From IMG/VR virus record IMGVR_UViG_3300041809_000801, positions 24,935-88,934 of that record: a DNA stretch of 64,000 bases. One strand, 5' to 3'. Position numbers and translations under genes: made by a program. Under the pieces are notes generated by a model that was given only the letters and a program-made list of their open reading frames with translations, ran no database searches and was not told the origin of the DNA. Below are positions 1 to 64,000 of the stretch, piece by piece (position 1 is the first letter of the stretch; each line of letters begins with the position of its first letter). The stretch comes from a virus.

Positions 1-1365
1 GATCATCTGACCTTGGACTTCAGCATCGCCGAATACCTGCTGTACTTCTTCGAGGTAAGTCTTGATGGGGCGGTTTTCTTGCCAACCATTACAAGTCGGG
101 CCGGAGCACTCGCCCCTGCCGCGATAACACATGACGTAAACGAAGCCACCCGGCTTGACAAGCCCCCTCACTTTTCGCATGACCTGTTTGCGAATCTCAG
201 GCTCCTTAATGACGTTCAACACATTAGCAATCGTTGCAGTGTCGGCTTTCCGCTTCTTCAACTTGTGCATGATGTCCTTGTTGTGCTCCGCCGCACGATT
301 ATATGGGTCAAACACGAGGTTGGTGACACCTTTGCCTTTTAAGAACTCAACCGCGTTATCGAATCGGCCACCGCCGTAATCAAGGTTCACCGTTTTCGGT
401 TGCCACTCTACGCGATTGAACACCGCAGGAAGCTGATTCACAGAAGTGCGCTCCGAGGTATACTCCTGCTTGGGTCTTTCAGCAGCGACGTGTTGCTCCA
501 CCGGAACGTACGCAAAATCAGGTGAAATGCGGATGATGTCCTTCTTCGGGGGCTCCTTGCCTTCAGGCACGAGCGACAACTCATACCACTCTGCCCCCAG
601 CACAACGGGGTCTGCTCCAGTGTTTCGAGCAACTTCCTGAGGAGTGTACCAACCCTGATATGCTCTCTTCTTTTTCTTGAGTTGCGATTCAAGGTATTCT
701 TTCTCTTCGGTGAGGTCATCCATCCAGAGTGGCTCCCCGAACTTCTCCATATACAACCTCAGATTGAGACTACTTGGAACGGCGTGCTGATTGATGAAGT
801 CAAGACGGGCTTGTATGTCTGCTCTCCGCTCGTCTGCCTTGCTGGGCTTGTCAGATTTCGGGCGTGGCGGACGCGGTTTGGACTCCTTCTTGGTGGGGTT
901 GACAAGGTTCTTCGTGAGACCAGCAAAAGTGTTGGGTGCCATGATTTCCCAACTCTCTTCAGGAGTCAGAATGTAGACATCCATGTCTTCAAACCCCATA
1001 CGGAGCCGCTTCTTCGCTCGATGGTTGCCGTCGATGAGGATGTAATTGGTTGATTGTTCAGGAAATGATTTTGACGGTTTGAAGGTGATGACGGCTACGA
1101 TACCCGGCTTGTTCTCATCTACCTCATCAACATGCTCCTTCTTCAACCCTACGTTGAGCATACTGAATGTCCCGGTCTCTTCTTCTCTCTTATCCTGCTC
1201 TATTGAACCAACAAAAGCTTCGAGGAATTTCTTGGGGGCCTTCTGTGATGGGCGTGGGTGGGCAGCGATTATTTGCTCCGCTTTCTCAATGTCGAACACC
1301 ATACCGACATAAGTGAAGAGTTCGCCCTCCCACGCTTTTTTGAGAAGCTTCGATGTGAAAGCCAT
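1..1365 (-). CDS. ParB-like domain fused to SAM-dependent methyltransferase (3' end outside window)
   Basis: An open frame runs without a stop from an ATG at 1365 to the window edge, giving at least 455 residues, so the C-terminus is missing. The N-terminal third carries ILIDGNHR at about residues 108-115, the signature of the ParB/sulfiredoxin fold. The C-terminal part has a Rossmann methyltransferase motif I (VNLDYGGGRFDNA, about residues 324-336), an acidic motif II (LVFDPYNR) and a post-motif KPGGFVYVM near residue 405. ParB-like domains fused or adjacent to methyltransferases are known in phages and plasmids, often linked to DNA modification, but the substrate here is unknown. A Lys/Arg/Pro-rich linker (about residues 150-170) separates the halves. 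It is the last visible gene of a leftward operon and starts 2 bases after the SpeD-like gene. The domain calls are firm; the function is inference. Confidence 0.8.
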   Translation of the reverse strand, partial: MAFTSKLLKKAWEGELFTYVGMVFDIEKAEQIIAAHPRPSQKAPKKFLEAFVGSIEQDKREEETGTFSMLNVGLKKEHVDEVDENKPGIVAVITFKPSKSFPEQSTNYILIDGNHRAKKRLRMGFEDMDVYILTPEESWEIMAPNTFAGLTKNLVNPTKKESKPRPPRPKSDKPSKADERRADIQARLDFINQHAVPSSLNLRLYMEKFGEPLWMDDLTEEKEYLESQLKKKKRAYQGWYTPQEVARNTGADPVVLGAEWYELSLVPEGKEPPKKDIIRISPDFAYVPVEQHVAAERPKQEYTSERTSVNQLPAVFNRVEWQPKTVNLDYGGGRFDNAVEFLKGKGVTNLVFDPYNRAAEHNKDIMHKLKKRKADTATIANVLNVIKEPEIRKQVMRKVRGLVKPGGFVYVMCYRGRGECSGPTCNGWQENRPIKTYLEEVQQVFGDAEVQGQMI

Positions 1366-1367
1366 GA

Positions 1368-1775
1368 TTACTTCCTCTCATAGTTGTGGTAGCCCACAAC
1401 CACCCCGCCAACATTCTTCAGTGCAAATTGTTTGACTCTATCCGCGTCAAAAGACTCACAAGAAAAAACGTTGATGAACACCTTATTGAGTTCGTCAATT
1501 GCATGGATAGTGATACTGCTGGAGTGCAAGAACTGAATACAGCTTATCCCGTCTATTTTGGGCTTCTCAGGATGAGCATGGAGGTCTTTCTTCTCCCCGC
1601 CCCATGTGTACATCGGTCCCCGAATCATGCCAATCTCATCGCATAAGGTCTCTGCGAACTGCCGCACCGTCTTCAGTTGAAAGAACTCGTCGGGGACATC
1701 GTGTATGTCCAGTACAGTTTCCTGTCCATAGTTTTCCTCGCGAACTTTCCTAAGCAACTTAGATTCAAACGGCAT
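1368..1775 (-). CDS. speD-like: AdoMet decarboxylase (SpeD)-like protein
   Basis: This 135-residue protein matches the small bacterial/archaeal S-adenosylmethionine decarboxylase fold, an enzyme that makes decarboxylated SAM for spermidine synthesis after self-cleavage to a pyruvoyl form. The core HSSSITIHAIDE...NVFSC aligns with the family motif ESHISIH...FTC. The pyruvoyl-forming Ser (Ser63 in Thermotoga numbering), His68 and Cys83 equivalents are present at the correct spacing (His to Cys is 15 residues). The Glu before the cleavage Ser is replaced by Ser, which is unusual. The usual N-terminal region is diverged. The gene lies 2 bases from the zinc-ribbon gene upstream and 2 bases from the methyltransferase gene downstream, so it is co-transcribed with a SAM-using enzyme. 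It could act in polyamine metabolism, on another amino-acid substrate, or on SAM pools; the sequence does not decide. Confidence 0.72.
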   Translation of the reverse strand: MPFESKLLRKVREENYGQETVLDIHDVPDEFFQLKTVRQFAETLCDEIGMIRGPMYTWGGEKKDLHAHPEKPKIDGISCIQFLHSSSITIHAIDELNKVFINVFSCESFDADRVKQFALKNVGGVVVGYHNYERK

Positions 1776-1777
1776 AT

Positions 1778-4420
1778 CTATATCTCTTTGTACCCAGTGG
1801 TGTTGTCGCCGACATACACACGAGGAGTTTTGACTTCAGGAAGTTGTTCATGTAGTGCTGGCTTCACTCCCCCCCCCCTAACCACAGGTGCCTCGACCTG
1901 CAAAGGAAAATCCAAAGCTGGCTTAACCACGTTAGCCGGTGCTTGCTCTACGATTGCTGGTGGAGGAGGGGTGGGTGGAAGTGCTGCTGCCATCTTATTT
2001 CCTTTCGCCACATACTGCTTGCATGTGTCAGGGTGATTTTTGCATTCGTAGTAATCCTCGCCACCATCTTCATACGAAACCCGGTGGTCGCCCTTGTCGC
2101 AGCCACAGTTAGCACACCTGTAGGCATCATTCACTGTAGCCACGGAAGCCTTGGCTTTTTCATCGTAAGGAATGACATGCACCCCTTCACAAATGAACTG
2201 CCCGACCGGCGTATCAAAAATGTCACCCTCTTTAAGGTGGTCATTGATTTGGAATTCGTCATAGAGCGATGAGTAAAGCCCCGCCGTCAATCCAACTGCA
2301 TTGGCAGTGGAGTAGTTCATGCCGGGAATGATGAAGGTGTCTGGTACTTCCTTGACAACACCTTGCTCATCGGTGGAGGCGCTCCAGTCCCTGCTTGGAA
2401 GCCCTTTGATGTACCACTCACCGCCCTCCTTAACGACTGAATAGACGGCTGCGGTTTTCACAGCAGCTTCCTTATCAAACACTGGCTCCCACTTTCGTTC
2501 ATCGCTAACGCGATTTTCCACTTCATCTGCCGCTCTTGGCTCTCGTTCATTTAGCAACACATTACTGCCGTCATTCTCCTTACGGAACTTCTCAGCATCC
2601 TCAGGTGAAAAGAAGGACTTTTTGGAGGTTGGGTTATTGATCCCGTCTACAATGCCGTGATCCCAATTCTTGCCGCACTCTTCGCACTTGGCGGTTTCAA
2701 AGTCAGTCGGCATGAGCGCATACTTGGTCGAGCCACAGTGAGGGCACTTGGGTTTTTCTGAACTCAGTTTTGGTTTTCCACTGGATGCAAATGAACCCGT
2801 TTCGTGGCATCCACAATGGACACGACGAGCGTGGCTCAACGCGCTTCTGATATGACCGACACTCTCCTGCCAAAACGGTTTGTTTAAGCACCCTTGAGCA
2901 GATTCCGCCTTAGAACATTTTCCAAGGAACGTGCCCTTTGCATCTTGACGAAGCTTATTCAAGAACTTTTGAGCGTCATCCAAGGAGTTGATAGAGTTAA
3001 GAACAAACCCCTCGAAGTGAGCATCTCTAGCATAATCATGCTCACTTAACACACCAGCGGCACGCAATGTTTGTTCGACAGTCGCCAAATTGGATTGCGG
3101 TGGGATCGGGGGAACTTGAGATGCGGACTTACTACCCCTAATCCCATTGTCCCTTAAAAATTTGCTGTCGAACTTCTTTACATCCTTTTTACGCTGCTTC
3201 ACTTCAGAAACATCGGCGTCAGGTGCGATACCTATGCTGCGAAGTTCACTATTGTCCTCCGACGTGAATTCCATACCAGCGTCTTCCCGCTCTTCAGCCA
3301 TGAGGTCTTCATCATGGTCAACCATGTTCTCGGGAACACCATACTCTTGTGCCATCTCCTTGGCTGTGGTCTCTGCAAACCCCAGTAGACGCTTATACTC
3401 GATAGCGTCGTTGTCGGTGCGGTTGAATTGACTCGTAGAATCGAAGGGTGAGTTACCGCCGTTGTACTCATCAATGGTGCTGTTACCCCGCATGACACGA
3501 ACCGTGTAGCTCTCTGGACCGGCATCATAGAGAACGTGAGTAGCCTTCGCGGCTTTCTTTGCGAGACTCCCCATCTTGTCCAATGTGCGGTTACTAACTA
3601 CTACTACCTTGGCAATCTCCTTCACCGCAGCCTCATGAGCCGAGGCACGCTTTGGAACATGGCGGCGGTTCAGCGTACAGTTGATACGCACCACTGTGTC
3701 CTTAAGATAGTTAATCGCGGCGACGTTGGCATTCTTGGTAAAGCTGTAACGATTCGCGGAGAATTCAAGCATCCCAGCACGAATGGCTTTATCCCATATC
3801 GGCTGAAGAGAGGCTTCAACGCCGAGGCCGTGAAGAGAAATTTTATCACCCTCACTGAACTCTGGAGTCTTACGAATTTTCTTATCGCGTGGAGTCTTAA
3901 AGATGTCACCCAAGGTTCTCTTTCTTGGCTTGGGTTTGTTGGGAAGAACCGAGAGAGCCGCCTCGACCGCGCCATTCTCATCATCGTGAAAGAAGGCATT
4001 AGACTCGTTATGCGTTGCTTCATTCCACACCGTCGCCATACCTCCCTCTTCCACGGTGATGAAGAGGCGACCTTGGTCAGTGTCAATGTAGGGACCTTGG
4101 TATTGATCGAAGGGCTCGACAGTCCCACCTACAGCGTCGGCGATTGCAAAATGGATTGGGTACGCTTCACGAGTGACTTCCGAACGAGACATCTCACCCG
4201 TGGCAAGCTTGGAACGACGCTGACCCGTTTTCACAGAGCCAAAAATAACCTTCTTGGCATATTCACGCATCTCGGGAGGGAAGTCTTTTCCATCCTCAAA
4301 GAGTCCACCCCGATACTTGTTGAGGTAGACTTTGGACATGCTATTTCTCAGCTTTGAATCCCACCAATCCGCATCGGGATAGGAAAAGCGATTTGCACTT
4401 TTGAAAAGTGGATTTTTCAT
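1778..4420 (-). CDS. Large protein of unknown function with two zinc-ribbon clusters
   Basis: An 880-residue protein not recognised as a known family. The start is taken at the ATG at 4420 because GAAGGG lies just upstream; an earlier in-frame start at 4447 would overlap the preceding gene. Two cysteine clusters are visible: CPHCG...CEECG near residues 558-580, and CANCGC...CKNHPDTC near residues 768-795. Both resemble zinc ribbons. The middle is charged and low in hydrophobic segments, and the C-terminal 70 residues are rich in Pro and Ala. It lies between a collagen-like fibre gene and the SpeD-like gene in a leftward operon. A run of nine G (coding strand, near 1869-1877) sits close to the C-terminus. 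It may be a virion or DNA-associated protein, but nothing in the sequence proves this. Confidence 0.75.
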   Translation of the reverse strand: MKNPLFKSANRFSYPDADWWDSKLRNSMSKVYLNKYRGGLFEDGKDFPPEMREYAKKVIFGSVKTGQRRSKLATGEMSRSEVTREAYPIHFAIADAVGGTVEPFDQYQGPYIDTDQGRLFITVEEGGMATVWNEATHNESNAFFHDDENGAVEAALSVLPNKPKPRKRTLGDIFKTPRDKKIRKTPEFSEGDKISLHGLGVEASLQPIWDKAIRAGMLEFSANRYSFTKNANVAAINYLKDTVVRINCTLNRRHVPKRASAHEAAVKEIAKVVVVSNRTLDKMGSLAKKAAKATHVLYDAGPESYTVRVMRGNSTIDEYNGGNSPFDSTSQFNRTDNDAIEYKRLLGFAETTAKEMAQEYGVPENMVDHDEDLMAEEREDAGMEFTSEDNSELRSIGIAPDADVSEVKQRKKDVKKFDSKFLRDNGIRGSKSASQVPPIPPQSNLATVEQTLRAAGVLSEHDYARDAHFEGFVLNSINSLDDAQKFLNKLRQDAKGTFLGKCSKAESAQGCLNKPFWQESVGHIRSALSHARRVHCGCHETGSFASSGKPKLSSEKPKCPHCGSTKYALMPTDFETAKCEECGKNWDHGIVDGINNPTSKKSFFSPEDAEKFRKENDGSNVLLNEREPRAADEVENRVSDERKWEPVFDKEAAVKTAAVYSVVKEGGEWYIKGLPSRDWSASTDEQGVVKEVPDTFIIPGMNYSTANAVGLTAGLYSSLYDEFQINDHLKEGDIFDTPVGQFICEGVHVIPYDEKAKASVATVNDAYRCANCGCDKGDHRVSYEDGGEDYYECKNHPDTCKQYVAKGNKMAAALPPTPPPPAIVEQAPANVVKPALDFPLQVEAPVVRGGGVKPALHEQLPEVKTPRVYVGDNTTGYKEI

Positions 4421-4431
4421 TTTTACCCTTC

Positions 4432-5034
4432 TTACCCGACATACCAATTCACACCATCACTCCATACAGGCATAATGTAACTCCCGCCGCCTGTATAGAC
4501 AGCGCCAAATGTGTTAGCTGTCGCATCAAGTACAAGTGCTCTTTCTCCAATTGCAGGGGGCGGAATCGGCGAGGGAGGGCTTCCAATGCTGCTGTAAATT
4601 TGACTGGTGCCGATTCCCGCCAGAATATTCCACTTGGAGAGATTGGAATCCGGGGGCACATCAATGACACCGCTGGAGATGCAGATGTAAGAATTGCCAT
4701 CGACGTAAGATACGCAATCGTAGGCATTGTAGGTGACGGTGGAGAGCCACGCATTACGCCACGTGAATCCCTGTCCGGTCGCCCCCGGTACTCCGGGGTT
4801 GCCTTGAACTCCGGGGTCTCCCTGAACTCCGGGATTGCCCGGAATCCCTTGTTCACCCTGAGGGCCGGGAGAACCAACTGCAAATGTATCCCAAATTGTT
4901 CCGATGTTAGCCTGTATCGGGGCTTGGTTGGTGTTAATGTCCAACGCGACATACGAAACTGTAAGGTAAAAAACTACATCGTCAATTTGATAAGTGGCAC
5001 CCGCATTCCACGGTCCACGCCAGTTCAATGCCAT
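4432..5034 (-). CDS. Collagen-like tail fibre/adhesin protein
   Basis: A 200-residue protein with about twelve Gly-X-Y triplets (residues 54-89, for example GPQGEQGIPGNPG) that should form a collagen-like triple helix. The triplets are flanked by two short aromatic modules, WNAGATYQIDDVVFY and WLSTVTYNAYDCVSY, that resemble carbohydrate-binding modules seen on phage fibres. Such Gly-X-Y rods are common in phage side-tail fibres and trimerise without chaperones. The ATG at 5034 is preferred over the upstream TTG because GGGGGA lies 8-12 bases before it. It is the first gene of the leftward block that starts opposite the small membrane-protein gene. The role as an exposed fibre is an inference from composition. 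Confidence 0.75.
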   Translation of the reverse strand: MALNWRGPWNAGATYQIDDVVFYLTVSYVALDINTNQAPIQANIGTIWDTFAVGSPGPQGEQGIPGNPGVQGDPGVQGNPGVPGATGQGFTWRNAWLSTVTYNAYDCVSYVDGNSYICISSGVIDVPPDSNLSKWNILAGIGTSQIYSSIGSPPSPIPPPAIGERALVLDATANTFGAVYTGGGSYIMPVWSDGVNWYVG

Positions 5035-5146
5035 AGCAGGAATCCCCCTATTAGTAGGTGTCAATAGTTCAGTTTAGGGGTATTTTTGAGGAATTTTTTG
5101 TTGGTTGGGGGACTTCTGAATCCAGTGTTAGGTAGGAGAATAAACT

Positions 5147-5341
5147 ATGCTGCATCTCATCATTTCATTGATTGTGATTGGAATTCTGCTTTGGCTCGTC
5201 AACACGTACATCCCAATGGACGCCAAGATTAAGAACATACTGAATATCGTGGTGGTAATCGCGGTAGTTCTGTGGTTGCTAAGTGCCTTTGGCGTGCTCG
5301 ACATTAGCTCCGTAACCCATCATCCACTCTTCCACAACTGA
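5147..5341 (+). CDS. Small two-span membrane protein, Thivi_2564 family
   Basis: A 64-residue protein that is almost entirely two hydrophobic helices (residues 1-20 and 31-49) joined by a short polar loop (MDAKIKN). The pattern of LVNTYIPMD followed by KIKNILNIVVV matches the small Thivi_2564-type membrane proteins found in bacteria and phages, whose function is not established. A strong TAGGAG precedes the ATG at 5147. It is a lone plus-strand gene between leftward genes, and its stop is 2 bases from the stop of the Dps gene, so the two converge. With two spans and small size it could be holin-like, but there is no lysis gene beside it. Confidence 0.75.
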   Translation: MLHLIISLIVIGILLWLVNTYIPMDAKIKNILNIVVVIAVVLWLLSAFGVLDISSVTHHPLFHN

Positions 5342-5343
5342 CT

Positions 5344-5829
5344 TCAAGCCTGAAGATGCGCCTGAAGGAACCACAAGTCCTTGTCCGCTTCTCGGACGAG
5401 TTCGATGAAAATATCACCAGAAGCTTGGTCGCCGAGATTGATACAGTCGTCAATGTTCCGACGCATGGCATTTGCTGCTTGAGCGAGGCGCGTGGAAAGA
5501 GCAAGAACGTGGTCGGAGCCCCTGACAGCTTCCATCGGGTACTCGGGGATAGACGACCTCGCGGCTGTTTGCCGTGCCGTGCCTTCAGCAACCCCGCCCA
5601 AAGCAGTTACACGTTCGGCGAGTAGGTCGGATGCACTTTCAAGATGTCCCGCCACAGAGTCGAACAGAAGATGAAGTTCATAGAAGGCCATGCCTTTGAC
5701 GTTCCAATGGGCTTGCTTCGCCTGAGTCTTCAGGTCGATTGAATCCGCCAGACGAGCATTGAGAATTTGGATTATCTGTACCCGCTTATCCTCGGGGATG
5801 CTCACTGAAGTTGGAAACATACTTGCCAT
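5344..5829 (-). CDS. dps: Dps-family ferritin-like protein
   Basis: A 161-residue protein of the Dps family: dodecameric cages that oxidise iron(II) with hydrogen peroxide and store iron, and often protect DNA. The dinuclear ferroxidase set of E. coli Dps (H51, H63, D67, D78, E82) is matched residue for residue in spacing by H41, H53, D57, D68 and E72, inside QAHWNVKGMAF and ELHLLFD...ASDLLAERV. Length is normal for the family. The N-terminus lacks the Lys/Arg-rich tail that E. coli Dps uses to bind DNA, so iron or peroxide detoxification is the safer prediction. It lies in a leftward run of small unknown genes and converges on the small membrane-protein gene. A phage-borne Dps is uncommon. 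The assignment is confident; the benefit to the phage is inference. Confidence 0.9.
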   Translation of the reverse strand: MASMFPTSVSIPEDKRVQIIQILNARLADSIDLKTQAKQAHWNVKGMAFYELHLLFDSVAGHLESASDLLAERVTALGGVAEGTARQTAARSSIPEYPMEAVRGSDHVLALSTRLAQAANAMRRNIDDCINLGDQASGDIFIELVREADKDLWFLQAHLQA

Positions 5830-5845
5830 GGGGAACAGCCTCTAT

Positions 5846-6328
5846 TTAGGTGATTCGAATTTGGTAATTCGGAGTAGTGCGGGTGAGTCCGGGGAATCCG
5901 CTAAAAAGAGGACAAGTAAGGTCAAAACTCCCGGCAAACTGAAGCCAGAACCCTCTCAAAGGGTCGTACCCGGAGTTGAGCAGGGTCATGATGCCGAAAG
6001 CTACTGGGGGCGGTGTCTGCGGAACTGGAATGAGATAGATGCGAGAACTTTGAAGGAGTGGGTTAGGCGGCGGGGCGCTTAATTGGTCCCACTCGTAGGG
6101 CTTGTTATAGAACTGCTTACAGAAAAAGGCGAAGGAATCCTGCACAGTAAGTTGACCCACATCATAATGAATCATGTACAGGGTTTGACCGTAACACGTA
6201 TAAGTTGAAGTGTCAGCCCGAATGAAATTGACAGCCAACAACGCCCGGAGCCCCATATCAATGCCACCGTTGCCCAAATTCTCCGGTGGGGCGAGACGGA
6301 CTGCCAAAATGTTTGCGGGTTGTCCCAC
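5846..6328 (-). CDS. Hypothetical protein
   Basis: A 160-residue protein of no recognised family. The chosen start is a GTG whose first base is the last base of the preceding gene's TAG stop (TAGTG), with GAGG just upstream; a longer frame from an ATG at 6376 would overlap that gene by about 50 bases. The composition is ordinary, with a Pro-rich stretch near the middle (APPPNPLLQ...PVPQTPPP) and no membrane segment. Translational coupling to the upstream small gene is likely. A tail-associated accessory role is possible from context only. Confidence 0.6.
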   Translation of the reverse strand: MGQPANILAVRLAPPENLGNGGIDMGLRALLAVNFIRADTSTYTCYGQTLYMIHYDVGQLTVQDSFAFFCKQFYNKPYEWDQLSAPPPNPLLQSSRIYLIPVPQTPPPVAFGIMTLLNSGYDPLRGFWLQFAGSFDLTCPLFSGFPGLTRTTPNYQIRIT

Positions 6329-6597
6329 TAATCCCTCACTTCTGGAAGTTCTGGAGGAGGAATTTTTAGCCACCAACCGCCAATATCTTCACACCAGCGA
6401 CACCACAAACTGTGTTGTTGGGGGTCGCCACTCGCTCTCTCATAACTCTGAACAAAACACCGACCACCAGCAGTTCCACTCACCATAACCGAATAAATAA
6501 ACGGGGCGTCATCGAGGTTACCATTCCAATGCCAGTACCACGCTTGCTCAGTTGGGGGCTCTTGTGTCCAGTTTACTCGTTTGTTTTTGCGTTTCAT
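6328..6597 (-). CDS. Small Trp-rich hypothetical protein
   Basis: An 89-residue protein with ten tryptophans (WYWHWNG, LWCRWCED, GGWWLKIPPP). This is the look of the short Trp-rich domains found in many phage early or accessory proteins, but no function is known. It starts at an ATG 7 bases downstream of the GIY-YIG endonuclease stop and ends in a TAGTG junction with the next gene, so it is part of a leftward coupled set. Two cysteines in WCRWCED could bind metal, but no second pair is present. Confidence 0.6.
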   Translation of the reverse strand: MKRKNKRVNWTQEPPTEQAWYWHWNGNLDDAPFIYSVMVSGTAGGRCFVQSYERASGDPQQHSLWCRWCEDIGGWWLKIPPPELPEVRD

Positions 6598-6604
6598 ATC
6601 ATTC

Positions 6605-7345
6605 CTACCTAGAATTCAATACTCGTAAATTATCCAAAGCAAGTTCTTTTGCTAAGCACCCACAACTTTTCTTATGCCCGGTACGAAGGAGAGTTGTGGT
6701 TGCTATAGTTGTACCACCACAAGAGCACTGACAATTCCACTGAATCAATCCACGTTTATTACGACCCACTTCAGATTCAACAGTGAGACGTTCAAAAATT
6801 TGACCAACAAGAGAGTGAGTGCTCCAGCGTTTGGCGGAACTCTTCTTGAAGGCTTCACTGATAGCTGTGTGCCCTGCGGGGGACATCCTGTGCTTCATGC
6901 CGGTGTGGGTTACAGCGGCCCTCTTACGACGTTCAGCACCGTGCTCAGCTTCAAACTTACGGTAGCCTTTGAGACGATGGATTTCGTCTTGGTTAGCTCG
7001 TGCCCTTCTCAGCTTATCTTGTATTTCAGCAGTGGGTGTAACCCCGCGACCCCCAGCACATAGGTTGTACCCATGTTTCTGCGCTCCCAACATTTCTACC
7101 AACAGTTTCTCTAACTCGAACAGTTTTTCGTCAGATTGGACATTAGAGATGAGAGGGTAGATTGAAAATTTATCCCACCCATATTTTCGCACTGCATTGT
7201 ACAAATAGGGCTTAGCAGTGCTAGGTTTGTCGCTTCTAAAAATACTGCGCTTTTGTAGCCGCCAGTATTGCTGCAAATCTCGGTTACGAGTTTTCCCGAT
7301 GTAATACTTACCATTGACTTGGTTAACTATGACGTAGACAAACAT
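6605..7345 (-). CDS. GIY-YIG homing endonuclease with zinc-finger-like C-terminal domain
   Basis: A 246-residue protein that opens with the GIY-YIG nuclease core (YVIVNQVNGKYYIGKT, residues 4-19, and the downstream Arg and Glu positions). A basic linker follows, with a NUMOD3-like helix near residues 150-170. The C-terminal domain (about residues 180-235) carries CQCSCGG and KSCGCL. Free-standing GIY-YIG enzymes cut a specific DNA site and spread their own gene. The C-terminal CxC...CGC domain is the same type that forms the two repeats of the 127-residue protein at 31476-31859. Its Shine-Dalgarno lies in a hairpin just upstream. It is probably an insertion in the leftward tail operon rather than a structural gene. 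Confidence 0.88.
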   Translation of the reverse strand: MFVYVIVNQVNGKYYIGKTRNRDLQQYWRLQKRSIFRSDKPSTAKPYLYNAVRKYGWDKFSIYPLISNVQSDEKLFELEKLLVEMLGAQKHGYNLCAGGRGVTPTAEIQDKLRRARANQDEIHRLKGYRKFEAEHGAERRKRAAVTHTGMKHRMSPAGHTAISEAFKKSSAKRWSTHSLVGQIFERLTVESEVGRNKRGLIQWNCQCSCGGTTIATTTLLRTGHKKSCGCLAKELALDNLRVLNSR

Positions 7346-7346
7346 A

Positions 7347-7371
7347 ATGGGCTCCTACTTAAGAAGCCCAT
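7347..7371 (-). promoter_or_regulatory. Hairpin overlapping the ribosome-binding site of the GIY-YIG gene
   Basis: ATGGGCT (7347-7353) and AGCCCAT (7365-7371) form a perfect 7-bp stem with an 11-base loop. On the minus strand the AGGAG Shine-Dalgarno of the endonuclease gene (7356-7352) is partly in the stem and partly in the loop, 6 bases before the ATG at 7345. This would dampen translation. No U-run follows on the minus strand, so it is not a good terminator for the gene upstream. Confidence 0.5.
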
Positions 7372-7406
7372 ATTTTATTTTGTATGTAAGTTGTTGAAAA
7401 CAAAGG

Positions 7407-8045
7407 TCAAAAACTTAAGACCCAACTGAATATGATGTTCACGCCGGGTGGGAGCAATAAGGGGGGTAGAGTTTTGTAGTTGATGAGCGTAATTGTGCTT
7501 TGTGCGGCGGACACGCTCGGATAGTTCGAAATGTTGCCAGTGAAATAGGGAGCAGTCTGCATGTTAGTTACAGGCGAGGTTGTGTTTGTGCCACCACCGA
7601 TGAGACCCATTTCACGGATGCTCTGTGTGATGTTATCCGTCGTTGCATTTACGACGCACTCAAAGTCAACGTAGGTCGAGAGTGTATTGACAGAAGTCCA
7701 CCCTCCACTATTGTTCGGCTGCACAAAGTTGATTGCAGAGAGCGGCTTGCGGAGGAACTCTTGAACGAGAGCAGTCTGAACCGGGGTTTCCTGCGGCTGC
7801 GTCTCAGGAGCCCACGTAGGCGAACCTGCGCCAAGAGCAAGACCCCACACAGAGTACAAGGGCTCATGACCGAGAGGGTAAGGAACGGAGGCGTCTGTGG
7901 GATTGGCGTTCGCCATCAACCGGGCGAACAACCACTTCACCACGTTCACGATGACGTTGTGCTTGGAGTATAGTACCTCTCCGGTATCCTCCCGCATGAT
8001 GCGGATGTTACAGGTCGGGTAGTGCTTGGAGAAGTCTTCAATCAT
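7407..8045 (-). CDS. Putative virion/tail-associated protein
   Basis: A 212-residue protein of unknown family. The ATG at 8045 is chosen because AGAGGGCAG precedes it; a longer frame would overlap the previous gene. The N-terminus (HYPTCNIRIMREDTGEVLY, about residues 6-24) looks like a beta-rich fold, and the rest is rich in Thr, Asn, Ser and Pro as in tail-fibre-like virion proteins. The C-terminus is hydrophobic (INYKTLPPLLLPPGVNIIF). It lies downstream of a 73-residue gene and the Nudix fusion gene in one leftward operon. Confidence 0.65.
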   Translation of the reverse strand: MIEDFSKHYPTCNIRIMREDTGEVLYSKHNVIVNVVKWLFARLMANANPTDASVPYPLGHEPLYSVWGLALGAGSPTWAPETQPQETPVQTALVQEFLRKPLSAINFVQPNNSGGWTSVNTLSTYVDFECVVNATTDNITQSIREMGLIGGGTNTTSPVTNMQTAPYFTGNISNYPSVSAAQSTITLINYKTLPPLLLPPGVNIIFSWVLSF

Positions 8046-8055
8046 ATTCTGCCCT

Positions 8056-8277
8056 CTAGTTAATGTCCACGATAGTTCCAACACGCGATTTTGTTGGTAA
8101 ATCGCTGAGATTCCTCAATGTGGTGAACACCCGATTCACCCGAAAGTATGGAGTCTCTTCACGAATTCTGATTCCATGACCGGCCTTAAGCTTTGGTTGA
8201 GTGTTCAAATTGTTGTAAAGCCAGTAGACAAGGGGTTCGTCATTGCGTATAGAGACAAGTTCAACTTGGGTATACAT
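8056..8277 (-). CDS. Small hypothetical protein
   Basis: A 73-residue, basic protein with no recognised domain. It starts with an ATG at 8277, two bases after the Nudix fusion gene stop, and ends 10 bases before the next gene's ATG, so it is translated from the same leftward message. A short beta-strand-like pattern (FRVNRVFTTLRNL) is visible. No membrane segment or cysteines. Confidence 0.6.
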   Translation of the reverse strand: MYTQVELVSIRNDEPLVYWLYNNLNTQPKLKAGHGIRIREETPYFRVNRVFTTLRNLSDLPTKSRVGTIVDIN

Positions 8278-8279
8278 AG

Positions 8280-10622
8280 CTACCCTCCTGTTGACCTATT
8301 ACTGGCTGCTTCGCAAATTTCGCAAATTTCATGAATCTGGTCACCAGATTGTTGCAACAGCTTCAGTACACCGGAGTGATAGTCGCCGGGGCTTGACTGT
8401 GTGTCCCGTTGCAAGTCGTCCCATGTGAACCATGCGATGGCGTCCGTTTCATCCGTGAATTGAAGATTACTTGAACCGCCCTGCATGGGGTTGAGACTAA
8501 ACTCTGACGGCACAAGCCCAAGAAAATTATGGTACTTGAACTTACCATGGGTGAACACAAAGGCTGGAATGAGGCGAATACTCCCGTGGTACCCTACTTC
8601 CTCTTTCAACTCTTCTTGAGCACTCTCCGCAGGAGACATCCCAGCTTGAATGGCTCCGCCGACAGTCCCCCAGCAGTCGCCCTCGTCCACGTAGCTGCTC
8701 CGCCACGCGAGACAGATGCGTCCCGTGGTAGTGCAGATGGGAAGAATGCCCGAGGCTCCCCCACCGGCTCCAGCCCAGTACCCATTCTCATCAATGTGGT
8801 CTGCTTTCTTCTTAGCGGCTGATGATTCTCGTTTAACACAAGCAGCATCCTGCCTAGAGATAAATATTTCTTGCCCAGTTGCACGTCTAAACAAATCTCC
8901 ATCATCTTCACTGCTTAACCATTTCAGCTTTTCACCAATCCTCAACATTTGTTGCCATTGTCGTTTCGGGAGGGGTTGAACCACCACATAAATTCCCCCA
9001 CGTGACTGATTACTGGACTCCTTGATGCCGAGCGACTTCATGAAGTCCTTATCGTAATCTGTCTTAGTTGTATCCTGCTTTGCGGGGTTGGCATATCGCA
9101 GAGCCTCGATGAGAGTTTGACGGGTCGGGATTTTCTCCCAGTCTCGAACCACATTGCCTTCCGAGTCAGTTGCTCGGCCCTGACGTGGAAAGAACGGGTC
9201 AACTTTGAGCACCGCTTGCCAGAGAGTTAACATACCCTCTCCACGAATAATGACAGAACACGCATCATTCCAAGTTTTTTTATTTGGAGTTCTGAGGACA
9301 CGTTCCAGCTTTTTACGCATGTCAGGTTTCAGCTTTCCCCATACGTTAGTTAGCGGATCAATGTATTGGGCTGGGTCGAACTTTCCCTCGTCTTCCTTCC
9401 GTTTACGCAGAATGGCTTGCCATGATTCACGAGATACGCCGGGTGGGCGCTTGGTATAGTCATCGTAGTAGCCAGAAGTTTTTTCCTGTCCCTCTAATGC
9501 TTCGTGTGTCTCTTCCACACCTTCCTCAAGCTGTTCGTTCTTTTCATCATCTGGCTTGAGGTCAGCAACCGGGTTGGTTTCCGTCTCTGTTCCTTCGATG
9601 ACCTCGGTGCCACGTTCGTCTACAGCTTCGCTGTCATCTGAAGACTCAGGTACCGCATCCTTAGGAAGCATTGTCCAATTGGTGTAAACGGTCGGCACTG
9701 GGTAGTTCTCATCCTTTAGTTGCCCGACCGTATGAAAATCCGTGAATGCAACACAACGACCATCCGGGAATTTTACAATGTACTCATCCTGTTCACTGGA
9801 ATAGAGAGCCATGTCATCGCTGATGGTAGCGACCGGGGTGTACTTCTCATCCCCCACTAAAATACTTTTCGGGACGCCCTCGGCGTTGGTTGTCTTCATC
9901 TCAATGTCGTTATCAAACTTGATCGTTGGAGTGAACTCAACTTTCGATGAACCCTTTTTATAGACGGTGTTGAGCAATTGATTTTTGAAGTTCGGGCCGA
10001 TGGGAATCGTGCCACGCGGCTTGCCGAACGAATCATACACAATGACGTACATTGGAGAGGGCTGCGACTTTATACTGCGATTGCGAAACTGCTTAATGAC
10101 CGAACGCGCATCCTGCACTGTAGTCTTCGAAGGCTTCTCGTAGGTCAATTCAAGATGACGATGAACGGGTGGACGCTTGATATTCTTCCCTGCGGCGGTT
10201 ACCACCTTGTCATACGTTTCATTGATGAAATCCATGGGGAGTTTGAACGTGCCCTCAAAGGTTTTCACTGTTGGGTCTTTGCTGATAGCCGACTGAGACT
10301 TGTTGGTGTCAGCTTCGCCGGTCATTCCCTTGAAACAAGTCAAGACAGCAGCATAGATGTTCACGATAATTTTCTCTTCGTACCCGAGAGAAATCATAAA
10401 CGCCGACATCTCATCCAGCAGCACGTGAACCGCCTCAGCGACGAGTTCGCTCATAGTCGAAGGCTTGTCTTCAACAAGCGGAAACTTGAGAGAAAACACA
10501 GTAAAATTGGGAATTCCGAGGTCTAAAGAGATGGTCGCATAGGGGCGTGAATCTCGAATAACCGAGATGTCAAGAGACCCATTCGCTGGGCTAAGGTACG
10601 CTTGCTTTGTTGTATCATTCAT
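8280..10622 (-). CDS. Large protein with C-terminal Nudix hydrolase domain
   Basis: A 780-residue protein. Residues 655-677 form a Nudix box (GGAIQAG...AQEELKEEVGY) within a Nudix fold that continues to the end. Nudix enzymes hydrolyse nucleoside diphosphates linked to another group. The consensus GX5EX7REUXEEXGU is only partly kept: the first Glu is Gln and the Arg is Glu, while the metal-binding EExxEE is intact, so activity may be altered. The first 330 residues form an unrecognised domain, followed by a very acidic segment (about residues 330-395) and a charged middle domain. It is the gene after the gpI-like baseplate gene (4 bases between). The Nudix part is clear; whether the protein is in the virion is unknown. 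Confidence 0.72.
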   Translation of the reverse strand: MNDTTKQAYLSPANGSLDISVIRDSRPYATISLDLGIPNFTVFSLKFPLVEDKPSTMSELVAEAVHVLLDEMSAFMISLGYEEKIIVNIYAAVLTCFKGMTGEADTNKSQSAISKDPTVKTFEGTFKLPMDFINETYDKVVTAAGKNIKRPPVHRHLELTYEKPSKTTVQDARSVIKQFRNRSIKSQPSPMYVIVYDSFGKPRGTIPIGPNFKNQLLNTVYKKGSSKVEFTPTIKFDNDIEMKTTNAEGVPKSILVGDEKYTPVATISDDMALYSSEQDEYIVKFPDGRCVAFTDFHTVGQLKDENYPVPTVYTNWTMLPKDAVPESSDDSEAVDERGTEVIEGTETETNPVADLKPDDEKNEQLEEGVEETHEALEGQEKTSGYYDDYTKRPPGVSRESWQAILRKRKEDEGKFDPAQYIDPLTNVWGKLKPDMRKKLERVLRTPNKKTWNDACSVIIRGEGMLTLWQAVLKVDPFFPRQGRATDSEGNVVRDWEKIPTRQTLIEALRYANPAKQDTTKTDYDKDFMKSLGIKESSNQSRGGIYVVVQPLPKRQWQQMLRIGEKLKWLSSEDDGDLFRRATGQEIFISRQDAACVKRESSAAKKKADHIDENGYWAGAGGGASGILPICTTTGRICLAWRSSYVDEGDCWGTVGGAIQAGMSPAESAQEELKEEVGYHGSIRLIPAFVFTHGKFKYHNFLGLVPSEFSLNPMQGGSSNLQFTDETDAIAWFTWDDLQRDTQSSPGDYHSGVLKLLQQSGDQIHEICEICEAASNRSTGG

Positions 10623-10625
10623 CTA

Positions 10626-13274
10626 TTATTCCATCTCATAGCTGTTGAACATGTCGTTGCCACCAATCTCCCAAACGAGGTCCGTTCTCGGAGCGAGTAG
10701 ACCCATCTGGTGGTTTACATCCCAGTTCGCTACCTCTCCCGTTGGAGTGTTAGCGTTACCTACCACCTGAATCCATTTGGCCGGATTGTTGATGTAATTG
10801 GAACCAAGGAACTGCCACAAGACTGTCCCATCATAAGTCGGCACGTCGTTGGTTGTACTGAAAGCGATGCGAACGATGGCGCTTCCCTCGGAGTTGGTTC
10901 CCGAGCTATAATCCGCGTGAACAAACGGCATCGAGATAGAATTCACTGGAGGACTAAGCGCCGTGCCAACCGCAACAACGGGCAATGTGAGGTTGTTCAA
11001 GAATGTGGAGAAGGCGAAGTTCAGAAGAGTCACACTGCTAACCCCGGCGACGAGTCCCATCTGTGCCAAAGTGCTTGCCACATTCACAGTAAGTACATTG
11101 TTCGAAATCGTGACTGCCGAGGGGGATGTCAACACACTTACTACTGGAGCGGTCGTTCCTCCGATGACAGCAAGTTCCAAGTTACCGTTGTTGTCAATAG
11201 CGTATTGCCCCGTGTAGAACGAGAGTCCCGGAGTCCACTGCTGTAAGTTGCTGGCTATGTACTGCCCATTCGTGGCTAGATAGTATGCTTGATACACAGA
11301 AGGGGCGAACTGTCCACCAACACCAGCCAGAGGAATCCAGTAGGTTGGACTGGTCAGCGGGTTTTGAACCCCACCAGCGGACCCAATTCCATTTTTCTTC
11401 AACGCTCGATACAACTGCCAGCCACCCGGCGTCCATACCCCTAAGCTAAAGCTGCCGGGGGTTGATGCACTCACGGCACGCACTAAAGTGCCCTTGGAAT
11501 AGGTGCCTAAATCGTTCCACACCTGAGGGGTGTTTTGCAGCGCCAGCCAATTTGCCGAACTCAACGGCGAAAGAAGCATACGACCATACGCAGCTAGTGT
11601 AGTAGTCGGGTTGTTCACATCGAAGATAGGAGCCTGATACAGCATTGGGTCGAACGGCGGCTCCTCGTACTGCTGAATGATGATGCGAAGAGTGTCATTG
11701 ATTCCCGTGCCAACGCAGTTCAAATCTTGATAGTAACCCTGATAGTGCGGCTTTTGAGACGCGGTAAGAGCAGCGTATGCGGCGATTGTAATTTGTGGTG
11801 TGCCAATGTTGACCCATGTCACTTGACCGTCTGTGGTCACACCCTGAAGACTCGCGTTCCAAACAGGCTGGGTCACCCCTGATACTCCGCCTGTTACAGC
11901 GAGTTGGATGTTTCCATTGGTGTCCTGAATGGTGGTGCCCACCACATAGTTGGTGGATGTAATCCAAGCAATCTCGGGCGAACCTATGTTTTCCCATTCT
12001 GCCAGATTGTCAGGAGTCACCGCATCGAGTATGGTCGTCCAATCCGGTTCCACTGCTCCTGAGACTCCGGCAGTGATTACTCTCTGGAGATACCCATTCG
12101 AGTCCTGAATAATGGTTCCCAAGGCGTAAGATGTGTTCGCTGCCCATGAAATCGGGGCTGCAACGTACGCGATAAGAACATAGTAAACTTGTTGACTACT
12201 GGGCAGCGTATTCAACTGTGCCTGTGTCAAATATTGGGGACTGATGAAACAATCAATGTTCTCATCAGAACCAAACACCGTAGTGAATTCCAATCCAACG
12301 TGAGCCGGTTTTGAGAGGTCGATAGCCCCATACAGGGAGTTGGTAATCTGTTGCAACTCTTGGAGACTCTCAATGTCAACCAGTGGGTCGTCACCGCCAA
12401 CATTGACGCTGACCTTTACTGCGTTACGGTCGCTCTGGTCATAGAAGCCTTCAGATATTAGCTTGTAGAGTTCTTCTACAACGATGTTCTTCCCGGTGTA
12501 AGCATAGATGACATCCTGAATGGACTTAGGTGTAGCTCCTTCCTGATAAGCCGCCAGAAGGTCTACAAGCATATCACGATACCCAATCGGATAGGCGAGA
12601 GTGGCCGGAGCCGCTCCGGCATTTGTCCAAATCACAGAACCATCAATGGTCGTCGCTCCGGTTGTAAGAGCCCACGAAGGTTCCACACTCCCCGTTTGAC
12701 CGGCTGTGGTTGCTATCTGGACGTTTCCATTACTGTCCAGAATCGCCGTGCGGAGAATCATTCCGGTGTCTGCTGCCCACTGTCCAAATGAAGCGCCAAA
12801 ATCCCCCGAATCAAACTGAGACAACTGTTGAAAGTTGCCTGTAACAAAAAGAGGATTGGCATACTCACGCTTGATGTCTGGAGGCGTAAGATATTGGGGA
12901 TTTTTTGCAACGACATCGTATGAGTACATGTACTCAATGCGTGCCAATTCGATAGCCACGGCACGCAAGAATGAACCCCAAATGCTCTGGTCATTACGCA
13001 TGGTATAGTAGTTCGCCATGGCGTTAATGAGGGATTGATACCGAGCGTCTTCGTACTGAAGCAAATCTTCACGGGAGCGAAGATAGTATTGGTCTTCCTG
13101 CGTTACGATAGGCATCGGTACCCATACTGTCAAATTCTGGCTGGGCTCCTGATTCAAAGAGCCCAAGGAATCCACGCAAATATAGGTGACCTTGCTGTAG
13201 GTCACTGCATCGAGGTAATTGTACTGTATCGTGGAGGACCAAGTTCCCCGCGAATTGTAAAGTGGCGAGGCCAT
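10626..13274 (-). CDS. Baseplate/tail protein (gpI-like position) with repeated W-x-Y modules
   Basis: An 882-residue protein directly downstream of the gpJ-like gene, the usual place of the P2 gpI-type baseplate protein. The N-terminal part (residues 40-160) is helical, with LRAVAIELARIEYMYSYDV. Three to four copies of a 55-residue module (W-ASTxYxxGTxIQDxNG...TTAGxSG...PxW...DGxVxWxNxG) are placed near residues 160-220, 375-430 and 430-490, with a degenerate copy near 690. One similar module also sits in the neighbouring 1,394-residue protein. Such modules are common on phage tails and are probably sugar-binding or interaction surfaces. ATG at 13274 with GGGAGCTAAGG upstream. Structural role confident, exact name less so. 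Confidence 0.72.
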   Translation of the reverse strand: MASPLYNSRGTWSSTIQYNYLDAVTYSKVTYICVDSLGSLNQEPSQNLTVWVPMPIVTQEDQYYLRSREDLLQYEDARYQSLINAMANYYTMRNDQSIWGSFLRAVAIELARIEYMYSYDVVAKNPQYLTPPDIKREYANPLFVTGNFQQLSQFDSGDFGASFGQWAADTGMILRTAILDSNGNVQIATTAGQTGSVEPSWALTTGATTIDGSVIWTNAGAAPATLAYPIGYRDMLVDLLAAYQEGATPKSIQDVIYAYTGKNIVVEELYKLISEGFYDQSDRNAVKVSVNVGGDDPLVDIESLQELQQITNSLYGAIDLSKPAHVGLEFTTVFGSDENIDCFISPQYLTQAQLNTLPSSQQVYYVLIAYVAAPISWAANTSYALGTIIQDSNGYLQRVITAGVSGAVEPDWTTILDAVTPDNLAEWENIGSPEIAWITSTNYVVGTTIQDTNGNIQLAVTGGVSGVTQPVWNASLQGVTTDGQVTWVNIGTPQITIAAYAALTASQKPHYQGYYQDLNCVGTGINDTLRIIIQQYEEPPFDPMLYQAPIFDVNNPTTTLAAYGRMLLSPLSSANWLALQNTPQVWNDLGTYSKGTLVRAVSASTPGSFSLGVWTPGGWQLYRALKKNGIGSAGGVQNPLTSPTYWIPLAGVGGQFAPSVYQAYYLATNGQYIASNLQQWTPGLSFYTGQYAIDNNGNLELAVIGGTTAPVVSVLTSPSAVTISNNVLTVNVASTLAQMGLVAGVSSVTLLNFAFSTFLNNLTLPVVAVGTALSPPVNSISMPFVHADYSSGTNSEGSAIVRIAFSTTNDVPTYDGTVLWQFLGSNYINNPAKWIQVVGNANTPTGEVANWDVNHQMGLLAPRTDLVWEIGGNDMFNSYEME

Positions 13275-13276
13275 CC

Positions 13277-16200
13277 TTAGCTCCCTGTTGTCACGTAGTT
13301 AATCGTAATGCGTCCGGGCACAAGATACTCTGTCGAAGACATAGTAATGTCGCTTGCCCCGCCCTCTCCATATACCTGATACGTGACAAAGAAGGAAAGA
13401 AGGGAAGGATTCGTCAAAGTTTGTGGCAATGTGATGATGACCTTCTGGTTGTACGCGGAACTCAAAGCCGTTGTTGTATTGATTTGGTCATTGGTTCCAA
13501 TGATGTAAAAATAGCCATTACCAGACACAGTTGCCGGAGCGGTTGCGGTAGTCAAAAATTGCTGAACCGAACTGGTGCGGGTGTAAGCCTGACCCTGATA
13601 TAGGAACCCAACAAACGCATCTGCTTGACCGCCTGAAGGAAGCGTACTGTCAGGAAGGACTGGGCTCTGCGTTATGAAGCTGTGCGCCGGGGTCGCAACT
13701 CCAGCAAAAGCTGGGTCAGAGGACAGAGGAATCCACGTAGTCGCGGTCGGAATGACCACTCCAATATCGTAGGAACCATCACTCTTAGCACACTTAACCA
13801 GCGGAAGGTTGACTGTTTGCACTCCGGTGACCCCCATGACTTGTTGAACAAGTTCCGATTGATACAAAGTGCCACTGGCATTATCGAGAACAAGGTCTAT
13901 GGTGCTGCGAATAATTGGGTCAACCACATCCGCTGAGGCGTTTGATTGCAAAGTCACAGTCATGGTGATGTCAACCGGATTGGCAATCATCGCCTTCACA
14001 AGGACATCAGCCGCAGCGTGCTTAAACGTATCAATTTGGTTAGCAAGAACCTCTACGAAAGCGGGGTACTCGGTGGCAAATGTGAATGCCTCAGTAATGA
14101 AATAGGACACGCTCACCGCTGCCCCATCCGGGATACGGGTGGTTCCAATATTCGCCGCCGAGCGTGCGATTGCTGCTGTGCCTGAAACTGAATCCACCGT
14201 GAGAACGAAATCCTGATTCTCCACCATCACGGTGCCGTTGTAAGTAACCTTGATGTAGCGATTGTCGTGTGGAATCAACGCCCCCACCAACCCAGTGGAG
14301 GCCGAAAGATTGACCGTTCCATCAGGGTTCAACGAGGCACCATCCAACGTGAGCGTTGTGTTTCCATAGCTTTCAGGGAGCCACGTGTTATGTACGAATC
14401 CTTGATTGTCAAGAGTGGAGTATGTTGTACCTGAGAGGGTCTGAGATTCGTTCGATACGAACGTCAAATTTTCAGCTACCTCAAACTCATTGTAGGTCAC
14501 TAGAAGCTGCTGATTATTTTGAATGCTGCTTCCCGTAACTGTGCCTGTAGTGGGGATAACAGCAGTGTTCAGGGATGACGTGAAGGTCACCGTAAAGGAC
14601 GTTCCATTTGAAGAAGAAACAGTCAGGACTGTACCAGAAGGGAACTGAGTTGCGAGTTGTGGGTTCGTCAAATTATTGACAGTAATCTGAGCCCCGATGC
14701 CAAACAGGTTATTGCAGGTAAAAATTGCCTGACTGGTAGCGCCCAAAATCTGAATTGCCGTAACCGGATAAGTCACTGTCAACGGCTGAATGCCATAGGT
14801 GTGATACGGTCCTGTCGAAACGATAGTGTAATCTGCACCGAATCCATATAAAGTAGATTGGTCAGTGGAGCGCACCGATACCACATTACCAAGAACCCCG
14901 TTAATACCTACCGTCAAACTCATAGCCGAGGCGATTGTCACAGGAGTGCCAGTGATGGCTGTAACTGTTGTTGTGACCGGGGCAGTTGTCGTGGTGGAAA
15001 CATCAACCATGTCTCCGGCTTGGTTGGAACCGCCATTCAACAAGAAGTCAGAAGTATGAATGAGGTCTATGAGGTTTGTAGCCACCGTTCCCGTTTGATT
15101 TTCCTGACCTATGACAGAATTCACCGAAATGACTGGCTGAAAAGCGGGGGTATCAGTAAGAGGAGACTGGTATCGAGCCAACAACTGATACGTTGTGCTC
15201 CCCGACTGAGTGGACAAGCTGGCGATTGCCGCCTTGTTAGTCGCCGGGACGCCGTTGAGCACTAAGGGAACAGAAATTTGAGAAAGCGAATCGCCAACAA
15301 TCTGATAAGCCAAGTCAGTTGGGCTCAAAATGATATACCCAGCGACGTTATCAAACTGAGAATTCTCCAAACCAAGATAGAAGCTGCCGTTAGAGCCAGT
15401 GACAAGAAGCTGCACAGCTTGATACAACGGGTATGAGAGCGATGAGTTCGGAATTTGAGCGTTCAGCGTGTTTCTATTGAATGCGTTAAGCGTGATGTAG
15501 GTCGAGGGTGTTCCAAAAGTGCCTGTATTTTGGTATTGAAAAGCGATGACCTCATCCTGCTCAGAGAAACTAACACCCTTTGTGTAGATGTCCACACAAC
15601 CATATACATGTTTCTGACGGATTGGGTCCCAATCGCGGAGCATCTCAGTGTCCCCGGCAGCTACCACAATCGCGTCAACAATTCCGGGCGTAGCCAGAGC
15701 CGTGGTGCGGTATCCGTTGCGAGTACCGGAGTCAACCCCTGTATCAAGTCGAATGAGGATACGAGCAGCGAAACTGGAATTGATTTCGTCATCTTGTCCA
15801 AAAGCGGCGGCTGTCAAATTGGTGCAATACCATCCAGAGGGGGCTCCAGTGCCGATATTGTTGATAGTCCCCGCCCCCACGTTCGTATTACTGCCTGTGG
15901 ATTGACACGAAGCTGGAACACTAACTGCCCACCACCCATTAACCGGGTCGTAGTAAGTGTTGATAGAGTTGGCTGCGATACTAGCCGAGCCTGTTGTCAC
16001 AAAATTCAAGGCTGGGGTTTCTGCGTCAGCAACCGTTGAGACAACAAGGCCGATAGGGAAGGTTACCGAAGAAGTAGGCTTAACATACGTGTAGAAAGTG
16101 ATGTTGACAACAGAACTAGTCGCTCCCTTACGAGTCAACCCAGCCCGTTCGCCCAGCACATCGAACTGGTTGTCGATGAATGTTTGAGTGTCAGCGGAGT

Positions 16201-17461
16201 TTAACCCATACGCACGCGAAATCTGTTGCTTTATTGGAGAAGAATTGAATGGATCACTGATGCCGTTCCCACTCGTATTATCTATCTGTGCAAGCCCCGA
16301 TACTGATTGACTCACACGAGAGAACCATTCGCGTACGCTCATGTTCGAGAGTTCAATCGAAACCGGATCAATCATAAGGTCGCGGAGTTCGGAACGCGGT
16401 GACAGGTCGAGATTCGGATAGTTGCGGTTGACCTGCGTAATCATCCGACCTGCGATGTCTTCTTTACGCTGAAGGGCAAGAAAATCCGTAAGCTGTACAA
16501 GCTTGAGATTTACATAGCCGCATGTAATCGGACCGTTCTGTTGTGATTCGAAAATAGCCTGAGTGTTGGGGTCTTGAATCACCGTGGAGAGCATCGCATA
16601 GAATATGTCCGCCCCAGCCACATCTGACTGTGGGACATCCACGTAGTTGTAGTTGTTCTGTTGAACCGTGTTGATAGTCGTCACAGTTTGAGTTCCACCA
16701 AGCCCGTCGTAAGAAGTGGCAGACTGAGTAGACAGTACAGAAGTATCCGACCGGCTCAATTGTGATGGCGGAACAACGTCTCCATATTGAACATAGGTGG
16801 GGTTGATGCCATCCGAGTCAGTGCTCAACAAAACACGGGTACCAACGGTTCCGGGGTATGTTGGTTCTAGCCATTCAATACGACAGATGTTTTGTGCCAT
16901 GTAGGAGCGCACCGCAGAGGGAGGACCGATAACAATCCCGGAACCACTCACGTAAGGAATGAGGATGAACTTCAATGTAGGAGTGACAGCAATGTAGCCG
17001 AGATTCTCCCACACCACCCCATTGTCCGTTGTAGAAGCACCAACGGTTGTATTGAAGTTTGGAATGATTAGACCCGAGGTTCCGGCTGTAGTCACAAGCT
17101 GAACATATCCGTTGGGGTCAACCAGCCGAAAGTTGAGAATGTACGCTGTGCTTGCTGCCCATGAAGCGGCGAGTGGGTCGTAGTTGCGACCAAGAATTTG
17201 AACGGTAAGGTCACCCTGCGTGGGATCAATCGTTATAGTTCCACCGAACTGGTTTTGCCCATTGACCAGAAGAGGGTCTTTGTTGTAGGTGATTTCATTG
17301 TACGCAAGAACCTCAATCTGGCTCGTATTTGCATCGGCGTAGATGATGTAAGGAAGGGCTGTCGTATCAACAGAGATAGAACTCGTCTGTCCCTGCGTGA
17401 TTGTGGGCAGAATTGGAGTCACCGATATGAGAGCCGTCAATGAAACATCTGGTGTGGGCAT
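13277..17461 (-). CDS. Baseplate wedge protein, gpJ/gp6-like
   Basis: A 1,394-residue protein containing the baseplate J-like core. The region near residues 340-430 (LDLSPRSELRDLMIDP...REWFSRVSQ) and the segment near 545-600 (QDDEINSSFAARILIR...GTRNGYRTTALATPGIVDA) show the family's conserved order. gpJ-type proteins form the wedges that ring the baseplate of contractile tails. It is three to four times longer than P2 gpJ because of beta-rich insertions, as in large myoviruses. One W-x-Y module lies near residues 100-160. It follows the gp25-like gene by a TAATG overlap, the canonical gp25-J-I order. Minus-strand operon. Confidence 0.85.
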   Translation of the reverse strand: MPTPDVSLTALISVTPILPTITQGQTSSISVDTTALPYIIYADANTSQIEVLAYNEITYNKDPLLVNGQNQFGGTITIDPTQGDLTVQILGRNYDPLAASWAASTAYILNFRLVDPNGYVQLVTTAGTSGLIIPNFNTTVGASTTDNGVVWENLGYIAVTPTLKFILIPYVSGSGIVIGPPSAVRSYMAQNICRIEWLEPTYPGTVGTRVLLSTDSDGINPTYVQYGDVVPPSQLSRSDTSVLSTQSATSYDGLGGTQTVTTINTVQQNNYNYVDVPQSDVAGADIFYAMLSTVIQDPNTQAIFESQQNGPITCGYVNLKLVQLTDFLALQRKEDIAGRMITQVNRNYPNLDLSPRSELRDLMIDPVSIELSNMSVREWFSRVSQSVSGLAQIDNTSGNGISDPFNSSPIKQQISRAYGLNSADTQTFIDNQFDVLGERAGLTRKGATSSVVNITFYTYVKPTSSVTFPIGLVVSTVADAETPALNFVTTGSASIAANSINTYYDPVNGWWAVSVPASCQSTGSNTNVGAGTINNIGTGAPSGWYCTNLTAAAFGQDDEINSSFAARILIRLDTGVDSGTRNGYRTTALATPGIVDAIVVAAGDTEMLRDWDPIRQKHVYGCVDIYTKGVSFSEQDEVIAFQYQNTGTFGTPSTYITLNAFNRNTLNAQIPNSSLSYPLYQAVQLLVTGSNGSFYLGLENSQFDNVAGYIILSPTDLAYQIVGDSLSQISVPLVLNGVPATNKAAIASLSTQSGSTTYQLLARYQSPLTDTPAFQPVISVNSVIGQENQTGTVATNLIDLIHTSDFLLNGGSNQAGDMVDVSTTTTAPVTTTVTAITGTPVTIASAMSLTVGINGVLGNVVSVRSTDQSTLYGFGADYTIVSTGPYHTYGIQPLTVTYPVTAIQILGATSQAIFTCNNLFGIGAQITVNNLTNPQLATQFPSGTVLTVSSSNGTSFTVTFTSSLNTAVIPTTGTVTGSSIQNNQQLLVTYNEFEVAENLTFVSNESQTLSGTTYSTLDNQGFVHNTWLPESYGNTTLTLDGASLNPDGTVNLSASTGLVGALIPHDNRYIKVTYNGTVMVENQDFVLTVDSVSGTAAIARSAANIGTTRIPDGAAVSVSYFITEAFTFATEYPAFVEVLANQIDTFKHAAADVLVKAMIANPVDITMTVTLQSNASADVVDPIIRSTIDLVLDNASGTLYQSELVQQVMGVTGVQTVNLPLVKCAKSDGSYDIGVVIPTATTWIPLSSDPAFAGVATPAHSFITQSPVLPDSTLPSGGQADAFVGFLYQGQAYTRTSSVQQFLTTATAPATVSGNGYFYIIGTNDQINTTTALSSAYNQKVIITLPQTLTNPSLLSFFVTYQVYGEGGASDITMSSTEYLVPGRITINYVTTGS

Positions 17462-18234
17462 TATTGATTACCTACTAACTGGGATGACGTGGTTAATGAA
17501 AAACTGACCGGGGTTGCATTGGGAGTGCCATAGGATGTAATGTCCGCCGAAACAGCAATGGAGTTCGGGTCGATTGTGTTCGTCTGCAAGTTCTGTATGT
17601 CTTTCAGCATCTCCTGTGGGTCGAGAGACTGCACTGTTCTTTGGGCCGATTGGATGCTCTTCAAGTTCTGAAGAGCGGTCAAAATCTGGTTCGAAACATC
17701 GGCATCTGTAATCGTCACTCCCCATTTCTTTCCGACATACGTCTTAATCGGACAAGTGAACTGCGGGTAAAACTGACATTGGGAGGTCAGCACCATCTTC
17801 AGCACTCGCTGAACCATTTTGTCGGTGCCAACGATGTGAATAACTGAACCATTGCTGGCTGGTTTAATGTCGTTCAACTGCCCCGCCGTACCACACTTCA
17901 AGCAAAAGTTTTTGATGGTGGTGTAGGAGACTTCAATGAGCGGCACATACCAACGAACCGGCTTCCTGAACATGATTTTGTAAAACTGGTCAGAAGTTGT
18001 AACTCGGTTAATGTCCGGGGTCACAGTGTACCCATACGTCGGGTCATCCGCCTGAACCAACTGACCTCCAATGTAAACCTGCACCTGACTAGCCCCATTG
18101 ATAGGCGCACGCATGTTCAATGCCACGTTGCTGGCAAGATGGAAAGTCATAAAGTCCTGCCAGTCAATGACATACCTTTCAAATGACTGCTGATGGTTAC
18201 ATGGAGCTAACCGAATATTGAAGTCATAACTCAT
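17461..18234 (-). CDS. Baseplate protein, gp25-like
   Basis: A 257-residue protein immediately before the gpJ-like gene and coupled to both neighbours by TAATG overlaps. The middle region (MVQRVLKMVLTSQCQFYPQ, then KTYVGKKWG) follows the gp25/gpW pattern of a helix, 'iL.T..G...f.P.fGc', and an aromatic turn. gp25 clamps wedge proteins to the sheath end in contractile tails. A pair of cysteines (FCLKCGT, about residues 109-115) and a C-terminal Ser/Thr-rich tail are extra. The position is stronger evidence than the weak sequence likeness. Confidence 0.62.
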   Translation of the reverse strand: MSYDFNIRLAPCNHQQSFERYVIDWQDFMTFHLASNVALNMRAPINGASQVQVYIGGQLVQADDPTYGYTVTPDINRVTTSDQFYKIMFRKPVRWYVPLIEVSYTTIKNFCLKCGTAGQLNDIKPASNGSVIHIVGTDKMVQRVLKMVLTSQCQFYPQFTCPIKTYVGKKWGVTITDADVSNQILTALQNLKSIQSAQRTVQSLDPQEMLKDIQNLQTNTIDPNSIAVSADITSYGTPNATPVSFSLTTSSQLVGNQ

Positions 18235-18920
18235 TAAGTTTCGACGGCTCCTTGTTCCTTGATAGAAATTGGCAGTCCCAATGATGGGTCAGAGTGGTTC
18301 ATCTGCTCCAACTCCCAAATGGTTGGAGTGTCGGCCTGATTGACGCGGAAGTACGGCTGACCCTTATACAGGCTGTTAATGTCGTCTACTAGAACAGCCA
18401 CGTACTCAGGTTTCGAGAAATAACTGTTGATTTTTGTCAAGAGCGGTTGAAGCGTGTCAGGAATACCATTCGCGGTGCTAGTGGCTGGCTGGATGAAATC
18501 GTGAGCATACTGGGCCCTGTCTTCACTTTTTTCAATCAAACAGCGAATTTGGTTCATGTGAAAAACAGCCTCTTCATCTCGTTGAAGCATGTCTTTGAAC
18601 TGAGTCTTAATTTTGCTCATCAACACCATGGGCAATTGGTCATTATCATAGGGGTAAGCGAAATGCCCATACTGCCCCGGCTTCCATAGGGTCTTAGAGA
18701 ACGTTGGAGCAAGCGGCTGGTCGTTGACGGTGCTGTAATATTTTTCCAACACTCCCGCCGTTTTGCGAAGTTGCTGTGCTCGAATCTGATGAAACTGAGA
18801 GATGGGAGTGAGGTTATTTTGACGAGCGGAGACCCATGCTTGGAAGGCATTCCACTGGCTGGCCGAAAAATGCCCCAAGAAATGAAATGGAGGATGTGCG
18901 TAAGCGTATTGAAATGCCAT
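18234..18920 (-). CDS. Hypothetical baseplate-region protein
   Basis: A 228-residue, mostly helical protein without a recognised family. The start is taken at the ATG at 18920, which overlaps the upstream gene's TGA by one base (TGATG); a TTG one codon earlier is also open. Aromatic and His-rich N-terminus (FQYAYAHPPFHFLGHF). Its stop overlaps the start of the gp25-like gene, so it is translated with the baseplate set. Function unknown. Confidence 0.68.
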   Translation of the reverse strand: MAFQYAYAHPPFHFLGHFSASQWNAFQAWVSARQNNLTPISQFHQIRAQQLRKTAGVLEKYYSTVNDQPLAPTFSKTLWKPGQYGHFAYPYDNDQLPMVLMSKIKTQFKDMLQRDEEAVFHMNQIRCLIEKSEDRAQYAHDFIQPATSTANGIPDTLQPLLTKINSYFSKPEYVAVLVDDINSLYKGQPYFRVNQADTPTIWELEQMNHSDPSLGLPISIKEQGAVET

Positions 18921-21115
18921 CAATCTGTCTCGTAGTACGTCGTCGTTGTGTAAGAGCAGGTCAACCCGCCCACTTCATTTGTTGCGGTATATCCCAGCGT
19001 CCCGTTGTAGTCGGAGTATCCGCCTTGACCATCGCTGGTGCTCTCAGGAATAATGTTGCTTGCTATGGCGGTGATGGAATAGGTCTGCAAATACCCCGAC
19101 TGACCGCCGACTGTGGCGGGAGTGGATGAGGTTGGAGTCGAACTAGTTCCTATATCCTGAGTGTAGTTACTGCTGCTGGTATCCCCAAAGTCATCACTGT
19201 AGTTCAAGGTTATGTTGGCAGAAAAATCTACCGACAGCGGATCGTTGCCCCCCGGCGTGAAAACTTGAGCCGTGATCGTAACAGGGGTTGAACTTGTCCA
19301 GAATGATGGGTTCACTGTGAAGTTGTACGGCACAGGAGCAACATACGTCACACCAGTTGCTGTGATAGTCCCGACGTTGCCGTTAATGTAGGTCACCGTG
19401 CCGGTTGTGAACGCATTGCCGCTCAAATATGTGAGCGTACCTGAGACCATAAGGCTGACCGTCAAGGTCTGATTTGTGGTTGATATGGGGGCGACGAATG
19501 GAACATTCCATCCTGTGAGCCAACCATTAGAATCCAAATTGGGAACAGGTGTGCCGGTCGAAGTCGCTCCCGCAATTGCACAAGAGCAATTGACCGTGTT
19601 CCCTGTTCCAAACGCGCCCTGCTGCTGTGGAGAGAACGCCTTATTCAAAGAGATGACCAGTGTGTTATTACCACCATTCGCTGTGGTTGTAGATGGCGAT
19701 ACAGCAGCGACCGCTGGCATGTTCATGTAATCCACTTCGAAATTGAACGTGTTTCCACCTGTTGAACCCGAGGGCACAAAGAGGTCAAAAGAGTTGTTGG
19801 CGCTATTGAACCAAGAAACATCGTCCGCCGTGACTATCAAACTAGTGGAGAGCACACGAGATGTACTAATGGGGTTGGCGGTATACCCATTGTAGTTTAG
19901 AGTAAAGTTTGTGCCATCATACCCGACCGAAAGCAGCCCTAAGTAAGCTGTATTATCGGATGAGGAAAGTTGAAACCCTGCTGGGAAATACGCCGTCTTG
20001 CTAACAGGTTGTCCATTGTATGTCTGGAACGTGTACGTGTTAGAACTGGCACTGTTGTACAAATACAAGGTGCCTGTCGTCCCTTCGAGAATGGGGCAGT
20101 AGGACTTCGAAGTGTACACAATGCCGGAGACATTGACCGTCAACGTAATTGGATTGCCGGTCAACTGAAGATTGGTCGGGCCTCCAGCCGGGGTAATCGT
20201 CAGATTTCCAGTGGGTGTGCTTGCTGCCGGTGCTGAAATCAAAATAACTGGGTCGAGTTCGCCAGAACCAGATTGGATGTGCAGCACACGTCCACTGTGA
20301 TACCAGTAATCCCAGTCAGCCTCAATTGGATACACTCCGGGTTGAGGGAACGTCACTGAGACTGAACTGGTACCGATGTAGCCACCCGAGCCGCTTGTTA
20401 AAGGAGGAGCAGGAAGCAGTGGGTACCCATTAACGACAGTCATGGTTTGGTGCGAACCACCCAAGACTGAACCCTTCCCTGACCATGTTGGGAGTCCGCC
20501 TGTGGCTGAAGCACCCAAGCCCCATATTGAACTATCCTTGTAGGTATGGGTCAGGGTGTAAGCACCGGCTGCGGGTACCAAAATGTAACCAGTGATGCAA
20601 ACGTTGAAATTCTGAGTATAGGGAGGGAAGCTAACATAACTGGCTACAGTTCCTGTTGCAGTCAGAGTAGCCCAGTTCGGGTCGCTCCCGTTTCCCACGC
20701 CGCTTACGAAGGCGTCAAAGGCCAGAGAATTGTTTGTTCCTGTGGCGGTCGCTGTGCTGATATAGCGAACTGTAGCCCCGTAGCCGATGGCTGTTGAGTC
20801 ACTCGGATTACACCAAATATACGAAGCAACTGGACCACTCGTAGGAGAGTCACCCCAAGCGGCGGCATTCACGATGCTTCCAACTTGAATGAACCCATTC
20901 GTTGTTTGCCAGTTGACCTGCGCTACAGGCGTCGTGTAGTGCGTCCCGGCAATGGTTGCAGCCCCCGTGAGGTTATCCGTACCACCATTCGCCCCCGTGT
21001 AGGAGAACGTTGCTGACCCAGCACCTGTGGTTGTATCAACAGGCACCGAAACAGAAATGGTTTGAGGGTTTGCTCCCCCTACTGTGACTGTAATTGTTTC
21101 GTATTGAGTTGCCAT
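18920..21115 (-). CDS. Beta-rich tail/adhesin protein with PA14-like region
   Basis: A 731-residue protein, Gly/Ser/Thr/Asn-rich with almost no charged residues, typical of secreted or virion beta-sandwich proteins. Residues 170-290 (GYILVPAAGAYTLTHTYKDS...EADWDYWYHSGRV) resemble a PA14/GLEYA-type carbohydrate-binding domain. The remainder shows Ig-like or fibre repeats. It lies between the 2,150-residue Ig-like adhesin and the baseplate genes, which suggests a host-binding or tail-decorating part. AGAGG precedes the ATG at 21115. Confidence 0.68.
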   Translation of the reverse strand: MATQYETITVTVGGANPQTISVSVPVDTTTGAGSATFSYTGANGGTDNLTGAATIAGTHYTTPVAQVNWQTTNGFIQVGSIVNAAAWGDSPTSGPVASYIWCNPSDSTAIGYGATVRYISTATATGTNNSLAFDAFVSGVGNGSDPNWATLTATGTVASYVSFPPYTQNFNVCITGYILVPAAGAYTLTHTYKDSSIWGLGASATGGLPTWSGKGSVLGGSHQTMTVVNGYPLLPAPPLTSGSGGYIGTSSVSVTFPQPGVYPIEADWDYWYHSGRVLHIQSGSGELDPVILISAPAASTPTGNLTITPAGGPTNLQLTGNPITLTVNVSGIVYTSKSYCPILEGTTGTLYLYNSASSNTYTFQTYNGQPVSKTAYFPAGFQLSSSDNTAYLGLLSVGYDGTNFTLNYNGYTANPISTSRVLSTSLIVTADDVSWFNSANNSFDLFVPSGSTGGNTFNFEVDYMNMPAVAAVSPSTTTANGGNNTLVISLNKAFSPQQQGAFGTGNTVNCSCAIAGATSTGTPVPNLDSNGWLTGWNVPFVAPISTTNQTLTVSLMVSGTLTYLSGNAFTTGTVTYINGNVGTITATGVTYVAPVPYNFTVNPSFWTSSTPVTITAQVFTPGGNDPLSVDFSANITLNYSDDFGDTSSSNYTQDIGTSSTPTSSTPATVGGQSGYLQTYSITAIASNIIPESTSDGQGGYSDYNGTLGYTATNEVGGLTCSYTTTTYYETD

Positions 21116-21126
21116 TTTTAGACCTC

Positions 21127-24100
21127 TTAAGCCTCAGTAAATTGCGTCGGGAATGCGTTGCTGGCCGCGATTCGAAGAACCCCGTCGTTATAAACCAACC
21201 ACTTAAAGGTTCCAGTAGCCGTTACACCTGAATCCGTTACCGAAATTCCAAATGTGTTATCTCCAGCGGTTCCTGAAGAAAACGGACCAGTGACAGCGAT
21301 GTAAGCAACGCCACCGCTCAACGATGTAACCGCAGCGGTAAACCCGGAGTTGCTAATCACAATCCCACTTTGCAGAGTGGTGGGACTTGTTGTAATCACC
21401 CCAGTCGCTACCACATAGAATGAGTAATTAGGACGCGGGTTAATGGATGAAACACTGCCTGTGTCAATGTACCCGAGGTAGTTGGTTGAAAGGCTATCTG
21501 TGTAATCAATGCCCGTGTACAGCTTAAGACCACTGATGACAGTAAGCGGGAGTATCTTATCAACATGCGACCCAATGTTATCGGTCACACGGAAAGTGAT
21601 AGGAAGCGCACTAACAACCTGACTAGTTGTACCGGAAATTATTCCAGTTCCCGAAGCCAAACTCAACCCGGATGGAAGCGGGTTAGCTGACGCCGGGGAG
21701 ATTGACCACGTATATGGTGTGGCTCCTCCAGTTGCTGCCAATGCTGTGGTGTACGCAATTCCTGCCGTGCCCTGAGGCAGAGAGACAGTTGAGATTTGCA
21801 AAGTAGACGCTGAAATAACAAGACTCAATATCGCTTGAGCCGTATCAGCGGGGGTCAAACTATCCGTAACTTGGAAAGTCACATTGCTATTGAACGCCGA
21901 ACTGACAGTGCCAGACAAAGTGGCGCTCGTCGTCGGGCTATTGGGGGTGAGTGTGAGCCCGGAGGGCAACCCAACCGAAGACCACGCGAACGGAGTGTTA
22001 TATCCCGTGGCAGTCAATGTTGTAGTGTAGAACACCGATACAACCCCTTGCGGCAGCGAGGTTGTAGTTATGGCAAGACTGGAATCGGTGCTTAACGAAA
22101 GCGTAGCTGACGCCGGGTTTCCGATAGAGTCTGTTGCATCTACAATCACAGCATAATCAGTCAACACACCAGTGTATGACCCCGAGATTGTAGCGGTGGC
22201 TCCCTGATTACCCGAGTTCGCCTGTAGAATGAGACCCGTAGGAAGTGGGTTCGGGCTGGCGGGATCGACCTGCCATGAAACAGGAAGGTTCGGGACGCCA
22301 ACAACCGTGCCAAGGGCTTTCAACGTTCCTTGGTAAGGAGCGCCACGGTCGATGGGACCAACACCGGAGTCATCAATGTACATGCCACCCTGTGCTCCTG
22401 TCTGAAGCGTAAATACTCTTGGGAATGTGCCCCCAAGGTGGTCAGTGACTGTGACTGTAATCAGTGTGGGGATAATGATGCTGGATGTAGTGCCTGATAG
22501 CACACCTGTGGAAGCATTGAGTGAAATTCCGCTGAGGGGCAATTGAGGACACGACCAAGTATAGGGGAGAGTGCCTCCGACCGCTTGAATGGTGAAAGAG
22601 TAGGCGGTGCCCACCTGAATCGTCGGCAGTGTTGTTGTTGTGATAGTCACAGAATTGATTACTGTGAATGGAATGGCTGCTGATGCCGTAACTCCCCGTG
22701 AATCTGTAACTGTGAAGTTCAGAGTGGTGGTGCCGATTGTTGTCGGCGTGCCTGACAAAGCACCCGTACTGGTATTGAAAGACATACCTGAGGGGGTTGA
22801 TGCCAAAGACCAAGTGTACGGTTGAGCCGGTGGCGAGAATGGTATGCCGCCAAACCCCTGAAGCTGGAAGCCACCTACAACACCATTGTAGATTTCTCCT
22901 ACAACCCCTGTTGGCAGAGATGAGGTCAAAACGACAAGTGGGTTGATGTAGTCAATAAAGAGACGATGATACAAGAACGCCGTCTGGTTGCTTGAGTTAG
23001 TGAGGGTGAACCAGATGTCAAAGTACCCCGCTTCAAGTGGTGTACCAACGATAGAGACATAAGCACCCGACCCAGCAACTTGCGTTGAAAGACCGACAGG
23101 AAGACGACCGCGATAGATACCACACCCGGTGATAGTAGCTGACGATGAGATGGTACTCGTACCTGCGACAATGGTAGTCTGCACTTGTCCATCAAGAATG
23201 TTGTCATTAACCTGAAATGCACTAGCCTGTGTATCCCATGTGATTGTAACTGTCCCTTGAATTACATTGTTCACATCAACGTATTCGATGACGCTCTGAG
23301 TCAATGCGGTTGAAATGAGCGTGCCATAAATCAACATGGTGTTGACATCAAAAGAGAGTCCGGGTGGCAGCGATGACCCAACTTGAACACGAGCAGTAAG
23401 CCCGGTCAAATTCACGGTTGGAGAGTTGAACCATGGCTTCAATGGATTCAAACCAACGAAACTACCCACAATGTATGGGCGAGTGAAACACTGCGTCGTG
23501 CCGATGTTGGTTGTTCCGTTGTGTGACAACAAAGTGTACTCGCGGGTGATGGTAGCAACCTGCGTGCTGCCCTGAAGAATTGGAAGTTGAATTGGCTGTT
23601 GAATATTTGAAAATGAAGTCGGTGGTCCGCTCACGGCCACAGTCGGCGGAGTTGAACCGTTGATATTCAAAACCAGACCATCGCTCAACGTTACAGTGCT
23701 CGATTGAATCGAGAACCCAGCCAAATTCCCAATGACGTTGTGAGTCACAGTTGTGCTATCACTCGAACCCCAAAAATTGTCGAAGAACGCCTCTTCAATG
23801 TAAACGGCGCTGACTGGTTCCTTGACACGATACTGAACTGGTCCAGATGCAACGGCTGGGGTGGGGCTGCTATCGAGTGCTGTGACGTTGAATGAAACCA
23901 AGTTGCCAACATTTTGAGTTGTGGGAATGACAAGATATTCAATCTGACCATTCACAAGACTGACACCCGAACTTGTGGGGGCACTCAACGAGTACGGGTA
24001 GTGACCGCCGTAGATTGGAACTGCCAGTTTGAACTGTTCACTTGCGGAGACGGTAAGCTGGTCGATTGGCCCAAGCGAAAAGACAGCGGGAGCAAGTTCG

Positions 24101-27100
24101 AGAGTAAAATTCTGCGAAGCTTTTGCATTGATAGCATCCGTTACTTGCACAACAAACGTGTAGGTTTCGGTGTAATCCGAGTTGGGGAATTCTGAGGTAT
24201 AAGTACAGGGAACCCCGCCCAAAATCCCTGAGACTGGATTGATGGTCATGCCAATAGGAAGCTGACCGGCGACGACTGCCCAAGTATATGGAGCCAGACC
24301 GCCAGTGTTTGTAATCTGTGTGGAGTTGCCCGGATACGGCACACCCACAACTGCGTCAGGCAGGGGAAGAGAAACAATCTGCAAGTCAGTCGGAATTGTG
24401 AAAGTCAGGATGGTCTCTGCAATGTAAGCGGGGCTGCTGCTGTCCATACAGGCGAAGTTCACCGTGTACGCACCTAGTGCGGTCGGCGTACCACTGATAG
24501 TGCCATCCACATTCATCTTTAAACCGGGCGGTAGCCCCGTGGAGAACCAACTATACTGAAGCGTTCCGCCTGTTGCTTGCATCTTGAATTCTGTCATCGG
24601 CTTGCCAACGTAGGAGTTCGACGGCAGCGTAACTGTAGTAATCGTCACAGGAACGGAGGACGTTGCTGAGTTCGTTTCAAGAATGTAAATAGGTTCGATA
24701 AGTTCCTTGGCATGTGGACGGCCCATCATCGGAAACACATCAATCGCCATAGTGTTGAGTAACGAACTGGCGTTGGAGAACCGAGAGGTTGCTACCATCA
24801 GTTTGAGTTCATTTGTGACCGTATCACGAGCGACAGAACGAACGACCACTTCATACGGCTGCGGAGTAACGGCGGTGGTGGAGGCATCCACAATTTCGAA
24901 CATGACATTACCACCGATGCCAAGTGTCCCAGTCAATGCTCCCTCTGTGGCTGCGCCGGGGTTGTATTGTTGGTCAAGCACGTAAATCTGCTGCGTGAAT
25001 TGACGGCGGAGTTTTACAGGCGGGTTGGCCGTTCCAAAATCATTCTGAGTCTGAACAATGACATTCTGAGCCCCCGGTGTATTGAACGACTTCGCTACTG
25101 AACGGCTACTGAGAGGCAACCATCCAGTTGAAGTGTTGTCAGGGAACAAAATCTGCCATGCTCCAGCCACATCATAGTTTGCATTCAATGTGATAGTCAG
25201 CGTCTGACCGAGCAACAGATTTGTGTTGTCGAAGGTCACATTCGCCGCTTGCAAAGAAGCTGGAAATACGTGACTGAAATCCCATGGAGCGGAATTGAGA
25301 GCTACTGAGCTATTGGAAGACAACGCCGTCATATTCATGGTGTAATCGCCAGTAGCCAATTCCTCTTCGAACACACGAGCAGAAGCAGTTCCGCCATTCT
25401 CTAAACCGTCCGTGAACACCGTAACTGGAGTTCCAATGCCCGGTGGTGTTTGAAGAACAATGTTCCATCCCAAATAGGCTGTATACACGCCATTCACTGT
25501 GTAAGGTTGCCAGTTCGCCGTCAGGTTGTAGTTTTCATCAATGACAGCGATAGTGGGCGCTGGTAGAAGAGGACTTGCCTGAGCGATGGAACTGGAGATA
25601 ACAACCAGCGGTATCGAATAGGACGTACCGTAGTAGTTGTTGCCATACACTCCATACACATTGGAGCCCACCTGTTGCACAGTTGCTGAGTTGTTACCAG
25701 TTACTGTGGTCACGGGAGTGACAGAGGGTTCTTGTGCGAGGTAAAGGTTTGTAGCCGTTCCCGATGTCGCCCAAGAAACAGTAAACGTGGTGTTGTCTTG
25801 AACCGAGTTGACAGAAGTCGTTGGGTTTGTAATTTCCAACTGGGTGCCAACAGCAGTCACAGTCATGGTAACAATCTGACTGTAGCTGCGCTGAAAACCT
25901 GCGGCTATAGAAGCAACGACAAACTTGTATGTGCCGGGTGTTAGCGCGTTGCCAGCAATCTGATTCGAACTATTGATGTACAACCCATCCGGGGCTCCAC
26001 TGATAACGCCCGGACCAAACTCTGAGCCCCCAATCAACTCGAAAGTTGCGCTTGGAACTACAGCACTCGTCAGGAAGTTGGTCGCTGACAACTGAATTGG
26101 GGTAATGTTTGTGCCTGTGGACGTATTGAGAGTGGGAAGTACACCACCCACAACCAAGGGAGTGTTCCCCAAGCATTCGAACAAAACCTGAGCATACCCC
26201 TGTCGAGTTGGGGAACTAGCTGAGTTCGCGACATCAATCTCCAATACCCACTTGTTACCAATTGCAACACCGGCGGGAAATTGGAAAGAAACTGTAGTGG
26301 TTGGTGCGCCTGAGTTAATCACCAATCCCGTGTTTGTAATTAAAGGGGAGGGGAGGGCTGACTCAATCGGAGACTGATTCTGTGTAGTCAGTGTGATGTA
26401 GAGAGTCTCCGAAACGTTGAATCCATCAGGAGAAGAGAGTGTGATAGTGAGAGTCTGACCAAAATACCCCACCACTTTATCTGGCGTGGAGCCAACAGGG
26501 GGAGCAATACCAACTTTAATGGCCGGTGTCCCCAACCAGCTACCGCCACCACTAGGGCCTAATGAATTGAAGTCAATGATCTTAAGTCCACTCGCAACTG
26601 GAAGAGAATTGCTATCCAGAATCTGAAGACTTACAGAACCGGATGTGGTCGGGGCAGAGATGGTATATGTCGCAAATGTGCTGGTAAGTGTACCGCCACT
26701 ATTAAGTGTAAGAGGACTTGTCCACTGATATTGAAGTGGAAGAGCAACTGGAGAGCCTCCCGACTGTAAAAGACCAAGAAGCACATCAACTTCAGCATCT
26801 ACCTCAAGAAGACCAGAGGTTGTATTGAAGTATGCTCCAAGACCAAAATCTAAAGTACCGGCCTTTTGCGTCTGAGAACTAATGATGAGATTGAGTTGAT
26901 AAGCCCGGTCGGGCTCATCATACATAGAGCCGGGTTGGTATGCTTGAATCGTAAGGGGGACTGTAACCGGCGACGTGGTGTAGATTTGCAAACCACCTAT
27001 AAGGTCAATAGTTTCTAACGGAGCGTTTCCAAAATGCGGCTCCGACACACGAAGTACCAATTGGCTTTCGTTTGAAGTGACGAAGTTCAACCCTGTGGGA

Positions 27101-27579
27101 AGACTTGATGGAAGAATAAAATTGCAACCAGTTGTTTGCTGTACCCCATTCAGTCCATAACCGAAGATTTGAATGTCACTGACTGTGCTGTCATAAGAGG
27201 GAATGGTCAGCGTCGTCAATCCACTTGCAGTGGCAATTGAGAATGGTGTTCTGACTTCCATGAAAATCGGGAAAGAGACAGCGGGGTTAATACCATCGGT
27301 GCAGGACACAAAAAATTCATAAGGATTCGACTGATACTGCGCCCCCGCAAAAGACAAAGTGCAGATGGTACCTGCGGAGTTAACCGTGGAAGTGACCCAC
27401 GAGGGCGCTGCGGGGCTCAACGTCCATGTGGCTGTCCCTTCGAGGCCGGTTACACTCAAGGTTCCGAGTGTGGCTGATCCAAGCGATGCAACACGGACAG
27501 CCAGCCCATTGTTGCTCGATGCTAGAGGGAGAACCAAATTGACTTGCGTTGCGAAATTTGCTGTTAGTGTGAGACTCAT
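21127..27579 (-). CDS. Giant tail adhesin with He_PIG-type Ig-like repeats
   Basis: A 2,150-residue protein built from repeated Ig-like domains. The He_PIG pattern (LPxxxVGxxYxxxxxAxGGxxPYTWS...LPxGLxLxxxTGxxSGTP) occurs at least eight times, dense in the C-terminal half. He_PIG domains occur in large bacterial and phage surface proteins and mediate contacts with cells or matrix. Charged residues are scarce, as expected for an extracellular beta fibre. AGGG lies just before the ATG at 27579. It is the largest gene in the window, and it sits next to the beta-helix spike-like gene. A receptor-contact role is inferred. Confidence 0.78.
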   Translation of the reverse strand: MSLTLTANFATQVNLVLPLASSNNGLAVRVASLGSATLGTLSVTGLEGTATWTLSPAAPSWVTSTVNSAGTICTLSFAGAQYQSNPYEFFVSCTDGINPAVSFPIFMEVRTPFSIATASGLTTLTIPSYDSTVSDIQIFGYGLNGVQQTTGCNFILPSSLPTGLNFVTSNESQLVLRVSEPHFGNAPLETIDLIGGLQIYTTSPVTVPLTIQAYQPGSMYDEPDRAYQLNLIISSQTQKAGTLDFGLGAYFNTTSGLLEVDAEVDVLLGLLQSGGSPVALPLQYQWTSPLTLNSGGTLTSTFATYTISAPTTSGSVSLQILDSNSLPVASGLKIIDFNSLGPSGGGSWLGTPAIKVGIAPPVGSTPDKVVGYFGQTLTITLSSPDGFNVSETLYITLTTQNQSPIESALPSPLITNTGLVINSGAPTTTVSFQFPAGVAIGNKWVLEIDVANSASSPTRQGYAQVLFECLGNTPLVVGGVLPTLNTSTGTNITPIQLSATNFLTSAVVPSATFELIGGSEFGPGVISGAPDGLYINSSNQIAGNALTPGTYKFVVASIAAGFQRSYSQIVTMTVTAVGTQLEITNPTTSVNSVQDNTTFTVSWATSGTATNLYLAQEPSVTPVTTVTGNNSATVQQVGSNVYGVYGNNYYGTSYSIPLVVISSSIAQASPLLPAPTIAVIDENYNLTANWQPYTVNGVYTAYLGWNIVLQTPPGIGTPVTVFTDGLENGGTASARVFEEELATGDYTMNMTALSSNSSVALNSAPWDFSHVFPASLQAANVTFDNTNLLLGQTLTITLNANYDVAGAWQILFPDNTSTGWLPLSSRSVAKSFNTPGAQNVIVQTQNDFGTANPPVKLRRQFTQQIYVLDQQYNPGAATEGALTGTLGIGGNVMFEIVDASTTAVTPQPYEVVVRSVARDTVTNELKLMVATSRFSNASSLLNTMAIDVFPMMGRPHAKELIEPIYILETNSATSSVPVTITTVTLPSNSYVGKPMTEFKMQATGGTLQYSWFSTGLPPGLKMNVDGTISGTPTALGAYTVNFACMDSSSPAYIAETILTFTIPTDLQIVSLPLPDAVVGVPYPGNSTQITNTGGLAPYTWAVVAGQLPIGMTINPVSGILGGVPCTYTSEFPNSDYTETYTFVVQVTDAINAKASQNFTLELAPAVFSLGPIDQLTVSASEQFKLAVPIYGGHYPYSLSAPTSSGVSLVNGQIEYLVIPTTQNVGNLVSFNVTALDSSPTPAVASGPVQYRVKEPVSAVYIEEAFFDNFWGSSDSTTVTHNVIGNLAGFSIQSSTVTLSDGLVLNINGSTPPTVAVSGPPTSFSNIQQPIQLPILQGSTQVATITREYTLLSHNGTTNIGTTQCFTRPYIVGSFVGLNPLKPWFNSPTVNLTGLTARVQVGSSLPPGLSFDVNTMLIYGTLISTALTQSVIEYVDVNNVIQGTVTITWDTQASAFQVNDNILDGQVQTTIVAGTSTISSSATITGCGIYRGRLPVGLSTQVAGSGAYVSIVGTPLEAGYFDIWFTLTNSSNQTAFLYHRLFIDYINPLVVLTSSLPTGVVGEIYNGVVGGFQLQGFGGIPFSPPAQPYTWSLASTPSGMSFNTSTGALSGTPTTIGTTTLNFTVTDSRGVTASAAIPFTVINSVTITTTTLPTIQVGTAYSFTIQAVGGTLPYTWSCPQLPLSGISLNASTGVLSGTTSSIIIPTLITVTVTDHLGGTFPRVFTLQTGAQGGMYIDDSGVGPIDRGAPYQGTLKALGTVVGVPNLPVSWQVDPASPNPLPTGLILQANSGNQGATATISGSYTGVLTDYAVIVDATDSIGNPASATLSLSTDSSLAITTTSLPQGVVSVFYTTTLTATGYNTPFAWSSVGLPSGLTLTPNSPTTSATLSGTVSSAFNSNVTFQVTDSLTPADTAQAILSLVISASTLQISTVSLPQGTAGIAYTTALAATGGATPYTWSISPASANPLPSGLSLASGTGIISGTTSQVVSALPITFRVTDNIGSHVDKILPLTVISGLKLYTGIDYTDSLSTNYLGYIDTGSVSSINPRPNYSFYVVATGVITTSPTTLQSGIVISNSGFTAAVTSLSGGVAYIAVTGPFSSGTAGDNTFGISVTDSGVTATGTFKWLVYNDGVLRIAASNAFPTQFTEA

Positions 27580-27587
27580 TTTTTACC

Positions 27588-30500
27588 CTACGAAAGCAAA
27601 GTTACGGTGTTTGAAGATGAGTCGGCTGTAACTCCACCCAAGAATGGGTTGATAGTGACAGTACGAGCCAAGGTTGAATTCGCTGAAAGCACTGCGGCTC
27701 CATTAGTTTGAAAATCCGACGTAACAACCACGCTTGAGTTAAACTCCACCTGAGCGACCACAGTCGTATTCAAAACGTTTGTTTCCTCAAGATTGGTTGC
27801 AGAGTGTGCCTGAAGATTCAGGGTTGAATTCCGTTCACCAATGAAGAACTGACCGGGAATCGCTCCTACATCCACTGCTAGATTCATGTTTGAAGCTGTA
27901 ATCTCCGATGAACTAGCTACCATGCCGGTGCCGCCGTCTGGAAGAGTGATGCTGCCTCTATCGAAGATGGCGTTGCATCCCTGTGAGAATGCACCGGCCT
28001 GAAGATTATTCGTGAATATGCAATCCACAAAATCAACATCCGAGTCAATGGCGTAGATGGCTGGATTTGAAAACCCTTGGAACGTTATGTTGTTGAAAAT
28101 GACGCGGCTGTTGTCTATAAAGAAGGCTGAAGTCGGTCCATTGCCAAATCCTGTAAATCCGGTAGCGTCAATCACCACTGGATTTGTCGCCCCGGCGACC
28201 GCCGTGATGACCAGACGACCAGCTTCCTGAATTGTGAAGGCAAGGTTGCCCAACGCATAGTAAACCGCTGACCGAATATCCCCATCCCCCAAAGCAATCT
28301 CTTGTAGGGTGCTTTGAAGATTCGTAATCGAAAACGGCACATTTGTGTCCACAAGCTGAATCGAGCACGGGTCGCGAAGGACTGGCGGCAGAGCGTCCAG
28401 AGCCGCTGTAATCGTAGCCTTCGGTGTGTTCAAACTCAGACCATCGTTACTGTCGTTCCCGGCTGGTCCATTGTTGACATATAGAACAATGGGGGCTGTC
28501 GTGGCCTGAAGGTTCTGACCCAACACAGTGCGAGGAGCCGGAGGAGCAATAGCAAAACCAACGTGTGGTGTCGCCTGAGAAAAACCACGCCCCCCGCCAG
28601 CATTGATAAACTGAATCTCCTTACGAAAATCCTTATTCATTGGCGGGATGAAATCGTTAGTGTGAAGCGGCACTTCGAAAGTGTGCTCCACGTTGTTCTG
28701 TCGCATCGCCACATAGTTGGAATCAAACAAGGAAGCCAACGGGGTGTTTATCAGCGTAGCATCCGACCAATTCACCAAAGCCGGTAGCGTAGTCGCGATT
28801 GGAATTTCACGATTGTACGGGTACACATCCTCAAGACCAACGAGTGGTGCAGCCCCGGAGCCGTTTGTGGTAACCAAAGCGTTGTCGTCGTTGTGAATGA
28901 CTTCATAATTGCGACTCAGCACTCCTTCACCTTGGTAGGGGATGTAGCGTTCAACTATCGTCAAACTGGAGGTCGGTGTGAACGCAGGAAGAATCGAGCC
29001 GCAGAACATAAATTGGTTGAGGGGCTTGGCTGGTACTAACCCAGTGCCAAGGACATCGCCAATTACCGTAATTGTCGCCAAACCACTATTGAAATTCACA
29101 GTTGAACAAACTGTAGAGTTCAGATTTCCTGTAGAATCGAGTATCCAGATTAGCCGATTCGAATCGTTTCCAGAGATTCCTTTGATAATGGCGTTACTTG
29201 CTGCCACCACGATTGTGGTGAGGTTTGTGGTGGCGTTGTAACAAGTGGTGTCGTATTGGGAAGATGGTACCTCCACCACCACTCGACTATCCATAGGAAG
29301 AGTAGAGTCGGCGGTGTATGTGCCGAACAGCACTGTCTCTTCAACCTCAGTCACGCCTTTAACAGGAGCGTTGTATGCAAGCTGCGCCGTATCTTGAGCA
29401 AGGAAGGTCATAACAAGGGTCGATGTAGAAGGAACAAGTTGACTGAGAGTGATAACGCAGTTCGGTCCCTTTACCAACATGCCGGAGATTGTGTATGGAA
29501 CTCTGGTGGCCGCGTCTACGACGCTGATGGGATAAAGACCGTTGACTGTGGAATTCAAGTTGGTACGATTGACAATAAACACCATCGTAGTTCCGAGCGC
29601 CGTCCCAGTCGAACCCGGTACGAGAATTTCAATTCTTGTACCAAAAACAAGGTTGGAATATTCAGGATTGTATGCTGTGACGTTGTACGCCTGAACTGCC
29701 AGTGGGTTAGTAAAAATTTCGTACTCAGATACGCCGTACACTGGCAGGTTCTTGCCTGAAGTTGCATCCGAGACAATGCCTCCATCGACTGCAATAGGGG
29801 TCTTCTTCAAATCCGAGCCGGAGTTTGCAGGATACTGAACGCCGAGGGTGCAGTACATTTTGTTGCTGCCGGGATCAAATGGTGTGCCCTGCAAGTTCTT
29901 GATAAGAGTCAAAGTCACCGACTTGGTACCAACTCCGTTGACTTGAAATTGCCCATCTGTCGCAGGGTAGATTGCTACAGGCATGTTGATGGGGGTCTTT
30001 GCAATGATGCCTGAGTTAAAACTCTGTACCGTGACAGATTGAATCGTTGCATTTGATGAAGTCGGGAGCGTAAAGGTGAAAGCATCTCCCTGCATCCACG
30101 GGCCACTTTGAGCACTGGAAGAAAACCAAGCGGTCTTCATGCTAGTTGTAACCTGCTTGGTCACGTAAAAAGTGCGAAGGTCGGAACTGAATCCGTTCGC
30201 AAAACCATCCCAACCACCAGAAAGAGTATTTGTGTTGGGGACGGCTGTTGGAGCCACTGAAATGTAGTAATCCAATGCCGAGCCGAGCCCTTCCGTTTTG
30301 AGACCGTAACCATCACCACGACCGATTGCGATTCGACCATGACCTGTAATTAAGTCCACAAACCCTTCCCGCATAATCTTGTCCAAGTCCCATGCATCGA
30401 GAGTCACCGTTTGACGAGTATCTACCACGTCGTCCGGGAAAATCTGGTCAGCCAATCTCCCATCAAACCGACCTGAAACGCCAGAAGCCCCCGGCGTGGT

Positions 30501-31475
30501 TGATTGAAGAAGACCTGAGCCCGAAACCGAAGGGTCGCCACAACCGAAAATGTTGTTTACAAGGCTGAACGGACCGTAGTTACGCTGGAACATGACAGCG
30601 ACGGGAAAGGCATAGGTATAGCCATCCATCGTTCCCATGGAGTTGTTTACATTGCCATCACCCGCACGCCAAATTCCAGTGTCACCGTTGATGGCTCCCA
30701 TGTTGGTGAATTGATAAGTTGAATCGACAATAGGGGCTAGGTTGGTCGCAGTACCTTGACCATACACAATCTCCGTGGGGATAGCGCCGGGGTCTAAACC
30801 AAACTGATACTTTGTAAAATTGTAGGTTAGAGCAACCCGCTGAATGTTGAACCGCCACTGAATCTGAGCACGCTCTGTAGTCAGGAGCCCCGTCCCTGCG
30901 GTTGTAGTTGCAAAGATGTCAACGGAGTCATCCGGCATAGTTTCTGCGTTGGCTTGGTCAGGTGAGGTACAACCATACGGGTAAAAGTAGCGAAGCTGAG
31001 TCACGGGGTCGAGGTAGTAACCCTGTCCCGTCGTCGGGTCGAGAGACTGATACCAAACTTCAAGGAAGATGACGTAAAGACGCGCATCCTCATCAGTGAA
31101 CCCGTTCGCCCAATATACCGGCTTCTGAGCCGTGGAGAGCGTAATACGATTTTGCGTGAGGTCGGCGGAGTTGAACCCGGAGATAGAGACAACCTCTCCA
31201 TTGAACAAGACATCGAAAGCTGGGATGACAAAGGTGTTGGAAACCAGTGGCGTGAATGTCAGTGGAGCATAGGTCAAACACCCGGAAGTTGCTGACTTAT
31301 CTGCGAGAAGAAGATGACGCTTGTAGTCTTGAAGGTCCTGAATCAGGTTTACGTCTGCATCAGAGAGTTCGTGGTCATGTAGTCCCACAATTGTTCGGAG
31401 TGAACGACCGAACGGGTCGAGAGTACGACTTACGACAGAAGGATACTGAAATGAAGCGTCGTCTATATTTGCCAT
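27588..31475 (-). CDS. Tail protein with C-terminal beta-helix (pectate-lyase-like) domain
   Basis: A 1,295-residue protein. The N-terminal part (LHDHELSDADVNLIQDLQDYKRHLL, split by a short turn, residues 32-57) resembles tail-attachment domains that recur in large myovirus baseplates. A DUF1565-like onset (VNNGPAGNDSNDGLSLNTPK, about residue 1010) leads into a right-handed beta-helix with repeated short hydrophobic/Asn rungs up to about residue 1230 (VDFVDCIFTNN and similar). Beta-helix domains of this kind bind or cleave surface polysaccharide in phage spikes. No catalytic pair can be named by eye. The ATG at 31475 directly abuts the TAG of the zinc-repeat gene. Confidence 0.75.
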   Translation of the reverse strand: MANIDDASFQYPSVVSRTLDPFGRSLRTIVGLHDHELSDADVNLIQDLQDYKRHLLLADKSATSGCLTYAPLTFTPLVSNTFVIPAFDVLFNGEVVSISGFNSADLTQNRITLSTAQKPVYWANGFTDEDARLYVIFLEVWYQSLDPTTGQGYYLDPVTQLRYFYPYGCTSPDQANAETMPDDSVDIFATTTAGTGLLTTERAQIQWRFNIQRVALTYNFTKYQFGLDPGAIPTEIVYGQGTATNLAPIVDSTYQFTNMGAINGDTGIWRAGDGNVNNSMGTMDGYTYAFPVAVMFQRNYGPFSLVNNIFGCGDPSVSGSGLLQSTTPGASGVSGRFDGRLADQIFPDDVVDTRQTVTLDAWDLDKIMREGFVDLITGHGRIAIGRGDGYGLKTEGLGSALDYYISVAPTAVPNTNTLSGGWDGFANGFSSDLRTFYVTKQVTTSMKTAWFSSSAQSGPWMQGDAFTFTLPTSSNATIQSVTVQSFNSGIIAKTPINMPVAIYPATDGQFQVNGVGTKSVTLTLIKNLQGTPFDPGSNKMYCTLGVQYPANSGSDLKKTPIAVDGGIVSDATSGKNLPVYGVSEYEIFTNPLAVQAYNVTAYNPEYSNLVFGTRIEILVPGSTGTALGTTMVFIVNRTNLNSTVNGLYPISVVDAATRVPYTISGMLVKGPNCVITLSQLVPSTSTLVMTFLAQDTAQLAYNAPVKGVTEVEETVLFGTYTADSTLPMDSRVVVEVPSSQYDTTCYNATTNLTTIVVAASNAIIKGISGNDSNRLIWILDSTGNLNSTVCSTVNFNSGLATITVIGDVLGTGLVPAKPLNQFMFCGSILPAFTPTSSLTIVERYIPYQGEGVLSRNYEVIHNDDNALVTTNGSGAAPLVGLEDVYPYNREIPIATTLPALVNWSDATLINTPLASLFDSNYVAMRQNNVEHTFEVPLHTNDFIPPMNKDFRKEIQFINAGGGRGFSQATPHVGFAIAPPAPRTVLGQNLQATTAPIVLYVNNGPAGNDSNDGLSLNTPKATITAALDALPPVLRDPCSIQLVDTNVPFSITNLQSTLQEIALGDGDIRSAVYYALGNLAFTIQEAGRLVITAVAGATNPVVIDATGFTGFGNGPTSAFFIDNSRVIFNNITFQGFSNPAIYAIDSDVDFVDCIFTNNLQAGAFSQGCNAIFDRGSITLPDGGTGMVASSSEITASNMNLAVDVGAIPGQFFIGERNSTLNLQAHSATNLEETNVLNTTVVAQVEFNSSVVVTSDFQTNGAAVLSANSTLARTVTINPFLGGVTADSSSNTVTLLS

Positions 31476-31859
31476 CTATTTCCTCTTTAAGCAACCGCAA
31501 CTTTTGGTCTTCCCCGACCGAAGACTACTCCCTGCTACACTGACAACCGTTCCGCAATCGCATCGGCAGTCCCATATCATTGACCGCCCATTCTTTTTCT
31601 TGCCCTTCCAGAGAACCAGCAACCTACCAAACCTTTGATTGACCAAGCTATACTTCTTTTCAGCCTTGGCCTGTTTGAGTTGCAATTGCACACAACCACA
31701 GCTTCTGGTTCGACCCTTCAACAAATCTTCTTGACGGACGTTAGTTCGACCGCCGCAACGGCAGGAGCACACCCATTTTGAACGCCCACCTTCAGTCACT
31801 CGGGTGAGAGCTACTAACAACCCAAACTGTTTACCAGCGAGATTATGTGGTTGCCGCAC
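31476..31859 (-). CDS. Twin zinc-finger-like protein related to homing-endonuclease C-terminal domain
   Basis: A 127-residue basic protein made of two copies of one domain. Copy 1 (about residues 9-60) is GKQFGLLVALTR...WVCSCRCGG...RSCGCV. Copy 2 (about residues 72-125) is NQRFGRLLVLWK...WDCRCDCG...KSCGCL. Each has CxCxCG followed by SCGC, an apparent four-cysteine metal site. The same domain forms the C-terminus of the GIY-YIG enzyme at 6605-7345. Alone it has no nuclease motif, so it may be a DNA-binding remnant or partner of a homing system. The start is a GTG at 31859, with a G-rich upstream. It lies between the beta-helix gene and the plus-strand block. Confidence 0.7.
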   Translation of the reverse strand: MRQPHNLAGKQFGLLVALTRVTEGGRSKWVCSCRCGGRTNVRQEDLLKGRTRSCGCVQLQLKQAKAEKKYSLVNQRFGRLLVLWKGKKKNGRSMIWDCRCDCGTVVSVAGSSLRSGKTKSCGCLKRK

Positions 31860-31946
31860 ACTGTATTCCCATGCCCCTACTACTCAGGGGGCAATAGTCG
31901 GAGAACTTCTTTGACTTTCGAAAATCCTTTTGTAGAGAGGAATTTG

Positions 31947-32591
31947 ATGGCAACTGTCCCTTATAATTACATCAATCAGTCCATAGTGGCTTCGTGCTTA
32001 ATCCAGCCCAAGGACATCGACTCCTTCTATAACCCTGTTCTTTTGTCGCACACGGGTTACGCCTCAGATGGCACTCTGTACTCCGCTGGGGTGCAACAGC
32101 CCGGACCTATTTATGCCTCGTGGTACTCAGAATCGCCGGGATCGTATCGAGGGAGTCTCGCCACTTTTCCTCAAACCGGGCTTGTTCTTCTTTCGAACAC
32201 CGCAATGACTATTCTCGATGGGAGCAGCCTTGCTCTAAATCTATGGATGCTCTTTCTACTTCAAAATGTGATAGTCGCCCCCGTGCCGCCGCCACTTTCA
32301 CCGCCGCTATCTCCTCCGTTGTCTCCACCACTTTCACCGCCGCTGTCCCCTCCGCTTTCTCCTCCTGTTTTTGCGGGTGGGTATGCGCTTGTAGACAATT
32401 TCAATAGTGAAGTCAATGGGTGGGTGCCCAGCGGGTTGGCTTACGCAGATGGAGTCGTTTCTGTTATCTTTGCCCCCGATTTTGGCAATGAGAGCAGAAA
32501 TATCACAGGAGACAATTACGACATCGGCTCCAATATGGTTGTTAGCATTGACTTTTCTCAAGATGCGGTGTATCTCGATGTTGCTGTGTAA
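31947..32591 (+). CDS. Putative virion protein with PPLS repeats
   Basis: A 214-residue protein starting at the ATG at 31947 behind AGAGAGG. The first 110 residues are an unrecognised mixed domain. Residues 113-145 consist of seven PPLS-type units (VPPPLSPPLSPPLSPPLSPP and on), a stiff proline-rich linker. The last 65 residues form a beta-rich domain ending in DIGSNMVVSIDFSQD. The same PPLS linker occurs near the C-terminus of the 1,028-residue minus-strand protein at 36040-39126. It opens a three-gene plus-strand block that ends in the endolysin. Confidence 0.7.
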   Translation: MATVPYNYINQSIVASCLIQPKDIDSFYNPVLLSHTGYASDGTLYSAGVQQPGPIYASWYSESPGSYRGSLATFPQTGLVLLSNTAMTILDGSSLALNLWMLFLLQNVIVAPVPPPLSPPLSPPLSPPLSPPLSPPLSPPVFAGGYALVDNFNSEVNGWVPSGLAYADGVVSVIFAPDFGNESRNITGDNYDIGSNMVVSIDFSQDAVYLDVAV

Positions 32592-32604
32592 CAAAAATTT
32601 CTCA

Positions 32605-32640
32605 AAAACTAGCCAAAACCATGGCTAAACGGGTATACTA
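32605..32640 (+). promoter_or_regulatory. Phage-type promoter (AAAACTAGCCA - 16 - GGTATACTA)
   Basis: AAAACTAGCCA at 32605-32615 and TATACT at 32634-32639 match, base for base and at the same 29-base distance, a site at 51147-51181. Both lie just before plus-strand genes inside leftward regions. The -35 area reads AGCCA, not TTGACA. The -10 ends 6 bases before the ATG of the zinc protein at 32646, so a transcript would begin at or next to that ATG. Confidence 0.65.
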
Positions 32641-32645
32641 CAGTT

Positions 32646-33680
32646 ATGGACGAGATTCTTTCCACACCCTTTGTTGACGCAGCCATTGCCAATGACCCCC
32701 GACGCCAGATGAAGTTCGAAGAGGGAAAGCAAACTTTGGTGGACGGCATTGCCAGTCATCAGATTTACAATCCCGAATACGTCCAAGCCAAGGATGCCAT
32801 TCGTCGGGCACTGGACGATACCTTCCGCAAGGCGCACGACGCCATCGTTACGGCTCAACGTTTGAATAACTTCGCCGGAACTTATGACTACTGGGATTTC
32901 GGCATGAGTTTCGATTCAGCCTCCGTCCCCAAGCAGTACCGTACTCTGACCAAAAAATTCGATAAGTACACTCCCGGCAAGGTGGCCGAGCCGCATCAGG
33001 TCGGTCTGAACGTCATTTACCGTTACATGGACATCCTCAGTGACGCCGTGAAGATGGTCAACCTTCTCAAAGAAGCAAAACCTTTCATCATCAAAGGCCG
33101 CAAACCTCCGGTTCTAACCGAGGCACAGCGAGTGCAGCAAGAGGCCGACCTGAAAAACACAGGCATCTGCCCAGTTTGCATGAGGCGGCAGAAGCTGACC
33201 TTTGAGAGCACACTGGTGGCTCACGGATACACTATCCCTCGCGGATGGGGTGGTCGGAATGGAATGTGCGTCGGTCGTGGACATCAAGCGTGGGAACTCT
33301 CTCCTGAGGGGGCTGTAGCCTACAAAGAGATGCTGGAAAAGTATCTTGTGGATTTGAAAAAGCTGCTAGTCAACTTGCAAGACAGCAAGTCCCCCACTCT
33401 CTCGGAGATGGTTCAAGTACGTAAGCCGAAGACTGTTGGCGGGTTTACATCGCTACAGTATCAGAATGAGCAGCGTACCTACGACAAGGGCACGCCTGAG
33501 TATGACCGTGTACGGCGCACGGAACTTCGCAAAACCGAAATCGCCATCGAGGGCATCAAGGCCGAAATTGAAGCGGTCAGCGGACGCATTGCCAATTGGA
33601 AGGCGGAGCCGCTGAAATACGGCGGTGCCGAAACTCAGGAACGTTGGCAGTCCCGATTACTTAAGAAAACCGATAAATAA
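32646..33680 (+). CDS. Hypothetical protein with CxxC...H...C...H zinc motif
   Basis: A 344-residue, helical, basic protein. Residues 174-222 hold CPVCMRRQKL...VAHGY...PRGWGGRNGMCVGRGH, a zinc-site pattern (C-x2-C, H-G-Y, C-x4-H) that recurs in phage and plasmid proteins of unknown role. A coiled-coil-like segment (residues 290-320) follows. No Shine-Dalgarno is visible and the -10 box ends 6 bases before the ATG, so the message may be leaderless. It precedes the endolysin gene by 69 bases. Confidence 0.72.
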   Translation: MDEILSTPFVDAAIANDPRRQMKFEEGKQTLVDGIASHQIYNPEYVQAKDAIRRALDDTFRKAHDAIVTAQRLNNFAGTYDYWDFGMSFDSASVPKQYRTLTKKFDKYTPGKVAEPHQVGLNVIYRYMDILSDAVKMVNLLKEAKPFIIKGRKPPVLTEAQRVQQEADLKNTGICPVCMRRQKLTFESTLVAHGYTIPRGWGGRNGMCVGRGHQAWELSPEGAVAYKEMLEKYLVDLKKLLVNLQDSKSPTLSEMVQVRKPKTVGGFTSLQYQNEQRTYDKGTPEYDRVRRTELRKTEIAIEGIKAEIEAVSGRIANWKAEPLKYGGAETQERWQSRLLKKTDK

Positions 33681-33721
33681 CGGCAAAAACGCAGTTCGCA
33701 AAAAAGCAGCCTGAAACAAAA

Positions 33722-33745
33722 CCTCTACCAAACTCTTGGTAGAGG
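33722..33745 (+). promoter_or_regulatory. Perfect hairpin burying the endolysin Shine-Dalgarno
   Basis: CCTCTACCAA (33722-33731) and TTGGTAGAGG (33736-33745) pair over 10 bp without mismatch around a 4-base ACTC loop. AGAGG at the 3' end of the stem is the only Shine-Dalgarno for the endolysin ATG at 33750. No U-run follows, so this is not a standard terminator. The arrangement would keep the endolysin silent on read-through messages, as known for the T4 e gene. Confidence 0.7.
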
Positions 33746-33749
33746 CTCC

Positions 33750-34265
33750 ATGGCTGACTTTCAAACCTGCTACAAATTCATGCTACCGAACGAAGACGCG
33801 GTTCCGACGTACGCGGTCGCGCCTGACCCGCCTCCCGGTGCGTATGCTATCAGCGGGATTAACAGCTTCTCGTTCCCCACACAATATGCTGCCATCGCTG
33901 CAATTCCACAGGCTGAACGCGGTCCAGCGGTGATGCAGTTCTATCTGACAACCTTCTGGAATCAGTGGCTCGAACAACTGACCTCGGATGCGGTCGCAAT
34001 GAGGGTCTTCGATGCTAGTGTCAATATGGGAGTGAAGGAAGCGATTGTTCTTCTGCAACAGGCGGTGAATTCTCTCTCCACTACACCCCTTGTTGTAGAC
34101 GGTAAGATAGGACCAAAAACTGTAGCTGCTGCGAATGCCTGTGTAGACACGAGTCTCGTATCTGCGTTTCAACATGCCAGAGTCAGTTATTACGAAGAGA
34201 TTGTCGCCAAGAATCCTGCGGATGCAATCTACCTAAAAGGCTGGACGGCTAGAGCCCTCAAATAG
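33750..34265 (+). CDS. Endolysin, GH108-type N-acetylmuramidase with C-terminal peptidoglycan-binding domain
   Basis: A 171-residue phage lysozyme of the glycoside hydrolase 108 (ZliS) type, which cuts the MurNAc-GlcNAc bond of peptidoglycan at lysis. The catalytic Glu is E15 in PNEDAVPTY, followed by the conserved Asp-Pro-Gly loop and ISGIN. The central helices fit the family (AVAMRVFDASVNMGVKEA). VDGKIGPKT (about residues 116-124) is the PG_binding_3 motif. No signal peptide is present, so release needs a holin. The Shine-Dalgarno lies in a perfect hairpin. Downstream genes converge on its stop, 2 bases away. Confidence 0.88.
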   Translation: MADFQTCYKFMLPNEDAVPTYAVAPDPPPGAYAISGINSFSFPTQYAAIAAIPQAERGPAVMQFYLTTFWNQWLEQLTSDAVAMRVFDASVNMGVKEAIVLLQQAVNSLSTTPLVVDGKIGPKTVAAANACVDTSLVSAFQHARVSYYEEIVAKNPADAIYLKGWTARALK

Positions 34266-34267
34266 GA

Positions 34268-34663
34268 CTAACGCTGCTTGTGGTTTCTCTTCTCTTCAGC
34301 TTCACGTGCGGAAATCCAACTGGTTTTACATTCATCGAGCCATGAGCCCGACTGAATTTCTGCGTGACTTAAACGATGTCGGAGAGTCCACCACTCCAGA
34401 CCTGTCGCATCCCTATCGAAAATATTCTTCAAGCCGTCGTTGAGTATTTCAATGGCGTTGCAGCAACTGGAATAGTTCCCGTTGGCTGAGTCACGCAAAT
34501 AGTCCATCGCATGAACTACCATTATCATCAGTCGCACACGGTCGGATAGGTTGGGCAACAACCTCTCAATGGTTTCTTGAGGCCACTGTTCGTTGTATAG
34601 GCTAGAAGAGTTCAAGGTAGGCAAAGTCCTTTTTATTGCGGAATCTCTCCATCCACAGAACAT
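34268..34663 (-). CDS. Hypothetical protein
   Basis: A 131-residue mostly helical protein of unknown family (LSDRVRLMIMVVHAMDYLR; acidic and Trp-containing C-half). The ATG at 34663 lacks a Shine-Dalgarno and overlaps the upstream gene by 62 bases; a TTG at 34615 with AGGA upstream would give a 115-residue product with only a 14-base overlap and may be the true start. It is the last gene of the leftward small-gene set and its stop faces the endolysin stop. Confidence 0.6.
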   Translation of the reverse strand: MFCGWRDSAIKRTLPTLNSSSLYNEQWPQETIERLLPNLSDRVRLMIMVVHAMDYLRDSANGNYSSCCNAIEILNDGLKNIFDRDATGLEWWTLRHRLSHAEIQSGSWLDECKTSWISAREAEEKRNHKQR

Positions 34664-34808
34664 ACGGGATTACAGACGCGACGAAGCCAAGAGCCCAAAG
34701 CAGAGCAAGAATATTGCGGCGGAACCACCCACCCTCATTACAGTAGTGGGCAGAGTAGAAGCACAGCCGGATACACCCTTCCCATAGATTGTAACGCCCA
34801 TTCTTCAC
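34602..34808 (-). CDS. Small membrane protein
   Basis: A 68-residue protein with one clear hydrophobic helix (NILALLWALGFVASVIPYVL, residues 32-51) and a charged C-terminus. It begins with a GTG that overlaps the TGA of the gene before it (GTGA), so it is probably coupled. One or two spans plus position next to the endolysin and the 3D-domain enzyme make a lysis accessory role possible, but this is inference. The cysteine-rich N-terminus (CIRLCFYSAHYC) is unusual. Confidence 0.55.
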   Translation of the reverse strand: MKNGRYNLWEGCIRLCFYSAHYCNEGGWFRRNILALLWALGFVASVIPYVLWMERFRNKKDFAYLELF

Positions 34809-35038
34809 TGTGGTGCAATCTCGATGGAGTAATGTTTACGTTTGCTCTCTCGTCTCTGCTCTCCTTCAATCTCAAGAAGGAGAGAGTTGTCTTGAGGAAT
34901 GAATAGCCAATCGACATTAGTATAGTTGGAGAGCACCAACCCCATCTCTTGTGGAGTGAGCCCAACCAAAGAATGACAGAGAGGGTTAATCTCGGCATCT
35001 CTCAACGCTGTCGGTATTTCATTCATTTCATCAAACAT
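34805..35038 (-). CDS. Small hypothetical protein
   Basis: A 77-residue acidic protein of no known family. The start is the ATG at 35038, whose A is the last base of the upstream TGA (TGATG). The C-terminal half is charged (EIEGEQRRESKRKHY). It is part of a run of four short, translationally coupled leftward genes following the 3D-domain enzyme. Confidence 0.55.
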   Translation of the reverse strand: MFDEMNEIPTALRDAEINPLCHSLVGLTPQEMGLVLSNYTNVDWLFIPQDNSLLLEIEGEQRRESKRKHYSIEIAPQ

Positions 35039-35262
35039 CAAACCTCCGGGTGTGTGCCCATCCCATCAGAGATGGGACCAACCTCAGTTGCCTTGATTTT
35101 AGCGACCTGTGCCTCATCCACCGTTTGGACACTCTTGAGTGCTTGATTGAATTGATAAACAGCGAGAGCCTCTTCCGGGTCTATCCCATTACTGGTGTAC
35201 GCCCGGAAGATGTGCTGGAGATAGCCAAACAGGTCGTCCTGCAAAATCAAAACCTTCATCAT
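35038..35262 (-). CDS. Small hypothetical protein
   Basis: A protein of about 74 residues; ATG at 35262 or 35259, with GAGG giving the better spacing to the second. Sequence is helical (LFGYLQHIFRAYTSNGI, then EEALAVYQFNQALKSV). No domain is recognised. The preceding gene's TGA lies inside its Shine-Dalgarno region, so it is coupled to the 3D-domain enzyme. Confidence 0.58.
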   Translation of the reverse strand: MMKVLILQDDLFGYLQHIFRAYTSNGIDPEEALAVYQFNQALKSVQTVDEAQVAKIKATEVGPISDGMGTHPEV

Positions 35263-35267
35263 AAACC

Positions 35268-35912
35268 TCAATCCCCTAATACTCCCTTAAATGGGGAATT
35301 CAACATAGAAATGTTGACAGCGTAGTAGTCTGACCTGCGCCCCCACAAAATGGCTTGTCGGGCATCAGTGAAAAAGACATCCACTACTGGTCGTGTTTCG
35401 GCTGGCGACGTGAGGTCAACAAATCGAGCAATAGTCTGACGGTGACTCCTCTTGTGAATGAGAACGAGGTAATCATTCATCCGAGCGTGAAGCTTGGCTG
35501 CTGCGGTCGGCGACAAGGCCACATTCACCACCCTATCTTCTGGTAGTGTGTGCTGCGGGACCGAGTATGCATGAGTAACGCTCTTCCCGTCAGCAAAAAC
35601 TGCTGACTGAGACGACCGTGTGTAGGCGGTTACCTGCACTGCTGTTTTGTATTTTTCGAGGAATCCGAGTTGTCTTTCAGCAACCGCGAGGCGGATTTGG
35701 ATTTGCTTTAACTCAGTTTGTGAAGACGAAAGTTGGTTGGTTTTTTCGTTCAGTTGACGGGCAAGTGCGTGGTTCTGCTCATGCAGAATTCCAATGGTCG
35801 CACCAAAGGCGAGGGCAATGAGTAGTGCTACTCCTAGCTTGAACTTTTTCATAGCGAGTTTGGTAAGGTGTTGCTTCCCGAACGCTCGTATTGCTCCTTT
35901 CGCCGAAGTCAT
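35268..35912 (-). CDS. Membrane-anchored 3D (RlpA-like) cell-wall enzyme
   Basis: A protein of about 214 residues with an N-terminal signal anchor (KFKLGVALLIALAFGATIGI), a coiled-coil stalk (QLNEKTNQLSSSQTELKQIQ) and a C-terminal 3D domain of the RlpA-like double-psi beta barrel. The diagnostic aspartates are in FVDLTSP and PVVDVFFTDARQAI, ending in LWG. 3D-domain proteins bind or cleave peptidoglycan glycans (MltA/RlpA relatives). The start is uncertain: the ATG at 35912 is used, but one at 35852 would begin right at the signal anchor. It may be a spanin-like or wall-remodelling factor for infection or lysis. It starts a leftward set after a 110-base gap. Confidence 0.72.
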   Translation of the reverse strand: MTSAKGAIRAFGKQHLTKLAMKKFKLGVALLIALAFGATIGILHEQNHALARQLNEKTNQLSSSQTELKQIQIRLAVAERQLGFLEKYKTAVQVTAYTRSSQSAVFADGKSVTHAYSVPQHTLPEDRVVNVALSPTAAAKLHARMNDYLVLIHKRSHRQTIARFVDLTSPAETRPVVDVFFTDARQAILWGRRSDYYAVNISMLNSPFKGVLGD

Positions 35913-35972
35913 TCTAATAGAATACCTCAACGGCGTGGTTTTTGGTATAAAAAAATGTTAAGGTTTTTGGTT

Positions 35973-35988
35973 TCAGTTAGTTAACTGA
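35973..35988. repeat. Inverted repeat TCAGTTA-GT-TAACTGA
   Basis: A 16-base near-palindrome in the gap between the 1,028-residue gene and the 3D-domain gene (35,913-36,039). It could be an operator or a weak terminator arm: two more G-C pairs form outside after a bulge, but no immediate U-run follows on either strand. The rest of the gap is AT-rich and holds no recognisable gene. Confidence 0.4.
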
Positions 35989-36039
35989 GCCACGTAAAAA
36001 GCATTGCATACCTATAGTTTGGTATTGTGGAAACTCGAC

Positions 36040-39000
36040 CTAGAAAGTACCGAGGTTCGTCAGATTCGGAATGTGCGGCTCGTAAACGAACTGGTTAGAA
36101 CTGATTGCTCGACCGACGATGACTGTCCACTGACACGGAGGCAATGGGGGCGACAGGGGTGGTGAGAGTGGAGGGGATAGTGGGGGTGACAGGGGTGGTG
36201 AGAGCGGTGCGGAACCGTTAATCAGAAGCGCGTAGTTTTGCGTGAGCACGCCACCCGGTCCAGCATAGATGAGCCCACCTGTAGTGAAGTTGGCACCATC
36301 ATACTCATACACACCACCAAAATATGTAGCCACAATAATGCTCTCTCCCGCGACTGCCGAAGAAAGCGCAACGCCTGTAACAATGGGATAGATGGGGTCA
36401 CCATAGCCATCTGTTTGAACAGTAGTTGGGTCGATGGCTGACACATTACCATCGGGAGAGACTGCCACGGCTGTGAGCGGACCAATCGTGGAATCTGCGA
36501 TGAAGGTACGAGTGGAACTCGTGCCAGTGTTGGAAGGAACACCGCCGCTTGAACTGGGCGTAGTGGTATCAGTGAGAGTGGCTGCAACATAGCTCCCAAC
36601 AACAATGTTTTGAGACACTGAGAGATTATGTGTGGCCACGACTGTCATGACATCCCCGACATTGAAATATGGGGCGAGAGATATTTGGAGCGAGGTTGGA
36701 CCGGATTGAGTTCCATCGGTGGAGGATGTGGCAAGCACCGTGCCATTCAAGAACACTGTACCAGTACGAACCCCGGCGAGACCCGTGTCCCAGTTCAATA
36801 GAACAGTCACAGCGTAATTACCTGCTGTCTGAATTGTGAACGTGTTGGGACTTGTGACGTTCCCACTCATGTCGAAATCAACTTGGTCAAAAGATACTTG
36901 GAGCCCTGTCAATCCGGGAGGGACTACGTTTATAGCCGAAACAACTTCTACCTTGAAGCCAACGTTTTGAAAAGTCTTAATGATGGACTGGCTCTGCTGA
37001 ATCGAATTTTGAATAGCATTGCTGACCGTTGAGGCCATCTGAAGAGTCGCCGCGTAGCTCAGGTTAGTGCGAAGCATAGCAAGCTGCGTCGGGATAGGAA
37101 GTTGCTGAATATCGGGACGGTTCAGATAGGTGGCGGGATCAAAAGAAATACCATCCCAACCATTCTCAACACCGGGACCAAGAGTGGTGGTGTAGCTGAC
37201 AACAGGTACTTCTGGAATCGTAAGCAGGTCGCTTCCCGGCAACCAATTGCGATTGCGTGTAGCTGCATCGGATTGAATCTGGTTGTAAATTGCCAGACTG
37301 CCTAAGGGGTCAATAGCCGAATCCAAAGCAGCCGAATAGGTAACAACAAACGAGATGAGATACGGGTCTTGCAGCAACAACGCTTGAAGGTTCGCATTGA
37401 ATGTCCGCCAAAACTGCGTGAAGCGGTCAACCTCTGTGGCAACAGCGAACTGATTGAAGATGTACTTGAACTGCGGACGGTTCGTGGTGTAATTGGGGGT
37501 GTTCTGAATGTTGATACTTGCGATGTCAATGACTTCTTGCAACACAGCACCGATAGCAGAGGGGAATGTGCAGTCAACCGGGTACTCGGCAGTAGTGGCT
37601 CCAAGTGTAACCGTGCTTGTGACCGTTGCAGCAACCGCTGTTGCCTTGTAGTCCAAATCAGTTCCAGTAAATCCCGACACATAGTTCCCACTCGCATACG
37701 CATCCCATGTCGTGTTGCGGGTGTAACCAAGAAGACTAGCCTCAATGTATGACAGCATCCAAAGAAGATTTCCCCTTACGAAAGGAGAAGCCCCCGTGAG
37801 TGTCACCAAAAGAGGAATGGCGTGTGGAGCATCATTTACTGTAGTGCTTGGCAAAACGCAGTTCCAAGGCACCGGATTATCCGCCAAGTAAGTAAGCGAC
37901 GGTGTAATGTATGTTGTATAAGCTGTCTGAAAACTAGTCAACCAATTACCAGCGCGACCGATGCGATTGAGGTTCAAATAGAACAGCCACTCTGCCGTGA
38001 GATTGGGATCAAAATTGGATGCAACAATCTGCCCGAGATTGACAAACTCCACCAGCGTCCTCTGCAAGTCCGTGGGGTCTGTAACATAACGAGTTTGGGG
38101 CACCACGCAGACGATGTTGTCTTGATACGTGGTAGAAGGCATCTGATAGTTGGAGATAATCGTAGAGGGGTCAGGCACTGAGCCCAACATCGAACTATTC
38201 ACATTGAACGGCGTAGCGTCGTTGTATGCTTCATCTGCTGGAGAGAGATAATTGGGTGTCGCAATAGTTCCCTGCATCAAAGATACATAAGCCGGGTCAG
38301 CAAGGTTCTGCCCTGTCGGGGAAATCGTCCCACTCAACGGCGGGGCAATCAAAGTTGTGCCAAGGGTCAACCCGCTATATGTTGTAATGCTTGCTGGTGG
38401 TGTCTGAGACGTAGGGCCTGTAGTGGCTCCAGTGCTTGTACTAGGCGGGGACGGGCTTATGAAAATACAGTTGCTGAACTGAAAGTTGGACAACAAAGAA
38501 GGAATGGCGTTCAGGTTGCTGAGTGACCCCAAGCTTTTAATCGTGTTGAGAAGAATGTTGAAAGAAGTCAGAGGAGCAAAGACGACCCCATTCCAATGCC
38601 AGATCGTATCCTTAAACTGCGACCCGAGATAATTTGGAAGTGAGGCAAGCGAAGGCAAATGCCAATTACAAATTTGCTGTAGAAGATTTGCCAATGAGTT
38701 GAGATTCTGAGACACCAAACTCAACATACTCGACTCTATGCCCTTAAGTATAGCGATGTTCTGGTTTACCGCCAGAATGAGATTGGTGATTTCATTCTGG
38801 AATGTGTTGATGTCTCTGATGATTGTGCCGGAGTCGATGGCGTACTTGATAGCTCTAGCAGGATTCGACAACTGCCCGTTTACCGCGAGAGAGTTCATGC
38901 GAGTGTGGGTAAGAATTTGCCGCATGAGTTCTTTTTGTTTCTGAGCCAGCCAGTGTTGTGCGTCTGCGATATTCCGCTCAACGAAACGACCTTGCTCCAT

Positions 39001-39126
39001 CGCTTGATGGTAGAACTGTTCAATCTCAGGGTCACCGAGCGGGTTTAGACGCTGCACCGCGCCCTTGGCTTTTATAGGCCAAAGTTCGGCGGCTTGCAAA
39101 CTCGGTGGTAGACCTGTGCTCGACAT
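36040..39126 (-). CDS. Large virion protein with PPLS linker
   Basis: A 1,028-residue protein, unrecognised but virion-like. The first 200 residues are helical (EQGRFVERNIADAQHWLAQ, and a long region of spaced Leu/Ile). The middle is Thr/Ser/Pro-rich and the C-terminal third is beta-rich. Near the C-terminus (about residues 980-1003) a run of five to six PPLS units forms a rigid linker before the last 25 residues. The 34-residue membrane gene is coupled to it by TAATG. Position directly after spike and hub genes suggests a baseplate or tail-fibre component. Confidence 0.7.
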   Translation of the reverse strand: MSSTGLPPSLQAAELWPIKAKGAVQRLNPLGDPEIEQFYHQAMEQGRFVERNIADAQHWLAQKQKELMRQILTHTRMNSLAVNGQLSNPARAIKYAIDSGTIIRDINTFQNEITNLILAVNQNIAILKGIESSMLSLVSQNLNSLANLLQQICNWHLPSLASLPNYLGSQFKDTIWHWNGVVFAPLTSFNILLNTIKSLGSLSNLNAIPSLLSNFQFSNCIFISPSPPSTSTGATTGPTSQTPPASITTYSGLTLGTTLIAPPLSGTISPTGQNLADPAYVSLMQGTIATPNYLSPADEAYNDATPFNVNSSMLGSVPDPSTIISNYQMPSTTYQDNIVCVVPQTRYVTDPTDLQRTLVEFVNLGQIVASNFDPNLTAEWLFYLNLNRIGRAGNWLTSFQTAYTTYITPSLTYLADNPVPWNCVLPSTTVNDAPHAIPLLVTLTGASPFVRGNLLWMLSYIEASLLGYTRNTTWDAYASGNYVSGFTGTDLDYKATAVAATVTSTVTLGATTAEYPVDCTFPSAIGAVLQEVIDIASINIQNTPNYTTNRPQFKYIFNQFAVATEVDRFTQFWRTFNANLQALLLQDPYLISFVVTYSAALDSAIDPLGSLAIYNQIQSDAATRNRNWLPGSDLLTIPEVPVVSYTTTLGPGVENGWDGISFDPATYLNRPDIQQLPIPTQLAMLRTNLSYAATLQMASTVSNAIQNSIQQSQSIIKTFQNVGFKVEVVSAINVVPPGLTGLQVSFDQVDFDMSGNVTSPNTFTIQTAGNYAVTVLLNWDTGLAGVRTGTVFLNGTVLATSSTDGTQSGPTSLQISLAPYFNVGDVMTVVATHNLSVSQNIVVGSYVAATLTDTTTPSSSGGVPSNTGTSSTRTFIADSTIGPLTAVAVSPDGNVSAIDPTTVQTDGYGDPIYPIVTGVALSSAVAGESIIVATYFGGVYEYDGANFTTGGLIYAGPGGVLTQNYALLINGSAPLSPPLSPPLSPPLSPPLSPPLPPCQWTVIVGRAISSNQFVYEPHIPNLTNLGTF

Positions 39127-39230
39127 TATTGGTTGTCCTTCTCCTGCCCCGGCTTGAGATTACGCACCGCCAGTATCACCGGCAGCACTGCCATCAAAAA
39201 GAATCCCACGATTGCAAGCAAGTCTCTCAT
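39126..39230 (-). CDS. 34-residue single-span membrane protein
   Basis: A very short frame from an ATG at 39230 to a TAA at 39126. Both ends overlap their neighbours in TAATG junctions: the spike gene ends on its start and the 1,028-residue gene starts on its stop. This double coupling fills the gap exactly and argues it is real. Residues 4-22 are a continuous hydrophobic helix (LLAIVGFFLMAVLPVILAV) followed by a charged tail (RNLKPGQEKDNQ). It could sit in the host membrane or be a small assembly peptide; no family is recognised. Confidence 0.6.
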   Translation of the reverse strand: MRDLLAIVGFFLMAVLPVILAVRNLKPGQEKDNQ

Positions 39231-41530
39231 TAGCTGTTCTCATCAGACTGGTAGAGTCCTTGATTGTTCACGATGTCAGGGGCTTCATTAGTAAGCCGCG
39301 TCAACGCAGAGTGGATAATCTTCTGAGCCGAAAACACTTGGTCAGTCTTCGTAATGTGCCGCCATGTGGTGCATTCAGTGATGAAGTCCCCTGTGCATAG
39401 ATACTGGAAGTTCCCCTTATGCGTAATATCTATGTCCCCGTTAATCTCCAAACGGAGGGCCTTCCCTTGCTTGTTCGGCTGAATGGTTATCTCAGCACCG
39501 CCAGCTAATGCCGCAGTGATGGAGCGCCCATAGGTGTCTGCACCAAGAGCCGTCACTATACCACCAAGGAAGTCAAGCAACAGGGATTGACCATCTTTAT
39601 TCGCTCCGACTCGTAACAGAATGTCACGCACCGCGTGCAAATCTACAGATAACCCAGTTGCATCTGCATTCGATACCGGCATTCCGCTCCAAGCATAGAA
39701 TCCCTGAATCTCAGGCATCTGTGGAGTTCCAACTTGCGTGAGGTCATTGAACCGATACGTGGCATCTCCCGAAGGTGTATACACCGGGCGTCCGGGCGAG
39801 TGAGAATCAATACGATTCTGACTTGTCACTGGGTAAGCCGTCTTTCCTTGACCATCCTGATAACCATTTACCAAGTGCTTACGAAGCACTGAAGGGTCAC
39901 GAGCGCCCACACGGGCGACGAGACCACCATCCAGCCCCATACGCAGGGAGATATTCTCCATGCCGGTCTTGTTGGTCAAAACTCCAGCATCTCCAATTCC
40001 AAACTTGGGGGCTGTCCAGTAGTTGAGTGAACGCTTCTGTACCTTATCCCCTTGACTGCGAGTCTGTGTGAGGATTGAACGACCTCGGTCAGGAAGGGAT
40101 GTGTCATCAGCCCCGAGGCGGATAACTGTCTGACCGAGAGCCTGAAGGTCAATAGCGTCTTCCTCATCCCGGTTCTTGCCTACAACCAGCTTCAGAGAGC
40201 CCACAAGATGCCCTTCCAGCGACCGGCCAGCCCCATGGGGGTGTTCGTATCCACCAGCCAGCGGGATGTTCTCCTTGGGCAGCGTAGCCCCAACCTCAAA
40301 GGATGTGAAGCCTTCCTTAGTCACATCCCAACGAGTCGTGTTCTGCTCATAGGGGAATCTCAAAGAGAGGGTGGAAGCGGCTAGTCGCGCCTCAGCATGG
40401 TCAGCAGAATCGACCACCGGGAGATACCCCGACTCGAAGTCAGCACCAAATCTTCCAAGCTGTGTGTATGGACTGAGCACTGGCTTGAGCACCTTGCCAT
40501 ACGTGCTTTTGTCAAAACGGTTGTACCCCACCAATGTTCCCGAGGCACTTTCTACAATGAATCCACGACGTTGGGGTGTGATGCCCTCATTAAGTGTTGG
40601 ACCAAGTGGTGTGCCGGTACCTTGAGGGCTGTCATAGCTCTGGTTAACCAAATAAGTTTCACTGTCGTATGAAATCCCACCGACAGATTGAATCGTAGTT
40701 CGTTGCCAAGGGTCGGCTGTCGTACCCAACACAAAATCCAAAAGGTCTTCTTGAAGAATCTCAGGCGGCATTGGGTAATCCAAAGCGTATTCCTGCACAC
40801 GAGTCGTATTCTCCGCGAAAGGAATTACATCCTGCTTACCGCTGACATAACGGTCGCTAGGTTGAGTTCCCGGCTGAAGATAGACCGTGTAATCTTTAGA
40901 GCCGTCCGGGAGAGTCACTGGAGTGACCCCATCCGCATCCGGGCGGCTCACCGAACCTTGAAACACAAGGCCGGAATCTGTGTAGGTGACTCGACGCCCC
41001 GTAATCTGAGTCCATTGACGACGATGAATATTGAGCCAGTCCCGGCTCATGTCCTGTGAGGCTTTGTCCCATCCGCCATCTGTTTTCTCTGTGTAACCCG
41101 AGGACATGGAAATAGAGTGCTGACCGGGGTATGCTTTCCGAAGATTGCCACGCTTGCGAACATTGTATCCCGGTGTGTTGTCCAGTAGTCGGTAACCAAT
41201 GGTATCTCTTGCCCGTTGAATATCAGTAAGGATAGGTGTAAGAAGGGCGACCTTCATGTACCCCTTCGTGTACTGGATAGGAACGCAGAGATAGGTTGCC
41301 CCCTCTTCAGGCATAGTTATGTCGGTGGATTCGGTGGAGTTTGAGACGCAAGAGATAACCGATATATCTTGCAGGTTTGAGTTTGTTCTTGAATCCTGTA
41401 GGGTGACAACTCCGCGCTCCCAGTCAACACTGAGGACAGTAGCTATGAACACCTGATATGCTTCCTCCGCCGTACTCGTAGCGTGAAGCTGGTCACGGTA
41501 GTTCATCGAATTGTTGTTGACTAGTGCCAT
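39230..41530 (-). CDS. Baseplate spike, gpV/gp5-like
   Basis: A 766-residue protein with an N-terminal OB-fold (YQVFIATVLSVDWERGVVTL to VPIQYTKGYMKV, about residues 24-95), as in gpV and gp5 spikes. The C-terminus is a repetitive beta-helix-like tip: ADTYGRSITAALAGGAEITI, then DIDITHKGNFQYLCTGDFIT and HITKTDQVFSAQKI. These trimeric needles tip the tail tube and pierce the envelope. The insert between (about residues 120-600) is unusually long. It follows the hub gene, the usual order. Start at ATG 41530. No lysozyme domain is visible, in keeping with that activity being in the neighbouring lytic-transglycosylase protein. Confidence 0.75.
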   Translation of the reverse strand: MALVNNNSMNYRDQLHATSTAEEAYQVFIATVLSVDWERGVVTLQDSRTNSNLQDISVISCVSNSTESTDITMPEEGATYLCVPIQYTKGYMKVALLTPILTDIQRARDTIGYRLLDNTPGYNVRKRGNLRKAYPGQHSISMSSGYTEKTDGGWDKASQDMSRDWLNIHRRQWTQITGRRVTYTDSGLVFQGSVSRPDADGVTPVTLPDGSKDYTVYLQPGTQPSDRYVSGKQDVIPFAENTTRVQEYALDYPMPPEILQEDLLDFVLGTTADPWQRTTIQSVGGISYDSETYLVNQSYDSPQGTGTPLGPTLNEGITPQRRGFIVESASGTLVGYNRFDKSTYGKVLKPVLSPYTQLGRFGADFESGYLPVVDSADHAEARLAASTLSLRFPYEQNTTRWDVTKEGFTSFEVGATLPKENIPLAGGYEHPHGAGRSLEGHLVGSLKLVVGKNRDEEDAIDLQALGQTVIRLGADDTSLPDRGRSILTQTRSQGDKVQKRSLNYWTAPKFGIGDAGVLTNKTGMENISLRMGLDGGLVARVGARDPSVLRKHLVNGYQDGQGKTAYPVTSQNRIDSHSPGRPVYTPSGDATYRFNDLTQVGTPQMPEIQGFYAWSGMPVSNADATGLSVDLHAVRDILLRVGANKDGQSLLLDFLGGIVTALGADTYGRSITAALAGGAEITIQPNKQGKALRLEINGDIDITHKGNFQYLCTGDFITECTTWRHITKTDQVFSAQKIIHSALTRLTNEAPDIVNNQGLYQSDENS

Positions 41531-41533
41531 GTA

Positions 41534-44329
41534 TTATTTGTCCGTAATGGCTGAAGGTGCGCTCTCAGCGGTAGTGCCCACCACCGAAGGGTTGTTTTGT
41601 ATCGTGCTGAATACGAATGCCTGAGCCTGTGGTGTGCTAGTTGTCGTGCCAACAACATTCGGATTGTTTTGTATCGTGGACACCAATTGAGAGGCTAGGC
41701 TCAACGAACTACCAGACTGCGGGGGCGTGTTGCCTGTGAGGAACGTGAGCACATTACTATCGGTGGTCAACTCAGACTGGGTTATCAGAAGACTGTCTGG
41801 TTGCATGTTGTTCAGAATATTAGCTTGTTTATCCCCCGGCTTCGGCGTTTCGATTTCAAACGATGTGGACGAAGCCACCAAATTCGACACGTTAGCAAGA
41901 GAATTCAACTGACTCTGCAAGGTCGAGGAAGAGTCAACAGCATTCGGTGACCCAACGCCAGCAAACAAAAATGTCTGCTTTGTATCTGTAATACTCTGTG
42001 TTTCGTCCGAAGTAGAATGTAAAACCAACACGCCTCTGTGGGTTTCACGTTCCGCCTCCACTAGACTCTTCCACCGCCCCCACGGGAACGGCGTTATTAA
42101 CTCATAACCCCCCTCGTCTGTATATGGCTGGGTTCCAATAATTTTTTGAAGGTATCTCACATCCACCCCTCGGGTGCCCGGTCCCCAATTCGTCGCCGAG
42201 AAGAAGGGCTTACCCTGCGTAATAACTGTCGGGCTAAAAGTTTGAGTGGGGGTAGTAGAGGACGTAGATTGCCCAGTGCTCCCAGCCCCGGTTGACGTTT
42301 GCGCGGCGTCGTCTGCTGTAGCAACGTCATTTTGTACCCTGAAGCTTTTGGTTCTTGTATCCGCCTTGGTTCCAAACGAGGTTCCATACTGCGATTGCCG
42401 TGCAGATATGACAGCCATATCATTCGAGTAAATTGGTTTGGCATCCGGTTGCAGTTGGGTTGCCGGGATGTTCAGCAAATTGGCATTTGAACTTGCCGAT
42501 GGAAACCCGTCATTGGTAATTGATGATGGACTAGAAGAAAAAATACTGGTTTGAGAATTCGTAGTTGAGGGGGGCTCCGTCCATTGCATGACAAGATTCG
42601 GTTGAGTGGTGTAGACCACTGGTGGATTTGTATAGATTGTCTGATTCTGACCTGTTGTCTTGACCGCAGGAAACACTGGACGCTTACGAAGTGTGTCCAA
42701 CATAATGCTCATGGTCGCAGCACCCCCTTGAGAATAAGAGATGCTGATGGTCTTGATGTACCCATACATATCCTTATGTGGCAGGTACATGGGGAACCCC
42801 AAACGCAATTCTGGCCGCAGAGGGATGGTTAAATTGTATGTACGCCAGCCACGATTAGCCCGATTCAATTCGCTAACAGCATAGGTGTAACATGCAACCT
42901 TATCCTGAAGCCCCAGCCATGTAACTGTACGTGCAATTTCTTCTCGCAAACCAAAACGCGCCATTTTGGGAATATCAATGTGTTGAATAACCGGGCGTAG
43001 AAGAGCAGTACCCGCATCCGGGATCATCGGCAAGTTAGGTAAGAGAGATGGTTGAACAGTCACACGAGTGGCTTTGATGGCTTGTTGATCCTCCGCCTCC
43101 GACTCAGTTTCAATTTCACTAAGATGTACAACAAACGGGTTGGTGTTGTCGGTTATCTGTGTATCATTGAGCGCCCCCGTTCCAGTTATCGCCGCTGACT
43201 GCGCTGCCATTGTCCCCCGAATGTTAGTCACATCAAGGTTGTAAAGAGGCGGTTTGAAAATAACTGTTCCATCGAGGTCTTGAAACCCCTCATAACCAAT
43301 CAACTGCACAATCGTACGAATGCGTTCCAATCGAGACGTGACACGACCATTGGTCAATTGAATCTGTCCAATGTTCATATCAGGAAGGTAGCCTCGAATC
43401 ACATCTACGTAGTAATCGGGGTTAGAGACATTTTGTGCCAACAAGGCGTGCTGTGTGTCTCTCGCTGTCTGTAAATTGGGGGTTGTATCCCCATCAGCAT
43501 CCTGATAGGTCTGCGTGAAGCCGTTAATGTCTTGTGGCAACACTGACCCCGGCCTGTAACCAGTGATGTGAACTTCCTTACGAATGTTCTCTATGATTGG
43601 TTGCCACTTGTTACAATAGCCAACCTTAACTGCCTCTGCCCACTGCTGTGATACCCCCGACACTCCTGTCTGTTGAATAGCATTCAATTGAAACCCTTCG
43701 AAAGTGATGCCGCGAAGGAACGTATCCGCGAGAGCCTCATAGGGGTTCATGTTGGCTTGATTGGTTGCATACGGCTGTACAAGACGCTCAGAGTTGCTCA
43801 ACAGCGCGGGGGCTTGGTCGATGTACATGTACTCAAGCAAATGCAGAACCCCCAAACACTGTACTGAAATCTCCAGAAACATGCCAGTATCTGTGTGTGC
43901 CACATGCGATGAGAGTCCTTTGAAAACTCGATGATAGATGGTGTTCCCGTTACTCGATGCAAAGTAGCCCTTAGCAAAAATCTGAACCTCCATCATCGAC
44001 TCAATGAGGTTGTTACCTCCCGGCGTCTGAAAAAGATATTTGGCATGATTGGGAACCTGCAACGTGAAGTTTCCAGATGGAACCAAATTGTCCACATCAT
44101 AGGACGCGGAGAAATTCTGCACGTAGTCATTGAAACTGACAAAGGTGTAGGGTTGCCCTTGAGTAGTATTTGTTATGTAGGGATTGAGCAAGTAAGTCTT
44201 ACCGTCCAAGTAGACAATGAGGTCCGGGCAGGTCTTAATTATTTCACGCTCCTGCACAGTCTGATTCAAATTACGAATCATGCCGTCAGTAGAAGCGTCA
44301 TTGTATGTTGTCTGCGATGAATCAGCCAT
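41534..44329 (-). CDS. Baseplate hub protein, gpD/gp27-like
   Basis: A 931-residue protein starting at the ATG at 44329 behind GGAGAG. The first 500 residues have the hub pattern: TYLLNPYITNTTQGQPYTFV, the N-terminal beta-barrel segment, then conserved helix/strand units (YRPGSVLPQDINGF; RLGFPMYLPHKDMYGYIKTI). The rest is a long Ser/Thr/Asn-rich extension ending in near-identical FSTIQNNP(N/S)VVGTT repeats. Hub trimers connect tube and spike. It lies directly upstream of the spike gene, as in P2 and T4-like clusters. Hub identity is inferred from position and the general domain layout. Confidence 0.65.
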   Translation of the reverse strand: MADSSQTTYNDASTDGMIRNLNQTVQEREIIKTCPDLIVYLDGKTYLLNPYITNTTQGQPYTFVSFNDYVQNFSASYDVDNLVPSGNFTLQVPNHAKYLFQTPGGNNLIESMMEVQIFAKGYFASSNGNTIYHRVFKGLSSHVAHTDTGMFLEISVQCLGVLHLLEYMYIDQAPALLSNSERLVQPYATNQANMNPYEALADTFLRGITFEGFQLNAIQQTGVSGVSQQWAEAVKVGYCNKWQPIIENIRKEVHITGYRPGSVLPQDINGFTQTYQDADGDTTPNLQTARDTQHALLAQNVSNPDYYVDVIRGYLPDMNIGQIQLTNGRVTSRLERIRTIVQLIGYEGFQDLDGTVIFKPPLYNLDVTNIRGTMAAQSAAITGTGALNDTQITDNTNPFVVHLSEIETESEAEDQQAIKATRVTVQPSLLPNLPMIPDAGTALLRPVIQHIDIPKMARFGLREEIARTVTWLGLQDKVACYTYAVSELNRANRGWRTYNLTIPLRPELRLGFPMYLPHKDMYGYIKTISISYSQGGAATMSIMLDTLRKRPVFPAVKTTGQNQTIYTNPPVVYTTQPNLVMQWTEPPSTTNSQTSIFSSSPSSITNDGFPSASSNANLLNIPATQLQPDAKPIYSNDMAVISARQSQYGTSFGTKADTRTKSFRVQNDVATADDAAQTSTGAGSTGQSTSSTTPTQTFSPTVITQGKPFFSATNWGPGTRGVDVRYLQKIIGTQPYTDEGGYELITPFPWGRWKSLVEAERETHRGVLVLHSTSDETQSITDTKQTFLFAGVGSPNAVDSSSTLQSQLNSLANVSNLVASSTSFEIETPKPGDKQANILNNMQPDSLLITQSELTTDSNVLTFLTGNTPPQSGSSLSLASQLVSTIQNNPNVVGTTTSTPQAQAFVFSTIQNNPSVVGTTAESAPSAITDK

Positions 44330-44342
44330 GTAACTCTCCAAC

Positions 44343-45602
44343 CTATGCCGAAACGGGGTTGCTCACGCCCGAAAAGAAAGACGGGGGGTTCATAGGCACC
44401 ACCGGCTCTAAATCATTTGCGTTAGCACCCACAACAGCCGGTGCTTGACCCGCTGCTCCAGAGCCAACTGCCGCCGCAGCGGCGGTGGCCTGAGATGCTC
44501 TAAAAGCAAGTGCCGAGGGCGCGTATTGAGATAATGTGTTATTGGTCTGAATGCTGCTATTCTGACCCACCACGACCGGGTAAGCATGACCACGTTCCAC
44601 ATTATTCTCAATGCTGCCCCAGTAGGGAGAGGTCGAACGATACTTTTCTCTCCACACAAAGAAACTCAATGTGAAATTCAACATGAATGGCTGCGTGGCA
44701 TCTTGTGAAACAGTCAAACCATCGAACATGCCGAACCAGATGAAGTTTCCATACCAGAGTTCTACATCCTGATGCATACGAATACGACGACGTAAATAGT
44801 CTGCTGCTAACGGACCCTCGTTATACTCCTCCCCCTCGAACCAATAGCCATTGTTTTCGAAAACTTCCTGAAGCTGCATCAAGTTTCTATAGGACACGGC
44901 ATAGTAGCTGTACTCGTCCGTCAACCCCCGAGTGAAGTAAGAACCTGCGGAAGTTCCTTGTAGTTGCACCATGAAACAATCTTCACCCCACACACCAAAC
45001 TGCCACCCACCACGAGTCAACGATTGAGTGTCCACTGTCTGACGATTGACAGTTACCGTGTGAGGGTTAATCAAGAACCTGAACTCCACCGCCTGTGTGG
45101 GATCGGGCTGTAACGAACTGGAATTCACCCCCCGGTGCGGGATACGAACCTTAATGTAATCAGTGAGCAGTCGCTTCGCTGCTGTTGACGGTGTAATGTA
45201 GAAATCTGTATCTTGAACTTTGTTCCTTTGAACTGTTAGAGAATTCCCGCTCAGTTCATTGTAGTCGTCAAATGTTCCCTGAAGTTCCGCAGCATTGACC
45301 TTTTGAGGAATCAGTCTCTTCTCAGCACGAGTGGGCAAGTACACCACGGTCGAAGTCGGTCGAATATCACTAACATCATTCACCCCTCGGCTATTAGGAT
45401 TTCCAGCTTGCGCCGTAATTGGTGTCCCACTAAGCGGTAGTCCCACCAAGGGTACACTCGGGAGAATGGCAGGAGAGGTATCACCTGTCGTCACAGGGAT
45501 TGTGGGGATAATCGAATTCACTGTCACGGATTCCGTAATCGGCTGACCGTTGATGGTGGTAAGAGCCCCGCTGCTATTTGTTGTAAAGTTGTTCGTAGCC
45601 AT
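44343..45602 (-). CDS. Baseplate/tail-tube-tip protein paralogous to the next gene upstream
   Basis: A 419-residue protein. The centre (about residues 170-320) has FLINPHTVTVNRQTVD, GGWQFGVWGEDC, and YGNFIWFGMFDGLTV...PFMLNFTLSFFV. The same arrangement, with similar aromatic positions, forms the C-terminal half of the 504-residue protein that precedes it (YRNFVYQGYFKSL...PFSWDFSFVFQV). Such proteins cap or extend the tail tube near the hub. The first 75 residues and last 90 are Ser/Thr/Ala-rich and probably disordered. It ends 13 bases before the hub gene's ATG. Confidence 0.68.
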   Translation of the reverse strand: MATNNFTTNSSGALTTINGQPITESVTVNSIIPTIPVTTGDTSPAILPSVPLVGLPLSGTPITAQAGNPNSRGVNDVSDIRPTSTVVYLPTRAEKRLIPQKVNAAELQGTFDDYNELSGNSLTVQRNKVQDTDFYITPSTAAKRLLTDYIKVRIPHRGVNSSSLQPDPTQAVEFRFLINPHTVTVNRQTVDTQSLTRGGWQFGVWGEDCFMVQLQGTSAGSYFTRGLTDEYSYYAVSYRNLMQLQEVFENNGYWFEGEEYNEGPLAADYLRRRIRMHQDVELWYGNFIWFGMFDGLTVSQDATQPFMLNFTLSFFVWREKYRSTSPYWGSIENNVERGHAYPVVVGQNSSIQTNNTLSQYAPSALAFRASQATAAAAAVGSGAAGQAPAVVGANANDLEPVVPMNPPSFFSGVSNPVSA

Positions 45603-45604
45603 TT

Positions 45605-47119
45605 TTACCCCGGTATGAATTCCTGACCGATTGTTCTCTCAACTTGGAAAACGAAAGAGAAATCCCAGCTAAAGGGCTTCATCGCCGACATCTGCCATTG
45701 AAGACTTTTGAAGTATCCCTGATACACAAAATTGCGGTAGGTCATAATGACCCCACCACGAGTCAGGACATCGTTGTTTCTAGCATTCTTTTGAGCACCA
45801 CTCAACCCCAAAGTCGGTGACCATGCCTGAATACTCGTCCAGTCACGGGTTTCCCCCATGTTGTCTTGATACGTCTTGTTCCAAAACCACACATTGCCAT
45901 TCATCTTGAACAAAGCAAGGAATTCCATGAAAGCGTCCTGAGCGGCTACGCGAAAAGCTGAGGTCTGTGAAAAATTGGGATTATTCCTTGCTGCCGAGTT
46001 TATAGTGGCGGTGAATGAGGGGCTACCTCCTGTAGATGTAGTCACACTCTGCCCATTCGGGCCATCTACTGTAATCAAGTTGCTAAAAGAACTTGGGGTT
46101 ACGCTGGCATTGCCCCCTAAGGGGGTGTTATTGCTAGTCCCACTTCCACTTGGCAAATTCAAAAACATGGAGCCCACCAACTTCTTCAAGTTGTCATTGA
46201 TGGTACGGGTGCTGTAGTAATCCGTAAGACCAAACTGATTCATAAACACCCCAGTTGAACACTGTCCCTCGATTGTGTCAGCTTGCAATCCCCACATCGT
46301 GATGTGCTGCGCCGTGCGGGTGTGCTGATGGTGGTAAATATGTTTCATCGACCAATTCACACTCTTCATGGAAGCGTTCAACCTAACCTGAATCGGTTGG
46401 CCTTGCTGCCCCTTTTCAGCGAGGATGAAGTAAGTATTGTTGTGCAGTAAAACCTCAAAGGTCACAGGTTGAACCTCGGCTCTAAGTCTTGGATTTCCTG
46501 TAACCAAACCAGCATCCTGATACCATGGTTTAACGTTCAGCCCCTCTTGAATCACAATCATTGGAACCAGTGCGGTCAGGTCTACATTTTGAGCGTTGTT
46601 ACTCAACGGCACATACGCTTGAGCGGTTGGTGGTATGTTGCCACCTGCGAGAGGATCAGTCATCTCACCCACTGTAGATGTATCCGTGGCTCCGCCAGCC
46701 GTTTGCCAATTTTGAACGTACGTTGAAGAAGCATAGCCATCGGGTGAACCTGTATTGTAAGCTTGCACAGCCGCTGCCATGTTGCCACCGTTGTTCTGTA
46801 GGTTATTCCCAAGTTGAGCGACCCCCTTAGTGATGTTATCAGCCATTGATAAACTAGCAGCGTCGGGGTATGTACCGCTATTCAACTGCATGATGCCATA
46901 GTCGTAAGTGCCGTTAGGGTTCTGCGGTCCGACAAGAACATTGCCATCTGGTCCAAACTGCTTTCCTGATGACTCGATTGCAACAACGGCCAAAACATCA
47001 TTCACATTGAGTTGGTATTGATTCGACCCTAAACTCGCATTGTAGTTATTGACAGCGGTAGTCACCGCAGCCACATTGTTAGGCTGAGTTTGGGTGATTT
47101 GACTTACAGTCGCTGGCAT
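45605..47119 (-). CDS. Baseplate protein with N-terminal lytic transglycosylase (SLT) domain
   Basis: A 504-residue fusion. Residues 38-135 are a lysozyme-like SLT domain: the catalytic Glu is E49 in VVAIESSGK, followed by YDYGIMQLN (about 73-81) and AYNTGSPDG (120-128). The C-terminal part (200-504) is a tail-tube-tip domain shared with the next gene (TFEVLLHNNTYFI, VNWSMKHIYHH, YRNFVYQGYFKSLQW). The enzyme domain would open peptidoglycan during tail penetration. Its ATG overlaps the tape-measure TGA (TGATG). Confidence 0.82.
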   Translation of the reverse strand: MPATVSQITQTQPNNVAAVTTAVNNYNASLGSNQYQLNVNDVLAVVAIESSGKQFGPDGNVLVGPQNPNGTYDYGIMQLNSGTYPDAASLSMADNITKGVAQLGNNLQNNGGNMAAAVQAYNTGSPDGYASSTYVQNWQTAGGATDTSTVGEMTDPLAGGNIPPTAQAYVPLSNNAQNVDLTALVPMIVIQEGLNVKPWYQDAGLVTGNPRLRAEVQPVTFEVLLHNNTYFILAEKGQQGQPIQVRLNASMKSVNWSMKHIYHHQHTRTAQHITMWGLQADTIEGQCSTGVFMNQFGLTDYYSTRTINDNLKKLVGSMFLNLPSGSGTSNNTPLGGNASVTPSSFSNLITVDGPNGQSVTTSTGGSPSFTATINSAARNNPNFSQTSAFRVAAQDAFMEFLALFKMNGNVWFWNKTYQDNMGETRDWTSIQAWSPTLGLSGAQKNARNNDVLTRGGVIMTYRNFVYQGYFKSLQWQMSAMKPFSWDFSFVFQVERTIGQEFIPG

Positions 47120-50100
47120 CAGTACCTACCTCCACTCATTGCTTGATAGAGACTGTTATCAAACCCCGTGTCTACACCCGGCAAACCGCCTCCGGGTACT
47201 GTTTCTCCTGATGCTGGTTTTGTAGATGGGGTGGGGGGCACCGCCGTTTTAAGTGTTCCGACGTTGACAGTTTTGTTTACTTGAACAGTGGGAGCAGGGG
47301 TAGTCTGATTTGGCGCACCGGCACCTGTTGCTGGTACCTGTCCCTGTGCCGCAGCAACAGGATTGGTGTTAGATACGAACCCACCCTTGGATGCTTCATA
47401 AACAGTTTTGAGTGTTTTGTACTCCATGTCTCTGATTTCATCCCAGTGATGACCAGTTCCTTCGAGTCCTTGAAACTTGGCGTGTCCTGCCATCGACTCA
47501 ATAGCATCCCTGAGAGCCAATAACTGTTTGGCGTCCGCAGCCGAGAGCATCCCGTGTTCTTTCTGCTCTTCCTGAAGTCGATTGAAATTCTGCCAAATAT
47601 CTGCTGCTGTTCTATCTGGCATCGGGCCAGCAACATCTTTCCACTTATTCTGCGTGTCCAACTTAACAATCTGAGCTACAGTGGTAGCATCCATCTGTGC
47701 TTTTGTGTCTTCACCAATATGCGAAGCCTCCTCAACTGCCGAGCGGTCAGCCGCAGAGGGGTTAAGCATAAAATCCACCAACATCATGAGAGGCTGTCCA
47801 ATCTTCGATAAGATGTTATCGCTGATGGTGCTGAGAAGCCCACTAATCGTGCGGGTGCCTGAGGCTATCTCTGCTGTGTTTCTTTCTTGCTCAGTTTTTT
47901 CCTCAGTATGATTGAGTTTCAACACTCTGGCTATCGGGTTGTTCGGGTCAGCCAAAAGTTCTAGGATGTCCCCGGCGTCTGTGTTTTGCTTGAGACTCTC
48001 CGTAAGTTTATCCAATGACTTGTCGTCCATGTTAGTGACAAGTTCTTTTGCCCCACCCGGTTTGAAAGCGGTGCCTGTCTTACGCAAAATTCCCTCATAG
48101 AAATTTTCTTCCTCTTGAGGGGCATTAAATGCAGCCCCCAAGCCGCCCTCTTTCATCGACTTGACTTCTTTTTCTATTGCCTCTGATGACTCGTTCAGCA
48201 AGTTCAAAGCCTTCGATGGGTCACCGCCGAATGCTTCCGTCAATTTATCCAAAAGCAATGGATTGGTTGCCAACGCCGCTGTAGGGTTAGCTATCGCCGC
48301 TCCAAAGGAAGTCTTTTGCTGCTTCAACACTTCATTCATTCGGCTGAGATTCAAAGTCATGTTACCTTCGGGCGTCTTACCAAGAACATCCATCATCGCC
48401 CCTAGTTGAACCGGGTTTCCATGTTGAGCCACAACTGCACGACCTTGAGCAGCTTGGTACTGACGCAAATAACCTTCCAGCGGCGTGGTGAATACCCCAG
48501 CATCGGCATTCGATGGCATGTTTCTCTTGAACCGAGTGTAGGCTTTCTCAACATCCCGCCCTGAATTTCTATCCAACCCCTTCCAAATATCCTCTTTATT
48601 CATACTCAAGTGTTCCATGGCTGTATCCAAACCGCTTGCCAATGTATCACTCGCGTTCCTTGCGGCCTCTTCCTGAGTCTTTACAAAGGTCGCCCTTGTT
48701 CCGGGGGATTGCATTTGAAAGAGAGCACTACGCTGTTCCAAACTGGATTTGTCCTCAGTCAACGCGCTCACATCTTCTTTCAACTGGTCGTATGTGGAAG
48801 TTCCCGCAGACCCGAGCATACGGAGGAGGCTAGTGGTGGTTTCTATGGACTTGTTCATACTGCCAAACTGGTCAGTAATATCGTCAATGAGTTGAAGATA
48901 CTTAGTGGTGGAGATGCCAGCCGCGTGGATGTCTTTGCCAATGGTGCGGAAGAAATCCTGCGTACCAGTTAGGGTCATCTTGTAAGTCTGAAGCATCTTC
49001 ATTACTTGCTTCGTACCCTCAACATCAGTGAGGCCAACCTCGCGTGCTTGTTTGAATACGATGTTCCCAATATCTCCTACACTACGAGGATTGCCTTCAA
49101 AAAATCCCTTTGATGGTCGAGCAAGTTCAGCCAACCCGGCTCCCTCTTCTTGCATAGTTTGAGCAACCGCCATTTGACGTTCTGTAGTGATGTTGTGCGC
49201 GTTCAAGCCATAAGCCATCAGATTTTGTCTGACATTCATTAAGGCACGACCGCCGCCCACACCGGCTGTAAATATTCCGGCTTTGCCAAGGTTCTTTTCA
49301 GTCTCTTGATTTTGTTTTGCTACCTTGTCTACCAAATCCCCAAGAGCCCCAACTGCGGCCATACCAATACCCACAGGACCGGCCAGCTTTTCAATCGCAC
49401 CGAGTCCCATATCTGTGGCACCATGAGCAAGACCAGTGAACACATTACCGCCGCCCTGTGCCGCCAGACCAGTCACCGCTTTAGATACAAAACCCCCACC
49501 GCCTTCTTCTTGCTGGCTCTTAAGTGCCATACTAACTAGCTTGCGGTTCAACCACCCGGATTTCTCCCCACAATGACCCTCAGTAAGAGTGTCGGCGATA
49601 ACATCTCGAACTTCCTTAGACTTCCATTTCTTAGGGTCAATCCGTCCTTGCTCATCGTGAACATCAATACCCGCAGCGTGTAACCGAGCCATGATATTCG
49701 CGTTTTTATCTCTGTGCGTCCTCTTGTGTCCAGCTTTTACTTCAGCAAGTTCTTGTCTTTTCTCATACGCGGCTTGCGCTGTTCGATGTGCCTTCTCTAC
49801 ACGACCGGAGCCCCCGCCCAAAACTGCGTTCATAGCCATGATTTTCTGGTTGACACCACCAGTCTTAACCCGCTGTGTAATCGCGATTGTTCTATCCTGA
49901 ATGACCTTCAGAATATCTGCGACTTCCCGATACTCATCTTTGTTACTCTTGACCTTAGCGTTGAAGTCACTTTGATGGCGGGAAAGGAGCCTCTCACCAT
50001 CTGAACATTTACGAATAGCAATGTGAAGGTCATTCATTTCTCTCTTCGTGAGATTTCCACTTTTCGCTAACCGCTCTGCTTCTTCCCTCATCGTGCGAAG

Positions 50101-50430
50101 CTGCTCCCCCGCCTTCTTAAAGGACAGGGTTCCAAGGTTAGCCCCCAATTTCTTGGCCTCAGTAGTCAACACCCTCAACCTATCCCGAGCAGTACCGATA
50201 TACTTAACCAAGTCTTCAGCACTAGTCGCGGCCCCCGTGAACTCTTCAGCCACAGTCTCAGCAGTTCCTGCAACTTCGCGCATAACCTTCAGCACGTCAT
50301 CCCAAGTACCTGTCTGTTTGTCAATTGATTGACGAAGGGCTTCCATAGCAGCATTCAAACGCTCAGGAGCATCTGTCGCTTGTTGTGGGGCATTACCAGC
50401 TTCGCCGGGGGCTTGGTCACCGATTGGCAT
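47119..50430 (-). CDS. Tail tape measure protein
   Basis: A 1,103-residue protein, the longest helical one in the window, in the classic position after the tail-assembly protein and before the distal tail genes. The N-terminal 300 residues are charged and strongly alpha-helical (coiled-coil-like: EQLRTMREEAERLAKSG and around). A Gly/Ala/Val-rich hydrophobic stretch (about residues 315-375, AGPVGIGMAAVGALGDLV) is typical of tape-measure membrane segments. By the usual ratio of about 0.15 nm per residue the tail would be near 165 nm. The ATG overlaps the upstream TAA (TAATG). Confidence 0.83.
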   Translation of the reverse strand: MPIGDQAPGEAGNAPQQATDAPERLNAAMEALRQSIDKQTGTWDDVLKVMREVAGTAETVAEEFTGAATSAEDLVKYIGTARDRLRVLTTEAKKLGANLGTLSFKKAGEQLRTMREEAERLAKSGNLTKREMNDLHIAIRKCSDGERLLSRHQSDFNAKVKSNKDEYREVADILKVIQDRTIAITQRVKTGGVNQKIMAMNAVLGGGSGRVEKAHRTAQAAYEKRQELAEVKAGHKRTHRDKNANIMARLHAAGIDVHDEQGRIDPKKWKSKEVRDVIADTLTEGHCGEKSGWLNRKLVSMALKSQQEEGGGGFVSKAVTGLAAQGGGNVFTGLAHGATDMGLGAIEKLAGPVGIGMAAVGALGDLVDKVAKQNQETEKNLGKAGIFTAGVGGGRALMNVRQNLMAYGLNAHNITTERQMAVAQTMQEEGAGLAELARPSKGFFEGNPRSVGDIGNIVFKQAREVGLTDVEGTKQVMKMLQTYKMTLTGTQDFFRTIGKDIHAAGISTTKYLQLIDDITDQFGSMNKSIETTTSLLRMLGSAGTSTYDQLKEDVSALTEDKSSLEQRSALFQMQSPGTRATFVKTQEEAARNASDTLASGLDTAMEHLSMNKEDIWKGLDRNSGRDVEKAYTRFKRNMPSNADAGVFTTPLEGYLRQYQAAQGRAVVAQHGNPVQLGAMMDVLGKTPEGNMTLNLSRMNEVLKQQKTSFGAAIANPTAALATNPLLLDKLTEAFGGDPSKALNLLNESSEAIEKEVKSMKEGGLGAAFNAPQEEENFYEGILRKTGTAFKPGGAKELVTNMDDKSLDKLTESLKQNTDAGDILELLADPNNPIARVLKLNHTEEKTEQERNTAEIASGTRTISGLLSTISDNILSKIGQPLMMLVDFMLNPSAADRSAVEEASHIGEDTKAQMDATTVAQIVKLDTQNKWKDVAGPMPDRTAADIWQNFNRLQEEQKEHGMLSAADAKQLLALRDAIESMAGHAKFQGLEGTGHHWDEIRDMEYKTLKTVYEASKGGFVSNTNPVAAAQGQVPATGAGAPNQTTPAPTVQVNKTVNVGTLKTAVPPTPSTKPASGETVPGGGLPGVDTGFDNSLYQAMSGGRY

Positions 50431-51107
50431 TACTCAGTTCCTTCTTCCTTTTCAACCTCGAACAACTGCCGTACTGAATCAGCAATAACTTCCTTGCTGG
50501 AATCTTCAATCTCCTTCAACACAGTGTCCATAAACCGGCGCTCGACTTCAGTCATGATGGTAGATTCCGGGAACTCCGATTGATAACGCTTCTCAATCTT
50601 TTCAGAGTGAACCATGGCAATTTTCCAAAGAGTCTGCACCAACTCCTGACCCCAACCCATGATGACGTTGCGGAGCACAATTTGGATGTCCCGATTAACG
50701 CCGTCTGCATCCTTGATGACTACCCCCCTCTCCCGGAGAACCCGGATGTCCATCCCATCAATCCAAGAAATAGAACGCGAGAGAATTTCAACTCGGATGC
50801 GTTGAACCCATGCGTAGCCTTTGTACTCTTCGGCGGAAACCAAAGCCTTGATTTCCTCATCCGTGGGCATGTTGGTGATGCGAAGCCGGACCTTTTTTCC
50901 GTTCCCACTATTGAACGTCAAGACCTCTTCGTTTTCTTCGATACCAAAGCCCCGAAGACCAGCTATAATCTCTTCAATCGAGAGTGGTGGGGTTGGTGTG
51001 TCGGCGACGACCGTCGTCTGATCCGCTGTCATTACCACTGGCTCATTGGAAGAAACCGTTGGGGTGGCTTCAATTTTCTCAGAGGGTGCTACATAAACGT
51101 TATCCAT
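50430..51107 (-). CDS. Putative tail-assembly protein upstream of tape measure
   Basis: A 225-residue, acidic, mostly helical protein with a disordered N-terminus (first 40 residues, Thr/Val/Pro). Its position directly before the tape measure, with a TAATG overlap, is where tail-assembly chaperones are encoded. No programmed-frameshift site is obvious because the tape-measure frame starts cleanly on its stop. CAGGAG precedes the ATG at 51107. The role is inferred from position. Confidence 0.62.
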   Translation of the reverse strand: MDNVYVAPSEKIEATPTVSSNEPVVMTADQTTVVADTPTPPLSIEEIIAGLRGFGIEENEEVLTFNSGNGKKVRLRITNMPTDEEIKALVSAEEYKGYAWVQRIRVEILSRSISWIDGMDIRVLRERGVVIKDADGVNRDIQIVLRNVIMGWGQELVQTLWKIAMVHSEKIEKRYQSEFPESTIMTEVERRFMDTVLKEIEDSSKEVIADSVRQLFEVEKEEGTE

Positions 51108-51146
51108 AAATCTCCTGTTTTGTTGTTGTTACAATTAAATTCTCAT

Positions 51147-51181
51147 AAAACTAGCCAGAATCTGTGTATTTCCGGTATACT
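51147..51181 (+). promoter_or_regulatory. Phage-type promoter (AAAACTAGCCA - 16 - GGTATACT)
   Basis: AAAACTAGCCA (51147-51157) and TATACT (51176-51181) reproduce the site at 32605-32640 with identical spacing. It lies in the 92-base gap between the tail-assembly gene (minus) and the membrane-protein gene (plus). It also contains CCAGAATCTGTGTATT, 15 of 16 bases shared with the small-RNA promoter near 62079. Confidence 0.65.
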
Positions 51182-51199
51182 ATGGGTGAGGAGTTGACC

Positions 51200-51682
51200 A
51201 TGAACCCACAAGATACGTTCTACCGGACGATGAATGTGGTGACCGCTCCGCTTCGGTTCCTCATCACTTGCATACAGACCCTGATTTTCATCGCATTGGC
51301 AACCTTGGCGGCTATAGCGTGGCCCCTCATTCTGTACATCAAGGGAGAGCCGGTCACCCTCGTTTCGTTCATAATTTCTGGTTTGGCGTTGCTTGCCATC
51401 TTCACCCTCTTCTACACCCCCGGCTACTTTGTGTTTGTGGGTCTTACCCTCTTGGCGATAGGTTGGGTGTACATGATGGTTACGCAAAACGTTCCAGACT
51501 TCTTTTCAGTGGGATGGGAAGTTCGAGCCGCCATTTTTGCCTTCCTCTTCATCGGCATTATGCAGAAATTCCTTCGCAACCACGGCGGTGGTGCTTCGAC
51601 CCCAACTTCTTTGAACCTCCAACAGCCATCACCCGAAGAGCCCGTGTCAGTCGTCACGAGCTACAAGGTAGAATTCCTTTAA
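51200..51682 (+). CDS. Membrane protein with four hydrophobic helices
   Basis: A 160-residue protein with four predicted spans: residues 13-35 (LITCIQTLIFIALATLAAIA), 44-66, 70-90 (FVFVGLTLLAIGWVYMMV) and 103-119 (AAIFAFLFIGIMQKF), then a polar tail. The ATG at 51200 is chosen because GAGGAG lies 6 bases before it and the promoter's -10 overlaps the earlier ATG at 51182. It is a single plus-strand gene within the leftward tail operon with its own phage-type promoter. A holin or superinfection-exclusion role is possible but unproven. Its TAA overlaps the TAA of the convergent 55-residue gene. Confidence 0.7.
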   Translation: MNPQDTFYRTMNVVTAPLRFLITCIQTLIFIALATLAAIAWPLILYIKGEPVTLVSFIISGLALLAIFTLFYTPGYFVFVGLTLLAIGWVYMMVTQNVPDFFSVGWEVRAAIFAFLFIGIMQKFLRNHGGGASTPTSLNLQQPSPEEPVSVVTSYKVEFL

Positions 51683-51846
51683 CCCTCAGCTTCGCTGTAC
51701 TTTTTACAGTATTGCTGGTCAAATTCAGCCATAATCTTCTCGTGTGCATCCGGGTGGTTGATGAATGCATCGAGTTCCTTGAGCAAGCCGGGTACTGAAT
51801 CATCCCGGTTTAGCTTGACTTCCACTTGCGTTTTTTCCTCAGCCAT
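51679..51846 (-). CDS. 55-residue hypothetical protein
   Basis: A short frame from an ATG at 51846, 6 bases after a strong GAAGGAG, to a TAA whose complement overlaps the convergent gene's TAA by two bases. The product is acidic and helical (SVPGLLKELDAFINHPDAH) with no membrane segment. It lies between two leftward tail-assembly-region genes, so it is likely a small tail-assembly or scaffold-like factor. Confidence 0.6.
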   Translation of the reverse strand: MAEEKTQVEVKLNRDDSVPGLLKELDAFINHPDAHEKIMAEFDQQYCKKYSEAEG

Positions 51847-51892
51847 ATACGGCTCCTTCTACTTGGTGGTTTTCCAAGTTCCTAAATCGAAA

Positions 51893-52996
51893 TCACTGAT
51901 ACCGTTTTATTCTCTCGGCAGGGTTGGGAGTAGTTTCTGTTTTGTTGCGGTCGATAGGTGGCACCGTCCGCCCCTTCTTGAGTTCAATTTCCCGCTTACG
52001 AACGTCCGCATCAGATTCAACTCGGATGGTCTCTTCATTGATCCCCGGGCCTCCACGACGACGAGCCATAGCCTCAATCGCTCTTTTGCGTTCCTCAGCA
52101 GCCTCAATCTGCTGCTTCTCAAACTTCGCCATAAGTTGCTCGTGCCGGTCGTTCGCCAACATGCCATGGAGTTCCTTGAGCATACCTTCCCGCGTCTCTA
52201 AATTCTCTGCGTGAGCCCATCCATCATCAAGGTCAGGCTTGATTATCGGTCTGACAAGAGTCTCCCACGGCTCCATACTATTCGCGACAAGCTGCCTAGA
52301 AGTTTTCTTCAAATCTGCTGCAAGAGGGTCTACGCTTTTGCCAGCCATCGGTCTAACTTGGAGTACCGCGTTCCAGCTTGCATCCAAGCGTGCTTTAGCT
52401 TGTTCTCTGTACACGCAGAGAGACGCCCACAAACGAGCATGGTCGGAAGGTACTAGGATTTTCATACTTTTCCCATCCGGCAATTCTATGACTCGATTTT
52501 CAAATGATGTGAGCCGGGAGCCTTGTCCGTGCCAAAGATTCTCTGAGGTAAATGTGCTCGTGAATGCTGATATGTAAGGGAAAAGAGAAACGTCGTAATC
52601 AGACATTTTCTGAACCAGCATAACCAGATTACGAAACTCTAATGGACTCAAATCCTCTATCTCAGGACGAGTTAGAGTTGTAGCCAAAGAAAGCACCGTT
52701 ACAAGATATTCGTTGGAATCAAATAACCACCGAGATAGCCGCCGTCTCTCTGTGTAATGAATCCCCCTCACCCATCCGACTTGTTGTCCCTCGACCAACA
52801 TAGGTCGGATACGAGCCCCGACCTCAAGGAGTTCATCGCAGTTATCCACCACAGCCGTTCGAACAGTTTGAATGTACTCACTGGGAACTTTCTGAGAGGC
52901 ACCCTCACTTATTTTCCGCATCAGGTCTACACCCGATGGAAGAAGGGGTTTCTTCGACATTGCCGCAGCGGCCTTGAGTTCAGATTTACTTACCAT
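51893..52996 (-). CDS. Putative tail/virion assembly protein
   Basis: A 367-residue, helical, charged protein of no known family. The ATG at 52996 gives the best Shine-Dalgarno spacing (GAGG, then 6 bases); one at 53002 would be too close. The C-terminal 100 residues are Lys/Arg/Glu-rich (EERKRAIEAMARRRGG, KREIELKKGR). It overlaps the upstream gene by 11 bases. It is the second gene of the leftward tail operon that begins opposite the helicase gene. Confidence 0.65.
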   Translation of the reverse strand: MVSKSELKAAAAMSKKPLLPSGVDLMRKISEGASQKVPSEYIQTVRTAVVDNCDELLEVGARIRPMLVEGQQVGWVRGIHYTERRRLSRWLFDSNEYLVTVLSLATTLTRPEIEDLSPLEFRNLVMLVQKMSDYDVSLFPYISAFTSTFTSENLWHGQGSRLTSFENRVIELPDGKSMKILVPSDHARLWASLCVYREQAKARLDASWNAVLQVRPMAGKSVDPLAADLKKTSRQLVANSMEPWETLVRPIIKPDLDDGWAHAENLETREGMLKELHGMLANDRHEQLMAKFEKQQIEAAEERKRAIEAMARRRGGPGINEETIRVESDADVRKREIELKKGRTVPPIDRNKTETTPNPAERIKRYQ

Positions 52997-53516
52997 GCTC
53001 ATCCTCGGTAGCCACTACAGCCCCACGGAAGCCACCCTCTTTACGTTGAGCAGCAACAAGAATCTGTCGTTCGAGATTTCTAGTCTCGGCGATTTCTTGC
53101 GGTCCAAACTTCGATTCCATATCTCGAATCGTCTTATCGTGGATTGCATCCTCATCGTTCTCATCCAACTCAATTCGCTTAGTGTACTGAGATGGCTCTG
53201 GAGCACAATACAACTTGGACGTGGTGAACTTCCGGGCTGGAGGAAATGAAGCACGCCAGATTTTGAATACTCGTTCCACGATAGCGGCTGGAATGGCGTC
53301 CATTATACGCATGGATTCTTCGAGGTTTTTGGGTTTTATTCCCGAAACTTCCAGCAGAGAGTTAGCCAATATGATGCGCTGTGGGTCCTTCCCTTTTTCA
53401 AACTTGATAGCGGCATGTTCACGCCAGCGCATTCGTTTGAACTGAAAGGTATACTTCAGAAGCTTAACTTCGACCTGCTCTAACTGTTCCATACACCGAT
53501 TGAACCGAAAGCCCAT
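52986..53516 (-). CDS. Hypothetical protein, first gene of the leftward tail operon
   Basis: A 176-residue protein with a basic N-half (LLKYTFQFKRMRWREHAAIK) and a middle that matches the shape of tail-assembly chaperones (NSLLEVSGIKPKN...RVFKIWRASFPPAR). TTGGAGAA precedes the ATG at 53516. It starts the long leftward operon and is divergent from the replication block, with the intervening 160 bases holding both sets of control signals. Confidence 0.65.
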   Translation of the reverse strand: MGFRFNRCMEQLEQVEVKLLKYTFQFKRMRWREHAAIKFEKGKDPQRIILANSLLEVSGIKPKNLEESMRIMDAIPAAIVERVFKIWRASFPPARKFTTSKLYCAPEPSQYTKRIELDENDEDAIHDKTIRDMESKFGPQEIAETRNLERQILVAAQRKEGGFRGAVVATEDEHGK

Positions 53517-53673
53517 TTCTCCAAAATCACTGGCAACCCACAGCCAGAAAAGTCAACACACCACGAAACCAGTATTAGTGGTTATTCGGGTACGTACACC
53601 CCGGACGCAACACTACGGTAGGCGGTTACCCCATCACCGCCTCCTCTTTCAAACAATGGTGGGGAGAGAAAAC

Positions 53674-53694
53674 ATGAATGGGGAACACCAATAA
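53674..53694 (+). CDS. Six-codon leader frame coupled to the helicase
   Basis: ATG-AAT-GGG-GAA-CAC-CAA-TAA behind a strong GGGGAGAG (53661-53668). Its TAA overlaps the helicase ATG (TAATG at 53692). The helicase's own Shine-Dalgarno (GGGGAA) lies inside this frame. It may be a leader for translational coupling or simply a chance frame; no product is expected to have a function of its own. Confidence 0.35.
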   Translation: MNGEHQ

Positions 53695-55190
53695 TGCCAG
53701 CTTACCTTACTGAGATGTTGTATCGTCTCTGTACTAAAGACCTGTACTCATTCTTCCTACAAAACAAACCGGGCTTCCTCTGGATAGCTCGACGTTGGAT
53801 TGATGGTGACAGAGACGAGACCGCCAATCTCCCCACCTTTCGGGCAGTGATACTCCACTATCAGAAACGTGGTCGTGCTCCGGGAAGTGTAGATGCTCTA
53901 CGTCAATATGTTGTTGAAAACCCCGACGAGATAAAAGAGTTCAAACAGATTGCAGGGCTCAACGACAATATCCACGACCTAGAAGAATACACTTCAGAGA
54001 TTACTCTGGATGACAACCTACTATTTGATACTCTACTTTCGACCGCTCGGAAGAAATGGATTATCAACCAATGCAAGGTGGCGATGAATGTTGCCAATGG
54101 TGGTGAAACACCAGACAAGATAAAGGAGGCTGGGCCAACAGCGGCCATCCGGTGGCTTCGGGGGGAGTTTACAAAGGATTTCACACTTGAAGCCCCCGCT
54201 ATTGCAGGTATCCTTCACGAAAACGTAGGTAAGATTCGTCAAGGTTTGGTCGAGCGTTTGACCGACGACCGAGGCGACCGCTTTCCCATCGGCCTTCCAC
54301 ACATCGACAACTGTGTGACAGTTGGCAAGCAGAACCTTCGGTTCATCGCCGTTCTCGGCATGAGCGGCGACGGCAAAACGACGCTGACAAACTACATCTG
54401 CTACAACTGGCTGCGACAAGGAGCCCACATTCTCTATTGCTCGACGGAACATAGCCCCACCGAGATTTGGGAGTTCATGGCATTCCTGCACCAGTCGCAT
54501 CGTGACTACGACGATTTCACACTACCCTCACTAAATGACTGGGAGGGTGAGAAGAGCAGAGTAACACCGGACGATCTATCCAACATGAATCGGATTCTGA
54601 ACGATATTCAGAGTCGCAAGAATCTACCGGGCCTTCTCGATTGCCAGCAGTTTCGCGACTGGGAAAGCATCATCGACTACCTTAACCAGAACCATAAAGC
54701 CAACAAGTACGACATCCTCATTGTCGATTATCTCGGTCGCCTCGATGTGCCGGGGGATACACGCTTTCGTGACCAAGCGATGAAGAAACTGGTGCATGAC
54801 GTGCAAGGGCTCACGCGCTCGTTTGACGGTAACAAGGGGCTCATCGTCCTCACACCTATCCAAGTCAACCGCGAAGGCAACAAGAAGGCACAGAAGGCTG
54901 AGGAAGGCGAAGCACGCTACGATCTGAACGCCATCAACACTGTCTCTGAGTACCAACACGATCTTGACTTGTGTTTATCCGTATGGTCAAACGACGACAT
55001 GAAGATGGGCGACCAGATTGAGATTCAGCAGATTAAGCAGCGGAGAGGTCGCCGTGCGCCGACTAAACGAATGTTGTTGAAACAATCCAGCGGAGCGTTT
55101 GGATACCTTGAAACTGAAACACAGCCGGTTGAAAGTAAGCTGACCGCCGAGTCAATTGGGGCCTTCAGTGGTGAGGAGATTGGAATCTAA
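53694..55190 (+). CDS. DnaB-like replicative helicase
   Basis: A 498-residue RecA-fold helicase of the DnaB/T7 gp4-like superfamily that unwinds DNA at the phage fork. Walker A is LGMSGDGKTT (residues 221-230) and Walker B ILIVDYLG (341-348). IYDYLNQNH-type and LTPIQVNREG motifs follow the expected order, with QQIKQRRGR near residue 455. The first 180 residues are a helical domain without primase motifs. It opens the rightward replication/nucleotide operon, and its stop overlaps the next gene's ATG. Confidence 0.88.
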   Translation: MPAYLTEMLYRLCTKDLYSFFLQNKPGFLWIARRWIDGDRDETANLPTFRAVILHYQKRGRAPGSVDALRQYVVENPDEIKEFKQIAGLNDNIHDLEEYTSEITLDDNLLFDTLLSTARKKWIINQCKVAMNVANGGETPDKIKEAGPTAAIRWLRGEFTKDFTLEAPAIAGILHENVGKIRQGLVERLTDDRGDRFPIGLPHIDNCVTVGKQNLRFIAVLGMSGDGKTTLTNYICYNWLRQGAHILYCSTEHSPTEIWEFMAFLHQSHRDYDDFTLPSLNDWEGEKSRVTPDDLSNMNRILNDIQSRKNLPGLLDCQQFRDWESIIDYLNQNHKANKYDILIVDYLGRLDVPGDTRFRDQAMKKLVHDVQGLTRSFDGNKGLIVLTPIQVNREGNKKAQKAEEGEARYDLNAINTVSEYQHDLDLCLSVWSNDDMKMGDQIEIQQIKQRRGRRAPTKRMLLKQSSGAFGYLETETQPVESKLTAESIGAFSGEEIGI

Positions 55191-55630
55191 TGGCAAGCAA
55201 TAAACGCAAAGTTAACCCTGACAATCTACCTTACTTCCCCTTCTATGCGGCGGCGTGGATTGGGTCAGGTACTGTAGATGAAATGAGCATGGCAGAGCGT
55301 GGAATTTACAGCACGTTGATGGCCTATAACTGGCTTCTCGGGGACATCCCTTGGGACATAAAAGGTGTTGCAAAGCTTCTGCACATCCACAACACAGTTG
55401 CTGAAAGGTTTCTGAAGAAGTTCGGAATACTTGCTGTAGAAGTGCAGAAGGGTTGCAGAAGATATTACTTGCCACACCTATTGAATTTCTCAGAAACAGT
55501 GGGAAAAAGTAAGGGTCGTCCTCCTATAGATAAAGGAGATAAAGAAGATAAAGAAGATAAATCAATAAATCAAGAGGATGGGAGCGGGGATTCTCCAATC
55601 CCAACGGAGGTAGATGATGACATCGTTTAG
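55190..55630 (+). CDS. DUF1376/YdaU-like replication accessory protein
   Basis: A 146-residue protein with a winged-helix DUF1376 domain at residues 14-95 (YFPFYAAAWIGSGTVDEM, AERGIYSTLMAYNWL, GDIPWD). This family is found in phage replication modules beside helicases and is thought to be an initiator or loader. The C-terminal 50 residues are highly charged and disordered (KGDKEDKEDK). Overlaps of a few bases with both neighbours indicate coupling. Confidence 0.78.
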   Translation: MASNKRKVNPDNLPYFPFYAAAWIGSGTVDEMSMAERGIYSTLMAYNWLLGDIPWDIKGVAKLLHIHNTVAERFLKKFGILAVEVQKGCRRYYLPHLLNFSETVGKSKGRPPIDKGDKEDKEDKSINQEDGSGDSPIPTEVDDDIV

Positions 55631-56132
55631 AGAAGACATCGCCGCCGCTGAGTGTGCAAGTCACTTCAAGCAATTGATGCACATTACTGTACCTTGCAAA
55701 GGTTGGATTAAACTCTCCCGCTCTCTGCTGGATGAGCACAACCTTACCCCGGACGAACTCAAAGCGTTTATGGTTTGGGCTGCAACTAAGAATGTCTCAG
55801 ACACTCCTCAGTTCAGTTCCGTCGATTACTTGGCGAAGGCTAAAGACCCTCTAGTCTCTTTGGTGAAAAATGCCCCCGGCCTCATCAAGGTGTGGCACAA
55901 CCAACAAACACGACGGACCGGAAGGAAAGTTTTTTGGAAGGGTGAATTGAATTGTCACATCTGCCGTGGTGATGGTTATGTTGAACCCGTGCAAGACGAC
56001 AAGCCCGGTGCCAAGAAATTAACTCCGTGTCCCAACTGCAAGTGTGGTTACTATCTCATGCCCGAACGTCGGCTGGTTTCCGACGTGGATTTGACTAAGT
56101 ACGAGAAGTTCACTGGGGTAGTTGATGAGTGA
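55617..56132 (+). CDS. Replication-module protein with DnaJ-type zinc motif
   Basis: A 171-residue protein; the second of two adjacent ATGs (55617) has the better distance to GGAGG. Residues 120-145 hold CHICRGDGYV...TPCPNCKCG, a DnaJ-like CxxCxGxG zinc motif pair. The N-terminal 100 residues are helical (LSRSLLDEHNLTPDELKAF). Located between the DUF1376 gene and the endonuclease, it may help load the helicase. No known family beyond the zinc motif. Confidence 0.65.
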   Translation: MTSFREDIAAAECASHFKQLMHITVPCKGWIKLSRSLLDEHNLTPDELKAFMVWAATKNVSDTPQFSSVDYLAKAKDPLVSLVKNAPGLIKVWHNQQTRRTGRKVFWKGELNCHICRGDGYVEPVQDDKPGAKKLTPCPNCKCGYYLMPERRLVSDVDLTKYEKFTGVVDE

Positions 56133-56352
56133 TTTTCCATTACAAAATAGAAACTTCATTGGTATTGAGAAAAGTAACCACAAAAGCCGTGAACCATGGA
56201 GTATGAAACTTCAGTCTTACTGCGAAATCAAGAATCGACTCAGAATCGCTAGTGAATGGAGTCCTTCAATTCCTAATCTAATTACGTCGCTGCTTATTTC
56301 TTCGCGACAAACAACCCGAACATTCAACTCTAAGGAAACTGTCACACTATGA
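56125..56352 (+). CDS. Uncertain small protein
   Basis: A 75-residue frame whose ATG overlaps the previous gene's stop and whose TGA overlaps the GIY-YIG ATG (ATGA). The coupling looks natural, but the product (Ser/Asn/Ile-rich, no domain) does not resemble a known protein and base use is ordinary. It may be a spacer created when the endonuclease gene inserted. Confidence 0.35.
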   Translation: MSDFPLQNRNFIGIEKSNHKSREPWSMKLQSYCEIKNRLRIASEWSPSIPNLITSLLISSRQTTRTFNSKETVTL

Positions 56353-56846
56353 GTAAGGTAAAATTGTCTCGGTGCTATGTGTATCTTCACAGGCATCCAG
56401 TTACAGGAGAAGTAGTTTACATTGGAAAAGGCACAGCCGGTAGGGCTTGGGCCTGTGGGACATCAACTAATGCCAAACACGGCAGGGGGACTCGAACCCC
56501 ACAACATCAAAAATGGATTGAGTCACTGCTCGATCAAGGGTATACACCCGCAGACTTTGTAGTCATTGTAGAGCGTGGGTTGGATTCAAAGACTGCCCTT
56601 GTTTTGGAGTTGGAACTAACTGAACAATACAAAATTACAAACACACTTTTCAACGTGATGTGCTATGGCACAACTAAACTGGCTGTGCTTACTCCTGAAC
56701 AACTTAAAAAGGCTAACGGGCTCCGTGAAGAGTTTGCTACGTCCTACTCGAAAATTGCACAGCAGGTAGGTGCGACTACGATGACTGTTTGGAGGGCGTT
56801 AAACAACAAAACCAAATCTTACTCGGAGGAGTACACGAATGCCTAA
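56349..56846 (+). CDS. GIY-YIG endonuclease with C-terminal helix-turn-helix
   Basis: A 165-residue protein with the GIY-YIG core (YVYLHRHPVTGEVVYIGKGT, residues 10-29) and conserved downstream residues including the Glu in ELELTEQYK. The C-terminal 45 residues form a helix-turn-helix (EEFATSYSKIAQQVGATTM). This is the arrangement of a free-standing homing enzyme with a sequence-recognition tail. It lies directly before the ribonucleotide reductase, whose Shine-Dalgarno (GGAGGAG) is inside its last codons. Confidence 0.82.
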   Translation: MSKVKLSRCYVYLHRHPVTGEVVYIGKGTAGRAWACGTSTNAKHGRGTRTPQHQKWIESLLDQGYTPADFVVIVERGLDSKTALVLELELTEQYKITNTLFNVMCYGTTKLAVLTPEQLKKANGLREEFATSYSKIAQQVGATTMTVWRALNNKTKSYSEEYTNA

Positions 56847-58746
56847 GTACAAGATGTCCGCTTATTCGGAATACATACATAAAAGCAGATATGCAAGGTG
56901 GATGCCTGAACTGGGAAGGAGAGAGAATTGGGACGAAACCGTCCACCGCTATATTTCATTCTTCGCTCCACGCATTCCAAAATCTGAACGCGAGACCATT
57001 TCACAAGAACTAGAAGATGCCATCCTCGGCATGGAAGTTATGCCTTCTATGCGTTCCTTGATGACAGCCGGGCCTGCACTTGAAAAAGACAACTGCGCTG
57101 GCTACAACTGTTCTTATATCGCTGTGGACGACCCACGGGCTTTCGATGAGGCGATGTACATTTCCATGTGTGGTACCGGCGTAGGGTTTTCTGTTGAGCG
57201 TCAGTACGTCAACCAGATGCCTGTTGTTGCGGAGAACTTCTATCCGACCGACACCATCATCAAAGTCAAGGACTCCAAGATTGGCTGGGCTAATGCTTTC
57301 CGCCAACTCATCGCTTTACTCTACGGGGGTTCCATTCCAAAGTGGGACATTTCACAAATTCGTCCCGCTGGCTCTATCCTCAAAACATTCGGTGGTCGCG
57401 CATCTGGGCCTGAGCCACTTGAACAACTTTTTCGCTTCACTGTTCGTCTTTTCCAAAATGCGGCGGGTCGTAAGCTGACTTCAATCGAGTGTCATGATTT
57501 GATGTGTTTTGTCGCTGACATCGTGGTCTCTGGTGGAGTTCGCCGGTCGGCGATGATTTCTCTTTCCAACCTTTCCGATGAACGTATGCGGAATGCTAAG
57601 AATGGTCAATGGTGGATTGAGAATGACCAGCGTCGTCTTGCCAACAATTCAGTAGCCTACACTGAAAAGCCTGAGATGGGCACATTCATGAAGGAGTGGT
57701 TCACTCTCTACGAATCCCGTTCTGGTGAGCGTGGTATTTTCAATCGTGAGGGAGCCCGTAAGCACGCTGCCAAAAATGGTCGTCGTAAGACGGAAGGTAT
57801 CGACTTCGGTGTTAATCCCTGTGGTGAAATCTTGTTGCGTCCCAAAGGCTTCTGTAACCTTACAGAGGTCGTCATCCGCCCGGAGGATACCAAGGCTAGT
57901 ATCAAGAAGAAGATTCGCAAGGCGGCGATTCTAGGCACCCTACAGTCCACTCTCGTGGACTTCCGCTATCTCCGTAAGGAATGGCAGCGTAATGCTGAAG
58001 AAGAACGTCTCCTCGGTGTGTCATTTACCGGCATCATGGACAACAAGATGATGGCGACGAACGGACCAGAACTGGCGAAGTTGCTGGATGAGTTCCGCGA
58101 GTATGCCATTGAAATCAACAAGGAGTGGGCTGAAAAACTGGGTATTAACGTTGCAGCGGCCATTACTTGTATCAAACCTTCAGGCACTGTAAGCCAGTTG
58201 GTTGATTCTTCTTCAGGCATTCACACGCGGTTTGCTCATTACATCGAGCGTGCAGTTCGTGAAGATCGGAAGAACCCAATCGCTGCTTTCATGAGGAGTG
58301 TGGGGGTTAAATGTGAGCCAGATGTTACCAAACCCAACGACATCGACGTATTCTACTTCCCGTTGGTGTCCCCGGATGACTCCATCTGCCGCAACGACCT
58401 CAACGCGATTCAGCAACTGGAACTGTACCTCACATACAAACTTCATTGGACTGAGCACAATCCAAGCTGCACTATCTACGTTCGTGAATCAGAGTGGCTC
58501 AAGGTTGCTTCATGGGTTTTCGAACACTTCGATGCAATCGGTGGGGTTAGTTTCCTTCCATTTTCAGACCATATTTATAAACAGGCCCCCTATACTGAGG
58601 TTACAGCAGAAGAGTATGCAAATCTTTTGGCGGAGTCTCCATCACAAATTGATTGGAAAGGTCTTACAACTTTTGAGAAAGAAGATCAGACCACAGGAAT
58701 GAAGGAGTTTGCTTGTTCGTCGGGGACGTGCGAGTTAGCCTTGTAG
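56839..58746 (+). CDS. nrdJ-like: Adenosylcobalamin-dependent (class II) ribonucleoside-triphosphate reductase
   Basis: A 635-residue monomeric B12-type ribonucleotide reductase, shorter than the 739-residue L. leichmannii enzyme. It reduces ribonucleotides to deoxyribonucleotides for DNA synthesis. The active-site cysteines are C86 in DNCAGYNC, C328 and E330 in GVNPCGEILL, and the C-terminal redox pair C626/C631 in ACSSGTCEL. CGTGVGFSVE and PSGTVSQLVDSSSGIH are also typical. No subunit-B gene or metal cofactor site is needed, which implies B12 from the host. It is flanked by two GIY-YIG genes, and no intein is present. Confidence 0.9.
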   Translation: MPKYKMSAYSEYIHKSRYARWMPELGRRENWDETVHRYISFFAPRIPKSERETISQELEDAILGMEVMPSMRSLMTAGPALEKDNCAGYNCSYIAVDDPRAFDEAMYISMCGTGVGFSVERQYVNQMPVVAENFYPTDTIIKVKDSKIGWANAFRQLIALLYGGSIPKWDISQIRPAGSILKTFGGRASGPEPLEQLFRFTVRLFQNAAGRKLTSIECHDLMCFVADIVVSGGVRRSAMISLSNLSDERMRNAKNGQWWIENDQRRLANNSVAYTEKPEMGTFMKEWFTLYESRSGERGIFNREGARKHAAKNGRRKTEGIDFGVNPCGEILLRPKGFCNLTEVVIRPEDTKASIKKKIRKAAILGTLQSTLVDFRYLRKEWQRNAEEERLLGVSFTGIMDNKMMATNGPELAKLLDEFREYAIEINKEWAEKLGINVAAAITCIKPSGTVSQLVDSSSGIHTRFAHYIERAVREDRKNPIAAFMRSVGVKCEPDVTKPNDIDVFYFPLVSPDDSICRNDLNAIQQLELYLTYKLHWTEHNPSCTIYVRESEWLKVASWVFEHFDAIGGVSFLPFSDHIYKQAPYTEVTAEEYANLLAESPSQIDWKGLTTFEKEDQTTGMKEFACSSGTCELAL

Positions 58747-58767
58747 TGGAAATGTTTGTGAACTATG

Positions 58768-58788
58768 GAACTCTTATGTAGAGGGTTC
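58768..58788 (+). promoter_or_regulatory. Hairpin covering the ribosome-binding site of the second downstream GIY-YIG gene
   Basis: GAACTCT (58768-58774) pairs with AGAG...TTC (58780-58788) around a TATGT loop, with two G bulged. The AGAGGG Shine-Dalgarno (58780-58785) is in the 3' arm, 7 bases before the ATG at 58793. The stem is short and bulged, so the effect may be modest. Confidence 0.45.
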
Positions 58789-58792
58789 TAAA

Positions 58793-59569
58793 ATGAATGA
58801 AACCAATAATGCGGTAGAATCTACATGTGGAATCTACCGCATCTTCCTTATAGGAACAGACCGCAGTTACGTGGGTCAGGCAAAGAACATAGACCATCGT
58901 TGGTACGACCACAAACGCACTCTTCTAAAGGGCACCCATCATGCTAAGAAGCTGCAAAGAGCGTGGAATAAATATGGAGAAGAGAATTTCAAGTTCGAAG
59001 TGTTAGAAGTCTGTCCTTGCGATGCTTATCTTCTACTCAACCGAGAGCAGCATTGGATGGATACCTTACAGGCGTACAAACGAGGGTTCAATTGCTCTAA
59101 GAGTGCTGGGCTGTCCACTTTGGGGGTAACACACTCATCAGAGACAAAAGCAAAAATTTCAGCTAAAGCTAAAGGGCGAATAACCTCAGATGAGACTAAA
59201 GAGAAGCTTCGTCAGAGGATGAAGAATAGGGTGTTTTCAAAGGAGCATCTTCAGCATTTATCAGAAGCGGGTAAGAAACGAATGAGCGGCTCCCCCGATA
59301 AATTGAAATTGGCTCAATGGTCTAAAGAACATCCAAGGTATGGTGATTCCCACCCTTTATTTGGCAAACATCACTCAGCTAGTTCAAAATTGAAAATGTC
59401 AGAGTCCACCAAAAAGTACCATAAAGACCACCCAGCCACTCCTGAACTCAAAGCCCTTCGTTCCAAGAATGCCAAGGGTTTGTTCAACCCCATGTTCGGA
59501 AGAACCCATTCTGAAGAAACCAAAGAAAAAATACGTCAAGCACGACTAAAACGAGTATCTAGGATGTAG
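58793..59569 (+). CDS. GIY-YIG homing endonuclease with NUMOD3 repeats
   Basis: A 258-residue protein: GIY-YIG core at residues 13-38 (CGIYRIFLIGTDRSYVGQAK), then a series of NUMOD3 DNA-binding repeats (TLGVTHSSETKAKISAKAKG; FGRTHSEETKEKIRQARLKR near the C-terminus) with basic spacers. This is the standard phage segment of a homing enzyme. It follows the ribonucleotide reductase by 46 bases. Together with the 165-residue GIY-YIG gene it brackets the reductase gene, a common target for such elements. Confidence 0.88.
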   Translation: MNETNNAVESTCGIYRIFLIGTDRSYVGQAKNIDHRWYDHKRTLLKGTHHAKKLQRAWNKYGEENFKFEVLEVCPCDAYLLLNREQHWMDTLQAYKRGFNCSKSAGLSTLGVTHSSETKAKISAKAKGRITSDETKEKLRQRMKNRVFSKEHLQHLSEAGKKRMSGSPDKLKLAQWSKEHPRYGDSHPLFGKHHSASSKLKMSESTKKYHKDHPATPELKALRSKNAKGLFNPMFGRTHSEETKEKIRQARLKRVSRM

Positions 59570-59582
59570 CTGGAGAGGTTGA

Positions 59583-59870
59583 ATGGAAACCAGTTTGCAT
59601 TTTGTAATCACCACCGTTGAAGGCAATCTATTGACACAGGACATCAAGTGTCCCTCTGACGCAGCGGAAGCAGCCGTGAATCAGATGATGGCTCAGTACG
59701 CCAGTGTGGGTATGCTGAAGAAGGAAGGGAACAAGTATAGCTTGCTCCCTTCAAACCAGATTTCCTTTGTGGAAATCGAATTGTCTCCACTTGTCGTTGC
59801 TTCTCCAAGTGAAACAGCACGGGTCGCCGCCGCAGCGGGTGGTATCAAGAAAATCATCACCAAGACGTAA
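59583..59870 (+). CDS. Hypothetical protein
   Basis: A 95-residue protein with no recognised domain; an N-terminal beta strand pair (LHFVITTVEGNLL) and an Ala-rich C-terminus. GAGAGG lies before the ATG at 59583. Its TAA lies within the 5' arm of the hairpin that precedes the next gene. Confidence 0.62.
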   Translation: METSLHFVITTVEGNLLTQDIKCPSDAAEAAVNQMMAQYASVGMLKKEGNKYSLLPSNQISFVEIELSPLVVASPSETARVAAAAGGIKKIITKT

Positions 59871-59902
59871 ACTTCCTGACTCTTTATCAGGGGGTTTACG
59901 TC
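59864..59902 (+). promoter_or_regulatory. Hairpin covering the ribosome-binding site of the 83-residue gene
   Basis: GACGTAAAC (59864-59872) pairs with GTTTACGTC (59894-59902), and inside that CCTGA (59875-59879) pairs with TCAGG (59887-59891), leaving a 7-base loop. The GGGG Shine-Dalgarno (59890-59894) is in the 3' arm and the ATG at 59903 follows the stem immediately. No U-run is present, so a termination role is less likely than translational control. Confidence 0.5.
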
Positions 59903-60154
59903 ATGAGTGACTCCGACTTTGAAATTGTCAATCCAGAAGAACTGCGCGAAGAAGTTCTACTGCAACTTCTCGCTGTGTTTGTTCGGAGATTTGGTGGAGA
60001 GGTTACGATTTCTGCACGCGAATTTGGAATGGTCGAGGGGTTGGAGTTGTTCGCTCGACACACCACGACTGAGAGTCTTATGCTTCGGTTAGAAGATGAG
60101 GCTGAGATTTATTTAGAAGTCGATGATGACGAGGCTGGTCCTGAAGAGAGCTAA
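59903..60154 (+). CDS. Small acidic hypothetical protein
   Basis: An 83-residue acidic protein (EVLLQLLAVFVRRFGGEVTI; EDEAEIYLEVDDDEAGPEES) of unknown function. Its Shine-Dalgarno is in a hairpin. Its TAA overlaps the convergent gene's stop by 3 bases. It closes the rightward operon. Confidence 0.62.
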   Translation: MSDSDFEIVNPEELREEVLLQLLAVFVRRFGGEVTISAREFGMVEGLELFARHTTTESLMLRLEDEAEIYLEVDDDEAGPEES

Positions 60155-60519
60155 AGCATTCGCATCCTGTCGTACTCTGGAAGCAACGGAAGAATTTCCT
60201 TCGCCATCTCGTAGAACATTGCGTAGTAACGGACTGGCGTTCCCCATGAGCCAAACTCATAGTGCCACGCGAAAGCAATGAGGTTTCCCAACTCCTGCTC
60301 CGTCATCCGGTTCATCCCCTCCCGCACAATTCCCCCGGCGATAAGCTTGCACTCACCGTCGTATTCATCAGAAGGGCAACCCATTTTCAAAAGCTGTTCG
60401 GGGTCGTATTTGTCTACGACCGGCTTGACCACGGCAATGATTTCTGCCTCAGTCCTTTGCATCTTTTCTGTCCAGTCAGCAAACCGCTGTTCGCGGGTCT
60501 TTTCGGTGCTCATATTCAC
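60151..60519 (-). CDS. Hypothetical protein
   Basis: A 122-residue protein; the GTG at 60519 with GAGG 6 bases upstream is preferred over an ATG at 60513 and over a much longer frame. Helical, with EYDGECKLIAGGIVREGMNR and several aromatic residues in the C-half (AFAWHYEFGSWGTPVRYYA). No family recognised. It converges on the 83-residue gene. Confidence 0.55.
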   Translation of the reverse strand: MNMSTEKTREQRFADWTEKMQRTEAEIIAVVKPVVDKYDPEQLLKMGCPSDEYDGECKLIAGGIVREGMNRMTEQELGNLIAFAWHYEFGSWGTPVRYYAMFYEMAKEILPLLPEYDRMRML

Positions 60520-60545
60520 ATGATACCTCAATCTAGTCATCGCCG

Positions 60546-60947
60546 TCATATTGATGCTTTTTTCAGATATTTTATGGCAGATTTTAGAATTGTGATGTCC
60601 TCCTGAGCCAGCCCAATAAACACATTGCATTTCATACAGAGCAGTCCTCGAACTCGATTTGTTGTATGACAATGGTCAAGTGCGGGGCCTCGTTTTCCTT
60701 TGACACTACCGGGACGAGCAACTGGTTTTTTACAGATGGCACAGCGCCCTTGTTGGTGTTCATAGAAGTAGTCCACCGTCCCCTTCTTTTGGTTGATGGC
60801 TCGTCTTCTCTTTTTGTCTCCAAAGCGGAGGGTGAGGTATGTTTCCACCTTTTTCTCTTCTTGTTTTGTGACTGGAATCCGCTTCTTTTTTGCTGCCCAC
60901 CGCAGTCGCATTTCTTCTTGCTTCTTGTCCAGATTTTCTCGATTCAT
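60546..60947 (-). CDS. Recombination endonuclease VII-like HNH nuclease
   Basis: A 133-residue protein with the endonuclease VII fold: CAIC (69-72), LDHCHTTNRVRGLLCMKCN (90-108) with the catalytic D91/H92 and the second zinc pair C104/C107. T4 gp49 resolves Holliday junctions and trims branched DNA during packaging. The N-terminal 45 residues are basic and may bind DNA. AGAGGA precedes the ATG at 60947. It is divergent from the metalloprotease gene. Confidence 0.85.
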   Translation of the reverse strand: MNRENLDKKQEEMRLRWAAKKKRIPVTKQEEKKVETYLTLRFGDKKRRRAINQKKGTVDYFYEHQQGRCAICKKPVARPGSVKGKRGPALDHCHTTNRVRGLLCMKCNVFIGLAQEDITILKSAIKYLKKASI

Positions 60948-61083
60948 AGGGATTCCTCTACTATGATGTCAATAGTCAAATCCTTAATTATTTTTTTGCT
61001 GAAAATAAAGGGTTTAGTAGGTACAGTTCTCAAAATTTCCTCTTAAAACGTATGGAATCAGCAGTTTGAAGACCACACCCGTG

Positions 61084-61095
61084 TATAATAGAGAC
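61084..61095 (+). promoter_or_regulatory. -10 element of the metalloprotease gene
   Basis: TATAAT at 61084-61089 with CCACACCCGTG before it, close to the CCAGAATCCGTG element before the -10 of the small RNA. It ends 6 bases before the ATG at 61096, and no Shine-Dalgarno is present, suggesting a leaderless transcript. Confidence 0.5.
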
Positions 61096-61662
61096 ATGCG
61101 AATCGAACTGAAGAACAAGACGCATTATCGTGATGACCACATTCGAGCGTTCCTCGTCAAGGGGATTCAGACAGAACGTCCTGACCTGTGCAAACACGGG
61201 GCTCGGCCTATGCGTGTCATCGTTTCATACCGCCGCAACACGAGCGGGAGTTCAGGCTGTGCCTATCTTCATTCTCATTGGATGACAGTGCGGCTACCGA
61301 AGGACACCACCAAGATTGATAAGGTGGACTTCGCTCTCGTCATTGCTCATGAACTTGGTCACACACGAGGTCTTGACCATCGACGCATGAACTCGTGTGC
61401 CACTTACGGGAGAGTCGGTCGCTGGCGTGAAATCTATGCTTGGGCCGATGGACTCCCGTTGGAAGTCAAACCGAAAACCAGCAAGCGCAAACAGCCTGAT
61501 GCGAAACTGGAGCACTGCAAGCGGATGTTCAAAGCCGCATTGACGCGAGAGAAGAGAGCGACTACACTTCGCAAGAAGTGGGAAGCCAAGGTGAAGTATT
61601 ACACCAAGAGGGCGGCAACTCCGCCTTCGAAAGGGGACACTCATGTTGCAAGTGCGATTTGA
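61096..61662 (+). CDS. Zincin-type metalloprotease-like protein
   Basis: A 188-residue protein with HELGHTRGLDH at residues 85-95, the extended HExxHxxGxxH zinc-binding motif of metzincins (three His ligands and the catalytic Glu86). The start at 61096 is chosen over one at 61066 because the -10 element lies between. There is no signal peptide, so it would act in the host cytoplasm or in the virion. The C-terminal 50 residues are very basic. It overlaps the next gene by 20 bases. The target is unknown. Confidence 0.72.
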   Translation: MRIELKNKTHYRDDHIRAFLVKGIQTERPDLCKHGARPMRVIVSYRRNTSGSSGCAYLHSHWMTVRLPKDTTKIDKVDFALVIAHELGHTRGLDHRRMNSCATYGRVGRWREIYAWADGLPLEVKPKTSKRKQPDAKLEHCKRMFKAALTREKRATTLRKKWEAKVKYYTKRAATPPSKGDTHVASAI

Positions 61663-61927
61663 TGACGCTACGAAGACGCGGTTGAAGACAGTGGCGAAGA
61701 GCAAACTGGTGTTGAAATGCCCGACGCACGCTCGTTACAACCCCGGAGAGGGACGCGGAGCCATCAAAGGCTGCTGTCCCGGCTGTGAGGCTGCACTGGA
61801 AGCCTACGAGGCTGTGTGTAATCTTCGTCAGGCTCTCGCTCGGTATTCCGTGCAGACCGAGAGATTTGAAACAGCGAAGCCTCGACAAAAGAAACCCAAA
61901 GCAACTTGCGTTGGAGCCGGAGCCTGA
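61643..61927 (+). CDS. Small Cys-containing hypothetical protein
   Basis: A 94-residue basic protein. C26, C44, C45 and C48 (KCPTH...GCCPGCEAAL) could bind zinc. GGGGA lies before the ATG at 61643 and the gene overlaps the metalloprotease gene. No known family. The next 170 bases hold no gene that can be supported. Confidence 0.6.
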   Translation: MLQVRFDDATKTRLKTVAKSKLVLKCPTHARYNPGEGRGAIKGCCPGCEAALEAYEAVCNLRQALARYSVQTERFETAKPRQKKPKATCVGAGA

Positions 61928-62065
61928 GGTATAGTTGACGAGTTGAGGTTCGGTGGTGTGACGTGGGTTCGGATTAGCCTCCTCTCCACAGAAGTGCTCA
62001 TACCACGCCGTGTAGCGCGGCCACTGCCAGCCTCACAGAGTTTTCCACAGATTTTTTGAAATGAG

Positions 62066-62095
62066 TGGACAAAAAGACCAGAATCCGTGTATTAT
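62066..62095 (+). promoter_or_regulatory. Sigma70-like promoter of the small RNA
   Basis: TGGACA (62066-62071), an 18-base spacer containing CCAGAATCCGTG, and TATTAT (62090-62095). A start near 62102 would give a transcript that begins just before the long closing stem of the small RNA. Confidence 0.55.
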
Positions 62096-62101
62096 GGATT
62101 T

Positions 62102-62241
62102 ACGTTCTTGAATAGGAAAGCAACTGGCGGGTCACTCGGGGGGTAGTAGGGGAGCCACATCGCTTGCGATTGGAACAACTCCAGCCGAAGCCCAACATGA
62201 AGGCGGGTACTCCGTTTCCGTAGTTGCTTTCCTCCTTTTTC
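62102..62241 (+). ncRNA. Structured small RNA of unknown class with U-tract end
   Basis: AGGAAAGCAACT (62114-62125) pairs perfectly over 12 bp with AGTTGCTTTCCT (62222-62233), followed by a run of five T (62236-62240). Inside, GGAG/CTCC encloses a hairpin (ATCGC-TT-GCGAT), and the motif GGCGGGT occurs twice. The promoter lies immediately upstream. There is no credible coding frame across it. It matches no RNA class that I recognise (not tRNA, tmRNA or RNase P). Confidence 0.62.
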
Positions 62242-62331
62242 TAAGCTGTTGCGAAAATAATCGCCAGTGAATGAAAAAGTCCTTGCAATTTTCCAACTTT
62301 TGGAGTATTAAGTAAGAGAGTGAACAAAACC

Positions 62332-62454
62332 ATGACTATCCAGACCAACATCTCGACCTCCACCGTAGCGGCAGTAGCCGTCGTGGGCGTCGTCGCAGCC
62401 GCTGAAGCCGGTTGCGCGGGAGAGGATACCATGCCTCTGGAGGTCCAAGGATAA
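62332..62454 (+). CDS. 40-residue possible membrane peptide
   Basis: ATG at 62332 to TAA at 62452-62454. Residues 12-25 are hydrophobic (VAAVAVVGVVAAAE) and the tail is polar (CAGEDTMPLEVQG). AAGAGAG lies about 11 bases before the ATG, which is only moderate. A 9-bp helix (GCCTCTGGA with TCCAGAGGC) spans its end and the following bases, so this could instead be a structured RNA ending at the terminator. A lone small peptide gene ahead of the tRNAs is possible. Confidence 0.4.
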   Translation: MTIQTNISTSTVAAVAVVGVVAAAEAGCAGEDTMPLEVQG

Positions 62455-62482
62455 GCGAAAGCGAAATCCGAACTTTCCAGAG

Positions 62483-62513
62483 GCCAGCCGAAAAAGGCTG
62501 GCTTTTGATTTTT
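62483..62513 (+). terminator. Rho-independent terminator
   Basis: GCCAGCC (62483-62489) and GGCTGGC (62496-62502) form a perfect 7-bp stem with a 6-base loop, followed by TTTTGATTTTT. It ends the transcript carrying the 40-residue frame just before the tRNA genes. Confidence 0.85.
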
Positions 62514-62532
62514 GTAGCAAACAATTTGTTGT

Positions 62533-62610
62533 GCTCCGGTGGTGTGAGTGGCCTATACCGCCTCCCCTACAAGGAGGATTTCACAGGTTCGAATCCTGTC
62601 TGGAGCACCA
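62533..62610 (+). tRNA. tRNA-Val (TAC)
   Basis: Acceptor stem GCTCCGG/CTGGAGC, anticodon stem CCTCC/GGAGG, loop CCTACAA with anticodon TAC, T stem ACAGG/CCTGT with loop TTCGAAT, encoded CCA. The base before the anticodon is C rather than the near-universal T33, and only one base separates the acceptor and D stems, so it is a slightly odd tRNA. Confidence 0.72.
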
Positions 62611-62612
62611 AT

Positions 62613-62688
62613 GCGGGAGTAGCTCAGTTGGTAGAGCGCAACCTTGCCAAGGTTGAGGTCGCGGGTTCGAATCCCACATCCCGCTCCA
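62613..62688 (+). tRNA. tRNA-Gly (GCC)
   Basis: Acceptor GCGGGA/TCCCGC (one mismatch at base 7), D arm AGCTCAGTTGGTAGAGC, anticodon stem CAACC/GGTTG with loop TTGCCAA, T loop TTCGAAT, encoded CCA. A normal canonical tRNA two bases after tRNA-Val. Confidence 0.92.
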
Positions 62689-62703
62689 AGTTTCGGTATT
62701 AAG

Positions 62704-63312
62704 TTAGTGGGCTCGTCGTTCAGCGGGAGGACTACACGCTTGCACCGTGCCAACGAGAGTTCGAATCTCTCCGGGTCCACCAGATTTTAGATTTGTGTAC
62801 ATGCCATCATGGGCTGTGTAGTGTTCCTCTTCATGACAGGTTGGACACAGAATTTCAAGGTTTTCGGGTTTACCATTTTTTCGGTTACGGTCGATATGGT
62901 GTACTCGTAAAACAGGGATGTGGCGGTTGTAGCCACATCTGTTGCATCGGGCAGGATGGTGTCTAAATGCGATTTTTCTGTATTTAAGTTCTGACGTTCC
63001 ATAATGTTCAGGCTGAATCGCAGAGCAGTTACCGTCATCAATGCTTTGGGCTTTATTTTTACAGACGCGAGAGCAGAAACGCAGACCGCTCTTGGATTTT
63101 TTCAGATTGCTTTTGAACTTCTTGAAGGTAGTCTTGCAATAAACACAGGTTACTTCCACTGATTCACGACCCGGTTGGGCACAGGTCAGGGAACAAAATT
63201 TAAGCTTGTTGTGGGTGGAGCCATAGTAAGGTTCCTTGCAGTTTTCACAGTAACGCAAGTAAAGTCGGCGTTTCTTGCCATCTTTACATTTGGAGATAAT
63301 CTCCTTCTCCAT
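62704..63312 (-). CDS. HNH homing endonuclease with zinc-ribbon region
   Basis: A 202-residue protein; the ATG at 63312 with GAGG about 8 bases before is preferred, since the frame before it runs through rnpB. Cysteine pairs (CENCKEPYYG, CSLTC, CVYCKTT, CSRVC) form several zinc ribbons before the HNH core VLRVHHIDRNRKNG...LEILCPTCHEEEH (about residues 135-165). The last 28 residues are read from the antisense strand of tRNA-Ala, and the stop lies just beyond the tRNA. It is a free-standing homing nuclease placed between tRNA-Ala and rnpB. Confidence 0.82.
   Translation of the reverse strand: MEKEIISKCKDGKKRRLYLRYCENCKEPYYGSTHNKLKFCSLTCAQPGRESVEVTCVYCKTTFKKFKSNLKKSKSGLRFCSRVCKNKAQSIDDGNCSAIQPEHYGTSELKYRKIAFRHHPARCNRCGYNRHIPVLRVHHIDRNRKNGKPENLEILCPTCHEEEHYTAHDGMYTNLKSGGPGEIRTLVGTVQACSPPAERRAH
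62709..62782 (+). tRNA. tRNA-Ala (TGC)
   Basis: Acceptor GGGCTCG/CGGGTCC (one G-T pair), anticodon stem CACG/CGTG with loop CTTGCAC and anticodon TGC, T stem GAGAG/CTCTC with loop TTCGAAT, encoded CCA. It is overlapped on the opposite strand by the end of the HNH gene. Confidence 0.88.
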
Positions 63313-63377
63313 GGTGTGTGCCTCGCTTATGTAAGATAGGTACTCACTAAGGGGTTTGATATTTGACAATTTTAGTT

Positions 63378-63706
63378 TGCACTGGAACTGGACAATCGCG
63401 ACGTGGCGCAATACCACTTCGAGGAAGTTCGGGACTCCATAGGACAGCATGTAGGGTAACGCCCTAGCAGTTGGCGGCTTAACCGCCGTCGATTGACGAT
63501 TAGAGCAACAGAGACGAGCCGATTTAATTCGGGTGAAACGGGCAATCTCCATGTGGAGCAATTCCAAATAGGCCGTGAGACTTGTGTCCGAGTCGTTATC
63601 AAGCGGCGGGTTGGGAGCTAGAGCCAGACGGTAACGGCTGGCCGAGACGAATGATTGTGCATGAGGGAAACCTCAAGACAGAATCCCGGCTATAGGTTCC
63701 AGTGCA
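63378..63706 (+). ncRNA. rnpB: RNase P RNA (catalytic subunit)
   Basis: The ribozyme that cuts 5' leaders from pre-tRNAs. P1 is TGCACTGGAAC (63378-63388) with GTTCCAGTGCA (63696-63706), 11 perfect pairs at the two ends. The 5' P4 strand region is GAGGAAGTTCGGGACTCC (from 63420), followed by ATAGGACAG and GGGTAACGCCC. AGAGCAACAGAGACGA, GGGTGAAACGGG and GGAGCAATTCCAAATAGG match the conserved core. AGCCAG...GGCTGGCCGAGACGAATGATTG and the 3' P4 strand ACAGAATCCCGGC (near 63678) match bacterial type A RNAs. The region equivalent to P13/P14 is missing, giving about 330 bases. It lies among phage tRNA genes. No RnpA protein gene is seen, so the host protein is presumably borrowed. Confidence 0.93.
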
Positions 63707-63781
63707 TTAAGCGGGGTGACACCTTCCATGGCGAAAGCCAAAAGTGGTGTGGCACAACGGAGAGGACGTTGAGATTTTTGA

Positions 63782-63855
63782 GCGAGGTTGGTATATGGGT
63801 TGTGCCCAGTCCTTCCAAGTCTGAGAAAGGGGTTCGAGTCCCCTACCTCGCTCCA
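63782..63855 (+). tRNA. tRNA-Gly (TCC)
   Basis: Acceptor GCGAGGT/ACCTCGC, anticodon stem CAGTC/GTCTG with one T-T mismatch, loop CTTCCAA with anticodon TCC, T stem GGGG/CCCC with loop TTCGAGT, encoded CCA. It lies 75 bases after the end of rnpB. Confidence 0.85.
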
Positions 63856-63979
63856 AGCTTAGGTGCCGTGTTCACCACCGTCTAGTAGCTTCGCTGTGGT
63901 GGCGAAGTGAAAAACGGGGGCGGAAGCGGCTCCGGTGGAGGGTGGGCTTAACCAGCCCACCAACCCGAACGGTGTTATA
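63856..63979 (+). other. Structured, non-coding stretch between tRNA genes
   Basis: No coding frame or tRNA can be supported. It contains a 6-bp hairpin CTTCGC/GCGAAG (63889-63907), a GC-rich middle, and a perfect 8-bp hairpin GGTGGGCT-TAACC-AGCCCACC (63941-63961). It may be a small RNA or a processing spacer. Confidence 0.4.
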
Positions 63980-64000
63980 GGCGCGGTACCCAAGTGGTAA
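63980..64000 (+). tRNA. Start of a further tRNA (cut by window end)
   Basis: GGCGCGG followed by TACCCAAGTGGTAA has the form of an acceptor arm and D arm of a class II or Tyr/Leu/Ser-type tRNA. The anticodon is outside the window. Confidence 0.6.

Follow-up and report, generated by a model that had tools for sequence, protein, structure and literature searches.

Does a phage genome carry its own RNase P RNA within a tRNA array and, if so, what would the RNA do there? RNase P RNA is an ancient catalytic RNA that trims tRNAs, and it is among the few RNAs that have been traced to the last common ancestor. To our knowledge it has been regarded as strictly cellular, viruses being thought to leave the trimming of tRNAs wholly to the host. 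Its lack has been used as one sign of phage origin for large contigs (PMC8172020). The stretch of DNA analysed here, referred to as the window, comprises 64,000 nucleotides, namely bases 24935-88934 of an 88,934-base virus record (G000), and its right end is the end of the contig. A first-pass annotation of this sequence had proposed that it holds a complete type A RNase P RNA, lying between phage tRNA genes and not in a host segment. The features that bear on this proposal are the following, in window coordinates:

13277-17461, minus strand: baseplate J-like protein (PF04865, 9.3e-13)
62533-62610, plus strand: tRNA-Val(TAC), CCA encoded
62613-62688, plus strand: tRNA-Gly(GCC), CCA encoded
62704-63312, minus strand: HNH endonuclease ORF, 202 aa (PF01844, 1.1e-5; translation)
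62709-62782, plus strand: tRNA-Ala(TGC), CCA encoded
63378-63706, plus strand: RNase P RNA, rnpB-like, class A, from P1 end to P1 end (RF00010 and P1 reading)
63426-63434, plus strand: 5' strand of P4, AGTTCGGGA (E. coli nt 66-74), with the U69 bulge at 63429 (alignment, P4 tables)
63608-63612, plus strand: L15, GGGTT, containing GGU (alignment, motif count)
63684-63691, plus strand: 3' strand of P4, TCCCGGCT (E. coli nt 353-360) (alignment, P4 tables)
63782-63855, plus strand: tRNA-Gly(TCC), CCA encoded, the next gene downstream of the RNase P RNA

In the Infernal check with the Rfam class A model that the annotation had suggested, run as a cmscan of all 4227 Rfam families, RF00010 (bacterial class A) matched significantly at 63380-63708 on the plus strand, with 165.2 bits, an E value of 1.7e-51 and coverage of model positions 1-367 of 367; the gathering cut-off of this family is 100 bits. 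As read from the sequence, P1 is formed by 63378-63388 (TGCACTGGAAC) and 63696-63706 (GTTCCAGTGCA) in 11 Watson-Crick pairs, and because these paired ends fit them better, the coordinates 63378-63706 were preferred over the model ends. A full-length match above the cut-off and an 11-bp P1 thus bear out the claim of a complete RNase P RNA. P4, which in E. coli numbering pairs 66-68 with 358-360 and 70-74 with 353-357 around a bulged U69, has all eight of its pairs formed in the window RNA, and the bulged U69 is present. L15 carries GGU, the motif to which the 3' CCA of tRNA binds in known bacterial RNase P. The P13/P14 arm of the specificity domain is missing, 43 model positions being deleted in the window RNA and in most of its relatives, but loss of P13/P14 is also known from various bacteria (PMC8172020), so its absence is not decisive against class A. 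The whole record holds a single RNase P RNA. Sequence and fold place the window RNA in class A, as a new and virus-borne variant.

The Val, Gly and Ala tRNAs upstream and the Gly(TCC) tRNA downstream are all encoded on the strand of the RNase P RNA, and the last of them starts 75 nt 3' of it, with no direct abutment. The space between tRNA-Ala and the RNase P RNA is filled by the antisense HNH ORF; the closest record with this synteny, G027 (L030/L089), has 10 nt between the end of tRNA-Ala and the RNase P RNA, and the ORF was probably inserted there by homing. At 63975-64000 of the window the contig apparently stops within another tRNA-like sequence, and the array seems to continue past the end of the record.

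Since the RNA lies at the very edge of its record, about 228-300 nt from the contig end, it might be host DNA, or the product of a faulty assembly, joined to a phage contig. We pattern-scanned 2.9 million virus contigs and verified the candidates with RF00010. About 50 virus records, of up to 455,708 bases, carry an RNase P RNA (near copies counted, host flanks excluded); a match of about 334 bits close to the end of a contig was taken to mark a host flank. Most of the viral copies are set in tRNA arrays, and the order Val-Gly-Ala-(...)-RNase P-Gly(TCC) recurs, for example in L131, L133 and L134. Furthermore, 11 other RNase P-bearing records encode, on the same contig, a homologue of the window baseplate protein with 49-84% identity, and the phage type of P4 described below is nearly absent from about 85,000 prokaryote genomes. 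Contamination, to which we assign next to no probability, is excluded by independent records that share this gene order and the phage baseplate gene, and the segment is confirmed as phage rather than host. The search of virus genomes with RF00010, which the annotation had also proposed, thus upholds a phage-borne RNA inside a tRNA array, as a recurring family rather than as one contig.

The window baseplate protein is 43% identical over 94% to the baseplate wedge of Tunturi_5, a jumbo phage of Tunturiibacter (Acidobacteriota) with 43 tRNAs, a CCA-adding enzyme and a tRNA ligase (PMC11924767), and from this kinship we infer that G000 may have an acidobacterial host. Tunturi_5, the nearest isolate, gave no match when searched with RF00010; because it lacks the RNA while having so many tRNAs, the RNA is dispensable for a life style of this kind. 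Other genes of G000 include a head decoration protein, weak portal and tail matches, a DnaB-type helicase, a class II RNR and GIY-YIG and HNH endonucleases. The record is 88.9 kb long, and relatives with both baseplate and RNase P range from 265 to 456 kb (G007, G054, G070, G086, G096). The terminase and sheath families (PF03237, PF04984) matched in few of the RNase P-bearing records, so it is the baseplate homologue and the IMG/VR class that identify the carriers as phages. A second tRNA array lies elsewhere in G000, outside the window; it contains, at 17917-17994 (-) of the record, a CTA-anticodon tRNA (ARAGORN 'tRNA-Pyl') that is a possible amber suppressor. ARAGORN also reported a tmRNA* with the tag AEPMALAAAA in G000 (L003 3021-3340 (-)), and in L209 an Rfam permuted tmRNA (7151-7485) adjoins RNase P and tRNAs.

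By blastn, the window RNA had no relatives among phages and plasmids, and no cultured phage with an RNase P RNA was found with the window and other viral and bacterial RNase P queries. The matches of these other queries in phage entries were to cellular, cellular-looking or unannotated metagenome pieces only. One of them, 'Microcystis phage MaAM05', was not accepted as a phage isolate, because fliM, fabI, engB and glyS are the neighbours of its RNase P RNA; the deposited sequence (MW495066.1 109323-121669, L163) resembles a bacterial chromosome.

The phage RNAs have a median length of 314 nt, against 381 nt for bacterial ones. Among the smallest in the set are the RNase P-like RNAs of L100, L093 and L146 (G059, G035, G081), which measure just 203-221 nt and have mostly lost the specificity domain; P4 is intact in L093 and L100. 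A similar hairpin (GTGNTTGGAAGCGT...CTTCCCAACCAA) is shared by four phage RNase P RNAs (L089 597-634, L151 607-644, L154 731-796 and L095 801-838), where it occupies the P9 region in three and the P3 region in one (G044). It occurs once per examined locus, always within RNase P, and appears to be either mobile or protein-binding.

The P4 helix sets many of the viral copies apart from the bacterial ones. All 38 scored bacterial RNAs have G-C at pair 68-358; in the 37 RNAs of the viral set, which include those of G019 and G004 (neither with U68.G358), this pair is U.G in 18, G-C in 17 and C-G in 2. The viral-set P4 also varies at pairs 67-359, 71-356, 73-354 and 74-353, U69 being invariant. In 26 distinct P4 rows, which include one from G004, were partly recruited by P4 patterns and are not independent where related, all 208 of 208 P4 cells are paired, and both sides have changed in six of the eight pairs. 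Double-changed cells number 52, as against 15.7 +/- 3.3 after shuffling (0 of 500 shuffles as high), and sliding the P4 partner strand leaves five or fewer. RNAalifold recovered the RNase P fold on 12 relatives, 44 of its 73 pairs showing compensatory change, and by motif count J18/2, J2/4 and the GGU of L15 are retained in nearly all phage copies. Such compensatory change shows that a folded and probably catalytic RNA has long been under selection.

A pattern for the P4 strand, GAGGAAGTTCNGGNCTNCANAG, proved specific to the viral RNAs: all 19 of its virus matches are RNase P RNAs (RF00010 E <= 0.001), and in 84,980 prokaryote genomes it gave 13 matches, of which one had the P4 partner and an RF00010 match. 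This one RNA (L127 476-807 (-), JANWKP010000389.1) scores 64.8 bits, below the gathering cut-off, and lies on a 12.7-kb contig binned in a Nitrososphaerales archaeon MAG; it is probably misbinned viral DNA. Of 74 RNAs placed in a tree, 29 of viral origin share one side of a branch with support 97/90. The RNAs of G019 and G004 sit among bacteria in this tree and were dropped as members of the phage lineage. The 7.1-kb record G004 (L007/L085) packs 27 tRNAs into 7 kb, and its RNase P RNA, closest to bacterial copies, is perhaps a separate, recent capture. Given that the bacterial sample of the tree is rich in Planctomycetota and holds no known Acidobacteriota, and that several branches are long, the depth and the single origin of the viral lineage are not proved. 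These data also bear on the possibility that the RNA is a functionless host gene acquired along with the tRNAs. Genes are easily gained and lost in phage tRNA arrays, and Tunturi_5 does without the RNA, as such a passenger would allow; however, covariation throughout the RNase P RNA contradicts this account and the grouping of 29 phage RNAs beyond a supported branch indicates long retention, which makes it very improbable.

We consider it likely, on comparative sequence grounds, that the window RNA works as an RNase P RNA, belongs to an old lineage specific to viruses and matures phage tRNAs together with host RnpA. It would be transcribed together with the tRNAs of the array, bind host RnpA and cleave the 5' leaders of phage pre-tRNAs, and cleavage at the following tRNA would also free its own 3' end. 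Phage tRNAs could in this way still mature during a shortage of host RNase P or after shutdown of host transcription. In 14 loci the modelled 3' end of RNase P lies 0-9 nt before a tRNA, and for 36 bacterial RNase P copies no tRNA lies on the same strand within 500 nt; where the RNase P 3' end abuts a tRNA, cutting the 5' end of that tRNA would therefore release the RNase P RNA. RnpA (PF00825) was found in none of 39 virus records, G000 included, most of which may be fragments, and the 10 control bacteria were positive; host RnpA is therefore the likely partner. A CCA-adding enzyme is encoded by several of the larger relatives. Processing of phage tRNAs appears to be the best-supported function of the window RNA, because the catalytic core and the L15 GGU are kept, the tRNAs encode CCA and related copies are placed 0-9 nt before a tRNA. 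The activity could be low, with P13/P14 missing in most copies and U68.G358 beside the catalytic metal site. For the more specific proposition of an ancient phage-inherited lineage with a rewritten P4 (U68.G358 beside the metal-binding U69), which would mature itself from tRNA operons and form a hybrid enzyme with host RnpA, the arguments seem to us evenly balanced.

The rewritten P4 beside the metal site and the trimmed specificity domain without P13/P14 could also shift the choice of substrate. The RNA would then be active and share host RnpA, its main targets being host RNAs or phage mRNAs between the tRNAs instead of tRNA leaders. We hold this to be unlikely, as the kept GGU of L15, the CCA-encoding neighbour tRNAs and the location in a tRNA array all indicate tRNA precursors. 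Competition of the phage RNA for host RnpA is possible. A still less likely alternative is a non-catalytic decoy which sequesters host RnpA and lowers host RNase P, starving host translation or blocking defence. The lack of a phage RnpA in the 39 records and the retention of the protein-facing regions J18/2 and J2/4 agree with a decoy, but it would have no need for an invariant U69, a CCA-binding loop and a base-pair-perfect P4. Maturation of phage tRNAs by a functional ribozyme thus remains the reading that we prefer.

With a virus-borne lineage of this kind, the ribozyme step of the translation machinery is one that phages too can carry, and cells and viruses are not separable by the presence or absence of RNase P RNA. 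The most conserved active-site helix becomes available in dozens of natural versions, with which the tolerance of the metal site may be tested, and the lineage raises a testable idea on the reason for big phage tRNA arrays.

In the literature searched, which excludes preprints and most subscription papers, no report of a phage RNase P RNA was found, and priority is not established; the overviews of jumbo and huge phages searched leave it unmentioned. Surveys that look for tRNA and tmRNA alone would miss such RNAs. The megaphages of PMC8172020 are described with tRNAs and a tmRNA only. The carrier records resemble tRNA-processing jumbo phages (Tunturi_5, PMC11924767; huge phages, PMC7162821), which have dozens of tRNAs, a tmRNA, a CCA-adding enzyme and a tRNA ligase; unlike the records described here, these two reports make no mention of RNase P RNA. 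The phage RNAs are like those of the Candidate Phyla Radiation (CPR) in having lost P13/P14, in being smaller and in falling, in some cases, below the Rfam cut-off; however, CPR RNAs belong to the cell itself and lack the UGG of L15 in about two thirds of cases (PMC8172020), whereas the phage copies mostly have the GGU. With the bacterial class A RNA (rnpB, M1 RNA; RF00010) they share the order of helices, the CR motifs, the U69 bulge, the L15 GGU and the 11-bp P1, and they differ from it in being carried by phages in tRNA arrays, in the missing P13/P14 and in a P4 re-paired at 67-359, 68-358, 71-356, 73-354 and 74-353.
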